Source: Chlorobium sp. (GTDB lineage: Bacteria > Bacteroidota > Chlorobiia > Chlorobiales > Chlorobiaceae). Taken from it: a stretch of 64,000 nt of DNA. The stretch covers positions 682,001 through 746,000 of the forward strand of contig SZXW01000010.1 of NCBI GenBank assembly GCA_005862285.1. The letters are read 5' to 3'. Each line of letters starts with the position of its first letter. The first letter of the stretch is position 1. The translations under genes and the position numbers were made by a program. Below the pieces are notes generated by a model, which saw only the letters and a program-made list of their open reading frames with translations, ran no database searches and was not told where the DNA came from. This document shows, piece by piece, positions 1 to 64,000 of the stretch.

Positions 1-2051
1 GCCTCGGCCAGACGCGCTGCAAATTTTGCCGGCTGCCATGCGATCACCCTCGGATCGTTGAGCCCTGCAGTTACAAGCGCTGCAGGATAAGGCACGTTGT
101 CGTCAATATTGATGTAGGGGTCCATCTCAATAAGCGCCATGCATTCGCCCCGGCTTTTAACGGTTCCGAATTCAGGTGCGTTTACCGGTCCGTTTGGTGT
201 CAGCTCTCCACGAAGAGGGTTCATCAGCCCGACCTGGGCGATCACCGCGCCAAACAGGTCCGGTCGTTCTGTCATTGCCCGCCCCACGAGAATTCCACCT
301 GCACTTGCACCGTTAATTGCAATTTTACCGCTGTGGGTATAGCCGTTTTCATCGAGATAAAGTGCGCAGCTGATAAGGTCTTTCCATGTGTTGGGCTTGT
401 TTCCTTTCATGCCGCCGGTGTGCCAGGCATCTCCAAGTTCACCGCCGCCCCTGACATGCGCGTATGCGAGGACACCGCCTTTGATGGTCCAGAGCAGCAT
501 TGCAGGGCTGAAATTAGGAGTCACCGCCTTGCCATAGGCACCGTAACCGTAAAGAAACGCCGGATTGCCGCCGTCTTTTTTCAATCCCGCTTTATAAATA
601 ACAGAGAGAGGCACCATGACATTGTCATGTGACGGCACCATAAGTTCTTCAACAACGAGGTCGCTGTATTCCGGATATTCAGCTGGAGATGAAAGCGTTT
701 CCTTGCGGAACTCGTTTTTTGCCGCATCATAGCGGTATCTCCGGAAATCGTTCGCCCAACCTGCAATAACGATCCAGATGTCAGGGAAGAGAAAGTTTTT
801 CGAAAAAAGCGTAATGGTTCCCGGCTTGAACGGTGGCTGGAGCTCAACGGCTGATCTGCTGCCGTACTCCTGACGGTAAAGTTTTGCTTTTACGCCGTTT
901 ATCGATTGAGTGTAATAAAGAGCGTCGCTGGTAAGGACAAACGATGTGAGCTTTGCCTGTGGATTTTCAGGGATGACCGTTTCTGCGTGAAGCAAATCCG
1001 GCCTGGCAAGCGCGGTTTTCATAACCTTGAAATGCGGCGCGTTTTTTGGGGTGTAAAAATAGATTTCACTGTTGTTCACCGCAAAATCATGGACTTCGTT
1101 CTCGGGGCGGAAAAGGGGTTTCCAGTTGATTTTAGTTCCGGTCAGTTCGGAAGCGGGCGCATAGTATACAGTCAGCCTCCGGTCGACATTCATGACATAT
1201 GCGAAAAGATAGCCGCATTTGACATTGTATTCGACGCCGGGAATATCTTCGCTCCGGATATTCAGTTGAGGGTCGGTAGATCTCGAGAAGATTTCACGGT
1301 CGGTTGACGGATCGGTGCCTGCGACATGCAGAAAGACTTTGCTGTCGCTCTGAGGGTTCTGACCCGGATTTACAACCGGCAGTAGACGGTTATAGAGAAA
1401 TGCATTTTCATCGGGCAGCCATGAAGGGCTGGCAAACCTGCAGCGGTCTATCTTTTCCGGATAGATTTTTTTTGAAGCGACATCTATGACCAGCAGGATA
1501 CTGTTTTCCGATCCGTTTGCCGAGATCGATATCACTACTTTTGCTCCTTTTTCTGAAGCCGATATGCCGGTAATGACATATTTTTTATCGCTGCCGCCGG
1601 AAAATGTAGCCGGGTCGAACAGCAGGGTTTCCTTGCCGCCGAACCCTTCACGGATGAAAAGTTTGCCGGTTTCATCATCTGGAGTTTCCTTCAGATAGAA
1701 ATACAGGTCATTGTCGGTGACAGAGAGGCTGTAAACCTTTGATGTTCTTCTTTTATCGAAATCCCTGATTTTTTCGAGCAGATCCTTCCGTCCGGGAATG
1801 TTGTCAAGAATGGAACGGGCATGATCAGTTTGTTCCTTCATCCATTGCTGGACTTTCGGATCATCGAGTTTTTCAAGAGGCTGGAATGGATCGGGAATTT
1901 TCAGGCCGTAATACTCATCGACAATCCTGTCTTCAGGAGGTGCGGACAGTTTCTGGTTCGCAGAGTTCTGATCTGCATGAAGAACATACGGAGAGAGAAG
2001 AAAAACTGCAATCGATATCGTAAAAAAAGCTTTTTTCAAAAACATAGTCAT
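1..2051 (-). CDS. Prolyl oligopeptidase family serine peptidase, C-terminus cut by window edge
   Basis: The minus strand reads open from ATG at 2051 (alternative ATG at 2045) to the window edge, about 683 codons with no stop. Residues 3-25 form a signal peptide (MFLKKAFFTIS..., ending VLHA-DQ), so the enzyme is probably periplasmic. A seven-bladed propeller domain should fill the first half. The catalytic domain shows the nucleophile elbow GASAGGILVG and the Asp loop AGLNDPRV; the catalytic His lies beyond the window. The family cleaves short proline-containing peptides after Pro. Family length is about 700 residues, so little is missing. No good Shine-Dalgarno is visible, so the choice between the two ATGs is open. 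It is co-oriented with the flavoprotein gene upstream but separated by 121 bases. Confidence 0.9.
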   Translation of the reverse strand, partial: MTMFLKKAFFTISIAVFLLSPYVLHADQNSANQKLSAPPEDRIVDEYYGLKIPDPFQPLEKLDDPKVQQWMKEQTDHARSILDNIPGRKDLLEKIRDFDKRRTSKVYSLSVTDNDLYFYLKETPDDETGKLFIREGFGGKETLLFDPATFSGGSDKKYVITGISASEKGAKVVISISANGSENSILLVIDVASKKIYPEKIDRCRFASPSWLPDENAFLYNRLLPVVNPGQNPQSDSKVFLHVAGTDPSTDREIFSRSTDPQLNIRSEDIPGVEYNVKCGYLFAYVMNVDRRLTVYYAPASELTGTKINWKPLFRPENEVHDFAVNNSEIYFYTPKNAPHFKVMKTALARPDLLHAETVIPENPQAKLTSFVLTSDALYYTQSINGVKAKLYRQEYGSRSAVELQPPFKPGTITLFSKNFLFPDIWIVIAGWANDFRRYRYDAAKNEFRKETLSSPAEYPEYSDLVVEELMVPSHDNVMVPLSVIYKAGLKKDGGNPAFLYGYGAYGKAVTPNFSPAMLLWTIKGGVLAYAHVRGGGELGDAWHTGGMKGNKPNTWKDLISCALYLDENGYTHSGKIAINGASAGGILVGRAMTERPDLFGAVIAQVGLMNPLRGELTPNGPVNAPEFGTVKSRGECMALIEMDPYINIDDNVPYPAALVTAGLNDPRVIAWQPAKFAARLAE

Positions 2052-2172
2052 AGGATGTACATGAGTAAATATTCAGTCCGGTCCGTTTTGCCAATATTCA
2101 GGCTTTTGTCTTTCTTGCCAACGGGTTTTCCATTACAAAGCCAATCGTGAGCCGGGAAAAAGTCATTCTCGT

Positions 2173-2754
2173 TCAGCAGCCATGCAGTTTTTTCAGCAGG
2201 AAAGCCATAGACTTTCCAAGATCCCGCATGTTTTCGAGCCCTTCATTGTCTTTTTCAACCTCATTGCCTTCCCTTCCTCCAAAACCGAGATTCCAGTATG
2301 TCGAACCGACCATGAACATGCAGGATATCTGGAAGAGGTGATTGATTGAATCGAAAGCATGTATGCCGCCGCCCCTGCGCAATGAAACTACAGCCGCTCC
2401 TGCCTTGTGGCGGAAAAGGTTGCCGTTTACCCGCGAGACAAAGCCCGATCTGTCAATCAGGGCTTTCAGTTCAGGAGTTATATCTGCGAAATAGGTCGGT
2501 GAAGCGAGGATCATGCCATCGGCTTCGAGCATTTTATTGAATATCGCGTTGAAGTTGTCGTTTTTTGTTGAACACTGCCTGTCCTTCAGTTCAACACAGC
2601 GGTAGCAGGAGAGACAGCCTCTTATCATCGTGCCTCCGACCTGAACGATCTCTGTTTCTATACCTTCCGATTCCAGGGTTTCTGCTGCAAGCTTGATAAG
2701 TTTGCTGGTATTTCCTTCGCTGCGCGGGCTTCCATTGACGAGAAGTACTTTCAT
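2173..2754 (-). CDS. Iron-sulfur flavoprotein (NADPH-dependent FMN reductase/flavodoxin-like)
   Basis: This 193-residue protein begins MKVLLVNGSPRSEGNTSKL, the FMN-phosphate binding loop of the flavodoxin_2/FMN reductase fold. A compact cysteine cluster follows (C47-x2-C50-x2-C53-x7-C61), matching the CX2CX2CX4-7C motif that binds a 4Fe-4S cluster in iron-sulfur flavoproteins of the Isf type. ASPTYFADIT near residue 85 is the second flavin-contact loop. It probably moves electrons between ferredoxin-type donors and small acceptors in the cytoplasm; the substrate cannot be told from sequence. The gene stands alone. Confidence 0.82.
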   Translation of the reverse strand: MKVLLVNGSPRSEGNTSKLIKLAAETLESEGIETEIVQVGGTMIRGCLSCYRCVELKDRQCSTKNDNFNAIFNKMLEADGMILASPTYFADITPELKALIDRSGFVSRVNGNLFRHKAGAAVVSLRRGGGIHAFDSINHLFQISCMFMVGSTYWNLGFGGREGNEVEKDNEGLENMRDLGKSMAFLLKKLHGC

Positions 2755-2876
2755 AACGGGCTCTGGTGATGTGTTAGTTTCAGCTTTTACAAGTTTTTAC
2801 GCTATCTTGAACCTTTATGCGAACATACAGAATAGCCTTATCGAAGAAAAAAAGCAAACTGCAATAAAAAAGAAGG

Positions 2877-3926
2877 TCAGATGGATGTATTTCGCACAAT
2901 CGAGCGTATTTTTTCAAGGGAGGCCCGCATGTCTTCCGGCAGGGGAGCGGTAAATGTAAGCTGTTCCCTGGTCATGGGCTGATGAAATGAAAGGGTTTCG
3001 GCATGAAGGGCCTGACGGGGAAGGATTTCAAGCAGGTTTTTTACAAAATGCTCGCTTCTGCTGAACGGGAGAGACCGGATGACTGTTCCTCCATAGGTTT
3101 CATCGCCAAATATCGGATGGCCGATGTGCTGCATGTGAACCCGGATCTGATGGGTCCTGCCGGTATGGAGGGTGAGCGATACCACCGAAAACCATTGCAG
3201 ATCTTCGGTAACCATATAGTCCGTTACGGCAGTTTTGCCATCCTTGCCTTCGAAAGGAAAATTCGCCATGACTTTCCGGTCTTTTCTGGATCGTCTTATG
3301 TTGGTTTTAATGGTGCCGTCGGGCGGGTCGGGAACACCCCAGACAATAGCCTTGTAGGTTTTCTGCACCTGCCGTTCGGCGAACTGCCTTGCAAGCCGGT
3401 GCAGGGCAATGGTATTTTTTGCGATGATGATCAGACCGGAAGTGTTCTTGTCGAGGCGGTGGACGATGCCCGGACGGAGCTGGGATTTGTCGAGCTCTTC
3501 CGCATCTTTGCCGATATGGAAGAGGATCGCGTTGGCAAGCGTTCCGGTCCAGTTGCCGAAAGCCGGGTGGACAACCATGCCGGGTTTTTTGTTTATCACC
3601 ATCATGTCGCTGTCTTCGTACATGACATCGATATCGATCTCTTCGGGTGCGAGCTCAGGCGCAGGTGGCCGCAGGAAGGTCATCTCTATCACGTCGCATG
3701 ACTTGATGCGGTAGTTCGATCTGACCGTTTTTCCGTTAACCAGTATCCGTCCTTCTTCTATGGCCTCCTGAACTTTGTTGCGCGTTGCATTTTCAACCTG
3801 CCTTGTCAGATACTGATCGATGCGCATCGAGGATTGAACCTTGCTGACCTGTATGGTGAGCTTCTTCGGTTCAAGGACCGGTTCCTGCAGAACATCCGAT
3901 TGGTTTTTTAACGGCTGATTTTGCAT
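2877..3926 (-). CDS. rluD: RluD-type 23S rRNA pseudouridine synthase
   Basis: The 349-residue protein has an N-terminal S4 RNA-binding domain (SMRIDQYLTRQ onwards), then the RluA/RluD catalytic domain with the signature GIVHRLDKNTSGLIIIAKN, whose Asp is the catalytic nucleophile, and RTHQIRVHMQHIGHPI near the C-terminus. RluD modifies uridines of 23S rRNA helix 69; which sites this enzyme uses is inferred from family. The open frame extends upstream to 4031, but the extra 35 residues are not domain-like and overlap the divergent lpd gene, so ATG 3926 was chosen. The starts of rluD and lpd are about 100 bases apart and divergent, so their promoters share that gap. Confidence 0.88.
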   Translation of the reverse strand: MQNQPLKNQSDVLQEPVLEPKKLTIQVSKVQSSMRIDQYLTRQVENATRNKVQEAIEEGRILVNGKTVRSNYRIKSCDVIEMTFLRPPAPELAPEEIDIDVMYEDSDMMVINKKPGMVVHPAFGNWTGTLANAILFHIGKDAEELDKSQLRPGIVHRLDKNTSGLIIIAKNTIALHRLARQFAERQVQKTYKAIVWGVPDPPDGTIKTNIRRSRKDRKVMANFPFEGKDGKTAVTDYMVTEDLQWFSVVSLTLHTGRTHQIRVHMQHIGHPIFGDETYGGTVIRSLPFSRSEHFVKNLLEILPRQALHAETLSFHQPMTREQLTFTAPLPEDMRASLEKIRSIVRNTSI

Positions 3927-4030
3927 TTTGCGTAACCTGATTGCCGGGTAAGGCTGTTCGCAGGTTTGAATGGTCTCGATCAATCCTGCGCTTGATAGCC
4001 AGTAAGTATAGCAAAACCATATCATATTCA

Positions 4031-5449
4031 ATGCATTCCATGCAACAGTTGCCTGACGAAGTGAAACATATTGCCGTCGACCTTGCCGTTATCGGTTCCG
4101 GTCCGGGAGGATTCGAAGCGGCTTTCAGAGCTGCAAAAGCCGGTATGAAAGTCTGTCTTGTCGAAAAGGGCGCGCTTGGAGGCGTATGTGTTAACTGGGG
4201 CTGCATTCCTACGAAAGCGCTTCTCCGCAGCGCCGAAGTGTATGAGCTTTTCCACAGGGCATCTTCATTCGGCATTACCGCGAATTCTCCGGAAATCGAT
4301 CTTGCTGCAGTGGTAAAACGCAGCAGGACCGTTGTCCAGAAGCTTTCCAAAGGTACCGGATTCACTCTCGGAAGGTCGGGGGTCGAAGTTATACAGGGAG
4401 AAGCGTTGTTTGTTTCCCCGCACGATCTCGATGTTCTGCGTGACGGTGAATGTGTCGCAGCAGTGCAGGCGAAACATTTCATTATAGCTGCCGGGGGGCG
4501 TTTACGGCAGCTCCCAGGGCTCGAACCGGACGGAGAGCGGATCATAACCTCGAAGGAAGCTCTCGCGCTGAAAAGTGTTCCGGCTTCGATGATCGTTCTT
4601 GGAGGAGGTGCAATCGGTGTCGAAATGGCCTGGTTCTATACAAAAGCCGGATCTGCGGTTACTCTGGTGGAAATGATGCCGCGGCTTCTTCCGCTCGAGG
4701 ACGAAGAGATTTCAGCCGCACTGAAGCGGTCGTTCGAGAAAGCCGGAATAAACGTTGTTACCGGTGCGAAGCTCGGCAACGTTACGAAAGGGCCTGACGG
4801 AATTATTGCGGCATTAGCTGTTGAAGGAAGCGAGTCGCAGTCCGTCAGTGCAGATTGCCTGCTGGTGGCGGTGGGGGTTACGGGGAACTGTGACGGACTC
4901 GGGCTTGAACAGGCAGGTGTTGAAACCTCGAGAGGGTTTATCGTTACCGTTGGTGCATGCAGGACATCGGCGCCGCATATTTTTGCCATCGGAGATGTGC
5001 GCGGCGGTATGCTGCTGGCGCACAAGGCTTCTGCCGAGGCGGTTGTCGCCGTCGATACCATTAAAGGGAAAAATCCTGCACCGGTCGATGAAACAAAGAT
5101 TCCCCGATGTGTCTATGCCGAGCCGTCTGTTGCAAGCATCGGCCTGAGCGAAAAGCAGGCTTTGGACCAGGGCTACAGTGTCAGGATCGGACGTTCGATG
5201 TTCGCCTCTTCGGGCAAGGCCAATGCTTACGGTTCGCTCGACGGGTTTGTCAAGCTGGTTTTCAATGCAGCCGATGACCGTCTTCTCGGTGCACACCTTG
5301 TCGGGCATGGCGCTGTCGAGCTGATCGGTGAGCTTGCGCTTGCCCGCAGCCTTGAAGTCACATCCCGGCAGCTTGCTTCGGTGATCCACGCTCATCCGAC
5401 GCTCTCGGAAACCGTCAGGGAGGCAGCGGAAAATGCCATGGAACATTAG
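4031..5449 (+). CDS. lpdA: Dihydrolipoamide dehydrogenase (E3)
   Basis: The 472-residue flavoprotein disulfide reductase shows an FAD-binding GSGPGG (about 22-27), the redox-active disulfide GGVCVNWGCIPTK (C53/C58), the NAD-binding loop VLGGGAIGVEMAW, the second FAD motif FAIGDV and the C-terminal catalytic His-Glu pair in HAHPTLSETVRE. It reoxidises lipoyl groups of 2-oxoacid dehydrogenase or glycine cleavage complexes using NAD+. A longer frame starts at 3941, but the first 30 residues do not fit the family, so the ATG at 4031 (or 4040) is preferred. No E1/E2 gene is adjacent. Confidence 0.93.
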   Translation: MHSMQQLPDEVKHIAVDLAVIGSGPGGFEAAFRAAKAGMKVCLVEKGALGGVCVNWGCIPTKALLRSAEVYELFHRASSFGITANSPEIDLAAVVKRSRTVVQKLSKGTGFTLGRSGVEVIQGEALFVSPHDLDVLRDGECVAAVQAKHFIIAAGGRLRQLPGLEPDGERIITSKEALALKSVPASMIVLGGGAIGVEMAWFYTKAGSAVTLVEMMPRLLPLEDEEISAALKRSFEKAGINVVTGAKLGNVTKGPDGIIAALAVEGSESQSVSADCLLVAVGVTGNCDGLGLEQAGVETSRGFIVTVGACRTSAPHIFAIGDVRGGMLLAHKASAEAVVAVDTIKGKNPAPVDETKIPRCVYAEPSVASIGLSEKQALDQGYSVRIGRSMFASSGKANAYGSLDGFVKLVFNAADDRLLGAHLVGHGAVELIGELALARSLEVTSRQLASVIHAHPTLSETVREAAENAMEH

Positions 5450-5722
5450 CGAAGTCACTTTTCAGAAGCTTCTTTTCTGTCATTCGTTGTTTGCTGAAAG
5501 CAATGGTATTCCAGGAAAAAAATTGATTAATTTGTGCGGTGTTAATGATGTATAATGATCTTTTTTCTTTCCCGGACCGGTATTGTGAAAACATTTTCGT
5601 TTGTCTTGCCAAAAGCATAAATTCAATCTCTATTATTTAAAAGTTCTTATAAAAACAGTAAACCTTTTCCTGCCAAGGTTTTCGCGCTTTGCGGGGCGGA
5701 GGTGTCAACCAAACGATCAATT

Positions 5723-6916
5723 ATGAGTCAGACTGAAACAGTTGCAAAAAAGAGTGCTGCTAAAAAAACAGTTGCAAAAAAAACTGTTGCGGCAAAGGAA
5801 AAGGCTGATCAGGCAGTAATCGCAGCAGCACCTGAAGCAGTGAAACCAGCAAAGGCTTCGTCGAAAAAGAAGAGCGGTCAGGCTTTTCCGTTTACGGCAA
5901 TTGTAGGTCAGGAGGAGATGAAACTCAGTCTTATACTCAATATTATCGATCCGAGGGTCGGCGGTGTGCTTGTGATGGGCCACAGGGGTACCGGCAAAAG
6001 CACCACGGTGAGGGCGCTTGCCGAAGTGCTTCCTCTCATCGACAGAGTCGCCGGAGATACCTACAACCGTACCGTCGAACAATATATTGAAATGGAAGGC
6101 GGCAAGAAAGGTGGTATCAAAATCGATCCGGAATCGATCAAACTTGAGAAAATCCCTGTGCCGGTCGTCGATCTTCCACTTGGTGCTACTGAAGACCGGG
6201 TCTGCGGTACCATCGATATCGAACAGGCGCTCACCAGCGGCGTCAAGGCTTTCGAGCCCGGCCTCCTCGCACAGGCGAACCGCGGATTCCTATACATCGA
6301 CGAGGTCAACCTCCTCGACGACCACCTTGTTGACGTGCTTCTTGACGTTGCCGCCAGCGGCAAAAACGTGGTGGAACGCGAAGGTATCAGTATCCGTCAC
6401 CCGGCCCGTTTCGTGCTTGTCGGTTCCGGAAACCCGGAAGAAGGCGAGCTCCGTCCGCAGCTTCTCGACCGTTTCGGTCTCCATGCACGGATCGTTACCA
6501 TCCTCGATGTATCAAAAAGGGTCGAAATCGTCAAACGCCGCCGCGACTTCGACGAGGACCCGGATGCATTCATGAAGAAATACCACCGCGAACAGCTGAA
6601 GCTGCAGAAGAAGATCGAGCAGGCGAAAGCGATTTTGCCGGAAGTCACCATGGACGACAAGGTGCTGACCGATATCGCAAAGCTCTGCATGAACCTCGGC
6701 ATCGACGGCCACCGCGGCGAACTCACCATTACACGTACTGCTCATGCCCACGCCGCATTCATGGGTGACAAGGTTGTGACCATGAAACATGTAAAGGATA
6801 TCGCCGGCCTCTGCCTGCGTCACCGTCTGCGCAAGGATCCTCTCGAGACCCTTGATGCCGGCGAGAAAATTGAACGTGAACTTGCTAAAGTACTTGGAGA
6901 AGCGGAAGCAGTATAA
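5723..6916 (+). CDS. bchI: Magnesium chelatase subunit I (AAA+ ATPase)
   Basis: BchI is the AAA+ motor that, with BchD, drives ATP-dependent insertion of Mg2+ into protoporphyrin IX by BchH, the first committed step of bacteriochlorophyll synthesis. The 397-residue protein has Walker A GHRGTGKST (about 86-94), Walker B FLYIDEVNLLD and the sensor/arginine-finger region around RPQLLDRFGL. The first ~50 residues are an Ala/Lys/Val-rich low-complexity tail (repeats of AKK and TVAKK) ahead of the conserved FPFTAIVGQEE start. A GGAGG at 5698 overlaps an in-frame GTG at 5702, so ATG 5723 is the better start, although the spacing to that site is long. The stop overlaps the bchD start as TAATG, which implies translational coupling. 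Confidence 0.96.
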   Translation: MSQTETVAKKSAAKKTVAKKTVAAKEKADQAVIAAAPEAVKPAKASSKKKSGQAFPFTAIVGQEEMKLSLILNIIDPRVGGVLVMGHRGTGKSTTVRALAEVLPLIDRVAGDTYNRTVEQYIEMEGGKKGGIKIDPESIKLEKIPVPVVDLPLGATEDRVCGTIDIEQALTSGVKAFEPGLLAQANRGFLYIDEVNLLDDHLVDVLLDVAASGKNVVEREGISIRHPARFVLVGSGNPEEGELRPQLLDRFGLHARIVTILDVSKRVEIVKRRRDFDEDPDAFMKKYHREQLKLQKKIEQAKAILPEVTMDDKVLTDIAKLCMNLGIDGHRGELTITRTAHAHAAFMGDKVVTMKHVKDIAGLCLRHRLRKDPLETLDAGEKIERELAKVLGEAEAV

Positions 6917-8775
6917 TGATAGCTTTTACCGATATTGTTGGAATGGATCTGGCCAAGCAGGCGCTCATGCTGCTGGCCGTCGATCCCGAGCTTTGTGGTG
7001 TAGTGATCCCTTCGGCTGTGGGATCCGGCAAATCGACCCTGGCCAGGGCGTTTGCGGGTATCCTTCCTGAAAGCACACCGTTCGTGGAATTACCTCTCAA
7101 CGTTACTGAAGACCGTCTGATCGGCGGCGTCGATCTCGAAGCAACCCTTACCGCCGGAGTCCGTGTGGTACAGCACGGCGTGCTCACAAAGGCGCACGAA
7201 GGTGTGCTCTATGTCGATTCGCTCAGCCTTCTCGACAGCTCCGCTGTTTCGCATATCATGGATGCCATGTCGCGCGGCGAAGTGCTCGTCGAACGTGAAG
7301 GCCTCAGCGAGGTGCATCCCGCCAAGTTCATGCTTTTGGGCACGTACGATCCTACCGATGGTGAAGTGCGCATGGGCCTCCTTGACAGGATAGGGATGAT
7401 AGTGCCGTTTACCGCCCAGAACGATTTCAGGGCGCGCAAAAAGATTGTCGACACGGTACTGGGCAAGAGGGACTCTGAAGATACCGCAGACGAACTGAAG
7501 ATGCTTGGCGGGCTGATACAGGCTGCGAGGGAGCAGCTTCCCCATGTTTCCATCACGAAAGAACAGATGCAGGCGCTGGTCCAGACCGCTCTGAGCCTCG
7601 GGGTGGAAGGGAACCGTGCGGATATTTTCTGCATCCGTGCGGCACTTGCCAGTGCAGCCCTCGCGCAGCGCAGCGACGTCGAGGAAGAGGATATGAAACT
7701 TGCCATCAAGCTGGTGCTTATCCCGCGCGCCACCCGCATGCCGGAGCGCGAGGCCGAAGCCGACGAGATGCCTCCGCAGGAGGAGCCTCCTCCCGACGAG
7801 GAACCGGAAGCCGAGGACGAAAACTCGCAGGCAGATACTCCTGACGCCGAGGCGGAAGAGGAGCAGAAAGAAACTCCCGACATGATCGAGGAGCTCATGA
7901 TGGATGCCATCGAAATGGAGCTTCCCGACAATATTCTCAATATTTCGCTTGCCTCGAAGAAGAAAGCGAAGTCGGGAAGCCGGGGAGAGGCACTCAACAA
8001 CCGTCGCGGACGTTTTGTCAGGGCACAGCCCGGCGAGATGCGCAGCGGGAAAGTCGCGCTCATTCCGACACTGATTTCAGCAGCTCCCTGGCAGGAAAGC
8101 CGCAGGCAGGAAAGCCTCAGGAAGGGAATCAAGAAAAGAAACGCTCTGATCATTTCGAAAGACGACGTGAAGATCAAGCGGTTCCGTGACAAGTCAGGCA
8201 CCCTATTTATTTTCATGGTCGATGCGTCCGGTTCCATGGCCCTCAACCGTATGAGGCAGGCCAAGGGTGCCGTTGCGAGCCTTCTGCAGAATGCCTATGT
8301 GCACCGTGACCAGGTTGCCCTTATCTCGTTCCGCGGAAAGCAGGCTCAGGTTCTTCTGCCTCCGTCTCAGAGCGTCGACCGCGCCAAAAGGGAGCTTGAT
8401 GTGCTTCCGACCGGCGGCGGAACGCCACTTGCATCGGCCCTCTATCTTGGCTGGGAGACGGCAAAGCAGGCCCGCACAAAAGGCGTATCACAGATCATGT
8501 TCGTCCTGATAACCGATGGCCGCGGAAATATCGGTCTACAGGCGGCTTTCGATCCGAATGCGGAAAAAGCCCCGAAGGAACAGCTCGAACAGGAAATTGA
8601 AGCGCTTTCACGTTCCATCCAGGCCGACGGAGTAGCGGCCATTGTTATCGATACCCAGATGAACTACCTTTCAAGAGGTGAGGCACCGAAACTTGCACAG
8701 AATCTCGGCGGTCGTTATTTCTACCTGCCGAATGCAAAAGCGGACCAGATTGTCGATGCCGCTCTGAGCTTTTAA
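6916..8775 (+). CDS. bchD: Magnesium chelatase subunit D (AAA+ / VWA)
   Basis: The 619-residue protein has an N-terminal AAA+ module resembling BchI (loop SAVGSGKST at about 33-41), a linker at about 275-325 packed with Glu, Asp and Pro, and a C-terminal von Willebrand A domain with MIDAS motif DASGSM (about 436-441) and the TGGGTPLASAL loop. BchD forms the double-ring platform with BchI and bridges it through the VWA domain to BchH. Its start overlaps the bchI stop by one base. A strong hairpin follows the stop. Confidence 0.96.
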   Translation: MIAFTDIVGMDLAKQALMLLAVDPELCGVVIPSAVGSGKSTLARAFAGILPESTPFVELPLNVTEDRLIGGVDLEATLTAGVRVVQHGVLTKAHEGVLYVDSLSLLDSSAVSHIMDAMSRGEVLVEREGLSEVHPAKFMLLGTYDPTDGEVRMGLLDRIGMIVPFTAQNDFRARKKIVDTVLGKRDSEDTADELKMLGGLIQAAREQLPHVSITKEQMQALVQTALSLGVEGNRADIFCIRAALASAALAQRSDVEEEDMKLAIKLVLIPRATRMPEREAEADEMPPQEEPPPDEEPEAEDENSQADTPDAEAEEEQKETPDMIEELMMDAIEMELPDNILNISLASKKKAKSGSRGEALNNRRGRFVRAQPGEMRSGKVALIPTLISAAPWQESRRQESLRKGIKKRNALIISKDDVKIKRFRDKSGTLFIFMVDASGSMALNRMRQAKGAVASLLQNAYVHRDQVALISFRGKQAQVLLPPSQSVDRAKRELDVLPTGGGTPLASALYLGWETAKQARTKGVSQIMFVLITDGRGNIGLQAAFDPNAEKAPKEQLEQEIEALSRSIQADGVAAIVIDTQMNYLSRGEAPKLAQNLGGRYFYLPNAKADQIVDAALSF

Positions 8776-8786
8776 TTACACTAAAA

Positions 8787-8816
8787 GGCCTTTTCAGTAA
8801 TTTTACTGAAAAGGCC
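8787..8816. terminator. Perfect hairpin between bchD and bchH
   Basis: Fourteen-base arms GGCCTTTTCAGTAA / TTACTGAAAAGGCC flank a 2-base loop, 12 bases after the bchD stop. There is no T-run on the plus strand, so it may act as a processing or mRNA-stabilising stem that sets the ratio of BchID to BchH, or as a leaky terminator. Confidence 0.6.
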
Positions 8817-8904
8817 GCTTCGGAATTTTCAGCAGCTTTTATACATTAGAAGTACTGATAATTAAATAAGTTCAGTGTTTTTCTAATGCCATTATCATCA
8901 CATC

Positions 8905-11900
8905 ATGTCTACTCGCCGTAAGATCGCTGCAATTGTAGGCCTTGAGCAGTACAACGCAGGTCTCTGGAAAAAAATCAAAACCCTCCTTGAAAATGACGCT
9001 CAACTGACCCAGTGGAGCGATATTGATCTTGAGAAACAGAATCCCGAAGCCGCAAAAGCCCTCCAGGAGGCTGACTGCGTCTTCATGAGCATGATCCAGT
9101 TCAAGGAGCAGGTTGACTGGTTCAAGGAACAGATCGAACAAGGCAACGACAACAAGACCGTTTTTGTTTTCGAGTCCATGCCGGAGGCAATGGCCTTGAC
9201 CAAAGTGGGCAACTATGTTGTCAGCGAAGGAAAGTCCGGTATGCCGGACATGGTCAAGAAGGTCGCAAAAATGCTGGTGAAAGGCCGTGACGAAGATGCG
9301 CTTTACGGTTATATGAAGCTGATGAAGATCATGCGCACCATTCTTCCGCTCGTTCCGAACAAGGCCAAGGATTTCAAGAACTGGCTCACGGTTTATTCCT
9401 ACTGGATGCAGCCAACCGCGGACAATATCGCCAACATGTTCCGTCTTGTGCTCAGGGAATATTTCAATGAACCTGTCAAAGTCGGGCCCATTGTCGATGT
9501 TCCGAATATGGGTCTTTACCACCCGGATGCTCCGGCTTATTTCAAGGATGTTAAAAGCTACAAGAGCTGGGCCAAGAAACGCGGCATCAACCTCGACAAA
9601 GGCCAGAAGATCGCTATTCTTTTTTTCCGCAAGCACCTGATCCAGGAAAAAACCTATATCGACAATACCATAAGGGTGCTCGAGAAGCATGGCATCAATC
9701 TGTTCCCTGCATTTGTCATGGGCGTTGAGGGGCATGTGCTTGTCAGGGACTGGCTGCTCAGGGAGGATCTCGACATGCTGGTCAATATGATGGGCTTCGG
9801 CCTTGTCGGCGGTCCTGCAGGTTCAACAAAGCCCGGAACGGCGTCTGAAGCTCGCGAGGAGATCATGGCGAAGCTCGATGCACCTTATATTATCGCACAG
9901 CCTCTTCTTACGCAGGAGTTTGAGTCCTGGCAGGAAATCGGCGTTTCCCCGATGCAGATCACCTTTACCTATTCGATTCCCGAGATGGACGGTGCGACCT
10001 CTCCGATCATTCTTGGTGCACTTAAGGACGGGAAAGTGGAAACGGTGCATGAACGCCTCGAAAGGCTTGCCACCGTCATCAAGCAGTTCATGCGACTGCG
10101 TGCGACACCGAACCGCGACAAGAAACTCGCTTTTGTCGTGTATGACTATCCACCGGGCCTTGGCAAAAAGGCAAGCGCAGCGCTGCTCGATGTTCCGAAA
10201 ACCCTCTTTGCTGTCCTGCAGCGCCTGAAGAAGGAAGGCTACAATGTCGGCCAGCTCCCCGAATCGGCCGATGCGCTTTTTGCCGCCCTCGACCGGGCGA
10301 CAGACCATCAGGTGCAGTTGAACAAGCGGGAAGCTCCGACGGTGAGCTATGAAAAGTTCAAGGAGCTCACCACCGTGAGGGAGCGCGAGCGCATCGAAGA
10401 CCGGTGGCAGAAATTCCCCGGAGAGATCGTTCCGATGGGTGATGAAGATGTTTTTATAGGCGGCGTTAAATTCGGAAATATGTTTATCGGTGTGCAGCCG
10501 CGAATGGGTGTCCAGGGTGACCCGATGCGTCTGCTTTTCGACAAGACCAATACGCCCCATCATCAGTATATCTCGTTCTACCGCTGGATCAGCCGCGAAT
10601 ATAATGCTCATGCCCTCATCCACGTCGGCATGCACGGTTCCGTGGAATGGATGCCCGGTCTTCCGACAGGTCTTACCGGCGATTGCTGGCCGGATGCACT
10701 GCTCGGTGATACCCCGCATTTCTATATTTACCCGGTGAACAATCCGAGCGAATCGTCGATAGCGAAACGCCGCGGTCTCGCCACCATGGTTTCGCATGTC
10801 GTTCCGCCACTCTCACGCGCGGGCCTCTACAAGGAGCTACCTGCCCTGAAAGACCTGCTGGTCGATTTCCGTGAGAGGTTCCTTTCCGTTTCTCCGGAAC
10901 TTCAGTCCGAGAGCTCAGGTGTCGAGGAAGCCATCATGGACAAGGCTGAACTGCTCAACCTCACAGACGACTGTCCGAGAAGCGAAGGCGAGTCGTTCGG
11001 CGACTACGTCAGCCGTCTCTACAGCTATGTCGCCGAGCTCGAGAACAGGCTCATTTCCAATTCGCTTCATGTTTTCGGCGAAGCAAGCCCGCTCGACTCC
11101 CAGGTTATTACCGTCACCGAAACCTTGAAAAACAGGGGAGAAGATGGCAAGACGCTGCCCGGTGTTCTGATGGCCTGCTCAGGCAGGAACGGACATTATC
11201 GGAGCTATGAAGAGCTTCTTGGATCGTCGAGGAAAGGAGACGAGGAAGCGATCCGTTTCAAGGAATGGGTCGAGCGAGCCTGCAGGGATTTTGTCGAACA
11301 GGTCTTCTTCGACCGCAAGAATGCGGCAGGCGTGTTCGCCTCGATAACCGGAGGGACCCAGATCCCTCCCGAAGCAATGCCGCTTATCGACAAGCTTACC
11401 CAGGAAGGCGCTCAGCTGCTTTATGCACTGCGCGACAACAACAACGAGATGAATGCACTTGTGAAAGTGCTCGAGGGCAGGTACATTCCTTCAGGCCCCG
11501 GCGGCGACCTGGTGCGTGACGGTGTTCATGTGCTTCCGTCCGGGCGCAATATTCATTCCATCGACCCGTGGAGGATCCCCTCAGAACTCGCTTTCAAACG
11601 GGGAACGCTCATTGCGGACAGTATCATCAAGAAGCACCTCGACGAAAATAATGGACAGTACCCGGAAACCATCGCGCAGGTTTTGTGGGGTCTCGATACA
11701 ATCAAGACAAAGGGTGAAGCGGTTGCCGTCACCATCAGGCTTGCAGGCGGCGAACCGGCATATGACGGTTCAGGCAAGATCAGCCACTACAGGCTCGTAC
11801 CGCTCGAACAGCTCAAACGTCCGCGTATCGATGTGCTCATGCAGCTCAGCCCGATTTTCCGCGACGCTTTCGGTGTGCTCATGGACCAGCTCGACCGTCT

Positions 11901-12732
11901 CGTGAAAGAGGCGGCAAAAGCAAACGAGCCCGAGGAGATGAACTATATCAAAAAGCATGTGAACGAGGCGCTTGCCACCGGTGCATCCTTTGACAGTGCG
12001 ACTGCCCGCCAGTTCACGCAGCCGCCGGGGGCTTACGGCACCTATGTCGACGACATGATCGAGGATTCCGCATGGGAGAACGAGGGAGACCTCGACGACC
12101 TCTTCATCCGCCGCAACAGCAACGCATACGGCGGCAACAGAAAAGGTGAGAAGGAGACCGAAATCCTCAAGAGCCTGCTCGGTTCGGTCGACCGTGTCGT
12201 GCATCAGGTTGACTCTACCGAATTCGGTATCTCGGACATCGACCACTACTTCTCGTCATCAGGTTCACTGCAGCTTGCCGCTCGCCGCCGGAACACAAAG
12301 GCGACCGACGTCAAGCTCAACTACGTTGAATCGTTCACGTCGGATATCAAGGTTGACGACGCTGACAAATCCCTGCGTGTCGAGTACCGCGCAAAGCTGC
12401 TCAACCCGAAATGGTTCGAGGGTATGCTCAAGCATGGTCACAGCGGCGCCGCGGAAATCAGCAATCGCGTTACTTACATGCTTGGCTGGGATGCGGTGAC
12501 CAAGAGCGTCGATGACTGGGTTTACAAGAAAACGGCGGAGACCTACGCTCTCGATCCGGAAATGAGGGAGAGGCTTGCCAAGGTGAACCCTCAGGCAATC
12601 AAGAATATCGTGGGACGAATGCTCGAGGCGCATGGCCGCGGTATGTGGAAAGCTGACCAGGATACCATTGCCGAACTTCAGGAAATCTATGCCGATCTCG
12701 AAGACCGTCTCGAAGGCCTAACCGACGAATGA
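8905..12732 (+). CDS. bchH: Magnesium chelatase subunit H (BchH/BchS/BchT family)
   Basis: This 1275-residue CobN/BchH-family protein is the porphyrin-binding catalytic subunit that receives Mg2+ in protoporphyrin IX. Conserved blocks include HVGMHGSVEWMPG (about 573-585), the GDTPHFYIYPVNNPSE loop and the late GRMLEAHGRGMWKAD. Green sulfur bacteria usually carry three H-subunit paralogues (BchH, BchS, BchT). The copy next to bchID is often the BchT type, but this assignment is from memory and needs a tree. The start MSTRRKIAAIVGLEQYN fits the family. It lies 129 bases after bchD across a strong hairpin, so it may be transcribed both with bchID and from its own promoter. Confidence 0.94.
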   Translation: MSTRRKIAAIVGLEQYNAGLWKKIKTLLENDAQLTQWSDIDLEKQNPEAAKALQEADCVFMSMIQFKEQVDWFKEQIEQGNDNKTVFVFESMPEAMALTKVGNYVVSEGKSGMPDMVKKVAKMLVKGRDEDALYGYMKLMKIMRTILPLVPNKAKDFKNWLTVYSYWMQPTADNIANMFRLVLREYFNEPVKVGPIVDVPNMGLYHPDAPAYFKDVKSYKSWAKKRGINLDKGQKIAILFFRKHLIQEKTYIDNTIRVLEKHGINLFPAFVMGVEGHVLVRDWLLREDLDMLVNMMGFGLVGGPAGSTKPGTASEAREEIMAKLDAPYIIAQPLLTQEFESWQEIGVSPMQITFTYSIPEMDGATSPIILGALKDGKVETVHERLERLATVIKQFMRLRATPNRDKKLAFVVYDYPPGLGKKASAALLDVPKTLFAVLQRLKKEGYNVGQLPESADALFAALDRATDHQVQLNKREAPTVSYEKFKELTTVRERERIEDRWQKFPGEIVPMGDEDVFIGGVKFGNMFIGVQPRMGVQGDPMRLLFDKTNTPHHQYISFYRWISREYNAHALIHVGMHGSVEWMPGLPTGLTGDCWPDALLGDTPHFYIYPVNNPSESSIAKRRGLATMVSHVVPPLSRAGLYKELPALKDLLVDFRERFLSVSPELQSESSGVEEAIMDKAELLNLTDDCPRSEGESFGDYVSRLYSYVAELENRLISNSLHVFGEASPLDSQVITVTETLKNRGEDGKTLPGVLMACSGRNGHYRSYEELLGSSRKGDEEAIRFKEWVERACRDFVEQVFFDRKNAAGVFASITGGTQIPPEAMPLIDKLTQEGAQLLYALRDNNNEMNALVKVLEGRYIPSGPGGDLVRDGVHVLPSGRNIHSIDPWRIPSELAFKRGTLIADSIIKKHLDENNGQYPETIAQVLWGLDTIKTKGEAVAVTIRLAGGEPAYDGSGKISHYRLVPLEQLKRPRIDVLMQLSPIFRDAFGVLMDQLDRLVKEAAKANEPEEMNYIKKHVNEALATGASFDSATARQFTQPPGAYGTYVDDMIEDSAWENEGDLDDLFIRRNSNAYGGNRKGEKETEILKSLLGSVDRVVHQVDSTEFGISDIDHYFSSSGSLQLAARRRNTKATDVKLNYVESFTSDIKVDDADKSLRVEYRAKLLNPKWFEGMLKHGHSGAAEISNRVTYMLGWDAVTKSVDDWVYKKTAETYALDPEMRERLAKVNPQAIKNIVGRMLEAHGRGMWKADQDTIAELQEIYADLEDRLEGLTDE

Positions 12733-12738
12733 TTGAAA

Positions 12739-12786
12739 ATATGACGGATCGGAACCGATAGGGCCGATACGTCATATCCGTCATAT
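12739..12786. terminator. Long inverted repeat after bchH
   Basis: Arms ATATGACGGAT (12739-12749) and ATCCGTCATAT (12776-12786) are perfect 11-base complements, with a smaller internal stem possible. They begin seven bases after the bchH stop. There is no T-run, so this is a probable 3'-end stem rather than a classical intrinsic terminator. Confidence 0.45.
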
Positions 12787-12804
12787 CAGACCATTGTCCA
12801 ACCC

Positions 12805-12833
12805 CAAAAAAAGAGCCCCGGTGTCGGGGCTCT
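12805..12833 (-). terminator. Intrinsic terminator of guaB
   Basis: On the minus strand AGAGCCCCG-ACAC-CGGGGCTCT is followed immediately by seven T residues: a textbook rho-independent terminator placed 30 bases after the guaB stop. Confidence 0.85.
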
Positions 12834-12862
12834 GCTCATTGCTCAGCACTCATTGCCTGGTA

Positions 12863-14398
<1,536 letters not shown>

Positions 14399-14555
14399 TT
14401 ACGAAAAGTGAACGTAGTATAACAAGGTTCATCAGCTTAAATACAAGCCCAGGGAAACGAAAATAAAGCCTGTAAAAAACAATTTTCAACGTTTGTCGGC
14501 ACATAATGCGTTTTGAAAATGAAAAATAGAATGTAAATTACAGGCCTTTTAATAC

Positions 14556-14646
14556 GGAGAGGTCGCATAGTTGGTCTAGTGCGCTCGCCTGGAAAGCGGG
14601 TAGGGTGTAAAAGCCCTCGAGGGTTCGAATCCCTCCCTCTCCGCCA
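14556..14646 (+). tRNA. tRNA-Ser (GGA)
   Basis: The acceptor stem GGAGAGG pairs with CCTCTCC. The anticodon loop CTGGAAA sits on stem CTCGC/GCGGG, giving anticodon GGA. A long variable arm typical of class II tRNA and the T-loop GGGTTCGAATCCC are present. Discriminator G is followed by an encoded CCA (14644-14646). First of three serine tRNAs in a row. Confidence 0.95.
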
Positions 14647-14820
14647 AGGAAATTCAGTTCTGAGCAATGAGTGCTGAGTGCTGAGGACTGAGTGGAAGAC
14701 CGGGAGAAAAGCGTGACAAGGATTGCGTGTTGCGCAGGAAAAAGTTGCTGAATCGAGAAATATTTATTTCTGGCATTTTTCCGTCGATTCACTATCTTTG
14801 GTACCTGTTCTTTACATACT

Positions 14821-14903
14821 GGAGGATTAGCCTAATTGGTAAGGCAGCAGTCTTGAAAACTGCCGGGTTCACGCCCATGGGGGTTCGAGTCCCTCATCCT
14901 CCG
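14821..14903 (+). tRNA. tRNA-Ser (TGA)
   Basis: Acceptor GGAGGAT pairs with ATCCTCC. Anticodon stem-loop GCAGT-CTTGAAA-ACTGC gives anticodon TGA. The variable arm GGGTTCACGCCC is class II. The T-arm GGGGGTTCGAGTCCCTC is intact. The discriminator is G and CCA is not encoded in full. Confidence 0.95.
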
Positions 14904-14918
14904 CGCGAAAAAAATCCA

Positions 14919-15008
<90 letters not shown>

Positions 15009-15012
15009 CAAC

Positions 15013-15038
15013 AAAGCCCTGTGCAAACGGGGCTTTTT
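15013..15038 (+). terminator. Terminator of the tRNA-Ser cluster
   Basis: AAAGCCC, a short loop and GGGCTTT followed by further T residues lie five bases after the last tRNA-Ser. Confidence 0.75.
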
Positions 15039-15041
15039 GCA

Positions 15042-15180
15042 TTTCAGGGAGTCATTCGAACCCGGGAAAAGCGTTCGACTGAATGGCCGAAGGACATTTG
15101 GGCGGTGAGCGAAGCGAAACCGCCCCCGTTTCATAGGGGGTGAGTACCGGAAGGGACGAATCAATTCCTCGTTCTCCGCA
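15042..15180. other. Hairpin-rich stretch ending in a tRNA-like 3' end
   Basis: Directly after the tRNA-Ser cluster lie two GC-rich hairpins (GGGCGGT/ACCGCCC at 15100-15125; CCCCC/GGGGG at 15123-15140). Then comes GACGAATCAATTCCTCG-TTCTCCGCA, which resembles a decayed copy of the preceding T-arm and acceptor end (CGAATCCCTCCCTCTCCGCA). It may be a pseudo-tRNA or the remnant of an integration junction. No reading frame here is credible. Confidence 0.4.
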
Positions 15181-15238
15181 CTATATTTAAGTTATTTGAT
15201 AGTAACAGGTGGTCTTCAGCGGAAAACAAATTATCACC

Positions 15239-16135
15239 ATGTCAGACAACACAATAGATCGTTTTTTCAGATATCTGAACTGGCTTTTCAATCCATTCCA
15301 TGGGTTGAAGACAACGGAAGTCTATGATTTGATTGGCACCTCTTCTCTTACTGAGAATGCGCTATATCTGAATCTTGGCTATTGGCGTGATGTGGATACA
15401 ATTGATGAAGCCAGTGAAGAGCTTGCTCTTCTGGTGGCGAAAAGAGGCGGCATGGGTCCAGGCGATACCGTATTGGATTGTGGGTATGGTTTTGGAGATC
15501 AGGACATCCTCTGGGCGAGGAACATGAACCCCGAAAAAATCATCGGGCTGAATATTACGAATTCTCAGGTCAAGCGGGCCCGGATGAATGTTGCCGATGC
15601 GGGACTCGGGAAATCAATAGATTTAAGAGAAGGTTCGGCAACAGAGATGCCAATTGAAAATGAATCCATTGATCTGGTTGTTTCCGTGGAAAGTGCTTTC
15701 CACTATAGAACACGTGAGGATTTTTTCAAAGAAGCGTTCCGCGTTTTGCGTCCGGGTGGAAGGCTTGTGACAGCGGACATTTTACCAATGAAAAAATCCG
15801 ATAACCTCTTCAGGCGAATAGAACAATGGATTTCATGGAACCTTGTCGCAGGAAAATTCAATATTCCGCATGAAAACTACTATTTAATTCCATCCTATAA
15901 TAAAAAACTCTCCAATGCCGGATTTGTCAATATTGATATCAAATCAATACGTGACGATGTCTATAAGCCTCTACATGAGTATCTGTCAAGAACCCGGACA
16001 TTTATCGGCAAGCTGCATCCACTTGCAAAAATGCTTGCACAATTAACATTGAATCGTTCTGCAGAGAGCGTATACGCCGGCCTGGACTATATCCTTTCAT
16101 ATTCTGAAAAGCCTGAAGCTTATCGATCCATGTAA
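15239..16135 (+). CDS. SAM-dependent methyltransferase
   Basis: The 298-residue class I methyltransferase shows motif I VLDCGYGFGDQDIL, motif II around IGLNITNSQ, an acidic LVVSVESAFHY in the post-II region and a FRVLRPGGRLV strand-turn typical of UbiE/small-molecule C- or O-methyltransferases. The substrate cannot be assigned. A GTG start 30 bases upstream is possible, but ATG 15239 gives a better N-terminus. Sixteen bases separate it from the nitroreductase, so the two form a probable operon. Confidence 0.82.
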   Translation: MSDNTIDRFFRYLNWLFNPFHGLKTTEVYDLIGTSSLTENALYLNLGYWRDVDTIDEASEELALLVAKRGGMGPGDTVLDCGYGFGDQDILWARNMNPEKIIGLNITNSQVKRARMNVADAGLGKSIDLREGSATEMPIENESIDLVVSVESAFHYRTREDFFKEAFRVLRPGGRLVTADILPMKKSDNLFRRIEQWISWNLVAGKFNIPHENYYLIPSYNKKLSNAGFVNIDIKSIRDDVYKPLHEYLSRTRTFIGKLHPLAKMLAQLTLNRSAESVYAGLDYILSYSEKPEAYRSM

Positions 16136-16151
16136 AGAAAAGGAGGAACAG

Positions 16152-16817
16152 ATGAACTTCCGCCAGATGATTGCAGCACGTCATTCCTGCCGCAGCTTTC
16201 TTGATAACCCGGTTGATGCTGCAACAATAACTTCCCTCGTAGAAATCGCACAATGTTCACCCAGCTGGGGCAACACCCAGCCATGCCGGATATGGGTGGC
16301 CGGGGGGCAGACGGCCCGATCCATCAGGCAAGGAATGGTGGTAAAGGCAGAGGCTGGTTGTCCTCCGCTCCCGGATATTCCCATGCCTTCTAAGTTTCAG
16401 GGAGAGCTTCAAGCTCGTTACGTTGAAGTCGGAAAATCCGTGCTTGAAGTACTCGGTATCGACAAGAAAGACACTGAGATGCGGAACGCCCATCGGGCGA
16501 ATAACTATAACGCGTTCGGTGCACCGGTCCTGGTATATCTTACGGTGCCGGAAGGAAAGAGCGCTTATGTCATGCTGGATGCCGGTGCATTCATAAACGC
16601 GTTCTGTCTTGCTGCTGCCGATCAGGGCCTGGCCACGTGCATACAGGCAACCCTGGCTCATTATCCTGAAATTGTACGCCAGTATCTGCCGATTCCTGTC
16701 GAAGAGAAGATTGTTGTCGGGGTAGCCCTTGGTTACGCCGATACCGCAGCTCCGATCAATTGCTTCCGCAGCACAAGAGAACCGGTGGATAAGATTCTGA
16801 CCTTGACGGGATTTTGA
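16152..16817 (+). CDS. Nitroreductase family protein (FMN)
   Basis: This 221-residue protein has the nitroreductase N-terminus MNFRQMIAARHSCRSFLDNPVD with the FMN-phosphate binding R-HSCRSF motif, and ends in a GVALGYAD-type motif. It is likely an NAD(P)H-dependent FMN oxidoreductase of nitroaromatics, quinones or a biosynthetic intermediate. A strong Shine-Dalgarno (AGGAGG) sits six bases before the ATG. It follows the methyltransferase by 16 bases, so the two may modify the same small molecule. Confidence 0.88.
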   Translation: MNFRQMIAARHSCRSFLDNPVDAATITSLVEIAQCSPSWGNTQPCRIWVAGGQTARSIRQGMVVKAEAGCPPLPDIPMPSKFQGELQARYVEVGKSVLEVLGIDKKDTEMRNAHRANNYNAFGAPVLVYLTVPEGKSAYVMLDAGAFINAFCLAAADQGLATCIQATLAHYPEIVRQYLPIPVEEKIVVGVALGYADTAAPINCFRSTREPVDKILTLTGF

Positions 16818-17047
16818 GGTAGGGAGACTGTTCCGGTAAGCCCTGATATGTTTAAAAGAATATTCGACATTGCCGGGTTATCGATCCGGTGAAAGGATAA
16901 TATCATGAGATGAAATCAGAGAAAAGGTAATTCTCCGGCGGAGTGAGCGTGGATGGAAATGCCGGAATGTTGTTGTAATTATTTATTTTTTTGTTGATGC
17001 GATGACCGGAACGATTGTTTCTTGACCAAACAACAAGGAAGCCCAGC

Positions 17048-19024
17048 ATGCCTTTCCATGTATTTGTCGTCATGCCGTTCGGCATAAAGGACGGGATCGA
17101 TTTCGACAGGGTTTACGGTGAGTATATCAAGCCGGCACTGGAACAGGAAGGATATGATGTATTCCGTGCGGATGAAGAGCTGAAAGCAGGCGAGATCCGC
17201 ACCGACATGTTCCAGGAACTTCTGCTTGCGGACCTTGTCGTTGCCGATCTTTCAATCGATAACCCGAACGTATGGTACGAACTGGGCGTCCGGCATGCCT
17301 TGAGGGCACGCGGCATTGTCCTGATACAGAGCATACGGGAATACCAGCCTTTCGATCTTTATACCGACCGTAAACTGCATTATCATCTCAAGGATGGTGC
17401 ACCGGATCCTGAATGTCTCGATGACGACAGAAAGCTCCTTGGGTTGATGGCACGGAATACGATGTCTTCATGGCAGGGCGACAGGATAAGTCCGGTCTAC
17501 AAACTGTTGCCGAACCTGCAGGAACCTGACTGGAAATCGTTGCGGATTGGAGCTGTTCTCGAGTTCTGGCAACGGTACGAAGCCTGGGAAAGGCATCTAG
17601 AACTGGCAAGGAAATCCGGTAATATCGGCAATATTCTGCTTCTTGCCGACGAGGCTCCGGTTGCGGCATTCCGTTCCGACGCATGGTTACGGGCAGGTCG
17701 CGCTCTGCTGAAAGCCTGCCGATATGATTTTGCGCTTGAGCAACTTGAAAAAGGATTGAACATCAATCCCTGCAATCTCGGCGGTTTGCAGGAAAAGGGT
17801 ATTTGTCTGCAGCGGCTTGCAGCGGCGAAAAAACCTGGATATACTCTAGACAATGCGAGAATGCATTATCAGGTTATTTTGAAAGAGGAACGGTACAGCA
17901 GGGACCCGGAAACATGGGCACTTCTCGGACGTGTGGACAAGGACGCCTGGATCGAATCCTGGCGAAAGCCACATACAACTTCCGGCAAGATGCGGCAGGC
18001 GGCGGCAGAAGAGGATGCATTGCTGCGGAATGCCATCGAAAGTTACACCAGAGCATACCGTTTCAATCCAGCGCATTATTACTCCGGAATAAACGCCCTC
18101 ACCCTGATGTGCCTGTATTGCCATCTTACCGGTGAAAAGCGTTATGACCGTGAAATCGATATCATGTCCGGTGCTGTTCGGTATGCGGCAGAATGCGAGG
18201 AGGATCCCGGCAATGTCTTCTGGGCCAGGGCTACAATCGGAGATCTTGAAGTACTGACCGGTTCACCGGAAGCTGTCCGGACCGCATACGCGGACGCCGT
18301 AGCAAAAAACGACAAGAGACTGTTCGATCCGAAATCAAGTCTCGATCAGCTTTTTTTGCTCTGGGACCTCGAATTTCATCAGGATCGTGTAGATGCGGGA
18401 ATTGCGGTTCTCGATCGTGCTTTGCAGAAAATTGAAAATCCGCAGAAGCAATGGCAACCCGGGAAGGTGTTCCTGTTCAGCGGCCACATGATCGACAAGC
18501 CGGGCAGAAGCGAGCCCCGCTTCCCCGCTGAAAAGGAGACTTCTGCCGCATTGAGGATAGCAGAGCTTCTCGACAGACTCGGAGCGGGACCCGATGACCT
18601 GGCTCTTACACAGGGTGCCTGTGGCGGGGATATCCTCTTCACAGAGGCATGCATCTGGCGTGGAGTGAAAGTTCGCTGGTTGCAGCCATTTTACGAACCT
18701 GAATTCATTGAGAATTCCGTTGTTTGCAGCCATGAATCCTGGAGAGAGCGGTATTTCGCTGTCAAATCAGAAGGAAATATTCCGATCCGAACGGCTCCCG
18801 ATGAACTGGGAAAACCGCCGGAAGGTTCGAAACAGGGATATCCCTACGAACGCTGCAATCTCTGGCTGCTCTATACGGCCCTTTCCGAAGGAATCGACAA
18901 GGTCCGCTTTATCTGCCTCTGGAACGGAGGAGGCGGTGACGGTCCCGGCGGTACGGCGCACATGTACAACGAGGTCAATAAACGCACGGGGCAGGTTTAC
19001 CGGATTGACAGCGGGACTTTATAG
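17048..19024 (+). CDS. NDT/TIR-like - TPR - SLOG domain protein (probable conflict-system sensor)
   Basis: The 658-residue protein has three parts. Residues 1-110 are a nucleoside 2-deoxyribosyltransferase/TIR-like fold: FVVMPFG at the start, VVADLSIDNPNVWYELGVRHA at 64-84 with E78 in the position of the catalytic Glu. The middle (about 170-460) is a run of TPR-like helical repeats, as in the TRAF-binding region of eukaryotic ASK-type kinases. The C-terminal part (about 470-620) has the SLOG-type motifs LFSGHMIDKPGR and LTQGACGGDILF, a Rossmann fold thought to bind nucleotide-derived ligands. AAGGA lies seven bases before ATG 17048, so the longer TTG start at 17015 is rejected. The patatin gene follows after 106 bases. 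Such architectures occur in predicted nucleotide-signalling defence systems; the function here is inference. Confidence 0.75.
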   Translation: MPFHVFVVMPFGIKDGIDFDRVYGEYIKPALEQEGYDVFRADEELKAGEIRTDMFQELLLADLVVADLSIDNPNVWYELGVRHALRARGIVLIQSIREYQPFDLYTDRKLHYHLKDGAPDPECLDDDRKLLGLMARNTMSSWQGDRISPVYKLLPNLQEPDWKSLRIGAVLEFWQRYEAWERHLELARKSGNIGNILLLADEAPVAAFRSDAWLRAGRALLKACRYDFALEQLEKGLNINPCNLGGLQEKGICLQRLAAAKKPGYTLDNARMHYQVILKEERYSRDPETWALLGRVDKDAWIESWRKPHTTSGKMRQAAAEEDALLRNAIESYTRAYRFNPAHYYSGINALTLMCLYCHLTGEKRYDREIDIMSGAVRYAAECEEDPGNVFWARATIGDLEVLTGSPEAVRTAYADAVAKNDKRLFDPKSSLDQLFLLWDLEFHQDRVDAGIAVLDRALQKIENPQKQWQPGKVFLFSGHMIDKPGRSEPRFPAEKETSAALRIAELLDRLGAGPDDLALTQGACGGDILFTEACIWRGVKVRWLQPFYEPEFIENSVVCSHESWRERYFAVKSEGNIPIRTAPDELGKPPEGSKQGYPYERCNLWLLYTALSEGIDKVRFICLWNGGGGDGPGGTAHMYNEVNKRTGQVYRIDSGTL

Positions 19025-19130
19025 ATGAAGCCTTACATGCGCCATACAAGATACAGTATTTGAGCCTTGGTCTGTAATCATCAGGATGTGAGTTGGCAAT
19101 TTTGTCAATAGAGTTAAGGAGGAAGAAAAT

Positions 19131-20306
19131 ATGAATGAAAAACTTATTGAACGCATCCGGTCCGAAAGCCCGAAGAGATTGCTTGCGCTCGATGGCGGGG
19201 GAATCCGCGGAGTACTGACGCTGGAGTTCCTGGAACAGATCGAAATGATTCTCGCAAAGCGGAGCGGCAATCCGGATGTATTTCGCCTTTGCGACTATTT
19301 CGATCTGATAGGAGGCACATCCACCGGTTCCATCATTGCGGCAATGCTTGCTTGCGGATATCCAGTCAGCGAGATCAAAACGCTGTACAGGCAACTTGCC
19401 GATGATGTGTTCAGAACGTCATTCTTGCGTCAGGGAGTTATTGTCTCGAAATTCCCTGAAAAACCTCTGAAGAAAGCTCTCGGGAAATATCTCGGTGAAA
19501 TAACGACGCTGGAAAGCGACAGGATACGTACCGGCCTCATGATCATGACTAAACGGCTCGATACCGGGAGCCCATGGCCATTGCATAATTGTCCTTTCGG
19601 TCCTTATTTCAATCCGAAACCGGGCAGGGGATCGGCAATTGCAAACAAGGATTTTCTGCTTTCCAATATTATTCGGGCAAGTACGGCCGCTCCACATTTC
19701 TTCAATCCGGAACGGATCAGTGTCGCAACAAATGAAAATGGCGATATCGTTGACGGAGCTTTCGTTGACGGAGGAGTCAGTACGGCAAACAATCCGGCAC
19801 TTCAGTTGCTCATGCTTGCATCGCTGAACGGATACGGCTTCAGATGGCCGCTTGGTCGTGATAATCTGCTGCTTGTTTCAGTCGGGACTGGAGATTTTTC
19901 AATACGCATGGAAACCGACAAGGTCATGAAGATGACTGCGGCAGAATTGGCGGCCCGTTCGCTGCTTTCAATCATGAAGGACAACGATGCACTTGTTCAG
20001 GTACTTCTGCAGTGGATGGGTAAAGCATCGGTACCATGGACTATTGACCGTGAAATCGGCGACATGATGAATGACAGTCTGTGCAGTGAAGAATTGCTGT
20101 CATATGTGCGCTATAACGCCAAAATTGACAACAGCTGGCTGAGAGATACCATCGGTCTGGAAGAAGAGATGACCAGAGATGAGATCGAGAAACTTGAGAA
20201 AATGGATAAGCCCGGGAATGTCGATCAATTGTCCGGCATAGGTCAGCTTGTAGCTCATGTTCAGGTCAGGGAAGAACATTTTCCCGATCTTTTTGATATA
20301 TGGTAA
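19131..20306 (+). CDS. Patatin-like phospholipase (probable effector)
   Basis: The 391-residue protein has the full patatin catalytic set: oxyanion loop DGGGIRG (21-27), nucleophile elbow GTSTG (62-66, Ser64) and the DGG dyad motif at 213-215. No signal peptide or membrane segment is seen, so it is cytoplasmic and would act on inner-membrane phospholipids, like patatin effectors of CBASS-type immunity. A perfect AAGGAGG stands before the ATG. It follows the TIR-like-TPR-SLOG gene on the same strand, and no cyclase of the CD-NTase type is nearby, so any trigger probably comes through that partner. Confidence 0.88.
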   Translation: MNEKLIERIRSESPKRLLALDGGGIRGVLTLEFLEQIEMILAKRSGNPDVFRLCDYFDLIGGTSTGSIIAAMLACGYPVSEIKTLYRQLADDVFRTSFLRQGVIVSKFPEKPLKKALGKYLGEITTLESDRIRTGLMIMTKRLDTGSPWPLHNCPFGPYFNPKPGRGSAIANKDFLLSNIIRASTAAPHFFNPERISVATNENGDIVDGAFVDGGVSTANNPALQLLMLASLNGYGFRWPLGRDNLLLVSVGTGDFSIRMETDKVMKMTAAELAARSLLSIMKDNDALVQVLLQWMGKASVPWTIDREIGDMMNDSLCSEELLSYVRYNAKIDNSWLRDTIGLEEEMTRDEIEKLEKMDKPGNVDQLSGIGQLVAHVQVREEHFPDLFDIW

Positions 20307-20581
20307 AAAAAATACAAGTGCGGTTTATGGTATCCCTGAACTATCACTGACTATCGATGCACAGGGCAACAGCTTTTTATGCCCCGACAATTGAACGGGA
20401 TTCAGGAGTTGAATCCAGACGATTATATACTTGTTTATGAGAGTCGAACTTTATTGATATGAACCATACTATTTCATAAGGTCAGTTTTTGTTCCTGTCT
20501 GCCGGATGAACAGCAGTTACTATCAGAAATCATTCCCTGAACATTTCAGTCTTTCAACAGCAATCTAAAATACTTGCAAAC

Positions 20582-20809
20582 ATGGCAGACGAACAGCCGA
20601 CCAATTCCCGGGACACATTCAGCACTCAATCTGACGAATCAGAAAAAATCGTCCAGTCCCTGACCGAAGCACTGAGCAACACCGTTGAGTCAGTGAGCGC
20701 GATTATCGAACCTTTGAGCAGGACATTCGGTGAGCTCAATGACAAATTGGTCAACTCAGTGAACGATGTCCTGAAATTCCTTTCGTCGTCGATTGACCAG
20801 AAAAAATAG
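20582..20809 (+). CDS. Small hypothetical protein, helical
   Basis: A 75-residue, Ser/Glu-rich protein with an N-terminal polar tail and an amphipathic helix from about residue 20 to 70 (KIVQSLTEALSNTVESV...). There are no cysteines and no signal peptide. The family is not recognised; its size and helical pattern resemble phasin-like or structural adaptor proteins, but this is only an impression. No Shine-Dalgarno is visible. It stands alone between the patatin locus and a PfkB kinase. Confidence 0.55.
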   Translation: MADEQPTNSRDTFSTQSDESEKIVQSLTEALSNTVESVSAIIEPLSRTFGELNDKLVNSVNDVLKFLSSSIDQKK

Positions 20810-20902
20810 CTTCAGGGCGATTTATCAACTACTCGGCAAAGTTCGAAAATATCCGGGAAGGTGTAGTTTCAAGGTTTTATCCGAAACACAGGTATAAAGG
20901 AC

Positions 20903-21778
20903 ATGAATCCAGCGGGCCGGAAATCAGGACTGTTTTGCGGGATGACGACAGTCGATATCATCTATCTGATTGAAAACCTGCCGGCAATCGATGAGAAAAT
21001 TGTTGCGCTGGACCAGCTCGTTGTTGCCGGTGGTCCTGCAACCAATGCGGCAGTCGCATTTTCTGCATTGGGCGGAAAAAGCACATTGGCCTCTGTCCTC
21101 GGCAAGCACCCTTTAGCTGTAACAGCTCGAAATGATTTGAAAAAATATCATGTCAGCCATATTGATCTGATTCATAACCATGTCGAAGTGCCGGTGCTTT
21201 CATCTGTCATGGTCAGGAAATCAATGGGAGAGCGTTCTGTGGTTTCCATCAATGCAGTGAAGATTCAGGCAAAAGAGTGTTGTGATTTGAACCTTCTGAA
21301 TGGGGTCGATATTGTTCTGGTCGATGGACATCAGATGAAGACCTCTGTCCAGTTGTGTTCATATGCTCGTCAAATAGGGATTCCCTGTATCATGGATGCC
21401 GGGAGCTGGAAAGATGGGAGTGACGAATTGCTGCCGCTGATTGATTATGTCATCTGTTCCGAAAGGTTTTTGCCGCCGAAATGTGTTACGTTGCAGGATG
21501 TTATCGAATATGTAAAACAGCGAGGGATCAGGCATCTGTCGATCACCCGTGGCGATAAGCCGATACTCTATATCGACAATGATCGGGAAGGTTATATAGA
21601 AATCGATCGTACGAAAGTGATTGATACGCTGGGAGCAGGGGATATCCTTCACGGGGCCTTTTGTTATTACCTGTTAACCTCCGGCAGAGATTTTGTAAAA
21701 GCCCTTGCAGAAGCATCGAGGATCGCTTCATTGTCCTGCATGTATTTCGGTACGAGGGAGTGGATTGGTATGATATAA
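20903..21778 (+). CDS. PfkB-family carbohydrate kinase
   Basis: The 291-residue ribokinase-fold protein has the N-terminal substrate motif GGPATNAAVAFSALGG (about 43-58) and the C-terminal PfkB signature DTLGAGDILHGAF, which holds the catalytic Asp and anion hole. It phosphorylates a sugar or nucleoside hydroxyl; the substrate is not predictable. AAGGA precedes the ATG. The DUF1847 gene follows after 28 bases on the same strand, so the two may be cotranscribed. Confidence 0.88.
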   Translation: MNPAGRKSGLFCGMTTVDIIYLIENLPAIDEKIVALDQLVVAGGPATNAAVAFSALGGKSTLASVLGKHPLAVTARNDLKKYHVSHIDLIHNHVEVPVLSSVMVRKSMGERSVVSINAVKIQAKECCDLNLLNGVDIVLVDGHQMKTSVQLCSYARQIGIPCIMDAGSWKDGSDELLPLIDYVICSERFLPPKCVTLQDVIEYVKQRGIRHLSITRGDKPILYIDNDREGYIEIDRTKVIDTLGAGDILHGAFCYYLLTSGRDFVKALAEASRIASLSCMYFGTREWIGMI

Positions 21779-21806
21779 CTTACTGAACAAAACAGAGAGA
21801 GTATTT

Positions 21807-22481
21807 ATGAGCATTAAACAAAAGAGACAAAAAACATATGATCCGGGTTGTACCGACTGCGGTACACTGAACTGTTATCGCCGTGAAAAGGAGTTTCCCG
21901 ACTTTTGTCTCACAGGTTCAGTAAGCAATGAAGATGCGGACAACATCACCGCCCAGTACCGGGGAGAAGGCATCGATGCCCGTATTGCCAGAGTGTCAGC
22001 AGAGATCGAGGGGGCTTTTTACGGTAAACTTACCCGCGTCGAGGAGATCATAGCTTTTGCCAGACGTCTCGGAGTGAGGAAAGTCGGTCTGGCTACCTGT
22101 ATCGGACTTGTGGAAGAAGCTCGGCTTTTCAGCAAGGTTCTCAAGGCTCATGATCTTGAGCCCGTTTCAGTGCTTTGCAAGATCGGTTCGGTGGACAAAA
22201 CGGAAATAGGCATAGACGATTCGTTCAAGATACAGAAAGGCTGTCATGAAGCCATGTGCAATCCAATCCTTCAGGCAAAGTATCTCGAAGACCAAGGAAC
22301 CCGGCTCAATATCGTTATCGGGCTTTGTGTCGGCCACGATTCTCTGTTTATGAAATATTCGGAAGCCCCGGTCACAACTCTGATCACCAAGGACAGGATT
22401 TTGGGACATAACCCTGCAGCGGCATTGTATACATCAGGTTTCTACTACAAACGGCTGTTCGAAAACAACAGGGATATTTAG
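21807..22481 (+). CDS. DUF1847 cysteine-rich metal-binding protein
   Basis: A 224-residue protein with an N-terminal cysteine cluster CTDCGTLNC plus a further C at position 34, then C97, C122 and CHEAMCNP and GLCVGHD motifs, matching the DUF1847 pattern. The cysteines could hold an Fe-S cluster or zinc. No biochemical role is established as far as I know. It is probably cotranscribed with the PfkB kinase upstream, and the stop lies 16 bases from the convergent amidohydrolase. Confidence 0.75.
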   Translation: MSIKQKRQKTYDPGCTDCGTLNCYRREKEFPDFCLTGSVSNEDADNITAQYRGEGIDARIARVSAEIEGAFYGKLTRVEEIIAFARRLGVRKVGLATCIGLVEEARLFSKVLKAHDLEPVSVLCKIGSVDKTEIGIDDSFKIQKGCHEAMCNPILQAKYLEDQGTRLNIVIGLCVGHDSLFMKYSEAPVTTLITKDRILGHNPAAALYTSGFYYKRLFENNRDI

Positions 22482-22497
22482 GACAGAGAGTGGTCAA

Positions 22498-23952
22498 TCA
22501 TGCCAGGTAAAGGTACTTCATGGCATTGACATGGCATAACTGGTGCTTTTCATCAAGCGTAAACGCATCAGTATTTGCAAAATATTCCAGGTATTTGCCA
22601 TAGGTCTCGATATCCTGAAGATTGATCATGAAATCCGAGCCGAAAATGATTTTTTCAAGCAGCACTTTCCTTTCAGCTGCACTGAAACGATCAAGGAAGA
22701 TCTTCATCTTGCCATAAATTTTCTCGTCGACTCCCTGATATGAAATATCCGTGTAAACATTATCATATGACAGGGCAAGTTCGGCAACCTTGTCTCGCCA
22801 GTCATCCCTGCCGGCACCTCCGAAATGACCAAGATTGAGGCGCAGCTGATTGTATATTTCAACTTCCTGATCGCCCTGTTTTACAGCAAACCCCAGAACT
22901 TTCGCCCATTTTTCCGGACTTGAATAGTTCCTGTATTTCTTGTCCACCAGAAATCCGCCATCACTGCAATGCGCCGTTACCGGGATATTGTGCTTTATGC
23001 AGAAATCATAGAGATAACAGACTTTTTCCCATTCCTGCCGCCATTCTTCTTCATCACTGTATTCATCCTGCTCGGGCCAGGGATTGAATCCGAGCGGAGG
23101 ATAGACTTTGATCCCGGCAAAGTCGTGTGAGCCGATCGATTCGATATTGCCGTTGAATTCTCTCCAATCCCTCTCTGAAAGTTTCCGATACCGGATTTCG
23201 GGTGTTGTATCATTTTCGAAATCGCTGAAATTCTTGTCAAGAAGATCTTCGAGAAAGCTCGGGCGGCCGTCGCTTGGAGGGAAAGATTTCAACTGGTAAT
23301 TCCGAGTATTGAGCCCCATGAAAGGATGGATTTCGAAAAGCGGCGGGGGAGGGTTTTCTGCAGGCTTGATGTAATCGGCCCTGTGCCGGTAATAGTCCCT
23401 TATTCCGAGGCAAAGGTCTTCGATCTGGGCGACAATGGGCTTCCAGCGCACCTTGTACGGGGACTTCGAGTTCTGGTAATTCTTGAGTCCGAAATCCATG
23501 ATAAGGGGTGTCATCACAATTTTGTCATATACTTTGACTCCGTTGCCTCCATTCAGGGTCAATCCGCCCTTCGAATCATATGTTTTCCTCAATTCCTCTT
23601 CAAGCTGGATCATGCAGTCGCCGATATCCGTTTCCATGACAGCCAGCAGATTCATGATATTGGCCACCTTTTCCCTGATTTTTCCTGTAATTGCAGCCCT
23701 GGAGGAAGGGATGATGAGAAATGGCATGATAATCAGGGCAAACAGTGCAAGCAGTATGATCATGATCAGAAGAGGCAGGAACAGCAGCAGCCAGACAAGG
23801 ATTTTGATAACGATATTGATCGTGCTCACCTTGTCGAAAAGGATCAATATCCATTTTGGCATCGTATCCTTGAATGTCCGCTTGATCATCGCCGTGAGAT
23901 TGGGATGGCTCAGGTTCATCATATGGCAATGGGCATCAAAGAAAACCGGCAT
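22498..23952 (-). CDS. Amidohydrolase-family metal hydrolase with membrane insertion
   Basis: The 484-residue protein starts with the metal-binding HxH of TIM-barrel amidohydrolases (FDAHCHM, H8/H10). It is then interrupted by a very hydrophobic stretch (about 44-82) long enough for two membrane helices, after which the barrel resumes. Later metal and catalytic motifs are VTAHCSDGG, NLGHFGG and the Asp in IFGSDFMI. It may hydrolyse or decarboxylate a membrane-associated substrate. AGGAG precedes the ATG. The gene is convergent with DUF1847. Confidence 0.75.
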   Translation of the reverse strand: MPVFFDAHCHMMNLSHPNLTAMIKRTFKDTMPKWILILFDKVSTINIVIKILVWLLLFLPLLIMIILLALFALIIMPFLIIPSSRAAITGKIREKVANIMNLLAVMETDIGDCMIQLEEELRKTYDSKGGLTLNGGNGVKVYDKIVMTPLIMDFGLKNYQNSKSPYKVRWKPIVAQIEDLCLGIRDYYRHRADYIKPAENPPPPLFEIHPFMGLNTRNYQLKSFPPSDGRPSFLEDLLDKNFSDFENDTTPEIRYRKLSERDWREFNGNIESIGSHDFAGIKVYPPLGFNPWPEQDEYSDEEEWRQEWEKVCYLYDFCIKHNIPVTAHCSDGGFLVDKKYRNYSSPEKWAKVLGFAVKQGDQEVEIYNQLRLNLGHFGGAGRDDWRDKVAELALSYDNVYTDISYQGVDEKIYGKMKIFLDRFSAAERKVLLEKIIFGSDFMINLQDIETYGKYLEYFANTDAFTLDEKHQLCHVNAMKYLYLA

Positions 23953-24123
23953 GGCGCTTCTCCTGGTAAGTTTTTACGATTTAAACCTGATTTTTCCGGT
24001 TTCCGGAGAAGCCGTTAAATCTGAGGTGGATCACGATCGGTGCTGGTGATGAAGAAATCAATATTGCTTCATCCATGGGAAAACGTGTTCACTGATCGAT
24101 GGGGCTCCTGAAAAAATACCATA

Positions 24124-24142
24124 ATTGAGCGGTATTCTCAAT
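24124..24142. repeat. Operator-like dyad ATTGAG-N7-CTCAAT
   Basis: A perfect six-base inverted repeat lies just upstream of a TATAAT at 24155. A further AATTGAG half-site follows at 24165. It is consistent with a regulator-binding site for the divergent genes; no regulator is known. Confidence 0.35.
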
Positions 24143-24340
24143 CAAAAGAGTTGGTATAATAGGAAATTGAGATAGATTTATACAGAGATCGTACCTTTCA
24201 TATTTCATTCTTTAATACTCTTCCGTGAATTGTATTTCGGTCGAATTTTTCATGAACTGGTTATTCTTAGTGATTTTTTTTAGCTAAATGACGATCGGTA
24301 TGTCATATGATTTCAGGCATTTTTAGTGAAATTTCACACG

Positions 24341-24377
24341 TCCGGATTAAGCTTAGCTTAACCCTGGCAGATCCGGA
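24341..24377. repeat. Nested inverted repeats upstream of the RiPP maturase
   Basis: Outer arms TCCGGAT (24341-24347) and ATCCGGA (24371-24377) enclose inner arms TTAAGC/GCTTAA with a 3-base spacer. This could be an operator or leader structure about 70 bases ahead of the radical SAM gene. Confidence 0.35.
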
Positions 24378-24444
24378 TCGAACCTTAAAGCTACAGGATC
24401 AGTATCTCTCAGTGAGATGTGTCAATTCACTTAATAAATAGAGC

Positions 24445-25599
24445 ATGATATTTTCCCCTGATGAAGTAATCAATCATCGAAAACCTGTCACTGAAAATCC
24501 GGCAAGAAGATTGTGTACGCTTGTCGTAACTCATCAATGCAATCTTCAGTGTGTTTATTGTTATGAATCGTATAAATCATACAAGTCGATGCCTGTCGAT
24601 ATTGCTAAAGATATCATTACATCGGAATTTGATTTTGTAGCCAAATCCTCTCAATTCAAAGAAATATCCATAGATTTTATCGGGGGAGAACCTCTTCTGA
24701 AGTTCGATCTCATAAAGGAAATTGCCGAATGGATTTGGTCTGCACCACGCCCTGTACCGTACATATTGTTTTCCACTACAAACGGAACATTGCTCGATGG
24801 AGCAATGAAGGAATGGTTCCGCCACCATAAAAAGCGGTTTTACCTGAGTTTGAGTTTTGATGGCACATCTGAGATGCATCGAATCAATCGAGGGGAATGC
24901 CTTGATGACATTGATCTTGATTTTTTTTATGAAAATTGGCCTGATCAACCGCTTAAGATGACAATTTCTCCAGAAACTGTCGATTCTCTATGCCAGGGTA
25001 TAATTTTTCTGCAGGAAAAGGGATTCAGGGTAGGCGCAAGCCTGGGGTATGGAATGCCATGGAATGAAAAGTCTGTTGCGGAATATGGAAAACAGCTTCA
25101 GATCTTGGGTGAATATTATCTTGAACATAAAAACATTCAACCGGTTTCCTTACTCGATCTTCCTCTTCAGTATACATTGGAAAAACCTTCCCCTGCCCAG
25201 TCGAAATTCTGTGGCGCCGGTACACATATGGCCGCCTATGACGTAGATGGCACTGCTTATCCCTGCCATATGTTTACTCCTCTTGTGTTGAAATCCGACA
25301 AATCTGATATTCATGTATTGCAGTTTATCGAAAACGAACAATACAGCGATTTGCGATGCAGGGGATGTGTTCTGGAGAAGATCTGTCCAACCTGTTATGG
25401 TATGAATTATAAGCAGAGAGGAGACATAGCTCTCAGAGATGAAATGGTGTGCCGTCTTTTCAAGGAGCAGGTGCTTGCGAATTGCTGGTTCAAAACCCAA
25501 CTGTTAAAACGAAAAAAGATGAATGAGAATTTGTCAGTTGAAGACATCAGGTTGGCCAAATCTTGCTTATTTCTTTTAAAAGAATTTAATTTCCAGTAA
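24445..25599 (+). CDS. Radical SAM/SPASM peptide maturase, CXXX-repeat type
   Basis: The 384-residue enzyme has the radical SAM cluster motif CNLQCVYC (C32, C36, C39), the SAM-contact GGEP (80-83) and a C-terminal SPASM region with cysteines at 256, 274, 305, 308, 314, 317 and 336 (including CRGCVLEKICPTCYGMNY), enough for auxiliary Fe-S clusters. Enzymes of this kind form thioether or other carbon crosslinks on ribosomal peptides. A Cys-rich peptide with CXXX spacing begins 24 bases after its stop, so it is most likely a maturase of that target family. The exact chemistry cannot be read from sequence. Confidence 0.88.
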   Translation: MIFSPDEVINHRKPVTENPARRLCTLVVTHQCNLQCVYCYESYKSYKSMPVDIAKDIITSEFDFVAKSSQFKEISIDFIGGEPLLKFDLIKEIAEWIWSAPRPVPYILFSTTNGTLLDGAMKEWFRHHKKRFYLSLSFDGTSEMHRINRGECLDDIDLDFFYENWPDQPLKMTISPETVDSLCQGIIFLQEKGFRVGASLGYGMPWNEKSVAEYGKQLQILGEYYLEHKNIQPVSLLDLPLQYTLEKPSPAQSKFCGAGTHMAAYDVDGTAYPCHMFTPLVLKSDKSDIHVLQFIENEQYSDLRCRGCVLEKICPTCYGMNYKQRGDIALRDEMVCRLFKEQVLANCWFKTQLLKRKKMNENLSVEDIRLAKSCLFLLKEFNFQ

Positions 25600-25623
25600 A
25601 TGCAATCAAAAAGGAGGGTTTCT

Positions 25624-25830
25624 ATGACACATATTACATCCCTGGATATGGATTTTCTTCAGGAGGAAGTATCGGTATACGAGATGGTCAATGGTGATGT
25701 CTCTATGATTTGCGGGGACTATTTAGCAAAAAACAAAGAATGCTCGGATTGTTCCGGTACATGTGAAGGTACTGTATCGTGCATATGTGGGGGGAGTTGT
25801 TCCGGTACATGTCACGGTAGTACCAAATAA
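25624..25830 (+). CDS. Cysteine-rich RiPP precursor with CXXX repeats
   Basis: A 68-residue peptide. Residues 1-37 form an acidic leader (MTHITSLDMDFLQEE...), and the C-terminal core holds cysteines at 40, 43, 47, 53, 55, 59 and 63, with one more at 30. The core repeats CSGTC-x-G twice and reads as CXXX units (CSGT, CEGT, CGGS, CSGT, CHGS). AAGGAGGG nine bases ahead fixes ATG 25624 as the start. It directly follows the radical SAM maturase. The core is the presumed site of thioether or similar crosslinks; no leader-cleavage GG is obvious near the boundary. Confidence 0.85.
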   Translation: MTHITSLDMDFLQEEVSVYEMVNGDVSMICGDYLAKNKECSDCSGTCEGTVSCICGGSCSGTCHGSTK

Positions 25831-25919
25831 GTTTTCATGTTCAGCCTGCTACTGGCAGGGATGCCGAAAGATATCGTAATTCCCCCGGGACCCTTGACAA
25901 TAAGGCTTGCGACTTGCAA

Positions 25920-27767
25920 TTACCGTTCATAATGGCTTGATTGAAGATTGTACAGTTTTGCATAGTGTGAATCCTTTTGCATGAGTTCTTCATGTGATCC
26001 ACTTTCTATTATACTTCCGTTTTCGAGCACAAGAATCCGGTCAACCATTCTGATTGTGGAAAATCTGTGGCTTATTATGATTGCGGTTTGCCCTTTGGTA
26101 ATCCGAAGAAAGTGATCAAACAGATTATGTTCCGACTGAATGTCAAGTGAACTGGTTGGTTCATCCAAGATGATTAAGGGAGCTTCTTTCAGGAATGTGC
26201 GCGCGAGAGCAATTTTCTGCCATTGTCCTGTGCTTAATTCTGTTCCTTCTTCGAATAATCTTCCAAGTTGTGTTTCATAACCACGGGGAAGCTTTTCTGC
26301 AATTTTGTCTGCACCGGAAAATGAGGCTGCCTGCATGATACGTTTGTGTTCATGTTGTGATTCTATATCCCCGTAATGGATATTTTCACGCACAGTTGTC
26401 TGATAACGTGCATAGTTCTGCAGAAGAACGGCTAAATTGCGTCTCAAATCCGCTACGTTAAAATTCCTGATATTGATTCCATCGATAAGTATCGATCCTT
26501 CTGTTGGATCATAGAGCCGGCAAAGAAGTTTGACAATAGTGGTCTTTCCCGCACCGTTCTCACCTACAAGTGCAACATGTTCTCCCGGTTTGATGGTAAA
26601 AGAAACATTATCAATTGCGCATGTAGAGCTACCCGGATATCGGAAGGTTACCTGGTCGAAATTGATACCTTTGCTGATCTTTGCCGGAAAAGCATTTGAG
26701 GTTGATGGTTTGCCGATTTTTTGTTCAATTGCAAGAAATAATTCGTAGTCGGACAGAAAAAGGGAGTCTTCGTACAGTGATGCAAGTGAACCGAGGGCTT
26801 CTTTCAGAGCAGTTAATCCTCGCTGGAAAGCCTGAAAGCACATCACAAGAGAGCCGATTGTTACCAATCCAAGAAGAGTTTTGCGGATAATATATACCAG
26901 AACTATAAAAACTGCGGAAATCGAAGGAATCTGGGAAGCAAAATCTGTGCTGTGCTGTTTTATCAAAAGCTTCAGATTTTCTGAGCGAACTCTCTTTCGG
27001 TATTCGTCATAGAGTTTTTTAAAAAAAGAACCGATTTCCAGCAGACGAACTTCCATAGCATGTTCTTCTCCTGTAAGAATATAGCTGAGGTATGCAGCTT
27101 TTCGCTCAATTTGGGTCTGCTTATGCTTCTGTCTGTAAATTCTTTGAGAAAAAACAAGTTGAACCATAAATCCGGGAATCGCTGAAAATGCGAGTATAAA
27201 CGGTATAGTCCATTCAAATATCACGAGTAAACCGGACAAAGATATCAGGATGATCGAGTTCTGTAGAAAATTCATAAGGCTGTTAACAATATTTACCGGA
27301 CGATAGTGTGCTTCCCGCTGGGTCCTGTGAAGAAGATCGAAATAAGCGGGATTTTCGAAACATTCAAGGTCGACCAGGATTGATTTCGCGTGAATTGTTT
27401 CGGTTACCTTGTCGGTTACCAGCCTTGCCAGATGTCTGGTGACAATCAAACCAAGTGATTTTATCCCGGTTTCAAACAAAGACAGCAGGGCGATAATAAT
27501 TACCAGAAATACCGTGCTGTCAAGTAAAATTGAAGGATTGGAGGAACGTACACCGGTTGCAAGTCGATCAATGAGAACCTTTAAAAAAAAAATCAGAGCG
27601 AATGGCAACATACCTTGCAAAACAGTTACCACCAGAGATGCAGCCATCCATGTTCTACTGCATTGCCATACGAGTTGGACAGCATGCCTGATTCGAGTAA
27701 TTGAACGAATTATATTGACTGTTTTGTTCGCAATGGATTTAATTGACTGATAAAATTGGCTGTTCAT
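25920..27767 (-). CDS. ABC transporter, fused permease/ATPase (probable RiPP exporter)
   Basis: The 615-residue half-transporter has about six membrane helices in residues 35-330, then a nucleotide-binding domain with Walker A GENGAGKTT, signature LSTGQWQ (a variant of LSGGQ) and Walker B LIILDEPTSS. It lacks an N-terminal C39 peptidase domain, so leader removal would need another protease. It is convergent with the maturase-precursor pair with an 89-base gap, and is the obvious export candidate for the modified peptide, though this rests on position only. Confidence 0.88.
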   Translation of the reverse strand: MNSQFYQSIKSIANKTVNIIRSITRIRHAVQLVWQCSRTWMAASLVVTVLQGMLPFALIFFLKVLIDRLATGVRSSNPSILLDSTVFLVIIIALLSLFETGIKSLGLIVTRHLARLVTDKVTETIHAKSILVDLECFENPAYFDLLHRTQREAHYRPVNIVNSLMNFLQNSIILISLSGLLVIFEWTIPFILAFSAIPGFMVQLVFSQRIYRQKHKQTQIERKAAYLSYILTGEEHAMEVRLLEIGSFFKKLYDEYRKRVRSENLKLLIKQHSTDFASQIPSISAVFIVLVYIIRKTLLGLVTIGSLVMCFQAFQRGLTALKEALGSLASLYEDSLFLSDYELFLAIEQKIGKPSTSNAFPAKISKGINFDQVTFRYPGSSTCAIDNVSFTIKPGEHVALVGENGAGKTTIVKLLCRLYDPTEGSILIDGINIRNFNVADLRRNLAVLLQNYARYQTTVRENIHYGDIESQHEHKRIMQAASFSGADKIAEKLPRGYETQLGRLFEEGTELSTGQWQKIALARTFLKEAPLIILDEPTSSLDIQSEHNLFDHFLRITKGQTAIIISHRFSTIRMVDRILVLENGSIIESGSHEELMQKDSHYAKLYNLQSSHYER

Positions 27768-28076
27768 CGATAAAGTCGATTCATGCTGTTATGTTAAGAT
27801 TTAGTATGTAGTTACCGCGAGCTGATGGATGAATATAAAGCTGGTTTTTCATTGTCATGCTTTGTTTGTCATTCATTCAAACCCTTTTACCTGCAATAGA
27901 CTGATTGTCATGGTGATGCATGGATGGGATGTCAAAATGACTGTAACATAAGTACAAGTTTAGCACCTCTCTGCCAATCATTTATGCTTTACATGCTTAA
28001 AGATGCGTATTGAATAGAGTTTAGAGTTTGGGTTTCTGATATTTTCATTTTTTGTTCAGAGGCATTATGTTGAAGC
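27768..28076. other. Divergent intergenic region, no feature recognised
   Basis: 309 bases between the start of the ABC transporter and the start of the pentapeptide protein. It must hold both promoters; no clear -10/-35 or dyad was picked out. Confidence 0.5.
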
Positions 28077-28658
28077 ATGAAAAGAGAAGATACTGCACAT
28101 ACCGAAAATGAAAGTTTCGAGAAAGTAACATTCGGAAACGAAAACCCGTTACAGGGCGTTTACGAAGAGTGCCGGTTCATCAGGTGCCTGTTCAACGGCG
28201 CGGACCTTTCGGCTGTGATTTTCAGGAATTGTATTTTTGAAGGGTGTGACCTGAGCCTTGCCAAAGTCAGGGACACTTCATTCCAGGAGGTCCGCTTTTC
28301 TGATTGCAAGTTACTTGGCGTTCAGTTCTGTGAATGCAGGACATTCCTTCTTGAACTTGCATTTAAAGGCTGCATGCTGAAGCTCTCGATGTTCAACAGG
28401 CTCCATCTGAAAAATACGGTATTTGTCGAATGCGATCTGCAGGAAGCTGATTTCACCGAGACTGACCTGACCGGGGCGGTGTTCCGGAGGTGTGATCTTT
28501 CGCGAACGATTTTCGATCACACCAACCTTGAAAAAGCCGATTTCCGGTCTGCAACAAACTACTCCATCAACCCTGAAACCAACCGCCTGCGAAAGGCACG
28601 CTTTTCTTTGCCTGGAGTCGCCGGTCTGCTCGACCGTTACGGCATCGAGATAGAATAG
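28077..28658 (+). CDS. Pentapeptide repeat protein (McbG/Qnr-like)
   Basis: A 193-residue protein with repeated A(D/N)LxX pentapeptides (ADLSAVIFRNCIFEGCDLSLAKV..., DLTGAVFRRCDLSRTIF) that would form a right-handed quadrilateral beta-helix of about six coils. Cysteines recur at the repeat position, as in Qnr and McbG. Members of this group mimic DNA and protect gyrase from quinolones or from the peptide microcin B17. It is 309 bases from the RiPP transporter start, so a self-immunity role is conceivable but unproven; similar proteins also occur alone. Confidence 0.85.
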   Translation: MKREDTAHTENESFEKVTFGNENPLQGVYEECRFIRCLFNGADLSAVIFRNCIFEGCDLSLAKVRDTSFQEVRFSDCKLLGVQFCECRTFLLELAFKGCMLKLSMFNRLHLKNTVFVECDLQEADFTETDLTGAVFRRCDLSRTIFDHTNLEKADFRSATNYSINPETNRLRKARFSLPGVAGLLDRYGIEIE

Positions 28659-28710
28659 GTCGCAAACTTGAAAAATCTCTGCCAGAAAAGGCAATACATA
28701 GTCACAAAAT

Positions 28711-28747
28711 CCATAACCAGTTTCTTCCCGAGCACCTGTGGTTATGG
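28711..28747. terminator. Inverted repeat in convergent gap
   Basis: Arms CCATAACCA (28711-28719) and TGGTTATGG (28739-28747) with a 19-base spacer lie between the convergent pentapeptide gene and cqsA. It is a possible shared 3'-end structure. Confidence 0.35.
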
Positions 28748-28762
28748 CCGGTATGGAAACCG

Positions 28763-30016
28763 TCAGTTGATACCTGCTGATTTCCTTCTCGTTGATTTCC
28801 AGTTCCACATACCGACTTCATCCCTGATTTTGCCGCAGACATCGATGACGTATTGCAACTTTTCTTTTTCCAGTCCGCAGTGCAGTGAAAAACGCATGAG
28901 AGATCGTGTTTTAGGAGTGGCAGGAGACATGAATACCGATCCGAAAACATTTCTTTTCTCAAGGGCATCCCTCAGGGCTTCGGTATCTGGTTCCAATCCG
29001 CCTTCTATTGAAATGATCTGTGACTGGCTGGCAATGTTGTAACCAAGGTTGTTAAGCCCGTCACGAAGAAATTTCGAATTTTCATGGAGTTTTTTTCTCC
29101 TCTCGTCCCCCTTTTTGATTACTTCGAGTGTTGTTCTCAGTCCGGCAATTTCATGTGCGAGAAGTGCAGAACTGAATATGGCAGGAAACGCCATCCATGG
29201 GTAATATTTGGCGAACTTTTTCGAGGAGAGGATAATTCCTGCACGGCCTGCAAATGCTTTTGCAAGACTGCCTGTAATAAAGTGCACTTTATCGGTCAAA
29301 CCGAGTTCAGCAACCAGCCCGGAGCCATGGGGGCCATGCGTGCCGAGAGAGTGAGATTCATCAACGACAGTGACACAGTTGTATCGTTCTGCAATCTCGA
29401 TGATTTCTGCGAGCGGGGCTATATCGCCTATTGTGCTGTAAAGCGAATCGACCATGATGATGCCCTGGCCATGTTCATTGATCAACCGTTCGAGATGTGC
29501 CGGATCGTTATGTCTGAAAGTGCGTGGCGTGGCCCCCGAAACCTTTATTCCTTCCCAGAGTGACATGTGAGTGAAAAAGTCGATATAAACCGGAATGCTC
29601 GGGTCGGCTATAACCTGTATGAGCCCCACATTGGCAGCCCATCCTGACTGGCACAGTATCGCACTTTCAAAACCGGTAAACTCTGCCATTTCCCTTTCAA
29701 AAAGATGATTCGGGCTGTCTTCAGGGAAAAAAACTGCCGACATGACCGCTCCCTGCCCTGATTTTTCAAGAGTTTCGATTTGAGCCTGTATTATATCTGG
29801 ATGGTTTGATATATTCAGGTAATCGTTGCTTTGAATCATGACTGCTTCTTTCCCCGGTAATGTATTTCCGACAACAAGAGGTTTGCCATTTTTACGGGGC
29901 CTGAACATTTCTTCGTCACAGGCAAGCAGCTTTTTTTCAAGGAAGTCAGGAAATTCGAGTTTGCTTTTTTTTATACTATCCCGATCTTGTTTTATTGATA
30001 CTGAATTGCCGATCAT
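28763..30016 (-). CDS. cqsA: CqsA-type alpha-hydroxyketone autoinducer synthase
   Basis: The 417-residue PLP enzyme of the alpha-oxoamine synthase family resembles Vibrio cholerae CqsA far more than 8-amino-7-oxononanoate synthase. Shared CqsA blocks include [53 protein letters not shown] and [13 protein letters not shown]. The PLP lysine is K253 in GSLAKAF, with D219 as the pyridine-nitrogen partner. CqsA condenses an acyl-CoA with SAM or 2-aminobutyrate to make CAI-1-type signals. The first Met was chosen because no other Met occurs before residue 37. It is divergent from the cqsS-type sensor over 399 bases, and no biotin genes are near, which supports a signalling role. Confidence 0.9.
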
Positions 30017-30415
30017 GGTTTTGCTGTGTTTTAGCAGGATTCCGTTATTATGATTGGTTCATATTGACGCATTCAGAGGTATGAAAACGGGTAATATTCA
30101 ATCATTTCAGCCGTATTTCAACCAAAGGCAATGAAAGTCAAGTTTTGAATTTTATGTTACTTAAGTTAATATAATGAAAACTTGCAGAAGTCATCTACTT
30201 CATGAAACTGGTTTTATGAAAAGACAGACGAAATGACTTTATCCATATATTTTTGTCTTCATTGAAAGATAGCATTATCCCCTTATATTTTCATTATTTA
30301 TAGCTGCAGGTCATGGTGGGCTTGTCTTGTACTGATACAGTTGTTAAGTTGCGCTGTGTCAAAATGATGCAGAAGGACAGGCTGTTTTGGTTGCGGGATA
30401 TTCTAAATATGAACG
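30017..30415. other. Divergent cqsA-cqsS intergenic region
   Basis: 399 AT-rich bases holding the promoters of the synthase and the sensor. No sigma-54 -24/-12 pair with correct spacing, no LuxO-like operator and no sRNA-like terminator were recognised on either strand. Confidence 0.5.
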
Positions 30416-32953
30416 ATGCTTAAATTCAGGCAGAAAGCTGCTGAAATATTTGAAAATGCCGAACCCAATATTTCAATTGTTGGGTTGTTTGCAGCTATAG
30501 GCTATCCGCTATTTTATGTGGTATGGAAAGATATTATACCACAACCCTATGAAAGCCTTGAAATTCGCCTTCTGGAAGCGGTCATAAGCCTTCCGTGGCT
30601 TTTTTACCATTTTCTTCCAAAGAAGTTCAAAGACATATTTCCTGTTTATTTTCTTCTTTCCGTCCCTTTCATGATCCCGGTTTTTTTCGACTATTTTTTT
30701 ATCAAGAACGAATTTTCCATGACTTGGGCGATGTCCTGTCTGGGTGGGCTTTTTCTTCTTATTCTGATTGTTTATGACTGGCGGCTGATATGTCTGATGT
30801 CGTTGTTCGGATTTGTCTTTGCATACCTTACAGTTTGGATCATGGACGGGAAAGTATTATTCACCTATTTTAAATGGGAGTATATCCCGACATTTCTTTT
30901 CGCCCTGGTAGGTGGTCTTATTACCAATCATCGGAAACAGGTTGCACACATTACCAAAATATCCCTGCTTCGAAGTCTCAGCGGCAGTATAGCGCATGAA
31001 ATGAGAAATCCTCTCAGTTCGATTACCAACGCCATTGCATCGGTACAGGCAAGCCTTCCCAAAAAGCCAGAGATTGAAAGCGAAAAAGAGAGCTATGATA
31101 TCAGTCATTCCAGCTTGACCAGTATTCATCATGTTATCGAAGAGAGTTCCAATACGCTCAATCGCGCAAACAAGATCATCGATTCCATTTTAACGAGTAT
31201 GCAGGGCGGGGAAGTTGCCATGACAGGGTTTATGAGGACCAGTTCCGCATTGCTCATCGATGCCGTGGTGAGCAGTTTTCCTTATAATGACCCCTCTGAA
31301 AGAAAACTCATCAAAATCAACAAGACTGATAATTTCGATTTTCTCGGGGACCGGGATCTGTTTTTTTATGTGATTTTCAATCTTATGAAAAACGCCTTGT
31401 ACTACAAGGATAAACCAGGGTTCGGTATAGAGATAACGACAGATTCACTGGAAAATGAAAACATTATTCGAGTCAGGGATACCGGTCCGGGGATACCAGC
31501 TTCTAAAAGGGAGATGGTATTTGAAAGTTTCTATACCGACAAGAAAGGAGGTTTCGGTCTTGGGCTTTCTTTCTGCAGAAGGGTGATCCAGTCGTTTGGA
31601 GGAAAAATCAGTTGCGATTCGCTTGTAGGGGAGTGGACTGAATTTTCAATTTTGCTTCCTAAATACAAGTCGAAATCAGTCAACGAGATTAAAAACAAAA
31701 TACTCCGGAAAAAGAAAATTCTTATCGCGGATGATCAGCTCGGGAACAGGCTTATTGTTGCAAAATATCTGTCGGAAATGAATTGTCAGTTCGATCAGGC
31801 GGAGGATGGCAATCAGGCTCTCGCAATGATTTCCGAAAATCGTTATGACCTGATATTCATGGATTTTGAAATGCCGAAGTTGAATGGTGATCACGTTGTA
31901 AAACTTATCCGTTCTGCCCAGGAAATTGATCCGTCGCTTGCACTTCATTACCTTCAGGCTCCTGTTGTCGGCATAACCGCACTGCCAGCAGCAGAGGCGG
32001 CTGCCAGGGGAAAGAGCAGCGGTATGAACGAAGTATTGTCAAAGCCGGTCAAGCGCGCAGAGATCATAAATGTCATAGAAAAATATTTCTTTTCAGAAGC
32101 TGCAGCTATTGATAATACACAGGAAGAAGCTATCAAAGGCAAAAGAATTCTTCTGGTCGATGATAATAAAACAAGCAGAAAATTCATGAGTATGGTTCTG
32201 CATCAGTATGGATGCGTTACGGAGCAGGCTCTGAATGGACGTGAGGCGATAGAGTTGCTTGAAAAGGAAGATTTCGATCTTGTACTGATGGATATTCAAA
32301 TGCCTGTCATGGACGGTATAGAAGCGGTGAAGGCTATTCGAAGCGGGAAACCTTTCAGGCGTTTCAACAATTTCAGCCATATACCCATCATTGCCCTGAC
32401 AGGTAATACCGATGAGCAAAGCGCTCATGATATTAGGTTGGCTGGCATGAATTATCACCTTGGAAAACCTGTTTTCAAAGATGAACTGATATCTGCAATT
32501 GCCGTTATGTTAAAACAAGATAATACGGGGGTAAAATCAATGAGCAACGAAAAATCACAGGAGTCTCAAATGACGGAACAATCTTTCTGGAACTCGTTGA
32601 AAACAGAAAAAATTCTTGACCATTCAACGATAAACGGTCTGAAAGAAATCGGTGGGGAAGAACTGGTTGGCAGTCTTTTTGAAACATATATCGTCGATAC
32701 AGAGAAAATGACCGGTGAACTTTTTGAAGCATTTGCGAAAAAGGATATAGAGCAGTTTGATTATCTTACACATACCATCAAAGGTTCATCAGGAAGTATC
32801 GGAGCAAATAAAATGCATATGCTTTCGAAGTATATGAATGATTTCGCCAGGAAAGCAGAATGGCCGGATAGTACTTCATGGGAGGAAATTCTCAGGGAAG
32901 TCTTTGAAGAAACTGTTCAGGAACTGCAAAGCTATGTTCGTGTAGAAAAATAA
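30416..32953 (+). CDS. cqsS: CqsS-type autoinducer sensor hybrid histidine kinase
   Basis: This 845-residue protein has an N-terminal domain of about six membrane helices (1-175) like V. cholerae CqsS: AEPNISIVG, the WAMS ligand motif (W104, S107), IPTFLF (F160, F162). The phospho-acceptor is H194 in SIAHEMRNPLSS, with ATPase boxes NLMKNA, DTGPGIP and GGFGLGLSF. Two receiver domains follow (D483, D626) and a C-terminal HPt domain with H786 in HTIKGSSGS. V. cholerae CqsS has one receiver and uses separate LuxU; here the relay is built in. It presumably dephosphorylates or phosphorylates the sigma-54 regulator encoded downstream, depending on ligand. Confidence 0.9.
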   Translation: MLKFRQKAAEIFENAEPNISIVGLFAAIGYPLFYVVWKDIIPQPYESLEIRLLEAVISLPWLFYHFLPKKFKDIFPVYFLLSVPFMIPVFFDYFFIKNEFSMTWAMSCLGGLFLLILIVYDWRLICLMSLFGFVFAYLTVWIMDGKVLFTYFKWEYIPTFLFALVGGLITNHRKQVAHITKISLLRSLSGSIAHEMRNPLSSITNAIASVQASLPKKPEIESEKESYDISHSSLTSIHHVIEESSNTLNRANKIIDSILTSMQGGEVAMTGFMRTSSALLIDAVVSSFPYNDPSERKLIKINKTDNFDFLGDRDLFFYVIFNLMKNALYYKDKPGFGIEITTDSLENENIIRVRDTGPGIPASKREMVFESFYTDKKGGFGLGLSFCRRVIQSFGGKISCDSLVGEWTEFSILLPKYKSKSVNEIKNKILRKKKILIADDQLGNRLIVAKYLSEMNCQFDQAEDGNQALAMISENRYDLIFMDFEMPKLNGDHVVKLIRSAQEIDPSLALHYLQAPVVGITALPAAEAAARGKSSGMNEVLSKPVKRAEIINVIEKYFFSEAAAIDNTQEEAIKGKRILLVDDNKTSRKFMSMVLHQYGCVTEQALNGREAIELLEKEDFDLVLMDIQMPVMDGIEAVKAIRSGKPFRRFNNFSHIPIIALTGNTDEQSAHDIRLAGMNYHLGKPVFKDELISAIAVMLKQDNTGVKSMSNEKSQESQMTEQSFWNSLKTEKILDHSTINGLKEIGGEELVGSLFETYIVDTEKMTGELFEAFAKKDIEQFDYLTHTIKGSSGSIGANKMHMLSKYMNDFARKAEWPDSTSWEEILREVFEETVQELQSYVRVEK

Positions 32954-33137
32954 GTCTGATCCTTTTCCCCCATTACCGTGAAACTTTCCATATGTGCAAT
33001 GTAAATCTTGTTTTAAGATGTAGTGTGGTTGTTCTGTTATGTAACGTTACAACCTTTCTTTTGAGAAGAGTATGAACAAAACATCTGTTTTTGAAACAGG
33101 TGAGATAATGTGTTGTCTGAAGGGAAGGGAGGAATAA

Positions 33138-33341
33138 TCAGGAAAGTGTATTGAGGATATCGTTGAGATTCGCTTCGATAGTTTTAATATCCGTAACAAG
33201 GGCAGTGAGAAGTTCCATGACCTCTTTTCGCTTGTCCTCTTTAAGAGCCGAGATTTGCTTATGATCGCGTTTCAGTTGAATTATCGAGTAATCGATATTG
33301 GAAACCGCGAAAACAAGTCTGTCAAATATATCTTTTTTCAT
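33138..33341 (-). CDS. Small coiled-coil hypothetical protein
   Basis: 67 residues, nearly all predicted helix with heptad-like hydrophobics (DRLVFAVSNIDYSIIQL...; MELLTALVTDIKTIEANL). No cysteines, signal peptide or known motif. It sits in opposite orientation between the CqsS-type kinase and the sigma-54 regulator and could modulate either, but nothing in the sequence shows this. ATG 33341 is preferred over a GTG one codon upstream. Confidence 0.5.
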   Translation of the reverse strand: MKKDIFDRLVFAVSNIDYSIIQLKRDHKQISALKEDKRKEVMELLTALVTDIKTIEANLNDILNTLS

Positions 33342-33721
33342 CACGAAGTGTGTTTTGCCTGTAAACTTCAGTCATATTGTAGTTCGCAATAATCATGCCA
33401 GCTTAATCATATAACAGTTCAAACAGGTTTTCCATGTGCCGTTTTTTTTACGTAACACTTTTATAAATATGAAGTTATCGACTTGTGAATGTGTGTTGGC
33501 AGATAAAGGTGATACTGATTTCCCGCATATGAGTAAAAATCTGAATAGAGGTATTAAGGTGGCTCTTTTTGATACAATGGTAGTGTTGCGATTTGAAACA
33601 ACAGGTGTAATAAAGTAATATTTATGTTGTTGGCTGGTTGTTTTTGTGCCCTTTGCGTATACTCGATATTATCGATGAAATTATGGGGTATATTTGTTCA
33701 TAATTATTGAATAGTGTCATT
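33342..33721. other. Intergenic region upstream of the sigma-54 regulator
   Basis: About 380 AT-rich bases. A weak sigma-54-like pair, GG (33636-33637) and GC (33648-33649) separated by ten bases, lies about 70 bases before the regulator start but matches the consensus poorly elsewhere. Nothing else was recognised. Confidence 0.4.
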
Positions 33722-35164
33722 ATGGTTCAAAATGGTCCCAAAAAAAATGTTCTCGTAGCTGATGACAACGCTATAATCCGTACCATAATCAGCCAGATGC
33801 TCAACAAGGTGGATTATAGTGTTCTGACAGCCGAAAACGGAGAGCAATGTCTTGATTCCATAAAAAGCAATCATATCGACGTTCTTCTGCTCGACCTTAA
33901 CATGCCGGTCAAAAACGGTATGGAAGTCCTTGCCGAACTCAAGAATCAGTCGATCTCGTTTCCGATCATTATCATCACGGCTTTGGAAGACATAAGCCAG
34001 GCTGTTCAATGCATCAAGATGGGGGCTTATGAATACCTGACAAAACCGGTTGACAAGGAACGCCTTGAAATTCTGTTGAGAAACGCACTTAAGGAATCGG
34101 GACTGCAGCAGAAAATCGATGAGCTGAAAAAGGAACTGAAACAGAAGGATATCTTTAATTTTATCCAGGGAAACAGTCCTGTAGTCAAGAGGTGTGTCGA
34201 GCAGGCGATGCAGGTTATGGAAACGGATATGAACGTCCTTATCAATGGAGAAAGCGGTACAGGAAAGGAACTGTTTGCACAGGCGATCCATAACGGCAGT
34301 AAACGCAGACAGGGCCCGTTCGTTACCATAAACTGTGCGGCCATTTCCAACGATCTTGCAGACAGTCTGCTTTTCGGTCATCTCAAGGGTTCCTTTACCG
34401 GTGCCAACAGTGATCATGTCGGTTTTTTTGAGCAGGCAGATCATGGAACGATATTTCTCGATGAAATCGGGGATATGAACATCGATATCCAGGCAAAGGT
34501 ACTGCGGGTGCTTCAGGAAAAGAAAATCAGGCGCATAGGTGAAAAAAAGGAACGGCCGGTGGATTTCAGGCTGATTTCCGCGACGCACAGGGATTTTACC
34601 GAAGCAATTGCCACGAATACTTTCCGGGCGGACCTTTATTACCGGCTTGAAGAATATCCGCTTTATATTCCGCCTTTGAGGGACCGTGATGATGATATCA
34701 TTCTTCTTGCCAAACATTTTCTGAAGGAATTCTGTAAAGCGAACAATATCGAACCCCCAGATATATCCGCCAAAGCGTTGACCTCACTCAAGGTGTATCG
34801 CTGGCCGGGAAACATCCGGGAGCTCCAGAATGTTATTCGCAGGGCGGTTATCAACAGGAAAGGGAGAACCATTGATACGTTCAACCTGCCAGCTGCAGGT
34901 TTTCATGACCACAATGCTTCAGCAGAAAAAGAAGATGTATCGGAAGATGTTCTGAATTATTCGGACAAACTGATAGCTGAATCCGATTCACCCGGTTCAC
35001 CGGCAATTCTCAAGGATATGGAGCTTCAGGCCATCCTGAAAGCGTATAAAAAATGCGGCGGAAACCAGACAAAGACCGCTGAGCTCCTTGGTATAAGCCG
35101 ATCGACCCTGATCAGGAAAATGAAACGCTACGATCTGACAAAGACGATTACCCTCAAGCCATGA
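33722..35164 (+). CDS. Sigma-54-dependent response regulator (NtrC/LuxO architecture)
   Basis: The 480-residue protein has a receiver domain (phospho-acceptor D58 in LLLDLNMPV), a sigma-54 AAA+ domain with Walker A GESGTGKE (176-183), the sigma-54 contact loop GSFTGA (223-228, a variant of GAFTGA), Walker B IFLDEIGD, and a Fis-type helix-turn-helix near the end (TKTAELLGISRSTLIRKMK). It would activate -24/-12 promoters when phosphorylated. Placed after the CqsS-type kinase, it occupies the position of LuxO in Vibrio quorum sensing. A TTG start at 33707 is possible; ATG 33722 is preferred. Near-consensus sigma-54 sites occur at 41578 and 59411 in this window. Confidence 0.9.
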   Translation: MVQNGPKKNVLVADDNAIIRTIISQMLNKVDYSVLTAENGEQCLDSIKSNHIDVLLLDLNMPVKNGMEVLAELKNQSISFPIIIITALEDISQAVQCIKMGAYEYLTKPVDKERLEILLRNALKESGLQQKIDELKKELKQKDIFNFIQGNSPVVKRCVEQAMQVMETDMNVLINGESGTGKELFAQAIHNGSKRRQGPFVTINCAAISNDLADSLLFGHLKGSFTGANSDHVGFFEQADHGTIFLDEIGDMNIDIQAKVLRVLQEKKIRRIGEKKERPVDFRLISATHRDFTEAIATNTFRADLYYRLEEYPLYIPPLRDRDDDIILLAKHFLKEFCKANNIEPPDISAKALTSLKVYRWPGNIRELQNVIRRAVINRKGRTIDTFNLPAAGFHDHNASAEKEDVSEDVLNYSDKLIAESDSPGSPAILKDMELQAILKAYKKCGGNQTKTAELLGISRSTLIRKMKRYDLTKTITLKP

Positions 35165-35222
35165 TCAAACCCGGGCTGCAACGGAAATTGACTGAATGAT
35201 ACCGGCCCGGAGGGTGTTTAAA

Positions 35223-35257
35223 TGCAAAGGGTCACCTTGTCAGGTAATCCTTTTGCA
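35223..35257. terminator. Possible bidirectional terminator
   Basis: TGCAAAGG and CCTTTTGCA, with an inner ACCT/AGGT stem, lie in the convergent gap between the sigma-54 regulator and purB. The stem carries one bulge. Confidence 0.4.
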
Positions 35258-35261
35258 ACGA

Positions 35262-36566
35262 TTACATCCCGTTACGCTCGAAGATAATGTCAACACTTGA
35301 TTTCAGCTTCTGAAGTATGTTTTCGAAACTGAAAAGCTCGTTGATTTCTTCCGGTGATATGTGTTCGAGCAGTTCACTGTCTTTCAGCACCAGCTCTCGC
35401 AGGTGGACTTTCGTGGACCAGCTTTCCATGGCATTGCGCTGCACAAGCCGGTATGCATCCTCTCTTGTCAGCCCTTTCGCGGTCAATGCGAGGAGAAGAG
35501 TCTGGGAGGTGGTCAGGCCATATGACGAGTTGAAGTTTTCCTCCATCCGTTCAGGATAGACGAGAAGGTTTTCGAGCGTATCGCTGAACGTTCGCAGCAT
35601 GTAGCAGAGCGCAATGGTCGAATCAGGCATGATGACGCGCTCGACAGAAGAATGCGAGATATCCCTTTCATGCCAGAGCGCGACGTTTTCCATGGCTGCG
35701 ATGGAATTCGAGCGGACAATACGGGCAAGTCCGGTCAAACGTTCAAAGGTGATGGGATTGCGCTTGTGCGGCATAGCGGAACTGCCTTTCTGCCCCTTGC
35801 TGAAATATTCTTCGGTTTCGCGAACTTCGGTACGCTGCAGGTGGCGGAACTCCGTTGAAAATTTCTCGATGGACGAAGCGATGATCGCCAGTGTCGTTGC
35901 AAATTCGGCATGACGGTCGCGCTGCAGGATCTGTGTCGATATCGAGGATGGCTCGAGCCCGAGTTTCCGGCAGACAGCTTTCTCGATTTCAGGGGAAAGG
36001 TGCTGGTAGGTTCCGACCGCTCCCGAAATTTTTCCTACGGAAACGATAGCGACGGCTCTCTTCATCCTTTCGAGGTTACGCAGCATTTCCTGATGCCAGA
36101 GCAGCAGTTTCAGGCCGAAGGTGGTAGGTTCTGCATGAATGCCATGCGTCCTTCCCATTTCGATCGTGTATTTGAATTCGACAGCTCTCCTGGCAAGAAC
36201 ATCGACCAGCCTTTCGATATCCGCTGCAAGGATCGTTCCCGCATCCCGCATCTGCATGGCGAGACAGGTATCGACAACGTCCGACGAGGTCAGCCCTTCG
36301 TGGATATACCGGGAATCAGGTCCTACCCGGCCTGCGACATTGGTAAGGAAAGCGATAACATCGTGTTTCGTTTCTTTTTCGATCTCGAGAATCTCCTCGA
36401 CGTTGAATCCAGCTCTCTCCTGGATGTTGCAGAGCGCATCTTCAGGAACAAAGCCGGCTTCATGGCGTGCTTCGACGGCGGCAATTTCAAGCTGCAGCCA
36501 TCTTTTGAATTTCGCTTCTTCTGTCCAGATAGCCGAGATATCTGCAGGTGAGTATCGTTGTATCAA
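35262..36566 (-). CDS. purB: Adenylosuccinate lyase
   Basis: A 434-residue fumarase/aspartase-superfamily enzyme that cleaves SAICAR and adenylosuccinate in purine synthesis. It shows the superfamily signature [10 protein letters not shown], the substrate-binding [12 protein letters not shown] and the catalytic-His loop [12 protein letters not shown]. Length is normal for the short bacterial PurB type. Gene stands alone, convergent with the sigma-54 regulator. Confidence 0.95.
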
Positions 36567-36667
36567 AACTGGATTGGTTTAGTTTGTTGTAGTGTTGTTA
36601 ACGTTCCTGAATATAATGACGTGGATACAGAAAACCCACAGATGCCTGAAGAGTGCCCGATCCATGT

Positions 36668-38101
36668 TCATGATGGATTACCGCTTTCACTGGTCATTTC
36701 ATTGTAAGCTTCCTGAATGTAACGCAATGCGGCGTCCCTGTCATACGGAATAAGGCCGTCGATAACCGCATTTTCCATTCGCTTTTTGATCATTCCGACA
36801 AGTTTTCCTTCCGGTAATCCGAGAGTGGCCATAATGTCTTCCCCGCTGATCGGAGGTCTCCATTTTGCCAGCAGGTCCTTTTCCGAGACTTGCGTTATTT
36901 TTTCCTCGACATGATTGAAGTTTTTCATGATCCGGGCAACCTTTGCCGGATTTTTACTGGTTACGTCCGCCCTGCACAGGTTCATGAGATCCTGAAGATC
37001 CTCACCAGCATCGAACATGAGGCGTCTGACGGCAGCATCGGTGATTTCATCCTTTGAAAGCGGGATGGGCCGGTGATGAAGGCGTATCAGTTTCTGGACA
37101 TACTCCAGATTGTCGAGAGGCCATCGCAGGGATGTGAAAATTTTTGCAGCGATTCTCGTTCCTACGGCATCATGTCCATGAAAGGTCCAGCCGGCAGTCC
37201 GGTTGAAACGTTTTGTCGCTGGTTTTCCGATATCATGCAGCAGTGCTGCAGTTCTAAGCCAGAGATTGTCGGAATGCAGTGCGACGTTATCGATAACCTG
37301 GAACGTATGGTAGAGTGTATCCTTGTGCCTGAGCCCGTCAACCTGTTCGATACCTGCCATCGCAGCGATTTCAGGAATGATTTCTTTCAGCAGTCCGGTT
37401 TCATGCAGGATGACAAGTCCTTTCGACGGCCGGGCCGCCTGCATGATTTTGAAAAATTCATGGCTGACCCTTTCCCTTGAAACGATACTTATTCTTTCGC
37501 GCATGATCTTCATGGCTTCGAGAACCTCGGGAAGCAGGTTGAAGTCAAGCTGGGCAGCGAACCGAGCCGCCCGCATCATACGGAGAGGATCGTCGGAAAA
37601 GGTCTGCAGAGGATCCAGGGGAGTCCTGAGAATACGTGCTGAAAGATCTTCTCTGCCATGAAAAAGGTCCACGAAGCGGTTTCTTTTTTCGCCGTTGAGA
37701 GCTATCGCCAGAGCGTTGATCGTGAAGTCCCGTCGTGAAAGATCGTCCTCGAGCGTTCCTACAAGGGTTATCGGCTTGCGGGAATCCGGGTTGTAGGATT
37801 CCTTGCGCGCACCGACCAGTTCAAGTTTCAGGGTGCCTGCTGAAGGGTCGGACAACTCCACCTGTGCGGTACGGAAACGTTCGAACAAGACGAAATTCCT
37901 TCCTTTGAGTTTATCGAGAACGGTTCTGGCGAATGGAACCGGGTCACCGATAACCATGATATCGATGTCCTTGCATGGTCTCCGGAGAAGAATATCGCGA
38001 ACATAGCCCCCGACAAGATAGCAATCCATGCCGGTTCTGTCGGCAAGGTCTCCAATCCGGTAAAGGATTTCGGGCAGGGATTCTCTGTTGAAATTTGTCA
38101 T
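36668..38101 (-). CDS. cca: CCA-adding tRNA nucleotidyltransferase / poly(A) polymerase family
   Basis: A 477-residue class II nucleotidyltransferase with the head motif LVGGYVRDILL, the catalytic DID pair (KDIDIMV), the RRDFTINALAI motif, an RNA-binding region and a C-terminal HD domain (LLHDIGKPATKR). It repairs or completes the 3' CCA of tRNAs, which fits the nearby tRNAs lacking a full encoded CCA. A poly(A) polymerase role cannot be excluded. GTG at 38104 precedes the chosen ATG by one codon. Confidence 0.88.
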   Translation of the reverse strand: MTNFNRESLPEILYRIGDLADRTGMDCYLVGGYVRDILLRRPCKDIDIMVIGDPVPFARTVLDKLKGRNFVLFERFRTAQVELSDPSAGTLKLELVGARKESYNPDSRKPITLVGTLEDDLSRRDFTINALAIALNGEKRNRFVDLFHGREDLSARILRTPLDPLQTFSDDPLRMMRAARFAAQLDFNLLPEVLEAMKIMRERISIVSRERVSHEFFKIMQAARPSKGLVILHETGLLKEIIPEIAAMAGIEQVDGLRHKDTLYHTFQVIDNVALHSDNLWLRTAALLHDIGKPATKRFNRTAGWTFHGHDAVGTRIAAKIFTSLRWPLDNLEYVQKLIRLHHRPIPLSKDEITDAAVRRLMFDAGEDLQDLMNLCRADVTSKNPAKVARIMKNFNHVEEKITQVSEKDLLAKWRPPISGEDIMATLGLPEGKLVGMIKKRMENAVIDGLIPYDRDAALRYIQEAYNEMTSESGNPS

Positions 38102-38166
38102 CACCGGTCGGTTGCGCAGTAATCGGTCATTAATACTCCATCCATCCCTGTCGAGCTATAACCATC

Positions 38167-39423
38167 TTATGCCGCAGTGTCAAGAGCTTCGATTTTATAT
38201 TTGAACAGGGCGATGGCTATGAGCGTTCCCAGGATGGTGATCAATCCTGCGGCAATATAGGGGGCGTGAAAGTCCATTCCATACAGTATGCTTCCGCTGA
38301 ATGGTCCGAGAATCCTGGCAAGCGAATTGACCGACTGGGACAGGCCCATGATCTGACCCTGTTTTTCCTTGTAGCTGTATAGGGAAATCATGGAAAGATT
38401 GATCGGTGCGACAAGGCTGGTTCCGATCGCGAAGAAAAAAAGAATGAAGAGAATGATCGTAAAGAGAGAATCTTTTGGTGCATAAGGAATAAAGAACACA
38501 CCGATAAAGGTGAAAATGAGCCCCCAGAGGAGCAGGTTATGCTCTCCGAATTTTTTGATGAGCTTGCTGATCATGCCGCCCTGGACGATTGCGGACCAGA
38601 TGCCGACATAGGCGAAAAGATAACCGGTCTGTTCTTCGGATGCCGAGAAATACTCTTTCCAGAGCAGGATGGATGCAACCTGCATGTTGACGATGGCAAA
38701 CGTATAGATGAAGTTTACGATCATCAGCAATGCAAGCGGCCTGGAGCTGAACACGGTCCTCAGTCCTTCGCCGTATTCCCTGAATTTTTCCGGCAAAACC
38801 TGGAAAATGGACTGTCTGGTCCCGTTTTGTCCGGGCTGCCTTTTCAGAAACCCGAAATCCATTTTCCTTGCATTCTTGTTGGATTCAGGCAATAGGAAAA
38901 CAGCAAGAATGAAATCGAGGAAAATGAGTGCGGAAGCGACATATCCGACGGTCTGTATTCCGTAATAGTGTTTGAGGATTCCTCCGATGAGCGGTCCGAT
39001 GATGAACCCGACTCCGAAGGCCGCCCCGATCATGCCCATTGCACCCGAACGGTTCTTGCTGTCGGTAACGTCGGTTATATATGCCTGGGCTGCGGCAATG
39101 TTTGCCGAGCCGATGCCGGAAAGCCCGCGGGCGAAGATAAGGAGAGGGATTGTCGATGCCTGTGAAAAAACAAGGTATGACAATGACGTGATGAAGATAC
39201 TGCAGAGCATGACTGGCCGCCGTCCGATCAGATCGCTGAACCTTCCCCAGACAGGCGAGAAAATGAACTGCATGATGGAAAAGATTGCAGCGATCAGGCC
39301 GATCATGAAAGGGTTTGCGCCAAGATCCTTAGCATAGGTTGGCAGAAGCGGAAGCACGATGCCGAAACCGATCAGATCGAGAAGAACCGTTAAAAGAAGG
39401 ATGATCAGGGGCGAGCGTTTCAT
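38167..39423 (-). CDS. MFS transporter, drug:H+ antiporter type
   Basis: 418 residues with about 12 membrane helices. Between helices 2 and 3 is the MFS motif [13 protein letters not shown], and helix 5 has a [16 protein letters not shown] antiporter motif C, as in TetA-like 12-TM DHA1 exporters. The frame opens upstream to 39594, but ATG 39423 gives the typical start [16 protein letters not shown]. The substrate is unknown. It lies 67 bases from btuF, possibly cotranscribed. Confidence 0.88.
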
Positions 39424-39490
39424 GCACCGGAACTGTTTTATGCTGCTAAAGGCACAAAGATAAAAAAATACAGAGGATTCCGTACGTTCT

Positions 39491-40402
39491 TTATCGATCA
39501 GGGGCGTGTTTTTCATCCCTGTGAAGAAGATCGGAGAGCTGTTTGATACCTTCAAGCACTCTCGGGCCTGGCCGGAGGAAAATATTGTTGTCAAAACGGT
39601 CGTAAACCCGGTTCTGTTTTACCGCACCGATGTGCGACCATCCCTGCCGGTTCATGACATTGCCGACAGCCGAAGAGTTTTTCGACATATACATGCATGC
39701 GATGATATCCGGATTCTGCTCGATCACCCATTCCTGGGAAATCTGGAAATATTCCTTTTCTACGGCATCGCCGATATTGTACCCGCCGGCATAGGCGATA
39801 AGGGCGGATGTATAGCTGCCTTTCCCTCCTGTCCAGAAGGGGTCGTCCCAAATTTCGAGGTAGACCTTTTTCCTGTTCTTTTCCCCGGCGGCTTTCTGCC
39901 TGAATCCGGCAAGGCCATTGCTGATGATGAGAGCCAGACTGTCAGCTTCTCTTGCATGGCCTGTCAGCCGGCCGAGTTTTCTCAGTGCGGGCGGAATGTC
40001 GTCAGGTGTTCTGCACTGTATCGTTTCCCTGCGGATCCCGAGAGCGGCGATTTTGTTTCCGGTTTCTTTTTCGGAGAGATCGACATCGATCACAACGTCC
40101 GGGTGGATTGCGGCGAGCACCTCGAGCGAGGGTTCGGCGAATGCTCCGACCAGGGGAACCGATGCAGCTTCCTTTGGCCAGTCACATGCAGTTGTTCTGC
40201 CGACAAGCTGTTTACCGGCCCCTATGGCATAGATCATCTCTGTCAGGCTCGGCGCGAGGCTGACAACCGTAGGCTTGCCTTTTTCTTCCGGGCCGCTGCT
40301 TTTCTGCTGTTGAGGCTGCTTGCCCCCGCATCCGGCCGTGTAGAGGAAAAGAAGGGATAACAGCAGAGAAACGATGCCGTTACAACGGAAATTTATTCGC
40401 AT
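39491..40402 (-). CDS. btuF: Corrinoid/iron-siderophore ABC substrate-binding lipoprotein (BtuF-like)
   Basis: A 303-residue periplasmic-binding protein of the helical-backbone type. The N-terminus [15 protein letters not shown]...LYTAGC is a lipoprotein signal with Cys as the lipidated residue. [20 protein letters not shown] and [19 protein letters not shown] match BtuF-type proteins. It most likely delivers corrinoid to the BtuCD pair at 51380-53681, though an iron-chelate ligand is possible. Its ATG lies 23 bases inside the Nudix gene, giving translational coupling. No cobalamin riboswitch stands ahead of this unit. Confidence 0.8.
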
Positions 40403-40790
40403 AAAACTGAAGGATCTGCAAATGATTGAAGGCAAGGGGAAGAGAGAGTGCATCGCCGAGGGTGAACCAGGAAATTTCCTGAACCTCGTCCGGCATGAGC
40501 TGCAACTCTCCTGACGCTGTTCCGTAGAAAGCCAGCACAACGGCATGAAAACCGAATTCGGGGAATAGCTCGTTGAAATAATGGAGAAAGATCGGGGAGG
40601 TGAGCTGCAGTCCTGTTTCTTCGAGAACTTCTCGCGATACAGCCTCTTCGGCTTTTTCGTAGTCGTCGATATGTCCTCCGGGAAGGCACCAGTGCCCATG
40701 AAACGGGGACACGTTCCTTCTGGTCAGCAGGATGATGTCGCGTTTTTCAGTATCCGGGCTGATTATGGCGGCAACGGTAGCTTTCGTCAT
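40380..40790 (-). CDS. Nudix hydrolase
   Basis: 136 residues with a complete Nudix box [24 protein letters not shown] (first and last parts: [13 protein letters not shown] and REVLEETG), which binds Mg2+ and hydrolyses nucleoside-diphosphate-X substrates. The start [13 protein letters not shown] is typical of MutT-like members. It overlaps btuF by 23 bases. Substrate unknown. Confidence 0.85.
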
Positions 40791-40908
40791 AAGATGATGT
40801 GATTGTAACCGTAAAGATCACTTCAGTAAGCTTTTTTTCCAAATTCTTATCCCTGTGCACCTTGTTTGGGGAGGGATTTATCGGGCCGTAACGGAACATC
40901 AGGCCGCC

Positions 40909-41445
40909 TCAATCTGTCCGTGCTGTCAGCTTCGTACTGATTTTTCCGGCATTCCTGTCTGTGATCAAGAGATAGGCGGCCCAGACGAAAATTGATGCTT
41001 CCAGAGAGAGTTCCCAGTGAGGGTATTGTTCTATAAACCATGGCATCTTCAGATGAATCAGATCTTCGATACTGAAACTCCTGTAAGATAGCGGTGCCAT
41101 CCAGTAAATATGCCTTGTAACTGAATCAAGAATCATATGGATTGTTCCTTCAAGGCAAAAAAGAAAGGACAGCAAAGAATTCTGCTCATTTTTTTTCGAG
41201 ATCACCAGCCAGAACAATGAAAATAACAACAGGGAAAACCAGAATACAGGATAGTGGGGAAAATAGAGATGATGGTCCGCTTGCTTTGGATTGATGAATA
41301 TCAAACAGATGTGATCGATATCCGGAGCAACCGCACCGGAAAGTCCCCAGAACAGATAGCGTTTATATGATGTGATCCTTTGTTCAACAGAATCAAACAA
41401 CAGCCGGCTGACGATGTATCCTGCCGGTAGATGTGCAAATGTAAT
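40909..41445 (-). CDS. DUF457/YdjM-like membrane metal-dependent hydrolase, probable AUU start
   Basis: Canonical start codons in this frame begin only at TTG 41400, but translation of the upstream in-frame codons gives TFAHLPAGYIVSRLL, the conserved N-terminus of this family (AHLPAGY). The only start that includes it is ATT at 41445, five bases after a strong GGGAGG. The 178-residue product has APDIDHI and HHLYFPHYP, likely metal ligands, and about four membrane helices. The biochemical role of the family is not settled. Confidence 0.7.
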   Translation of the reverse strand: MTFAHLPAGYIVSRLLFDSVEQRITSYKRYLFWGLSGAVAPDIDHICLIFINPKQADHHLYFPHYPVFWFSLLLFSLFWLVISKKNEQNSLLSFLFCLEGTIHMILDSVTRHIYWMAPLSYRSFSIEDLIHLKMPWFIEQYPHWELSLEASIFVWAAYLLITDRNAGKISTKLTARTD

Positions 41446-41577
41446 AATAACCTCCCTTGAACGAATTTTCCTTCAATCTGTTTTCCTGCAATCAAATAGT
41501 TCGTGCTGATGTTCCTTTTTCATGCTGTATGAAATACTGCGCGAGTGTATATGGTTTTTTTTGGGGCTATATGATTA

Positions 41578-41593
41578 TGGCATGATAATTGCA
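41578..41593 (+). promoter_or_regulatory. Sigma-54 (-24/-12) promoter
   Basis: TGGCATGATAATTGCA has -24 GG (41579-41580) and -12 GC (41591-41592) exactly ten bases apart, with the TGGCA and TTGCA cores; it differs from the consensus TGGCACG-N4-TTGCA at one position. Transcription would start near 41604, giving a 120-base leader before the multi-PAS kinase. Confidence 0.7.
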
Positions 41594-41724
41594 GCATTTT
41601 TATTGAATGAACAGTGTTCTTGAAATTGATTCCAGAACGTTCCGTGATGTCCGTTGACATCTGCAGGACCCTCAGGGTTATCATGATCATTTGGTTGCAT
41701 TGTGATTCATGAAAAGGGGTGTTA

Positions 41725-44634
41725 ATGAGTAATTGTAGGAAACAAAGCACTAAATATAATACAGGTTTAGACATGGAAAAGAAACAGCAAGATAGTGTGT
41801 CGGCAGAAACGGCAGTTTTTTCCGTTATAGAGGCCCTTCCAGTCAAGGTCGTCATCATCGAGCCGCACGGCAGGATCCTTACTGCCAACAGCATATTTTC
41901 CGGTCATTTCGGCTTTACTCCTTCTCTTTGTACCGGGATGGATCTGTTTGTCCTCATTGAAGATATTTTCCATTCGGAACGGCTGGAGTTCATAAAAGCA
42001 TGCTGCTCAGGGGTATTCACCACCGGGAAACCGGTTTCATTTGAAGAGCATGTAAAAGAAAACATCCTTAAGGTTACGGTAAGTCCGATCAAGTCTTCAG
42101 CGGGTTATGTCGTGCAGCTTCTCATAATGCTGGAAAATATTCGGCAGCAAAGAGTGATGGAGCAGAGAGCAGTTGATGAAAAGCTCAGGTATGATCTTGC
42201 ACTGAAGTTATCCCGGACAGGTATCTGGGAAATTGATACGAGCAACGGGAAAGCTATATGGTCTGATACAACCTGGGCATTGTACGGCCTCGATCCGGCT
42301 GAAAACGAAGCCTCCACGGACCTGTGGCTTGGCATCGTTCATCCTGATGACAGGGAAACTGTACTTATGCTTACAGAATCGGCGAAAAATCAGAAAAGCG
42401 AGATCAATATAGAATACAGGGTGTGCCTTCCGGATGGTTCAAACCGCTGGTGCATGGCACGCGGCATGCCTATATATGATGACCTCGGCAAACCACTGCG
42501 GTATCTCGGGATCGTGGCAGACATAACCGAACGCAAGGAAGCCGAATCCGCCATTATGGAAAGTGAGGTGCTTTTCAGAAGCATGTTCGAGGACCATGCC
42601 GCGGTCATGCTGCTCGTCGATCCCGATTCAGGCCGCATCGTCGATGCGAACCAGGCGGCGGCAAATTTTTACGGTTGGCCGAAGAAAAAGTTATGCTCGA
42701 TGTTCATTCAGGAAATCAATACCCTCCCCTCGGAAGAAGTTAAACGGGCGATGCAGGATATCAGGTCTTCGCGCAAGATCTATAATTGTTTCCAACACCG
42801 CAATGCAGATGGCTCACTGCGCGACGTCGATGTGTTCAGTACCAAAATAAAGATTGACCGGAAGGAGCTCTTGTACTCTGTCATCCACGATGTCACAAAA
42901 AAACTCAGCATCGAAAGGAAACTGAAGGAGAGCGAAGAGCGCTTCAGGAGCATGTTCGAAGACCATTGCGCCTGCATGCTGGTTGTCGATCCCGAAACTG
43001 GCCGTATTGTCGATGCCAACCAGGCGGCATCAGATTTTTATGGCTGGCCGATAAACAGGCTCAGAGAAATGAACATAACCGACATCAACTGCGCATCCAC
43101 GGATTTCGTGCGTTCAGATATCAGACAATGGGGTGCTCTGAAGCATCGTTATGTTGTTGCAAATCACAAAAGAGCAGACGGTTCTATACGTGATGTCGAA
43201 ATATTTGCAAAAAAACTCGATATCAAGGGGCGAGCGCTGATATATGATATCATTCACGATATCACAGAACGTCAGCGCTTGGCTTCGCTTGCTGCAATTC
43301 GGGTCAATCTTCTCGAAAAGGCGGATATCCTTGGAACAGAAGAGCTGCTTCGAATTATTCTCGATCAGATCGAGGAGGCTATGGACAGTTCGCTCGGTTT
43401 CTGTTTTTTTATAGCCAAAGATCAGAAACGGATGTCGTTGCAGGCTGTTTCAACCAATACTTCAACGGTAATGCACGATGTCAAAGAAAAGCTCGATCGT
43501 AATGATCTGGACAAGGCTGGTGTCTGGGCAGAGGCTATAAAGGAACGCAAACCGTTGATCCATAACGATTATGCATCACTTGGACACCGGAAAAGCCTTC
43601 CTGCCGGTCATGCGGAAATCAAGCGGGAAATAGTTGTTCCTGTTATCCGAAACGAACGGGTAGTAGCGGCTTTCGGTTTGGGAAACAAGCTTTTCGATTA
43701 CGACGAGGAGGATGCAAAGTGGCTGACAGTCGTTGCTGATATGGTTTGGGATATTATCGAGAAGAAGGCAGCTCAGACAGAATATCGCAATATTGAAGCA
43801 AGGTTGCAGCAAGCCCAGAAAATGGAACTTGTCGGCCAGCTTGCTTCCGGAATAGCACATGAAATAAACAACCCGCTCAATTTCATCCAGCTCAATTTTT
43901 CGGCCCTGCAGGATGATGTTGCCGATTATCTCAAACTTTTCAACAGCTATCGCACCTTGGCAGGGGGGCAGGGACAGGATGCAGAATCTTTGATTTCCGC
44001 TCTGCACAGATTGAGGAACATGGAAGAGGATCTTGATATCGAGGATCTTCAACAAGAGATGGACAACATTTTTATTGAATCACAGCGAGGTATAGACCGT
44101 ATCAAAAAAATCGTTGAAGGGATGAGGAATCTGTCTTCACGGCAGGATTTTGTAACAATGACATACAGAGATATAAACCAGATAGTTCAGGAATCGCTTA
44201 CCATGGCAAAAGGTGAATATCAGTTCTGTGCCTATACAGAAACCAGGCTGGAAAAAGTACCTTTTATTCCATGTGTGTCTGACGAGATCAATCAGGTACT
44301 TCTCAATCTGATTGTCAACAGTGCGCATGCGATTCAGTCTCAGCGTCGCTCCGAGAAAGGCAGTATCTTCATACATACCTGGGCCGACAACGGCAAAGTG
44401 CATTGTTCAATAACCGATGACGGACCTGGAATTCCGGAAGAACTCAGGTCATGTATTTTCAATCCTTTTTTTACGACAAAAAGCCCCGGCAAAGGTACCG
44501 GACTTGGATTGTCAATATCCTACGATATCATCGTCAACAAACACAATGGAGAGATTTCCGTGGATTGTCCACCGGAAGGGGGTACCATTTTTACAATCTC
44601 TCTGCCTCTGAAAAACGACCGGAAAAAGGAGTAA
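41725..44634 (+). CDS. Multi-PAS/GAF sensor histidine kinase
   Basis: A soluble 969-residue kinase with no membrane segment. In order: a divergent PAS (about 20-130), a PAS/PAC with ITERKEAE linker (about 150-275), two PAS domains that are near copies of each other (each starting FRSMFEDH and containing VDPxxGRIVDANQAA), a GAF domain (about 515-680), and a kinase core with H-box SGIAHEINNPLNF and ATPase boxes DDGPGIPEE and GKGTGLGLS. There is no receiver, so the partner regulator is elsewhere. AGGGG stands before ATG 41725. The start lies 120 bases downstream of the expected transcription start of the sigma-54 promoter. Confidence 0.9.
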   Translation: MSNCRKQSTKYNTGLDMEKKQQDSVSAETAVFSVIEALPVKVVIIEPHGRILTANSIFSGHFGFTPSLCTGMDLFVLIEDIFHSERLEFIKACCSGVFTTGKPVSFEEHVKENILKVTVSPIKSSAGYVVQLLIMLENIRQQRVMEQRAVDEKLRYDLALKLSRTGIWEIDTSNGKAIWSDTTWALYGLDPAENEASTDLWLGIVHPDDRETVLMLTESAKNQKSEINIEYRVCLPDGSNRWCMARGMPIYDDLGKPLRYLGIVADITERKEAESAIMESEVLFRSMFEDHAAVMLLVDPDSGRIVDANQAAANFYGWPKKKLCSMFIQEINTLPSEEVKRAMQDIRSSRKIYNCFQHRNADGSLRDVDVFSTKIKIDRKELLYSVIHDVTKKLSIERKLKESEERFRSMFEDHCACMLVVDPETGRIVDANQAASDFYGWPINRLREMNITDINCASTDFVRSDIRQWGALKHRYVVANHKRADGSIRDVEIFAKKLDIKGRALIYDIIHDITERQRLASLAAIRVNLLEKADILGTEELLRIILDQIEEAMDSSLGFCFFIAKDQKRMSLQAVSTNTSTVMHDVKEKLDRNDLDKAGVWAEAIKERKPLIHNDYASLGHRKSLPAGHAEIKREIVVPVIRNERVVAAFGLGNKLFDYDEEDAKWLTVVADMVWDIIEKKAAQTEYRNIEARLQQAQKMELVGQLASGIAHEINNPLNFIQLNFSALQDDVADYLKLFNSYRTLAGGQGQDAESLISALHRLRNMEEDLDIEDLQQEMDNIFIESQRGIDRIKKIVEGMRNLSSRQDFVTMTYRDINQIVQESLTMAKGEYQFCAYTETRLEKVPFIPCVSDEINQVLLNLIVNSAHAIQSQRRSEKGSIFIHTWADNGKVHCSITDDGPGIPEELRSCIFNPFFTTKSPGKGTGLGLSISYDIIVNKHNGEISVDCPPEGGTIFTISLPLKNDRKKE

Positions 44635-44693
44635 GGCCGTTCCGGCGGCATTTCATGCAGTTCTCCTGATTTATGCTCTGATTCGGTAACGGC

Positions 44694-44729
44694 AACAGGG
44701 CAGTGATTTCAATCAGCGCCCTGTTTTTT
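44694..44729 (+). terminator. Intrinsic terminator after the PAS kinase
   Basis: AACAGGGC ... GCCCTGTT followed by TTTT, 60 bases after the kinase stop. Confidence 0.75.
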
Positions 44730-44860
44730 CAGTGTTAATATGAAACAATCGATATCAAGGCTGACGTCGCATTTCAAAAAAATATCCGGATATAAACCGG
44801 AGCCGCTGAAAAAGCGGAACGGCACCGGGTATTTGCACATAAGTGAATGGATAGAGCAGC

Positions 44861-45751
44861 TTATTTCGAGACGACATTGAATTTTTCAGCTTTTTTGAAA
44901 TCAGCTGAAGCTCCTTCCCGGTCTCCCATCGACTCTTTAACCTTGCCCCTGTATGTATAAGCTTCACCAAGTGCCGGATTGAGATCGAGCGCTTTTGTCA
45001 GGTCTTTCAGCGCGCCTTCATTATCTCCTGCATTGGCTTTCGCCCGGCCCCTGATATAGTATGCTTCCGCTTTGCTGGGGGTTGGATCGACTTCTATGGC
45101 TTTTTTGAAATCAGCTGTCGCTCCCTGGTTATCTCCGTTTGTGCGTTCGATCATTCCGCGATAGAAATAGGCCGCTGCGAGACGGTTATTATATTCGATG
45201 GCTTTGTTGAAATCGGCCAATGCGTTTTTCTGGTCGCCTTTGTCAAGCTTTTCTTTGCCTGAATTCAGGTATATATCTGCTTCAAAATTGGCATCGAACG
45301 GAATATTTTTGGTATCCTTTGCATGCAGCATTTTTCTTGCATTGTTGTATCCAAGCATCGATGCTCTTCTGAAATCAACCTGCGCACCTTCGCTGTCGCC
45401 AAGTGCGGTTTTTGCTATACCCCGGTTGTAGTATGCTTCCGCGTCTTTCGGTGTAGGATCAAGCTGAATTGACATTCTGTAATCTTCCCTGGCTCCTTCG
45501 CTATCCCCGAGTGCAGCCTTTGCATAGCCTCTTTTGAAATAGACTTCCGAAAGATTTGTGCGGGAAAGTTTCGGTTCATAATCAATAGCTTTGTTATAAA
45601 TCGAAATTGCTTCCTTCGGATTTCCGGCCTTCATTTTAGCATCTCCGTTCGACAGGAAATGTTTCGCTTCCTTGTTGCTTGCAAAGGCCGTATGTCCTGC
45701 AAGTGAAAAAGCAACTGCCGTCAACAACAGATATCTGTAAAGTTTTTTCAT
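44861..45751 (-). CDS. Periplasmic TPR protein
   Basis: 296 residues with a signal peptide (MKKLYRYLLLTAVAFSLAGHTAFA) and six to seven tetratricopeptide repeats of the consensus AxxxYNRGIAKxALGDxEGAxxDFRKAxxLD. Repeats near 75-105 and 205-285 are very similar, suggesting recent internal duplication. It is a likely periplasmic scaffold. The gene stands alone behind the 11-bp tandem repeats, so it is probably under two-component control. Confidence 0.85.
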   Translation of the reverse strand: MKKLYRYLLLTAVAFSLAGHTAFASNKEAKHFLSNGDAKMKAGNPKEAISIYNKAIDYEPKLSRTNLSEVYFKRGYAKAALGDSEGAREDYRMSIQLDPTPKDAEAYYNRGIAKTALGDSEGAQVDFRRASMLGYNNARKMLHAKDTKNIPFDANFEADIYLNSGKEKLDKGDQKNALADFNKAIEYNNRLAAAYFYRGMIERTNGDNQGATADFKKAIEVDPTPSKAEAYYIRGRAKANAGDNEGALKDLTKALDLNPALGEAYTYRGKVKESMGDREGASADFKKAEKFNVVSK

Positions 45752-45855
45752 GGTTTCCCTCGTTCTTTATGGTTAAGTTATGATTGACAGGCTTTTCGAA
45801 ATACAAAAGCGCAATTGCTAAATCTTCAGCCACAAGTCAATTTTAACACGAAGCG

Positions 45856-45899
45856 TCTTAAAGCATTCTTAAAGGATTATTAAAAGATGTTTAAAAATG
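45856..45899. repeat. Four 11-bp tandem repeats (response-regulator-type operator)
   Basis: TCTTAAAGCAT, TCTTAAAGGAT, TATTAAAAGAT and GTTTAAAAATG follow one another in exact 11-base steps. An 11-bp direct-repeat spacing is typical of OmpR/PhoB-family winged-helix regulators bound head to tail. On the minus strand the array ends 15 bases before a TTGACT -35-like box, ahead of the TPR gene. Confidence 0.6.
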
Positions 45900-45990
45900 A
45901 AACAGTTTTATCGGAGAGAACTTTTTACAGGCAGTTCTGTATTGTCTCACAGATATAAGTATTCAGGTTCTGCAATTTTTTCATAGCGGC

Positions 45991-46455
45991 ATGGCTTTCC
46001 ACACGTTGTCTTTTGTTCAGGATATCCCCGTTTCGATCGATACCGCCTGGAACTTTTTTTCTTCCCCGAAAAACCTTGCAAGGATCACTCCACCTGAAAT
46101 GATGTTCCGGATAACCGGTGGCACCGCAGACGAGGAGATTTTTCCGGGCATGACAATATGCTATACACTTTATCCGTTCATGATGATACCTGTCATGTGG
46201 GAAACTGAAATTACAGAGGTCAGCAAGCCGTTTCATTTCGAAGATCGTCAGAAATCCGGGCCTTATGAATACTGGCTTCACCGTCATCTTTTCCGGGAAA
46301 TCGAAGGTGGTGTCGAGATGACCGATCACCTGACATACAGCCTTCCGATGGATTTTTTCGGTGAGCTGGTCAATACGCTGATCGTCAGCCGGCGCCTTGA
46401 AGAGGTTTTTGCCTACAGAAGAAAAAAAATCGCCGAAATCCTCGGTTCTTCCTGA
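45991..46455 (+). CDS. SRPBCC-fold ligand-binding protein
   Basis: 154 residues matching the START/SRPBCC (polyketide cyclase-like) pattern: FVQDIPVSIDTAWNFFSSP at the start, GGVEMTDHLTYSLP mid-domain and a long C-terminal helix (VSRRLEEVFAYRRKKIAEIL). It probably binds a hydrophobic ligand in the cytoplasm. No neighbour suggests the ligand. Confidence 0.8.
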   Translation: MAFHTLSFVQDIPVSIDTAWNFFSSPKNLARITPPEMMFRITGGTADEEIFPGMTICYTLYPFMMIPVMWETEITEVSKPFHFEDRQKSGPYEYWLHRHLFREIEGGVEMTDHLTYSLPMDFFGELVNTLIVSRRLEEVFAYRRKKIAEILGSS

Positions 46456-46551
46456 ATGTACACCGCCTTTTCATTCGCGGCAGAGAATAAATAACCCTGC
46501 CCATATTTGTTTTATCATGGAGTTTTTGCTATCTACATAGCCGTTACTGTT

Positions 46552-46780
46552 CTTTCGATGTAGCTGGTGCCGGCTGTAAAGCCGGATAATAGGGAATTAC
46601 GTGAGATCGTAAACTGTACCCGCAACTGTTCAACGGTAGCCTCGAATATCGACTGTATGGCCACATGCAGACGGTTTTCAGGCAGCTTCAGTCACTGCAC
46701 TGTTTTCCTCCCGGGAAACTGCGGGAAGGCTGCAACTGCTTTCATCCGTTCAAGTCAGGAAACCTGCCAGTTATTTTTGC
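46552..46780 (+). ncRNA. Cobalamin riboswitch
   Basis: The conserved core is present in order: GCCGG...AAAGCCGGATAATAGGGAA, GTGAGAT, ACTGTACCCGCAACTGT, and the B12 box AAGTCAGGAAACCTGCC (46752-46768). It lies about 250 bases upstream of the btuB-type receptor start and should shut off the receptor when adenosylcobalamin is plentiful. Outer boundaries are approximate. Confidence 0.9.
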
Positions 46781-47028
46781 AATACATGATCGGACTACGG
46801 GTTATAGTCGGGGCAAAGCTGAACTTTTTTCTCTATTGCTTGTCTCCAGGTCTTATTCCCGCTCCTTTCCCGATTATCCGGAACGTCAGTGCCTCGCAGG
46901 TACCGTATTCTGCGTTTTTTCGGCCGGGAAAAAGCTGGATTGAAAATCAACGGCAAAGAACACTGTTATGCCTGCCTTTTGGTAACCCCTGTCAGTTTAT
47001 TTTTTTGAAACTGAAAACAGGTAGAAGT

Positions 47029-49056
47029 ATGCAGAGAAAAGTGTTTCTCATCATCATGGCCGGACTCTTGTCGAGCAGGGGACTTTTCGCTGAAGAACAG
47101 GCGAAAACTTTCATGGGACAGGAAATGATCGTGACGGCGACGAAAACGGAAAATAAAAGGCAGGATATCGCCAATTCCATCATCATTATCGATCAGAAAG
47201 AGATCAATGCGTCCGGTGCTCATACCGTCGGAGAGCTCTTAGAGAACAAAACCGGCATCGATCTCGGCAGCTATGGCAACTATGGCGGAGCTGTTCAGGA
47301 AATCCACATCAGGGGGATGAATGCCGATGGTACCCAGGTTTTTGTAAACGGTGTACGGCAGAATTCCATCTCTTTAGGAACTGCCGACGTTGCAAGAATT
47401 CCTCTTGTCAATATCGAAAAAATTGAAATTGTCAAAGGTTCCGGATCATTGCTGTATGGATCAGGTGCTTCCGGAGGGGTGATAAACATATTCACAAAGA
47501 ACCCGGACAGGAAAAAAATGGACCTCACCCTTACAGCGGAAGGTGGCTCACAGGGGACATATGGATTTTCGCTTGCCCAGGGAATGGCAATCACCGATGA
47601 ACTGGGGTATTTCCTCACATTGGGAAAAAAAGGTACGGAAGGGTTCCGGGATAACAGCGATCTCGATGCAAAAGATGCTTCTCTAAAACTGACCTACCAT
47701 AAGAGCGACAAGCTGAACGTAAGTCTTTTCGGTGATTTTGTTGACAGAGAATACGGTATGCCCGGCGTCACGCCTCCGGCAGGAACCGTTCCCTATTACA
47801 TCGCCGGTCAGGAATACTACAACGGGGAGGCGGCAAGCCTGTTGAACAGGCATGAGGACAGGGACGGCCACGTGGTGCTGCATATCGACGGTAAGGCTTC
47901 CGAGCAGGTAAACTACAGCTTCAAGACCGACTATGCCTATTCACGGAGCTATAACTACAACAGGGATATATTCGGATATTCCAGCTACAAGACTTGGGTG
48001 ACAAACCAGGTTGGAAGTTTTGAAGGCAACATGACGTTCAAACCTGCGAGCGGTTGTGAATTGCTGCTTGGCGGCGAATACACGCATTATGAAAATGAAA
48101 ACAGACAGATCGGAATGAATACTGTCGGCTTGGAAATCCCGGCAACAGAGACCGATTATTTTCATGATCTGCATTCGAGCGCATTGTATATGGAAGCGCA
48201 GTACAGGCCTTTCCGGCTGATCAAATTTCAGACCGGGATCCGTCATGAAGACAACAGCATGTTCAGTGCGAAAAATGTTTTCCGGTACGGAATCGTGCTG
48301 AACCCGACTGAAAAAACCACGGTCAAGTTCAACAGCGGCAGTCATTTCAAGGCTCCCACCATGAACGACCTGTTCTGGCCGGATGACGGTTATACGAAAG
48401 GCAATCCTTCGCTGCAGCCGGAAACAGGCTGGCACACGGACGTTACTCTCGAGCATGAGCTCTGCGACAACGTTTTCGTTACAGCCGGATATTTCCACTG
48501 GAATGTCAAAAACAAGATAGCCTGGGCTGAAGATTCATCGCAGCCCGCATACTACGGATATTACTGGGTGCCGACAAATCTGGATTCGTACAAAGCCGAC
48601 GGCATGGAGCTGAGCGCAAAAGCGGGACTGAATGGCAACCTCACGGTGTCGCTCGATTATACTCTCTTGTATGCAGTCGAGGAAAAAGCCGGCAGTGCAG
48701 AACGCCAGTCGATGTATACACCAAGGCACCAGTTCAGGGCTCAGCTGACATATGATGACAAGCATGGTTTGACGGTATCGCCTTCAATCACGGCCATGGG
48801 CCGGAGGCCATACTACAAAGCCACCAATCCGGGAACCGAAGCGGACCGGTACGTTGCTTCCTACTGGCTTCTAAACCTGAAAGTATCGAAAAAAATCAGT
48901 GACCATTTTTCTCTGTCATTGAGCGCGAACAATCTGTTCGACAGGGACTATGTCACCAGGCTGGAGAATTTTTACGATGCGTATTTCCGTTCGACCCTTT
49001 CACCCTATCCCGGGGCGGGAAGGTCTGTTCTCGCAAGTGTAACATACAAGTACTGA
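47029..49056 (+). CDS. btuB: TonB-dependent corrinoid receptor
   Basis: A 675-residue outer-membrane receptor: signal peptide MQRKVFLIIMAGLLSSRGLFA, TonB-box-like MIVTATKTE, plug domain with GELLENKTGIDLG and IEIVKGSGSLLYGSGASGG, and a 22-strand barrel ending in an aromatic (SVTYKY). The cobalamin riboswitch in its leader makes vitamin B12 or another corrinoid the likely substrate. A longer frame from 46567 overlaps the riboswitch and lacks a signal at its start, so ATG 47029 was chosen. Confidence 0.92.
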   Translation: MQRKVFLIIMAGLLSSRGLFAEEQAKTFMGQEMIVTATKTENKRQDIANSIIIIDQKEINASGAHTVGELLENKTGIDLGSYGNYGGAVQEIHIRGMNADGTQVFVNGVRQNSISLGTADVARIPLVNIEKIEIVKGSGSLLYGSGASGGVINIFTKNPDRKKMDLTLTAEGGSQGTYGFSLAQGMAITDELGYFLTLGKKGTEGFRDNSDLDAKDASLKLTYHKSDKLNVSLFGDFVDREYGMPGVTPPAGTVPYYIAGQEYYNGEAASLLNRHEDRDGHVVLHIDGKASEQVNYSFKTDYAYSRSYNYNRDIFGYSSYKTWVTNQVGSFEGNMTFKPASGCELLLGGEYTHYENENRQIGMNTVGLEIPATETDYFHDLHSSALYMEAQYRPFRLIKFQTGIRHEDNSMFSAKNVFRYGIVLNPTEKTTVKFNSGSHFKAPTMNDLFWPDDGYTKGNPSLQPETGWHTDVTLEHELCDNVFVTAGYFHWNVKNKIAWAEDSSQPAYYGYYWVPTNLDSYKADGMELSAKAGLNGNLTVSLDYTLLYAVEEKAGSAERQSMYTPRHQFRAQLTYDDKHGLTVSPSITAMGRRPYYKATNPGTEADRYVASYWLLNLKVSKKISDHFSLSLSANNLFDRDYVTRLENFYDAYFRSTLSPYPGAGRSVLASVTYKY

Positions 49057-49122
49057 TTATTAATGTTATTAATGTTATTAATACAATAAAAACAGGTCAT
49101 AAAGCAATTTCGAAAAGAGGTT

Positions 49123-49212
49123 TGTCATTCCGCAATGAAGCGTAGCGGAATGAAGAATCTATGTTATCACTATAAAAGGATTTATGGATTCTTCGCTTTG
49201 CTCAGAATGACA
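49123..49212. repeat. 90-bp dispersed hairpin element
   Basis: The ends TGTCATTC (49123) and GAATGACA (49212) are inverted copies, and inside them GAAGAATC pairs with GATTCTTC. This is the TGTCATTC...GAATGACA type of intergenic hairpin common in many bacterial genomes. Just upstream is ATTAATGTT repeated in short tandem. Confidence 0.7.
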
Positions 49213-49291
49213 CAATCAGAGCTATTATTGCTCACAAAGATTTTCAGTGTTAATCGCCGGAGTAATCTGAACAATGAAATGCATAAAGTAG

Positions 49292-50791
49292 ATGCATAGC
49301 GAAAAAAAATACCGTTCCCTTGCCGTTCTGGGAACAGGTTCCGATGTAGGCAAGAGCGTCGTGGCTGCGGCGCTATGCCGTATGTTCAGCAACGCAGGCA
49401 TCGATGTCGCTCCGTTCAAGGCGCAGAACATGTCGAACAACTCCGGCGTCACACCTGACGGCCTCGAGATGGGACGGGCCCAGATTGTTCAGGCGGAAGC
49501 CGCAAGGGTCGTGCCTTCTGCCGATATGAACCCTGTGCTCCTGAAGCCCGATTCCGATACCGGTGCCCAGGTGGTGCTGCAGGGCAGGGTATGCAGCCAG
49601 GAAACAGCCCGGAACTATTTCAGGGATACCGGGTTCTGGGCAGACGCTGCATTTGAAAGCCTTGGACGGTTGATGATGAGGCATGAACTGCTGGTTATCG
49701 AAGGCGCGGGATCATGTGCCGAAATGAACCTTTATCAGAGGGATTTCGTGAATTTCAGGACGGCAAAAGCTGCCGGGGCTTCAGTTGTGCTTGTTGCCGA
49801 TATTGACAGGGGCGGAGTGTTTGCACAGGTTGCCGGCACCCTGTCAATCATTCCTCCCGAAGACCGTGAACTGGTCAAAGGCGTCATCATCAACCGCTTC
49901 CGGGGCGATATCGCCCTTTTCCGTGACGGGGCCGCCATGATCGAATCGATGACCGGAGTGCCTGTTCTTGGCGTAATCCCTTATTTCCGGAGGTTTGCCG
50001 TCGATGCCGAAGATGCCGTTCCTCTCGAATCGAAGGTCGATCCGGCCGGAGAGCCCGATCCTGGAAAAACGGGAATTGCGGTTATCTATTTTCCGCATAT
50101 TTCAAATTTCACCGATTTTTCCGGGCTCGAACGTAACCCTTCGGTGGAACTTCACTATCTCCATTACCCTCGTTCCCTCTCCCGATACAAGGTTCTGGTC
50201 CTGCCGGGATCGAAAAACGTGCGTGGGGATCTCGATTGGCTTAGAAAGCTTGGCTGGGAAAAGGAGATTGAGTCGTTCAGGCAGAAGGGCGGCGTCATCA
50301 TGGGTATCTGCGGCGGATACCAGATGCTTGGCAACACTGTTGCCGATCCGTCCGGGGTGGAAAGCGTGCCCGGGACAAGCCGGGGACTTGGCCTGCTCGA
50401 TATCGAGACGGCCCTCGAAAAAGAGAAGTGCCTCTGCAACTCGAGGGGGGCGATTTTTGGCAGTGAAACGGCAGTTCAGGGATATGAAATCCATATGGGC
50501 AAAACCACCGTATCAGCTTCTTGCATGCCTTTTCTGAGTGTTTCGGAAAGGAACGGAAATCATGTGCAAGACTATGACGGTGCGGTGAGCCCTGACGGAC
50601 GGGTGTTCGGCACCTACTTCCATGGATTTTTCGATCAGCCGGGGGCCCGCCGCTGGTTCCTGTCGTTTGTCGATCCTTCGCATCCGGACAGGGAGGATGA
50701 AGAGGACGGAGAAGATCCGTATGAACGGCTTGCCGCTCATTTTTCCAGTAATCTTGATCTCGAAAAGCTTTTCAGCATAATCATGCAATGA
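49292..50791 (+). CDS. cobQ: Cobyric acid synthase
   Basis: A 499-residue glutamine amidotransferase that amidates side chains of adenosylcobyrinic a,c-diamide. The N-terminal dethiobiotin-synthetase-like ATPase domain has GTGSDVGKS and the CobQ block [16 protein letters not shown]; the C-terminal class I amidotransferase domain has the catalytic Cys in [10 protein letters not shown] and the FGTYFHGFF His loop. It is the first gene of cobQ-cobO-btuC-btuD-cbiR. Confidence 0.95.
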
Positions 50792-50846
50792 GCTTCCATA
50801 AAAACTCTCTATTTTCAATCGGTTCAGTAACAAACCAGAAACAGAA

Positions 50847-51374
50847 ATGAAACAACGGAGAATTCTTCTTTTTACCGGTCACGGAAAAGGAAAAAGCACG
50901 GCGGCTTTCGGTATGCTTTCGCGTGCGCTTGGCCACGGTATGCGTGCAAAGGTTATCCAGTTCGTGAAATCTGATGATTCGGTTGGGGAACAGAAGTTTT
51001 TCAGCCGGTTTGACTCGGTAAGCTGGGAACAGTTCGGCAGGGGATTTCTGCCGCGCGATCCTCATAGCCCGGAAATGGAAATGCACCGGAAGGCTGCACA
51101 GGAGGGACTCGATGCCGCAATTGCCGCCCTCGGTTCCAGCGATTACGATTTTCTGCTGCTTGATGAGGTTTGTTTCGCGCTCAGCAGAGGTCTCATTGCA
51201 ATCGAACCGCTTCTTCAGGCACTCCGCTCAGCGGAGGACGGAAAGATTGTCGTTCTGACCGGCCGGGATGCTCCCGAAGCATTGATCGAAGCGGCTGATA
51301 CCGTCACTGAAATGAAAATGGTCAAACATGCCTTTGAAAAAGGTATTCCCGCCCAGGACGGGGTTGAAAACTGA
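50847..51374 (+). CDS. cobO: Cob(I)yrinic acid a,c-diamide adenosyltransferase
   Basis: 175 residues of the CobO/BtuR family with P-loop FTGHGKGKSTAAFG, a second block DFLLLDEVCFALSRGLI and the closing VLTGRDAPEALIEAADTVTEMK. It attaches the 5'-deoxyadenosyl group to Co(I) corrinoids, serving both synthesis and salvage. Fifty-five bases after cobQ; the permease gene follows after five. Confidence 0.93.
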   Translation: MKQRRILLFTGHGKGKSTAAFGMLSRALGHGMRAKVIQFVKSDDSVGEQKFFSRFDSVSWEQFGRGFLPRDPHSPEMEMHRKAAQEGLDAAIAALGSSDYDFLLLDEVCFALSRGLIAIEPLLQALRSAEDGKIVVLTGRDAPEALIEAADTVTEMKMVKHAFEKGIPAQDGVEN

Positions 51375-51379
51375 GAATA

Positions 51380-52408
51380 ATGGATAATGAGATTTGTGCA
51401 GACAACCGGTTTACCGGGAAAGCCCGTTCGAAGGAGAGGCTGAGGCTGCTGCTTTTTCTCTGCGCTGTGCCGCTCCTGCTCATTTTTTCGTTAATGCTCG
51501 GCCCTTCGGGGATTGGCTTGCCGGATACTCAGACCGGTGCCGGCAATGCCATCATATATCTCCGTCTCGGTCGTCTGCTGATGGGTATGATCACCGGTGC
51601 GGCACTTGCCGCTTCAGGTGTCGTTTTTCAGGCACTGCTCCGCAACCCGCTTGCAGAGCCCTATGTACTCGGAGTCAGCGGCGGTGCCGGGCTCGGGGCG
51701 ACGCTCTGCATCCTTGCCGGATCGGGGCTGCTTTCTACACTCGGTCTTCCGGTAATCGCTTTTGCAGCTGCCGTTCTGACTCTGATGCTCGTGTACGGTA
51801 TCGCGAGCCAGGGTTCCGGCGGACATCCTTCGGTGTACAGCCTGATCCTTAGTGGTGTCATCGTCAGCTCGATCTGCTCGAGCATCATCATGTTTCTTGT
51901 TTCGACAGCCAGCGTCGAGGGCCTGCACAACGTCATCTGGTGGATGCTCGGCAGCCTCCAGCCGGTTTCAGGCGATCAGCAGCTTCTTTCGGCGCTGTTC
52001 GTGGCACTTTCCCTTTTCGGGATCTGGATGCTTTCTCCGCGTCTGAATGCCCTTTCCCTCGGCAGGGAGACGGCTCACTACCAGGGCGTGAATGCCGATG
52101 CGGTCATCATTTCAGGTTTGCTTCTGGCAACCCTTCTTGCCGCGACGGCGGTATCGCTTTCCGGCATGATCGGTTTTGTGGGGCTTATCGTTCCCCATGT
52201 CATGCGTGCGCTGTTTGGTCCGGACCACCGGCGGCTTGTGCCTCTCGCTTCGATCGGAGGCGGTACTTTTCTTGTTGTCTGCGATGCAGTTGCCCGCACT
52301 CTTCTCGCACCGGTCGAAATTCCTGTCGGCGTCATAACCGCACTTGCCGGCGGTCCGTTTTTTCTCGTTATCCTCCAGCGGAGGATGAAACAAGCCTGGA
52401 TCGCATGA
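51380..52408 (+). CDS. btuC: FecCD/BtuC-type ABC permease
   Basis: A 342-residue permease with about ten membrane helices. It shows GMITGAALAASGVVFQALLRNPLAEPYVLGVSGGAGLG (opening part GMITGAALAASG) and the coupling region SGMIGFVGLIVPHVMR, standard for the BtuC/FhuB family. It would import corrinoid delivered by BtuF. The stop TGA is one base from the btuD start. Confidence 0.9.
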   Translation: MDNEICADNRFTGKARSKERLRLLLFLCAVPLLLIFSLMLGPSGIGLPDTQTGAGNAIIYLRLGRLLMGMITGAALAASGVVFQALLRNPLAEPYVLGVSGGAGLGATLCILAGSGLLSTLGLPVIAFAAAVLTLMLVYGIASQGSGGHPSVYSLILSGVIVSSICSSIIMFLVSTASVEGLHNVIWWMLGSLQPVSGDQQLLSALFVALSLFGIWMLSPRLNALSLGRETAHYQGVNADAVIISGLLLATLLAATAVSLSGMIGFVGLIVPHVMRALFGPDHRRLVPLASIGGGTFLVVCDAVARTLLAPVEIPVGVITALAGGPFFLVILQRRMKQAWIA

Positions 52409-52409
52409 C

Positions 52410-53681
52410 ATGGAAAATGATGCTCTGACATTCACCAACGTTTCGTCCGGTTACAAACACCGCAAAGTCCTCGATAACGTTTCCTTCACGGTAAAGGAAG
52501 GGGAATTCGTTTCGCTTATCGGGCCGAACGGGTGCGGAAAGAGCACACTCCTGAAAACAGCATCATCCCTGCTGAAACCACTTTCAGGCAAGGTTGAGCT
52601 GTTCGGCAGGGATGTCATGCATATCAAACCACAGGTCAGGGCATCTCTGCTCGGGGTGGTGCCCCAGAAAATCGAGACGCCGATGGCCTTTACCGTCAGC
52701 GAGATCGTCATGAACGGCAGGATCAGCCTGTCGGGACGCTGGGGTGCTTTTTCCGGCCGTGATCATGACGTCGTCGAGCGATGCATGATCTATACCGATG
52801 TTTCTTCGCTCAGGGACCGTTACTTCACCGAACTGAGCGGGGGAGAGCAGCAGCGGGTCGCCCTTGCCATGGTTCTGGCCCAGGAACCGAGAATGATCAT
52901 GCTCGATGAATCGATCTCCCATCTCGATATCAACCATCGCCAGGAAGTTCTCCAGATCCTCATGAACCTCAACCGGGAAAAACAGATGACCATCGTCCTG
53001 GTGAGCCATGATCTCACGCTTTCAGCCGGTATTTCCGACCGTTTTCTGCTGATGGAGTCGGGATCGCTGGTCAAGGCTGGAACTCCGGCCGAAGTGCTCG
53101 AACCTGAACTGCTCAGCAGGGTTTACCATTGCGATCTTCATGTGCAGCAGGACCCTTATACCGGATTTATCCAGGTTTCGGGCGCACTCGATACGCTGAG
53201 GCGGCGGAAACGCCTTGGAAAGCAGGTCCATGTGATAGCGGGCGGCGGCAGTGGAATAGAGCTTTACCGGCGCCTGCTGATCGACGGGTTCGAGGTGAGT
53301 ACCGGCGTGCTCAACCGCCTCGATTCCGATGCCGAAGCTGCAAGGGCGCTCAGCATACCTGCCGTGCTCGAACAGCCGTTTTCACCTGTAGGCCATGAAG
53401 CTTTTGAAAGCGCTCTCCGGATGATCGATGCCTGTGATTGCCTGTTGGTAAGCCAGGTCCCTTTCGGCTCGGGCAATCTGATCAACCTGAAACTTGCCGA
53501 AACAGCTCTCGAAAAGGGCAAAGCGGTTTACCTTTCTGCCGGTATCGAAGAGAGGGACTATACCGCTGGAAAAGCAGCAAATGCTCTGTTTCTCTCATTG
53601 CTCGGCAAAGGCGCGAAACCGTGGGGGAATATTCATGACCTGATGGCAATGCTGCATGCCGGCACTGAACAATCCGTTTAA
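52410..53681 (+). CDS. btuD: Corrinoid ABC ATPase with extra C-terminal domain
   Basis: The first ~250 residues are an ABC ATPase: Walker [10 protein letters not shown], signature LSGGEQQRV, Walker [13 protein letters not shown], where Ser replaces the usual Pro of DEP. A further ~165 residues (from [18 protein letters not shown]) form a separate Rossmann-like domain with GGGSG and [17 protein letters not shown] motifs, absent from E. coli BtuD (about 250 residues). The C-terminal part may bind corrinoid or nucleotide and regulate import; this is inference. Confidence 0.88.
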
Positions 53682-53686
53682 AACCC

Positions 53687-54487
53687 ATGAACAGCAAACT
53701 ACGTTTTCCTTTCAGGTTCGGAACCACTTCCTATATCATTCCGGACGAAATCATTCCGAATGTCGAGTTCCTGAAAGACAAGGTGGACGATATCGAGCTG
53801 GTGCTTTTTGAATCCGATGAATTCAGCAACCTTCCTTCGCCGGGCGACATCCGGAAGCTGAATAACCTCGCCGAAGAAGGCTACCTGACCTATTCGGTGC
53901 ACCTGCCTCTCGATGTCTATCTCGGCCATGTCGACCGGAAGGAACGTGAGCGATCGGTTGCAAAATGCCTGAGAGTGATCGACTGCTGCCGTAGTCTGCA
54001 GAAATCCGCATTTGTGATGCATTTTGAAGCCGGGAACGGGATCGACATCAATGCTTTTACTCCTGGAGAACAGCTGCGGTTTGTCGAGAGGGTGAGGGAA
54101 TCAGTATCGATGCTTCTCCGGGAAAGCGGTGAAGAGGCCTCAGCATTCTGTGCAGAAAACCTCAGTTACCCATTCGAACTTGTCTGGCCGGTTGTCGATG
54201 AATATAGCCTCTCGATCACGCTCGATGTGGGACATCTCGAATTTTACGGTTTTCCTGCAAAACAGCATCTTGAACGTTACCTCGATCGCACAAGGGTGCT
54301 GCATATGCACGGTACGTTTGATGGAAAGGACCACAATTCGCTTGCTTTCATGAACCCTGAAACGCTCGGCATGGTTATGACGGCGCTTCATGAAAATCCC
54401 GTACCTGAAAGAGTGTTCACCATGGAAATCTTCTCGGAGGATGATTTTATGAGCTCATGCAAAACAGTGGAGCGTTTTTTAAGGTGA
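53687..54487 (+). CDS. cbiR: Cobamide-remodelling phosphodiesterase, CbiR-like
   Basis: A 266-residue AP-endonuclease-2-superfamily TIM barrel with likely metal ligands in [34 protein letters not shown] and FTMEIF. Proteins of this type beside corrinoid transport genes include CbiR of Akkermansia muciniphila, which hydrolyses the nucleotide loop of imported cobamides to cobinamide phosphate so that a preferred lower ligand can be attached. The gene follows btuD by five bases, and cobU/cobT/cobS for rebuilding the loop are encoded 6-8 kb downstream. Confidence 0.82.
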
Positions 54488-54505
54488 ACTTCATCCGTAG
54501 CACTT

Positions 54506-57199
54506 TTATTCCTGGCTTTTTTCTCCCTGAGGCATGGCTGATTTCTGCACGGGTGCCGGAATGGCAACCGTAATATCGATATCGAACAGATAATCGTTTT
54601 TGATATTCACCGTCCTCGCTTCGGCATTTTCTGTCGGTCTTCCGGTAACGGAAACAGGTTTGAGCAGATATTGGCCCGAACGAAGGCCGTCAGCTCGGTA
54701 ATAGCCGAACTCGTTTGTCGAAAATGTAGCAACGGTGTTGTTTTTCGAGTCGAAAAGGACCAGCGTGCCGTCTGCAACTCCATTACCGGAAGGATCGAGA
54801 AGCCTGCCGGCAATGCCGTATTCTGCATGGACAGGAATGCTGACGTTTGTTATCGAGCCGTTTTTAACCTGGACCTTGATCTCTTTTTTATCGAGCGACA
54901 GCTCCATCGGCAGTTTTTCAGGATCGACGGAAAAATCATAGATACCGGGTTTCAGGTTGCCTACAAAAAAGCTTCCGTCAATCTGGCGTTGATCAAATTT
55001 CAAACCATTGATCAGAATTCCAACATCGTTGATATCCGATGGCTTCAGGCTTGTTTCTCCTTCGATGGCGAGCGATCCGGCAAGACCGCCTCGGGTAGTG
55101 CTGATCGTAGATCGATTGACCGGGTAAAAGCGTTTGCCAGAAAAACCGAGGTCCCAGTTCAGTGTGAAGGATATGAAATGAAGTGCATTGTTGGGCACGA
55201 GAGGTGTCTGGTAATACTCTTTCGTCAGGATAAGGTTCCGGGCATTGTTCATGTTGTAGCTGTATTGAACACTGAAGTGCATTCCGGCATTGATATATTT
55301 GTTCCACATGCCTGAAAAGCCGATTTTTCCGTCGGATTGCGAGATGCCAAGTTCGAAAAGGTCATATCGGCTGCTTCGTGGGTAGATGTCGAAATACATT
55401 CCTGTTACCTTGCTTCCGGTTTCAACGGCATACTCTCCGAACAATCTGGCTTTGTAACTGTCACCGATATCCTGGTAGTAGTCAAGCAGTACTCTCTTTT
55501 TCTCATAACTCAACCTCATATCACTTATAGCCGAGAACCGTATATCTGCTTCATACCGGTAATCTTTGTCATCATCGGGTATTGCGGAAAGCCGAAGTGG
55601 CTGAAACGGAGAGAAATAGATGCCGGGGAGAAGATATCGGCGAGTTTCGATACTGTTTTCCCTTGTCAGTCTTCCGTTCAGCAGCAGGGTGAGTTGATTG
55701 AAAGGGTTTATCGAGGACCTCAGCCAGTTATCCTGCTGTTCAACAGTGCTGTTGTTTAAGAACCCCGCATCTTTTCTGGTGGTCCAGAACGATATATTCC
55801 AGCCTTTTCCTCTGCCTTCAAGCCGAATGTCGGTTCCGTAACGGTTGTTCGAACGTGCGCCGTAAAGGGCCGCGATCCAGTTCGATGCAAGTGACACGAC
55901 GCTTCCGGCAAGCAGGTTTTCCGAGCCGGTCAGCGGATCATACACGCCTCCCGCTTCAAGCGTAATACGGTTGCTGAGCCCGTACTGGATATGTCCGAAA
56001 CCGGTATTGCCATTATAAAGTGAACTGGACGAGCCGGTAGTGTTATCGATCAGGGGATTGCCGGTTCGTCCGAAACCGCCCCTAACCATCAGTTCTCCCC
56101 CGGGAAGGCTCCGGTTGAAGACCGACTGGGTAAAGTTGAGAATGGCAAATGGTTTTTCCTGAAGGGATCGTTCGTAAATATAAACTTCTGTCTTGCGCAG
56201 ATCGGTTGACATGCGTACGTTTTCAAAAATAAAACGGCCGTCGAATCCAATCCTCTGACGTGCGGTAACTCTGCCGTCAAAACGGAGTTCCGCTATACCG
56301 GCAGGCGGACCGCTGCCTTCTACGTTCCGCTGCAACTGACGGTCGAACGTAATGAAGATATCGGTGTCTCCTCCTGCAGATACATCGAGATGGTTGTAGA
56401 TATTGCGGTTGTTCAAGGCAAACTGGCCGCCCGTAAAATATTGCTCGCCAAGCAGGGTGTAGATTCCCGTTATTCCCGTACCGAGCCTGAAAGCGATGTG
56501 GTCTGAAAACGTGGTCCAGTGGTATCTGGTCAGTTCCATTTTCTTCTGCGGATCTCCTTCACAGGTCATATCCCATACTCCACCAGCTACTCTTCCTCCC
56601 GTGTCGAGTTTGATATGGCTGTTGGTTGTGCCATCAAAATCGCGTTCCATGTTGGAGTCCAGGGATATGAACGAAAGGGAGCTTCCGGGTGCCTTTATAT
56701 CCGGTTTTGAAGCAATCACGTTAGGCTTTCCTGATTTTTCGACAGGTGCCCAGGGAATGTCAAGCTGTATTGCAAATTGTGAGGTATCGAAGGCACCTTT
56801 GATAAAAAAGCTTTTTTTCAGTGAGGATAGAGAAATGAAAGATGATCCGGCAATTATTTTCAATTCACTGTTATTGAACGTAACCGTGCCTATCGAGGTT
56901 ACAAAACGGCTGTTTGTAGTGCCTGAAAGTTTTTCCTCCCTCAAGTGGCTTTGTTCGAGAAACCATGCATAGGGAATCCAGTAATCCTGGCCTGCCTTGT
57001 AAATTGTATGATCTCCACCCGACCAGCTGTTGAAATAGATGGCGGCAGCCATTTCTTCAGTATTGTTTTTTTCCTCTTCAGGCAGTTGCTGTATCTCGTT
57101 TTTCTGCGGGGTATCGCTGCAATGTGCAACCTGCGGTGCAAAAGCAAGGAAAAGGGCCGTACCCAGGGCCAAAAACTTTGCAAGACGCTTGTCGAACAT
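54506..57199 (-). CDS. Usher-like outer-membrane beta-barrel protein
   Basis: 897 residues with a signal peptide (MFDKRLAKFLALGTALFLAFAPQVAHC). The middle is dominated by alternating aromatic/polar strands typical of a large beta-barrel, and the C-terminal ~170 residues hold a Cna-B/carboxypeptidase-regulatory-like beta-sandwich (GIAGRLLDPSGNGVADGTLV; FGYYRADGLRSGQYLLKPV). Last gene of an operon with a PapD-like chaperone and two pilin-like subunits, it occupies the usher position. Classical FimD signatures are not clear, so it may be a divergent usher type. Confidence 0.65.
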   Translation of the reverse strand: MFDKRLAKFLALGTALFLAFAPQVAHCSDTPQKNEIQQLPEEEKNNTEEMAAAIYFNSWSGGDHTIYKAGQDYWIPYAWFLEQSHLREEKLSGTTNSRFVTSIGTVTFNNSELKIIAGSSFISLSSLKKSFFIKGAFDTSQFAIQLDIPWAPVEKSGKPNVIASKPDIKAPGSSLSFISLDSNMERDFDGTTNSHIKLDTGGRVAGGVWDMTCEGDPQKKMELTRYHWTTFSDHIAFRLGTGITGIYTLLGEQYFTGGQFALNNRNIYNHLDVSAGGDTDIFITFDRQLQRNVEGSGPPAGIAELRFDGRVTARQRIGFDGRFIFENVRMSTDLRKTEVYIYERSLQEKPFAILNFTQSVFNRSLPGGELMVRGGFGRTGNPLIDNTTGSSSSLYNGNTGFGHIQYGLSNRITLEAGGVYDPLTGSENLLAGSVVSLASNWIAALYGARSNNRYGTDIRLEGRGKGWNISFWTTRKDAGFLNNSTVEQQDNWLRSSINPFNQLTLLLNGRLTRENSIETRRYLLPGIYFSPFQPLRLSAIPDDDKDYRYEADIRFSAISDMRLSYEKKRVLLDYYQDIGDSYKARLFGEYAVETGSKVTGMYFDIYPRSSRYDLFELGISQSDGKIGFSGMWNKYINAGMHFSVQYSYNMNNARNLILTKEYYQTPLVPNNALHFISFTLNWDLGFSGKRFYPVNRSTISTTRGGLAGSLAIEGETSLKPSDINDVGILINGLKFDQRQIDGSFFVGNLKPGIYDFSVDPEKLPMELSLDKKEIKVQVKNGSITNVSIPVHAEYGIAGRLLDPSGNGVADGTLVLFDSKNNTVATFSTNEFGYYRADGLRSGQYLLKPVSVTGRPTENAEARTVNIKNDYLFDIDITVAIPAPVQKSAMPQGEKSQE

Positions 57200-57222
57200 C
57201 GGGGGATGCTGTTTGAACAGGT

Positions 57223-58056
57223 TCAGGGAAAAAGCTTTTCAACCGGTTTGTCATCAAGCATGCCTTTTACAGCAACCACGAAGTTTCCAGCTTTATTATC
57301 CCTTGTGCCGATCGGGGTTATTACTGTCCGGCGTTGTCCGGCCAGTACCGGTGCGCTGTTCAGAGCGCCGGAGTCAAGAAGACCATCAGGTTTTTTCTCG
57401 GTTTTTGGTTTGTTGATGTAGTCGGTCATTGCCTTGAAGCCGGGGAACGTTCCAGCTTTCCAGATCGTATAATTTCCTTTCAGACGTGTCCGTATATTAC
57501 CTGTATTGCTGATTTCGGCTTTCAACATCGAGGCACCTTTATCGCAGGTAAGAGAAGCGAGCGTTGAAGATTTTTTGACCGGATCGGTGTCGGCATAAAC
57601 AGCCATACCGTAACGGAACAGTACTTTTATCGCGTTCTTCTTGGTTTCCAGCGAATCCGGAAGTTGTTCCGTCAGGAAAATCATTGCGTGATGTTCTCCG
57701 GGATCGGGTTTCGTTCGAGGTCTGATGGAAAAACGGATGATCTGTGTTCCTGCCGGTTCAACAGTGAAAGAAAGCGGGTTGATCAGCATCCACTGTTCAA
57801 GCGACTGGCTTGTGCCGGGAATAACTTTCACCTCGTTTTTTTCATCCATTGTCCAGTTATAGACCTCAACCTTCACCTTGATCGGCTCTTTTTTCAGATT
57901 TACCATCCGTATAGATTCATTTATCGGCTTGCTGCCGAGCGAAAGTTCGAAAAACGGCGGTGAAATTGCGATGTGTCCCGGTGGCGTATCTGCATAAAGA
58001 TTTGTAAAAGTGAGCGAACACAGGAGAAATAAAATTATGACGGCTGCTTTTTTCAT
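57223..58056 (-). CDS. PapD-like periplasmic fimbrial chaperone
   Basis: 277 residues with a signal peptide (MKKAAVIILFLLCSLTFTNLYA) and an immunoglobulin-like first domain: ISPPFFELSLGSKPINESIRMVNL (opening ISPPFFELSL), then INPLSFTVEPAGTQIIRFSIRP, which matches the P..F.V.P...Q.IRV pattern of pilus chaperones. The second domain is longer than usual. It would donate a strand to fold the two subunits encoded upstream and hand them to the usher-like protein. Confidence 0.75.
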   Translation of the reverse strand: MKKAAVIILFLLCSLTFTNLYADTPPGHIAISPPFFELSLGSKPINESIRMVNLKKEPIKVKVEVYNWTMDEKNEVKVIPGTSQSLEQWMLINPLSFTVEPAGTQIIRFSIRPRTKPDPGEHHAMIFLTEQLPDSLETKKNAIKVLFRYGMAVYADTDPVKKSSTLASLTCDKGASMLKAEISNTGNIRTRLKGNYTIWKAGTFPGFKAMTDYINKPKTEKKPDGLLDSGALNSAPVLAGQRRTVITPIGTRDNKAGNFVVAVKGMLDDKPVEKLFP

Positions 58057-58078
58057 GATATTGCGGGGGTGAAATAAG

Positions 58079-58705
58079 TTATTGAGCTGTAACGGAAATC
58101 GTGATTATTCCTCCGGTGTATGTGCCCGACCTTGATGTACCGGATAGATCGAGTGTAATATCGGCATACCCTGAATAGGTCCAGTAAGGTCCTCCCGGTT
58201 GCGGTCTGGAACGGACGGTTATCTGAGGGCTGATCGAAATTATTCTTATAATTGATGAAATATCACTTTGATGGTTCAAAGTCGGTTTTGTTATGACATA
58301 GGATATTTGAGGAAAACTGACTCTGTTTGCACCGTTAAAATAATCCCAGCATATAATATTGGTTTTCGTTACGCTGGAAATCGATGTATAGTCAGTCAAG
58401 GGTAAATTTGTACCTGTTACAGAACCTCCAGCCCAACTGGCGGTACCCTGATACTGACCATGGGGATTCGACATCGATTCGGAATTCAATCCCAAATCCA
58501 TGGTAGACAGATTTAGACTGATGTTGTAAAATTTAAAATAGGGCTGTTGACGATCTTCTGAATCCGCTATTGCGGACTGTTTTGCTGTACACAATAATAG
58601 CAAAGAGGCGGCAGTAATTAATGCTGCAGCCTCTTTGATGAGCCATACATGAACCTTATTGATAATTGAACCGTTATTATGGGCTCTTTTCAGCATTTCA
58701 GGCAT
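58079..58705 (-). CDS. Secreted pilin-like subunit 2
   Basis: 208 residues with a hydrophobic export segment at about 25-47 preceded by a long basic tail (ending CTAKQSAIADS). The rest is beta-rich and Ser/Thr/Gly-rich, ending SGTYTGGIITISVTAQ, the closing-strand pattern shared with the upstream subunit and common in chaperone-usher subunits. It begins four bases after the first subunit gene, so they are cotranscribed. No homology beyond this pattern is claimed. Confidence 0.6.
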   Translation of the reverse strand: MPEMLKRAHNNGSIINKVHVWLIKEAAALITAASLLLLCTAKQSAIADSEDRQQPYFKFYNISLNLSTMDLGLNSESMSNPHGQYQGTASWAGGSVTGTNLPLTDYTSISSVTKTNIICWDYFNGANRVSFPQISYVITKPTLNHQSDISSIIRIISISPQITVRSRPQPGGPYWTYSGYADITLDLSGTSRSGTYTGGIITISVTAQ

Positions 58706-58709
58706 GTAA

Positions 58710-59348
58710 CTAATTGGCTACCGCAGTTATTGTAAGTGTTCCTGTGTAGTTACCGGCTAAAACAGTATCCTTGAGGTTAAGGCTCATCAGGACATCACCA
58801 AGCGTTGCATTGGCTTTTGGAATACCCTTCAATGGTACGTCATTGATAGATGAACTGGCGGTTTTTCCAGTAGTTTGAATTTTAATGTTGCTCACGGCAA
58901 TGGATGATAACACATCATTATTCGCATTTTTCAAGTTGAATGCTGTAGGCTGGCTGATCGATACTGTTGCTGTTCCACTGGTTGACAGTCCCCTGACTGC
59001 CCAGGTGTTTTTCAGGACAAGATCAATGGTATTGGTGCCATCGAGCCCGTTCGTTGACGGCGTGGTTACGTTGCTCGTTGTCAGTCCTTCAGGACCGTTG
59101 ACAGTCTGATCGGCCCAGGATACCAGCTGAGCAGTATATGCTCCATGTCCATGGCTTTCCTGTACTTCCGGCAAACTGATATTGATGTTATCGAAGTAAT
59201 CAAGGATAATGACGCTCGGAACGGATACTGATACATTTGAATTACCTGTTGCAGTTGTTACTGCTACTACTGCATGAGACGTTGAAACTCCTGCGGCAAG
59301 AAGAACTGTGCCGAGAGCTATTGACCGAAGTGTTTGCTTGATGTTCAT
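58710..59348 (-). CDS. Secreted pilin-like subunit 1
   Basis: 212 residues starting MNIKQTLRSIALGTVLLAAGVSTSHA, a clear signal peptide, after a good AAGGAG. The mature part is beta-strand rich, with many Thr, Ser and Asn, no Cys, and ends LAGNYTGTLTITAVAN, similar to the end of subunit 2. It is first in a four-gene fibre operon behind a sigma-54-like promoter, the usual position of the major subunit. Confidence 0.65.
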   Translation of the reverse strand: MNIKQTLRSIALGTVLLAAGVSTSHAVVAVTTATGNSNVSVSVPSVIILDYFDNINISLPEVQESHGHGAYTAQLVSWADQTVNGPEGLTTSNVTTPSTNGLDGTNTIDLVLKNTWAVRGLSTSGTATVSISQPTAFNLKNANNDVLSSIAVSNIKIQTTGKTASSSINDVPLKGIPKANATLGDVLMSLNLKDTVLAGNYTGTLTITAVAN

Positions 59349-59410
59349 GGTTTTCTCCTTTATTTGGCGGTTCGATATTTTTATGATTGTTACTTCCTGA
59401 CAATCATAAA

Positions 59411-59426
59411 ACAACTACCGTGCCAA
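59411..59426 (-). promoter_or_regulatory. Sigma-54-like promoter of the fibre operon
   Basis: On the minus strand TTGGCACGGTAGTTGT matches the consensus TTGGCACG-N4-TTGC except that -12 reads GT rather than GC; GG and GT are ten bases apart. Transcription would start about 50 bases before the first subunit ATG. Confidence 0.6.
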
Positions 59427-60021
59427 TATTAGAGCCATGTTTCGTTTCCCTATTCGTAATGCTTTAAATTTAAACAAGTTAAGATTTCAATATTTTTTAT
59501 TGTCGAGCTTGTTACAAGCATTTACAGGGCAATATTTATGGTATGAATAAGAAGTGTTGCTGTTTCATTATGAACCTTAATTCGGGAAAGAGGAACAACA
59601 TCGTCTTATATAAGATTTTATTTATTAAGCACATATGTTCGTATTGGAACAGAAAACCATGCATCTAACGACAAAGTGTCATACGAATTGTAAAACAATC
59701 AACCGGTCTGCACTTTTATTTGCCTACCGGTTGATTGCCTGATCTATATTGTACTCCATCAGCAGTGTTAAGGTATTGGGGGATAACCTTTTATCAGGTA
59801 TGAAAAATCTTAAAAAAGTTCAAAAAATTGATAATTTACAGTGCGTAATATTGTTGTTTATTCAGAAGTGTAATCACTCGAAAAAACAGACGATATAATC
59901 ATGTATTAATCTATGTAAAAATATACTCGTTTCAAAGTAGGTCAAGTGTTTTGGTTTTTAATCACTGCTCAATTGAGTGTTTGAAAATAACCTGTTCTGT
60001 TTTGTGTCAAACTGAATCAAT
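59427..60021. other. Long AT-rich divergent intergenic region
   Basis: Nearly 600 bases between the fibre operon promoter and cobU with no credible gene. It holds the 12-bp inverted repeat at 59696 and several A/T runs. No second cobalamin riboswitch is present ahead of cobU. Confidence 0.6.
59696..59737. repeat. Perfect 12-bp inverted repeat, 18-bp spacer
   Basis: CAATCAACCGGT (59696-59707) and ACCGGTTGATTG (59726-59737). There is no T-run on either side, so an activator or repressor site is more likely than a terminator. It lies about 290 bases from both flanking genes or promoters. Confidence 0.5.
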
Positions 60022-60537
60022 ATGTTTAAACTTATTTATGTGACGGGAGGGGCAAGGAGCGGAAAAAGTTCATTTGCCCTGAACCTTGCAGGCAATTATG
60101 AAAATCCGGTTTTTTTAGCAACAGCCGAACCTTTCGATGAAGAAATGGCCCTGCGGATAAAGAAACACAGGGAGGAGCGGCTGAATCATTTCATCACGAT
60201 CGAAGAGCCTCTCTATGTTGAAAAAGCTTTCACCCGGCTTCCCGGTGGTACCGGAGTAGTTCTGCTTGACTGTCTGACTGTATGGACGGGAAACCTCATG
60301 CATCATTTCGATTCAGACAGTGAAATAGATGAACAGATATCCATCTTTCTTGGTGTGTTGTGCGACCCTCCTTGTGACATCATACTTGTTTCCAATGAAG
60401 TGGGAATGGGTATTGTTCCGGAAAATGCCATGGCAAGAAGGTTCCGCGATGTTGCAGGTACGGTGAACCAGAAAATTGCTGCATTGGCTGCGGAGGCTTA
60501 TCTGTTATGCAGTGGTATTCCGTTGAGATTGAAGTAG
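60022..60537 (+). CDS. cobU: Adenosylcobinamide kinase / adenosylcobinamide-phosphate guanylyltransferase
   Basis: 171 residues with P-loop [13 protein letters not shown], the [13 protein letters not shown] motif and the [20 protein letters not shown] block typical of CobU/CobP. It phosphorylates adenosylcobinamide and transfers GMP to it, the start of nucleotide-loop assembly. First of cobU-cobT-cobS. Confidence 0.95.
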
Positions 60538-60568
60538 TGTTTTGTTATCATATAAAGTAGTTTCATTC

Positions 60569-61633
60569 ATGCAGGAACAATTACAGGAACTGATCAGCCG
60601 GATCAAACCGGCGGAAAAGTCTATCGGTTTAATGGCGCAGGCCCATCTCGACGATCTCACAAAACCTCAGGGAAGCCTCGGCCGGCTCGAAGAGATCGCT
60701 TTGAAATATGTACTCGCTACCGGTTCATTGAAGCCGGTGCTTTCAAGAAAGAAAATATGCTGTTTTGCCGCCGATCATGGCGTCGCAGCAGAGGGAGTTT
60801 CGGCTTATCCTGCCGAGGTTACCCCCCAGATGGTTTACAACATGCTTGGCGGGGGAGCTGCTATCAATGTACTGACACGACATGCCGGAGTTGACCTCGA
60901 TGTTGTCGATATGGGTGTCAATCATGATTTTCCGGACCATTCCTGCCTGTTGAAAAGAAAAGTCAGGCCCGGCAGCGCCAATATGGCAACCGGCCCTGCA
61001 ATGACCATGAATGATACGCTGCAGGCGGTGTTTTATGGCGCTGGTATTGCGGTTGATGCCCATAAGGCAGGATATCACCTGCTCGGCACCGGAGAGATGG
61101 GTATTGCCAATACCACACCGGCAACGGCTCTTTATTCGGTCCTTCTCGATCTTCCGGTCGAAAGCATCACGGGCAGGGGGACCGGTATCGACGATGCACG
61201 GCTTGAACATAAAAAAAAGGTTATCCGCAGGTCTCTCGAAATCAACGCATCGAGGTGTTCGACACCTCTCGGGTCCCTTGCTTCGCTCGGCGGATATGAA
61301 ATAGCTGCGATTGCAGGTTTCATCCTCGGTGCGGCATCCTGCCGGCTTCCGGTAGTCGCAGACGGGTTCATATCCTCGGCAGGAGCGGTCGCTGCATTGA
61401 AACTTTGTCCTGATGCAGGCGATTACCTCTTTTTCAGCCATCTTTCCAATGAACAGGGACACCGGACGGTGATGGAAAAGCTGGGAGCCCGTCCCATACT
61501 CGATCTCGATTTAAGGCTTGGAGAGGGAACGGGTGCCGCTCTGGCAATGCAAATTATCGAGGGTGCCGTGAAAGTTTACAATGAAATGGCTACGTTCAGT
61601 TCTGCCGGGGTCAGCGAAAAAAGCGATGAATGA
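60569..61633 (+). CDS. cobT: Nicotinate-nucleotide-dimethylbenzimidazole phosphoribosyltransferase
   Basis: A 354-residue enzyme that makes alpha-ribazole phosphate from a benzimidazole base. Conserved blocks are [59 protein letters not shown] and [20 protein letters not shown] at 60542 would extend the frame by nine residues; ATG 60569 is preferred. The base specificity cannot be read. Confidence 0.95.
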
Positions 61634-61667
61634 GAGAGTATATGGACGATAAAAACAGGACAGACGA

Positions 61668-62414
61668 ATGCTGCGCGGGTTAGTTACAGCTTTGCGGACA
61701 CTGACGGTTTTTCCCGTTCCCGGCAGGGATACGGTTACTTTCAGCAACGCTCTTTTCTGGTTTCCCGTGGCAGGCCTTCTGCTTGGCCTGCTGCAGGCTT
61801 TTCTTGCATATGGCATCGCTCTTTCGGGATGGAATGAGCTTGCAGCGGTGCTGACCGTAACCGGTGGTCTTGTTTTCACGAGGGGTATCCATGCCGACGG
61901 TCTCGCCGATACCGCAGACGGATTTCTCGGAGGCCGGACAAGGGAGGCGGCTCTGCGGATCATGAAGGATTCATGCCTCGGAACGTTCGGCGTGCTTGCA
62001 CTCGCTGTTTCGATGCTGCTCAAATGGATAGCTGTGCTGAAGCTTGTCCAGACCGGTTCCTTCGCGATTATTGCCGCCGGTGTGCTGCTTGCCCGCTTGG
62101 TGCAGGTGATGCTTGCCTCGTCGTTGCCCTACGCGAGAAGCGAAGGCGGAACGGCGGGCGCTTTTGTGCAGGGCGCAGGCAAAGCTCACCTGCTGATCTC
62201 TTCATTGCTGACCCTTCTGTTTCTTTTCCTTCTTTTTCATGACAATCCGTTCATGCTTGCCGTGGTCGTGCCCGCTGCTCTTGCAGCCGTGCTGCTCGCC
62301 GGAGTATCGGCTTTCAGTAAAATCGGCGGTGTGACCGGAGATGTGCTCGGTGCGGGCAGCGAGCTCACCGAAATGTTTGTCTGGATTGCCGGTGCTCTCT
62401 TTGCTCTGTTATGA
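61668..62414 (+). CDS. cobS: Adenosylcobinamide-GDP ribazoletransferase (cobalamin synthase)
   Basis: A 248-residue integral membrane enzyme with about six helices. The active-site motif is HADGLADTADGFLGG, and an ALRIMKDSCLGTFGVLAL block follows. It joins adenosylcobinamide-GDP with alpha-ribazole to finish the cobamide. It lies 34 bases after cobT. Confidence 0.94.
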   Translation: MLRGLVTALRTLTVFPVPGRDTVTFSNALFWFPVAGLLLGLLQAFLAYGIALSGWNELAAVLTVTGGLVFTRGIHADGLADTADGFLGGRTREAALRIMKDSCLGTFGVLALAVSMLLKWIAVLKLVQTGSFAIIAAGVLLARLVQVMLASSLPYARSEGGTAGAFVQGAGKAHLLISSLLTLLFLFLLFHDNPFMLAVVVPAALAAVLLAGVSAFSKIGGVTGDVLGAGSELTEMFVWIAGALFALL

Positions 62415-62610
62415 CCCTTTCTTTTCCTGATTGGCTGCCAGTTTGATATGGTTGTCCGGAATGCGGGAACGAGGCCTCCCGTATAAAAGGCAAGTCCTGC
62501 AGAGAAACGGAGTGCCGGTTTTGTGGTGCTTCCATGAAGCGCAAAGGCAGATGCCTTCCTGAGCAAAACCCGCAACTTGTTGCTGAAGAGGAAAGTTTTC
62601 TGTAAACTCG

Positions 62611-63816
62611 ATGCAGAACCAATATTCAGCAGCAATGTCCGTTTCCGATTTTTCCCTTCTTCCTCTCCCCGTCATTCATTTTGGAGCAGGCCGTTTTTCA
62701 GGTCTTGCCGGCCTTGCAGCCGGTTTCGGCAGAAACGTTCTCCTGATAACCGGCGGCAGCGCCCTTCAACATTCGGGCAGGCTCTCGCCGCTTCTCGATT
62801 CCCTTGAAGAGAGGGGGATGCGGCATTATCATGTCGTAGTGCATCGGGAACCTTCGCCTGATCTTGTTGACGAGGCGGTCGGCCTTTATCGGGACAAATC
62901 GATCGACGTCGTGCTTGCTGCTGGCGGTGGAAGCGTGCTCGATGCCGGCAAGGCGGTTTCGGCGATGTTGCTGCAGGACCATCCGGTCGAGCGGTTTATC
63001 GAGGGACAGCCGGGCTTTATGCTGCATGACGGCCGAAAGGTGCCGTTCATAGCCGTGCCGACCACCTCGGGAACTGGCAGCGAGGTAACGAACAATGCCG
63101 TCATAAGCAGTGTCGGCGTAAGCGGGTACAAACGTTCTCTCAGGCATGCCGCATTCGTTCCCGATATCGCGCTTCTGGATCCCGAGCTCATGGTGACAGT
63201 GCCGCCGGAGCTCACTGCCGCCGCGGGTATGGATGCATGTACCCAGCTTCTCGAAGCCTATCTCTCTCCTTTTTCGAATTCCTATACCGACGCTGTCGCT
63301 TTCAGCGGTCTCGAGCATTTCACCCGCTCGTTCATGCCGGTATGCACCGATCGTGCCGGGGACATTTCGGCACGTGGAGATATTGCATATGCGGCTCTTA
63401 TGTCCGGGATCGCACTTACTAACGCCGGTTTGGGGATCGTTCACGGTTTCGCATCGTCGGTAGGAGGATTGTTCGAAATACCGCACGGAACACTCTGTGC
63501 GACATTGCTTGCCGAAGCGACACGGGAAAACATCGAGCAGCTTCGGATAGCCGATCCCGGTCATCCGGCGCTTGTGAAGTATGCAAGGGCGGGGGAGCTG
63601 CTTTCGGGCATACCTGTCGGAGATGTGCATGCCGGATGTGACCGTCTTGTCATGCTGCTGGAAGAGTGGCAGGAGGTGCTGCGTTTTCCGAGGCTTGGAG
63701 CATTCGGGATCACTGCCTCGGATATCGGCCGTATCGCAAGCCTGACAAGAAGCAAAAGCAACCCGGTGCAGCTCGATGATTCCTCTATGCGCCGTATACT
63801 CGCTTCAAGGCTCTGA
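62611..63816 (+). CDS. Iron-containing alcohol dehydrogenase family protein
   Basis: 401 residues (or 393 from ATG 62635) of the group III NAD(P)-dependent dehydrogenases: AAGGGSVLDAGKA binds the dinucleotide, VPTTSGTGSEVT follows, and metal-site motifs are GMDACTQLLEAY, GIVHGFASSVGG and IPHGTLCA. In many members the second ligand is His (DALTH); here it is Gln (DACTQ), as in some subfamilies. The substrate is unknown. It is 196 bases after cobS and may not belong to that operon. Confidence 0.85.
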   Translation: MQNQYSAAMSVSDFSLLPLPVIHFGAGRFSGLAGLAAGFGRNVLLITGGSALQHSGRLSPLLDSLEERGMRHYHVVVHREPSPDLVDEAVGLYRDKSIDVVLAAGGGSVLDAGKAVSAMLLQDHPVERFIEGQPGFMLHDGRKVPFIAVPTTSGTGSEVTNNAVISSVGVSGYKRSLRHAAFVPDIALLDPELMVTVPPELTAAAGMDACTQLLEAYLSPFSNSYTDAVAFSGLEHFTRSFMPVCTDRAGDISARGDIAYAALMSGIALTNAGLGIVHGFASSVGGLFEIPHGTLCATLLAEATRENIEQLRIADPGHPALVKYARAGELLSGIPVGDVHAGCDRLVMLLEEWQEVLRFPRLGAFGITASDIGRIASLTRSKSNPVQLDDSSMRRILASRL

Positions 63817-63824
63817 ACGCGGGT

Positions 63825-64000
63825 TTATCTGGTTTTCCACCAGTCCTCTCCGTAATTGTAGAACATTTCCTCGCCTCTTTTTATTTCGCGGAGGGCATAC
63901 AGGACCAGTTCCGGGCCAAGCTTCGTTTCTTCACGGTAATATGCGACGTTGGGTTCCGGCGAGTGGTTGAAAAGCATGCCGTATCCCATGGCCACAAGCC
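63825..64000 (-). CDS. SET-domain protein, C-terminal part only
   Basis: The minus strand from the right edge reads LVAMGYGMLFNHSPEPNVAYY, then LYALREIKRGEEMFYNYGEDWW before a TAA. GYGMLFNHS-PN and GEEMFYNYG are the pseudoknot-forming SAM and lysine-binding motifs of SET protein methyltransferases. About 58 residues are in the window and the start is outside. The substrate is unknown. Confidence 0.8.
   Translation of the reverse strand, partial: LVAMGYGMLFNHSPEPNVAYYREETKLGPELVLYALREIKRGEEMFYNYGEDWWKTR

Follow-up and report, generated by a model that had tools for sequence, protein, structure and literature searches.

A compact radical SAM/SPASM cassette from Chlorobium, probably encoding a cysteine-rich RiPP outside the CXXX-repeat and PapB families

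The window, a 64,000-nucleotide stretch of a Chlorobium sp. contig, contains three neighbouring genes that, on comparative sequence evidence, are a real RiPP locus, encoding a radical SAM/SPASM maturase, a cysteine-rich precursor and an ABC exporter. We propose, with a probability of about 0.75, that they form a lineage-specific cassette, probably acquired horizontally, in which the precursor is made, linked through cysteine thioethers by a maturase lacking an RRE, and exported. The locus is a variant of the radical SAM/SPASM Cys-rich RiPPs that lies outside the CXXX and PapB families, and its clade is apparently unnamed and widespread. The maturase has the radical SAM triad together with SPASM auxiliary-cluster cysteines, and the adjacent conserved precursor gene encodes a leader and a Cys-rich core, as expected for this type of system.

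Organization of the locus

The features of the cassette, in window coordinates, are as follows.

24445–25599, plus strand: RRE-less radical SAM/SPASM peptide maturase of 384 aa
25610–25618, plus strand: Shine-Dalgarno sequence of the precursor, AAAGGAGGG, read directly; the related locus L030 is arranged alike
25624–25740, plus strand: precursor leader, residues 1–39, carrying L12, Y19 and G24, from an alignment of 10 clade precursors
25741–25830, plus strand: precursor core, residues 40–68 plus stop, CSDCSGTCEGTVSCICGGSCSGTCHGSTK, identical to the L030 core at 25 of 29 residues
25920–27767, minus strand: MsbA-like ABC exporter of 615 aa, lacking a C39 peptidase, with its closest Chlorobium relatives in radical SAM peptide cassettes
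24142–28061, no strand: three-gene block missing in the near relative G362, which has 273 unrelated bp there instead

The preliminary description had called this a CXXX-repeat RiPP locus, in which a SPASM radical SAM enzyme precedes a 68-residue peptide with a strong ribosome-binding site and seven core cysteines in CXXX-like spacing, followed by a convergent ABC exporter without a peptidase domain. All of these architectural points were borne out by the open reading frames and the searches below. The reading as a SPASM radical SAM RiPP locus with a precursor also stood, whereas membership in the curated CXXX-target families did not. A 44-codon open frame at 24307–24441 ends just before the maturase, and its status as a gene is unsupported. 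The maturase frame itself has no clear ribosome-binding site of its own.

The precursor peptide and its conservation

Translation from ATG 25624 gives a precursor of 68 residues, MTHITSLDMDFLQEEVSVYEMVNGDVSMICGDYLAKNKECSDCSGTCEGTVSCICGGSCSGTCHGSTK. The open frame begins upstream, at 25600, but ATG 25624 is preferred as the start because AAAGGAGGG lies five bases upstream and the equivalent start in L030 stands behind AAGGAGGGAGT. The peptide has eight cysteines: an unconserved one in the leader, C30, and seven (40, 43, 47, 53, 55, 59 and 63) in the core. Five of these seven share one CXXX register (43, 47, [V51], 55, 59, 63), in which V51 breaks the run, so the label CXXX-like is fair. No Asp or Glu occurs four residues after any cysteine of the core (residues 40–68), which therefore contains no CX3D or CX3E motif. 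Between the precursor and the exporter no terminator was found beyond chance expectation.

The same gene pair is present in L030, a 5-kb contig from Kiritimatiellales, where the maturase is 61% identical to that of the window and is followed by a 70-residue peptide with the core CTDCYGTCKGTVSCICGGSCSGTCTGSTK. Among the 25 core residues identical between the two peptides, 15 are encoded by synonymously changed codons, and the differences over the whole core fall 3/2/16 by codon position. Preservation of the core despite synonymous changes, together with this codon-position pattern, points to purifying selection on the protein; by this sequence comparison the precursor is a conserved gene under selection at the protein level. 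In addition, a Cys-rich open frame preceded by a Shine-Dalgarno sequence, with at least 4 cysteines in its last 60 residues and within 700 bp, was found beside 38 of 65 related maturases (58%) and beside 13 of 137 control genes (9%), the controls being other genes of the same loci and the detector and thresholds being of our own setting (Fisher p = 3e-13). Stricter thresholds gave the same direction. Therefore, the pairing of precursor and maturase is not a chance arrangement, and related maturases beside Cys-rich peptides occur across many phyla. Relatives in viral contigs are distant ones only, with at most 33% identity. Across the 65 genomes of the genus, the pair was found in no other genome; G256 holds a related locus, which is also carried by the Chlorobiaceae record L033. 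In a search of the genus for extra precursor copies the G256 locus alone was convincing, and the other matches (E of at least 5e-4) were chance-like.

The gain/loss block and the exporter

Comparison with G362, a closely related Chlorobium, revealed flanks of 90–92% identity on both sides; in place of window positions 24142–28061 (about 3.9 kb), G362 has 273 bp of unrelated DNA. The block holds the maturase, the precursor and the exporter and nothing else. It has a GC content of 39–42% versus 46–47% in the immediate flanks, and no direct repeats over 8 bp were found at its ends. The cassette was probably gained horizontally, which is likelier than a loss in G362. The pentapeptide-repeat gene at 28077 was considered as an immunity gene and rejected, being present in 59 of the 65 genus genomes.

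The exporter contains the Walker A motif GENGAGKT, an LSTGQ motif and the Walker B motif LIILDE, and no Peptidase_C39 match was found over its 615 residues. It is convergent to the precursor and not co-transcribed with it. Within the genus, its nearest homologues are a paralogue at 49% identity, encoded by the window's own genome, and proteins of 34–42% identity elsewhere. It might be argued that the RiPP system consists of the maturase and precursor only and that the exporter is an unrelated neighbour with another cargo, as it lies on the opposite strand, is absent beside the L030 pair (although that contig is just 5 kb long) and shares only 26–29% identity over partial length with the exporters of larger loci of the clade. 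We consider this unlikely, because the block gained or lost relative to G362 comprises all three genes and no others, and because the nearest genus homologues of the exporter, the 49% paralogue included, adjoin radical SAM/SPASM peptide enzymes in 7 of the 8 loci examined. The exporter is therefore counted in the system, to which these sequence comparisons suggest it probably belongs.

The maturase and its likely chemistry

The maturase carries the radical SAM motif CX3CX2C (C32, C36 and C39) and seven SPASM cysteines (C256, C274, C305, C308, C314, C317 and C336). Across 38 relatives these cysteines are all invariant but C305 (at least 90% conserved). The best-scoring profiles are those of thioether or Cys-peptide maturases, namely PapB, CXXX, Nif11, SCIFF and CcpM. 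The top curated profile is that of PapB (NF047865) with 141.4 bits, below the cutoff of 340. Like the window pair, the PapB/PapA ranthipeptide system (freyrasin type) has an adjacent Cys-rich substrate, but membership was rejected on the score and on the lack of CX3D or CX3E in the window substrate. The CXXX-repeat system (TIGR04115/TIGR04114/TIGR04119) likewise has a SPASM radical SAM enzyme adjoining a peptide with CXXX-spaced cysteines. Unlike it, the window maturase stands apart in the tree and the block contains no TIGR04119 partner. Membership was rejected here as well, with 114.3 bits for the maturase against a curated cutoff of 350 (TIGR04115) and 11.8 for the precursor against 20 (TIGR04114). 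The L030 precursor scores 12.2 bits against the latter model.

An AlphaFold model of the maturase (pLDDT 90.6) has CteB as its closest solved fold (5WGG/5WHY), with a Z score of 30.2 to 5WGG over 318 residues at 25% identity. CteB carries an N-terminal leader-binding RRE. The match covers only residues 91–450 of CteB, and because it begins only at residue 91 we conclude that the window maturase is without an RRE. About 20 residues precede its radical SAM domain, and the pLDDT is under 50 for residues 1–16. The window system also differs from SCIFF in its precursor, which is not of that type, and in the score of the maturase with the SCIFF model TIGR03974 (89.9 bits, cutoff 425).

These comparisons make a thioether-crosslinked product plausible by analogy. 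Another modification, such as a C-C or C-O crosslink or an epimerisation, with the cysteines serving in metal binding or disulfides, is unlikely. SPASM and related enzymes of similar fold (SuiB, ChlB, TigE and EpeE) do other chemistry, and the core is without the motif used by PapB; against this, the best profiles are of the thioether or Cys-peptide kind, the nearest fold is CteB, and within the core the clade precursors conserve their cysteines better than any other residue. That the small frame is no RiPP precursor, and that the enzyme activates sulfatases or is another SPASM enzyme acting on some other protein, is very improbable: the structural matches include anSMEcpe (Z 23.6), but the maturase has only 40.5 bits with the anaerobic sulfatase maturase model TIGR03942 (cutoff 349.45), so that this identity, which the preliminary description had named as a possible refutation, was rejected, and in addition the peptide core is conserved at the protein level in L030 and Cys-rich peptides track related maturases.

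Proposed mechanism

Based on the thioether reading, we propose the following pathway. The 68-residue precursor would be made from the conserved gene, and its leader would be recognised through a signature shared within the clade by the RRE-less SPASM maturase. As suggested by its cysteines and fold, the maturase would use SAM and two auxiliary Fe-S clusters for H-atom abstraction, after which core cysteine thiols would be joined to carbons of neighbouring residues in CXXX-like units, with a loss of 2 Da per link. PapB crosslinks Cys to Asp in CX3D motifs, also with –2 Da per link (PMC9413430, PMC10470005). Since the window core has no CX3D or CX3E, the acceptor must differ from that of PapB, whose reaction is not directly transferable; the acceptors would most likely be Ser, Gly or Thr between the cysteines. 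CteB and Tte1186 form thioethers to Thr (PMC10352776), a use that by analogy seems to fit the CSGT units better than PapB chemistry does. The cassette contains no leader peptidase gene, and the leader would be removed by a protease encoded outside it. The convergent ABC exporter would then secrete the peptide, as its kinship and the integrity of the cassette suggest. An antagonistic, signalling or metal-binding role of the secreted peptide is possible. The cassette offers a compact substrate-enzyme pair that is open to testing and belongs to none of the curated thioether families; it could reveal how an RRE-less SPASM maturase recognises its leader and which residues accept sulfur in a CXXX-like core without CX3D.

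The clade and its ClpP-like neighbours

In a phylogeny of 81 maturases (midpoint root, some deep forks weak), the window and L030 enzymes are sisters with a support of 100/100. Their neighbours come from Sporomusa, Selenomonadaceae, Lentisphaerae, Bacteroidota and another Chlorobiaceae genome, and the TIGR04115-type enzymes of Anaerococcus (L017) and Chlorobium (G125, L024) form a distant separate pair. An alignment of 10 clade precursors revealed a common leader signature, L-x6-Y-[EST]-x3-G, in which G24 is invariant and L12 and Y19 are nearly so. The cores are Cys-rich, ranging from a few cysteines to long CXXX repeats, and the precursor of L042 exceeds the TIGR04114 cutoff (27.6 versus 20 bits).

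A small ClpP-family protein (PF00574) is encoded near the maturase or the precursor in six loci, at the following positions.

L031: 7526–8113
L018: 11479–12009
L034: 7523–8026
L036: 9382–9909
L041: 5223–5747
L042: 7375–7932

By one sequence alignment with the ordinary ClpP encoded in the window's genome, and not by a structure, these proteins retain the Ser and His of the catalytic triad and have S, E or G in place of the Asp. A second radical SAM gene is present in L018, L036 and L041, and an ABC exporter in the same three loci and L034. The loci L031 (Sporomusa), L034, L036, L041 and L042, which come from Sporomusa, Selenomonadaceae and Bacteroidota, resemble the window in their RRE-less maturase, leader signature and Cys-rich core, but add the ClpP-like protein and in some cases the second radical SAM enzyme and another ABC exporter. 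The ClpP-like protein may be the leader peptidase of these RiPPs, and comparison across the clade brings such proteins forward as a possible leader-processing component. A review on the proteases that remove RiPP leaders (PMC10885120) and a full-text literature search yielded no mention of them. For the window, the idea of a dedicated ClpP-like partner was rejected, as none is encoded in the block and the one clear ClpP of the genome is ordinary, with the triad Asp present. The window cassette, which has no such gene, is the minimal form, and L030 has the bare pair on its short contig. We give even odds to a wider reading, that all these loci represent a widespread unnamed RiPP family spanning Chlorobiota, Kiritimatiellota, Lentisphaerota, Bacillota and Bacteroidota and defined by an RRE-less SPASM maturase, the L-x6-Y-[EST]-x3-G leader and a CXXX-type core, with the window cassette as its minimal version and a ClpP-like candidate peptidase in the larger loci.

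Several other arrangements were observed among the relatives. The ABC gene upstream in Sporomusa was rejected as a RiPP exporter, being partnered with a DUF1854 gene, a pairing that we take to be the cyanophycin-associated arrangement. In two acidobacterial loci (L095 and L100), the Cys-rich precursors encoded immediately upstream of the maturases begin with a twin-arginine-like segment (DRRQFLR, then a hydrophobic stretch), a sequence feature that suggests the Tat route rather than an ABC exporter. Another precursor type, with the C-terminal sequence C-x-CGCSCAEP-x2-G-x-VT, adjoins related maturases in a Chlorobiaceae genome (L020: 5895–6224) and, upstream of the maturase, in a Roseiarcus MAG (L090). 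Upstream of the maturases in L093 and L094 are precursor-like proteins of 224 residues, far bigger than usual precursors, in which a long N-terminal region is combined with some 14 or more cysteines of the CxGGC type.

RiPP systems in green sulfur bacteria

The preliminary description had regarded green sulfur bacteria as a group not known for RiPPs. This is contradicted by SynChlorMet, Nif11-type and TIGR04115/TIGR04119 systems in the group; the occurrence of RiPP-like systems in these bacteria is no novelty, and databases already contain examples. A survey of anaerobes from 2014 included one Chlorobi genome and detected no RiPP genes in it (PMC4289311). Our literature search on 'CXXX repeat', TIGR04114/TIGR04115 and SynChlorMet found no papers. 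The SynChlorMet models are named in part after Chlorobium, and the window's own genome has a SynChlorMet cassette with all three proteins above cutoff (ScmE 599 bits, ScmF 557.6, ScmC 212.8). This cassette (L203: 7229–14643; G000:C1 about 785–793 kb, outside the window) also includes the 49% paralogue of the window exporter, a signal-peptidase-like protein, and a candidate precursor of 93 residues that contains Cys and has no NCBIfam or Pfam match. SynChlorMet shares with the window cassette a related exporter and the logic of a radical SAM/SPASM peptide system, but its two unrelated radical SAM enzymes, ScmC and the signal-peptidase-like protein are all missing from the window block. On a plasmid of Prosthecochloris, a maturase and a precursor of the Nif11 type are annotated. 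The Chlorobium genome G125 has a genuine CXXX system (L024: 5507–10131), above cutoff for TIGR04115 (560.7 bits) and TIGR04119 (234.8 bits), and this locus also contains an ABC exporter, together with a candidate precursor whose C-terminal end is DCDGGCGGQCLSGCKDECITVSK.
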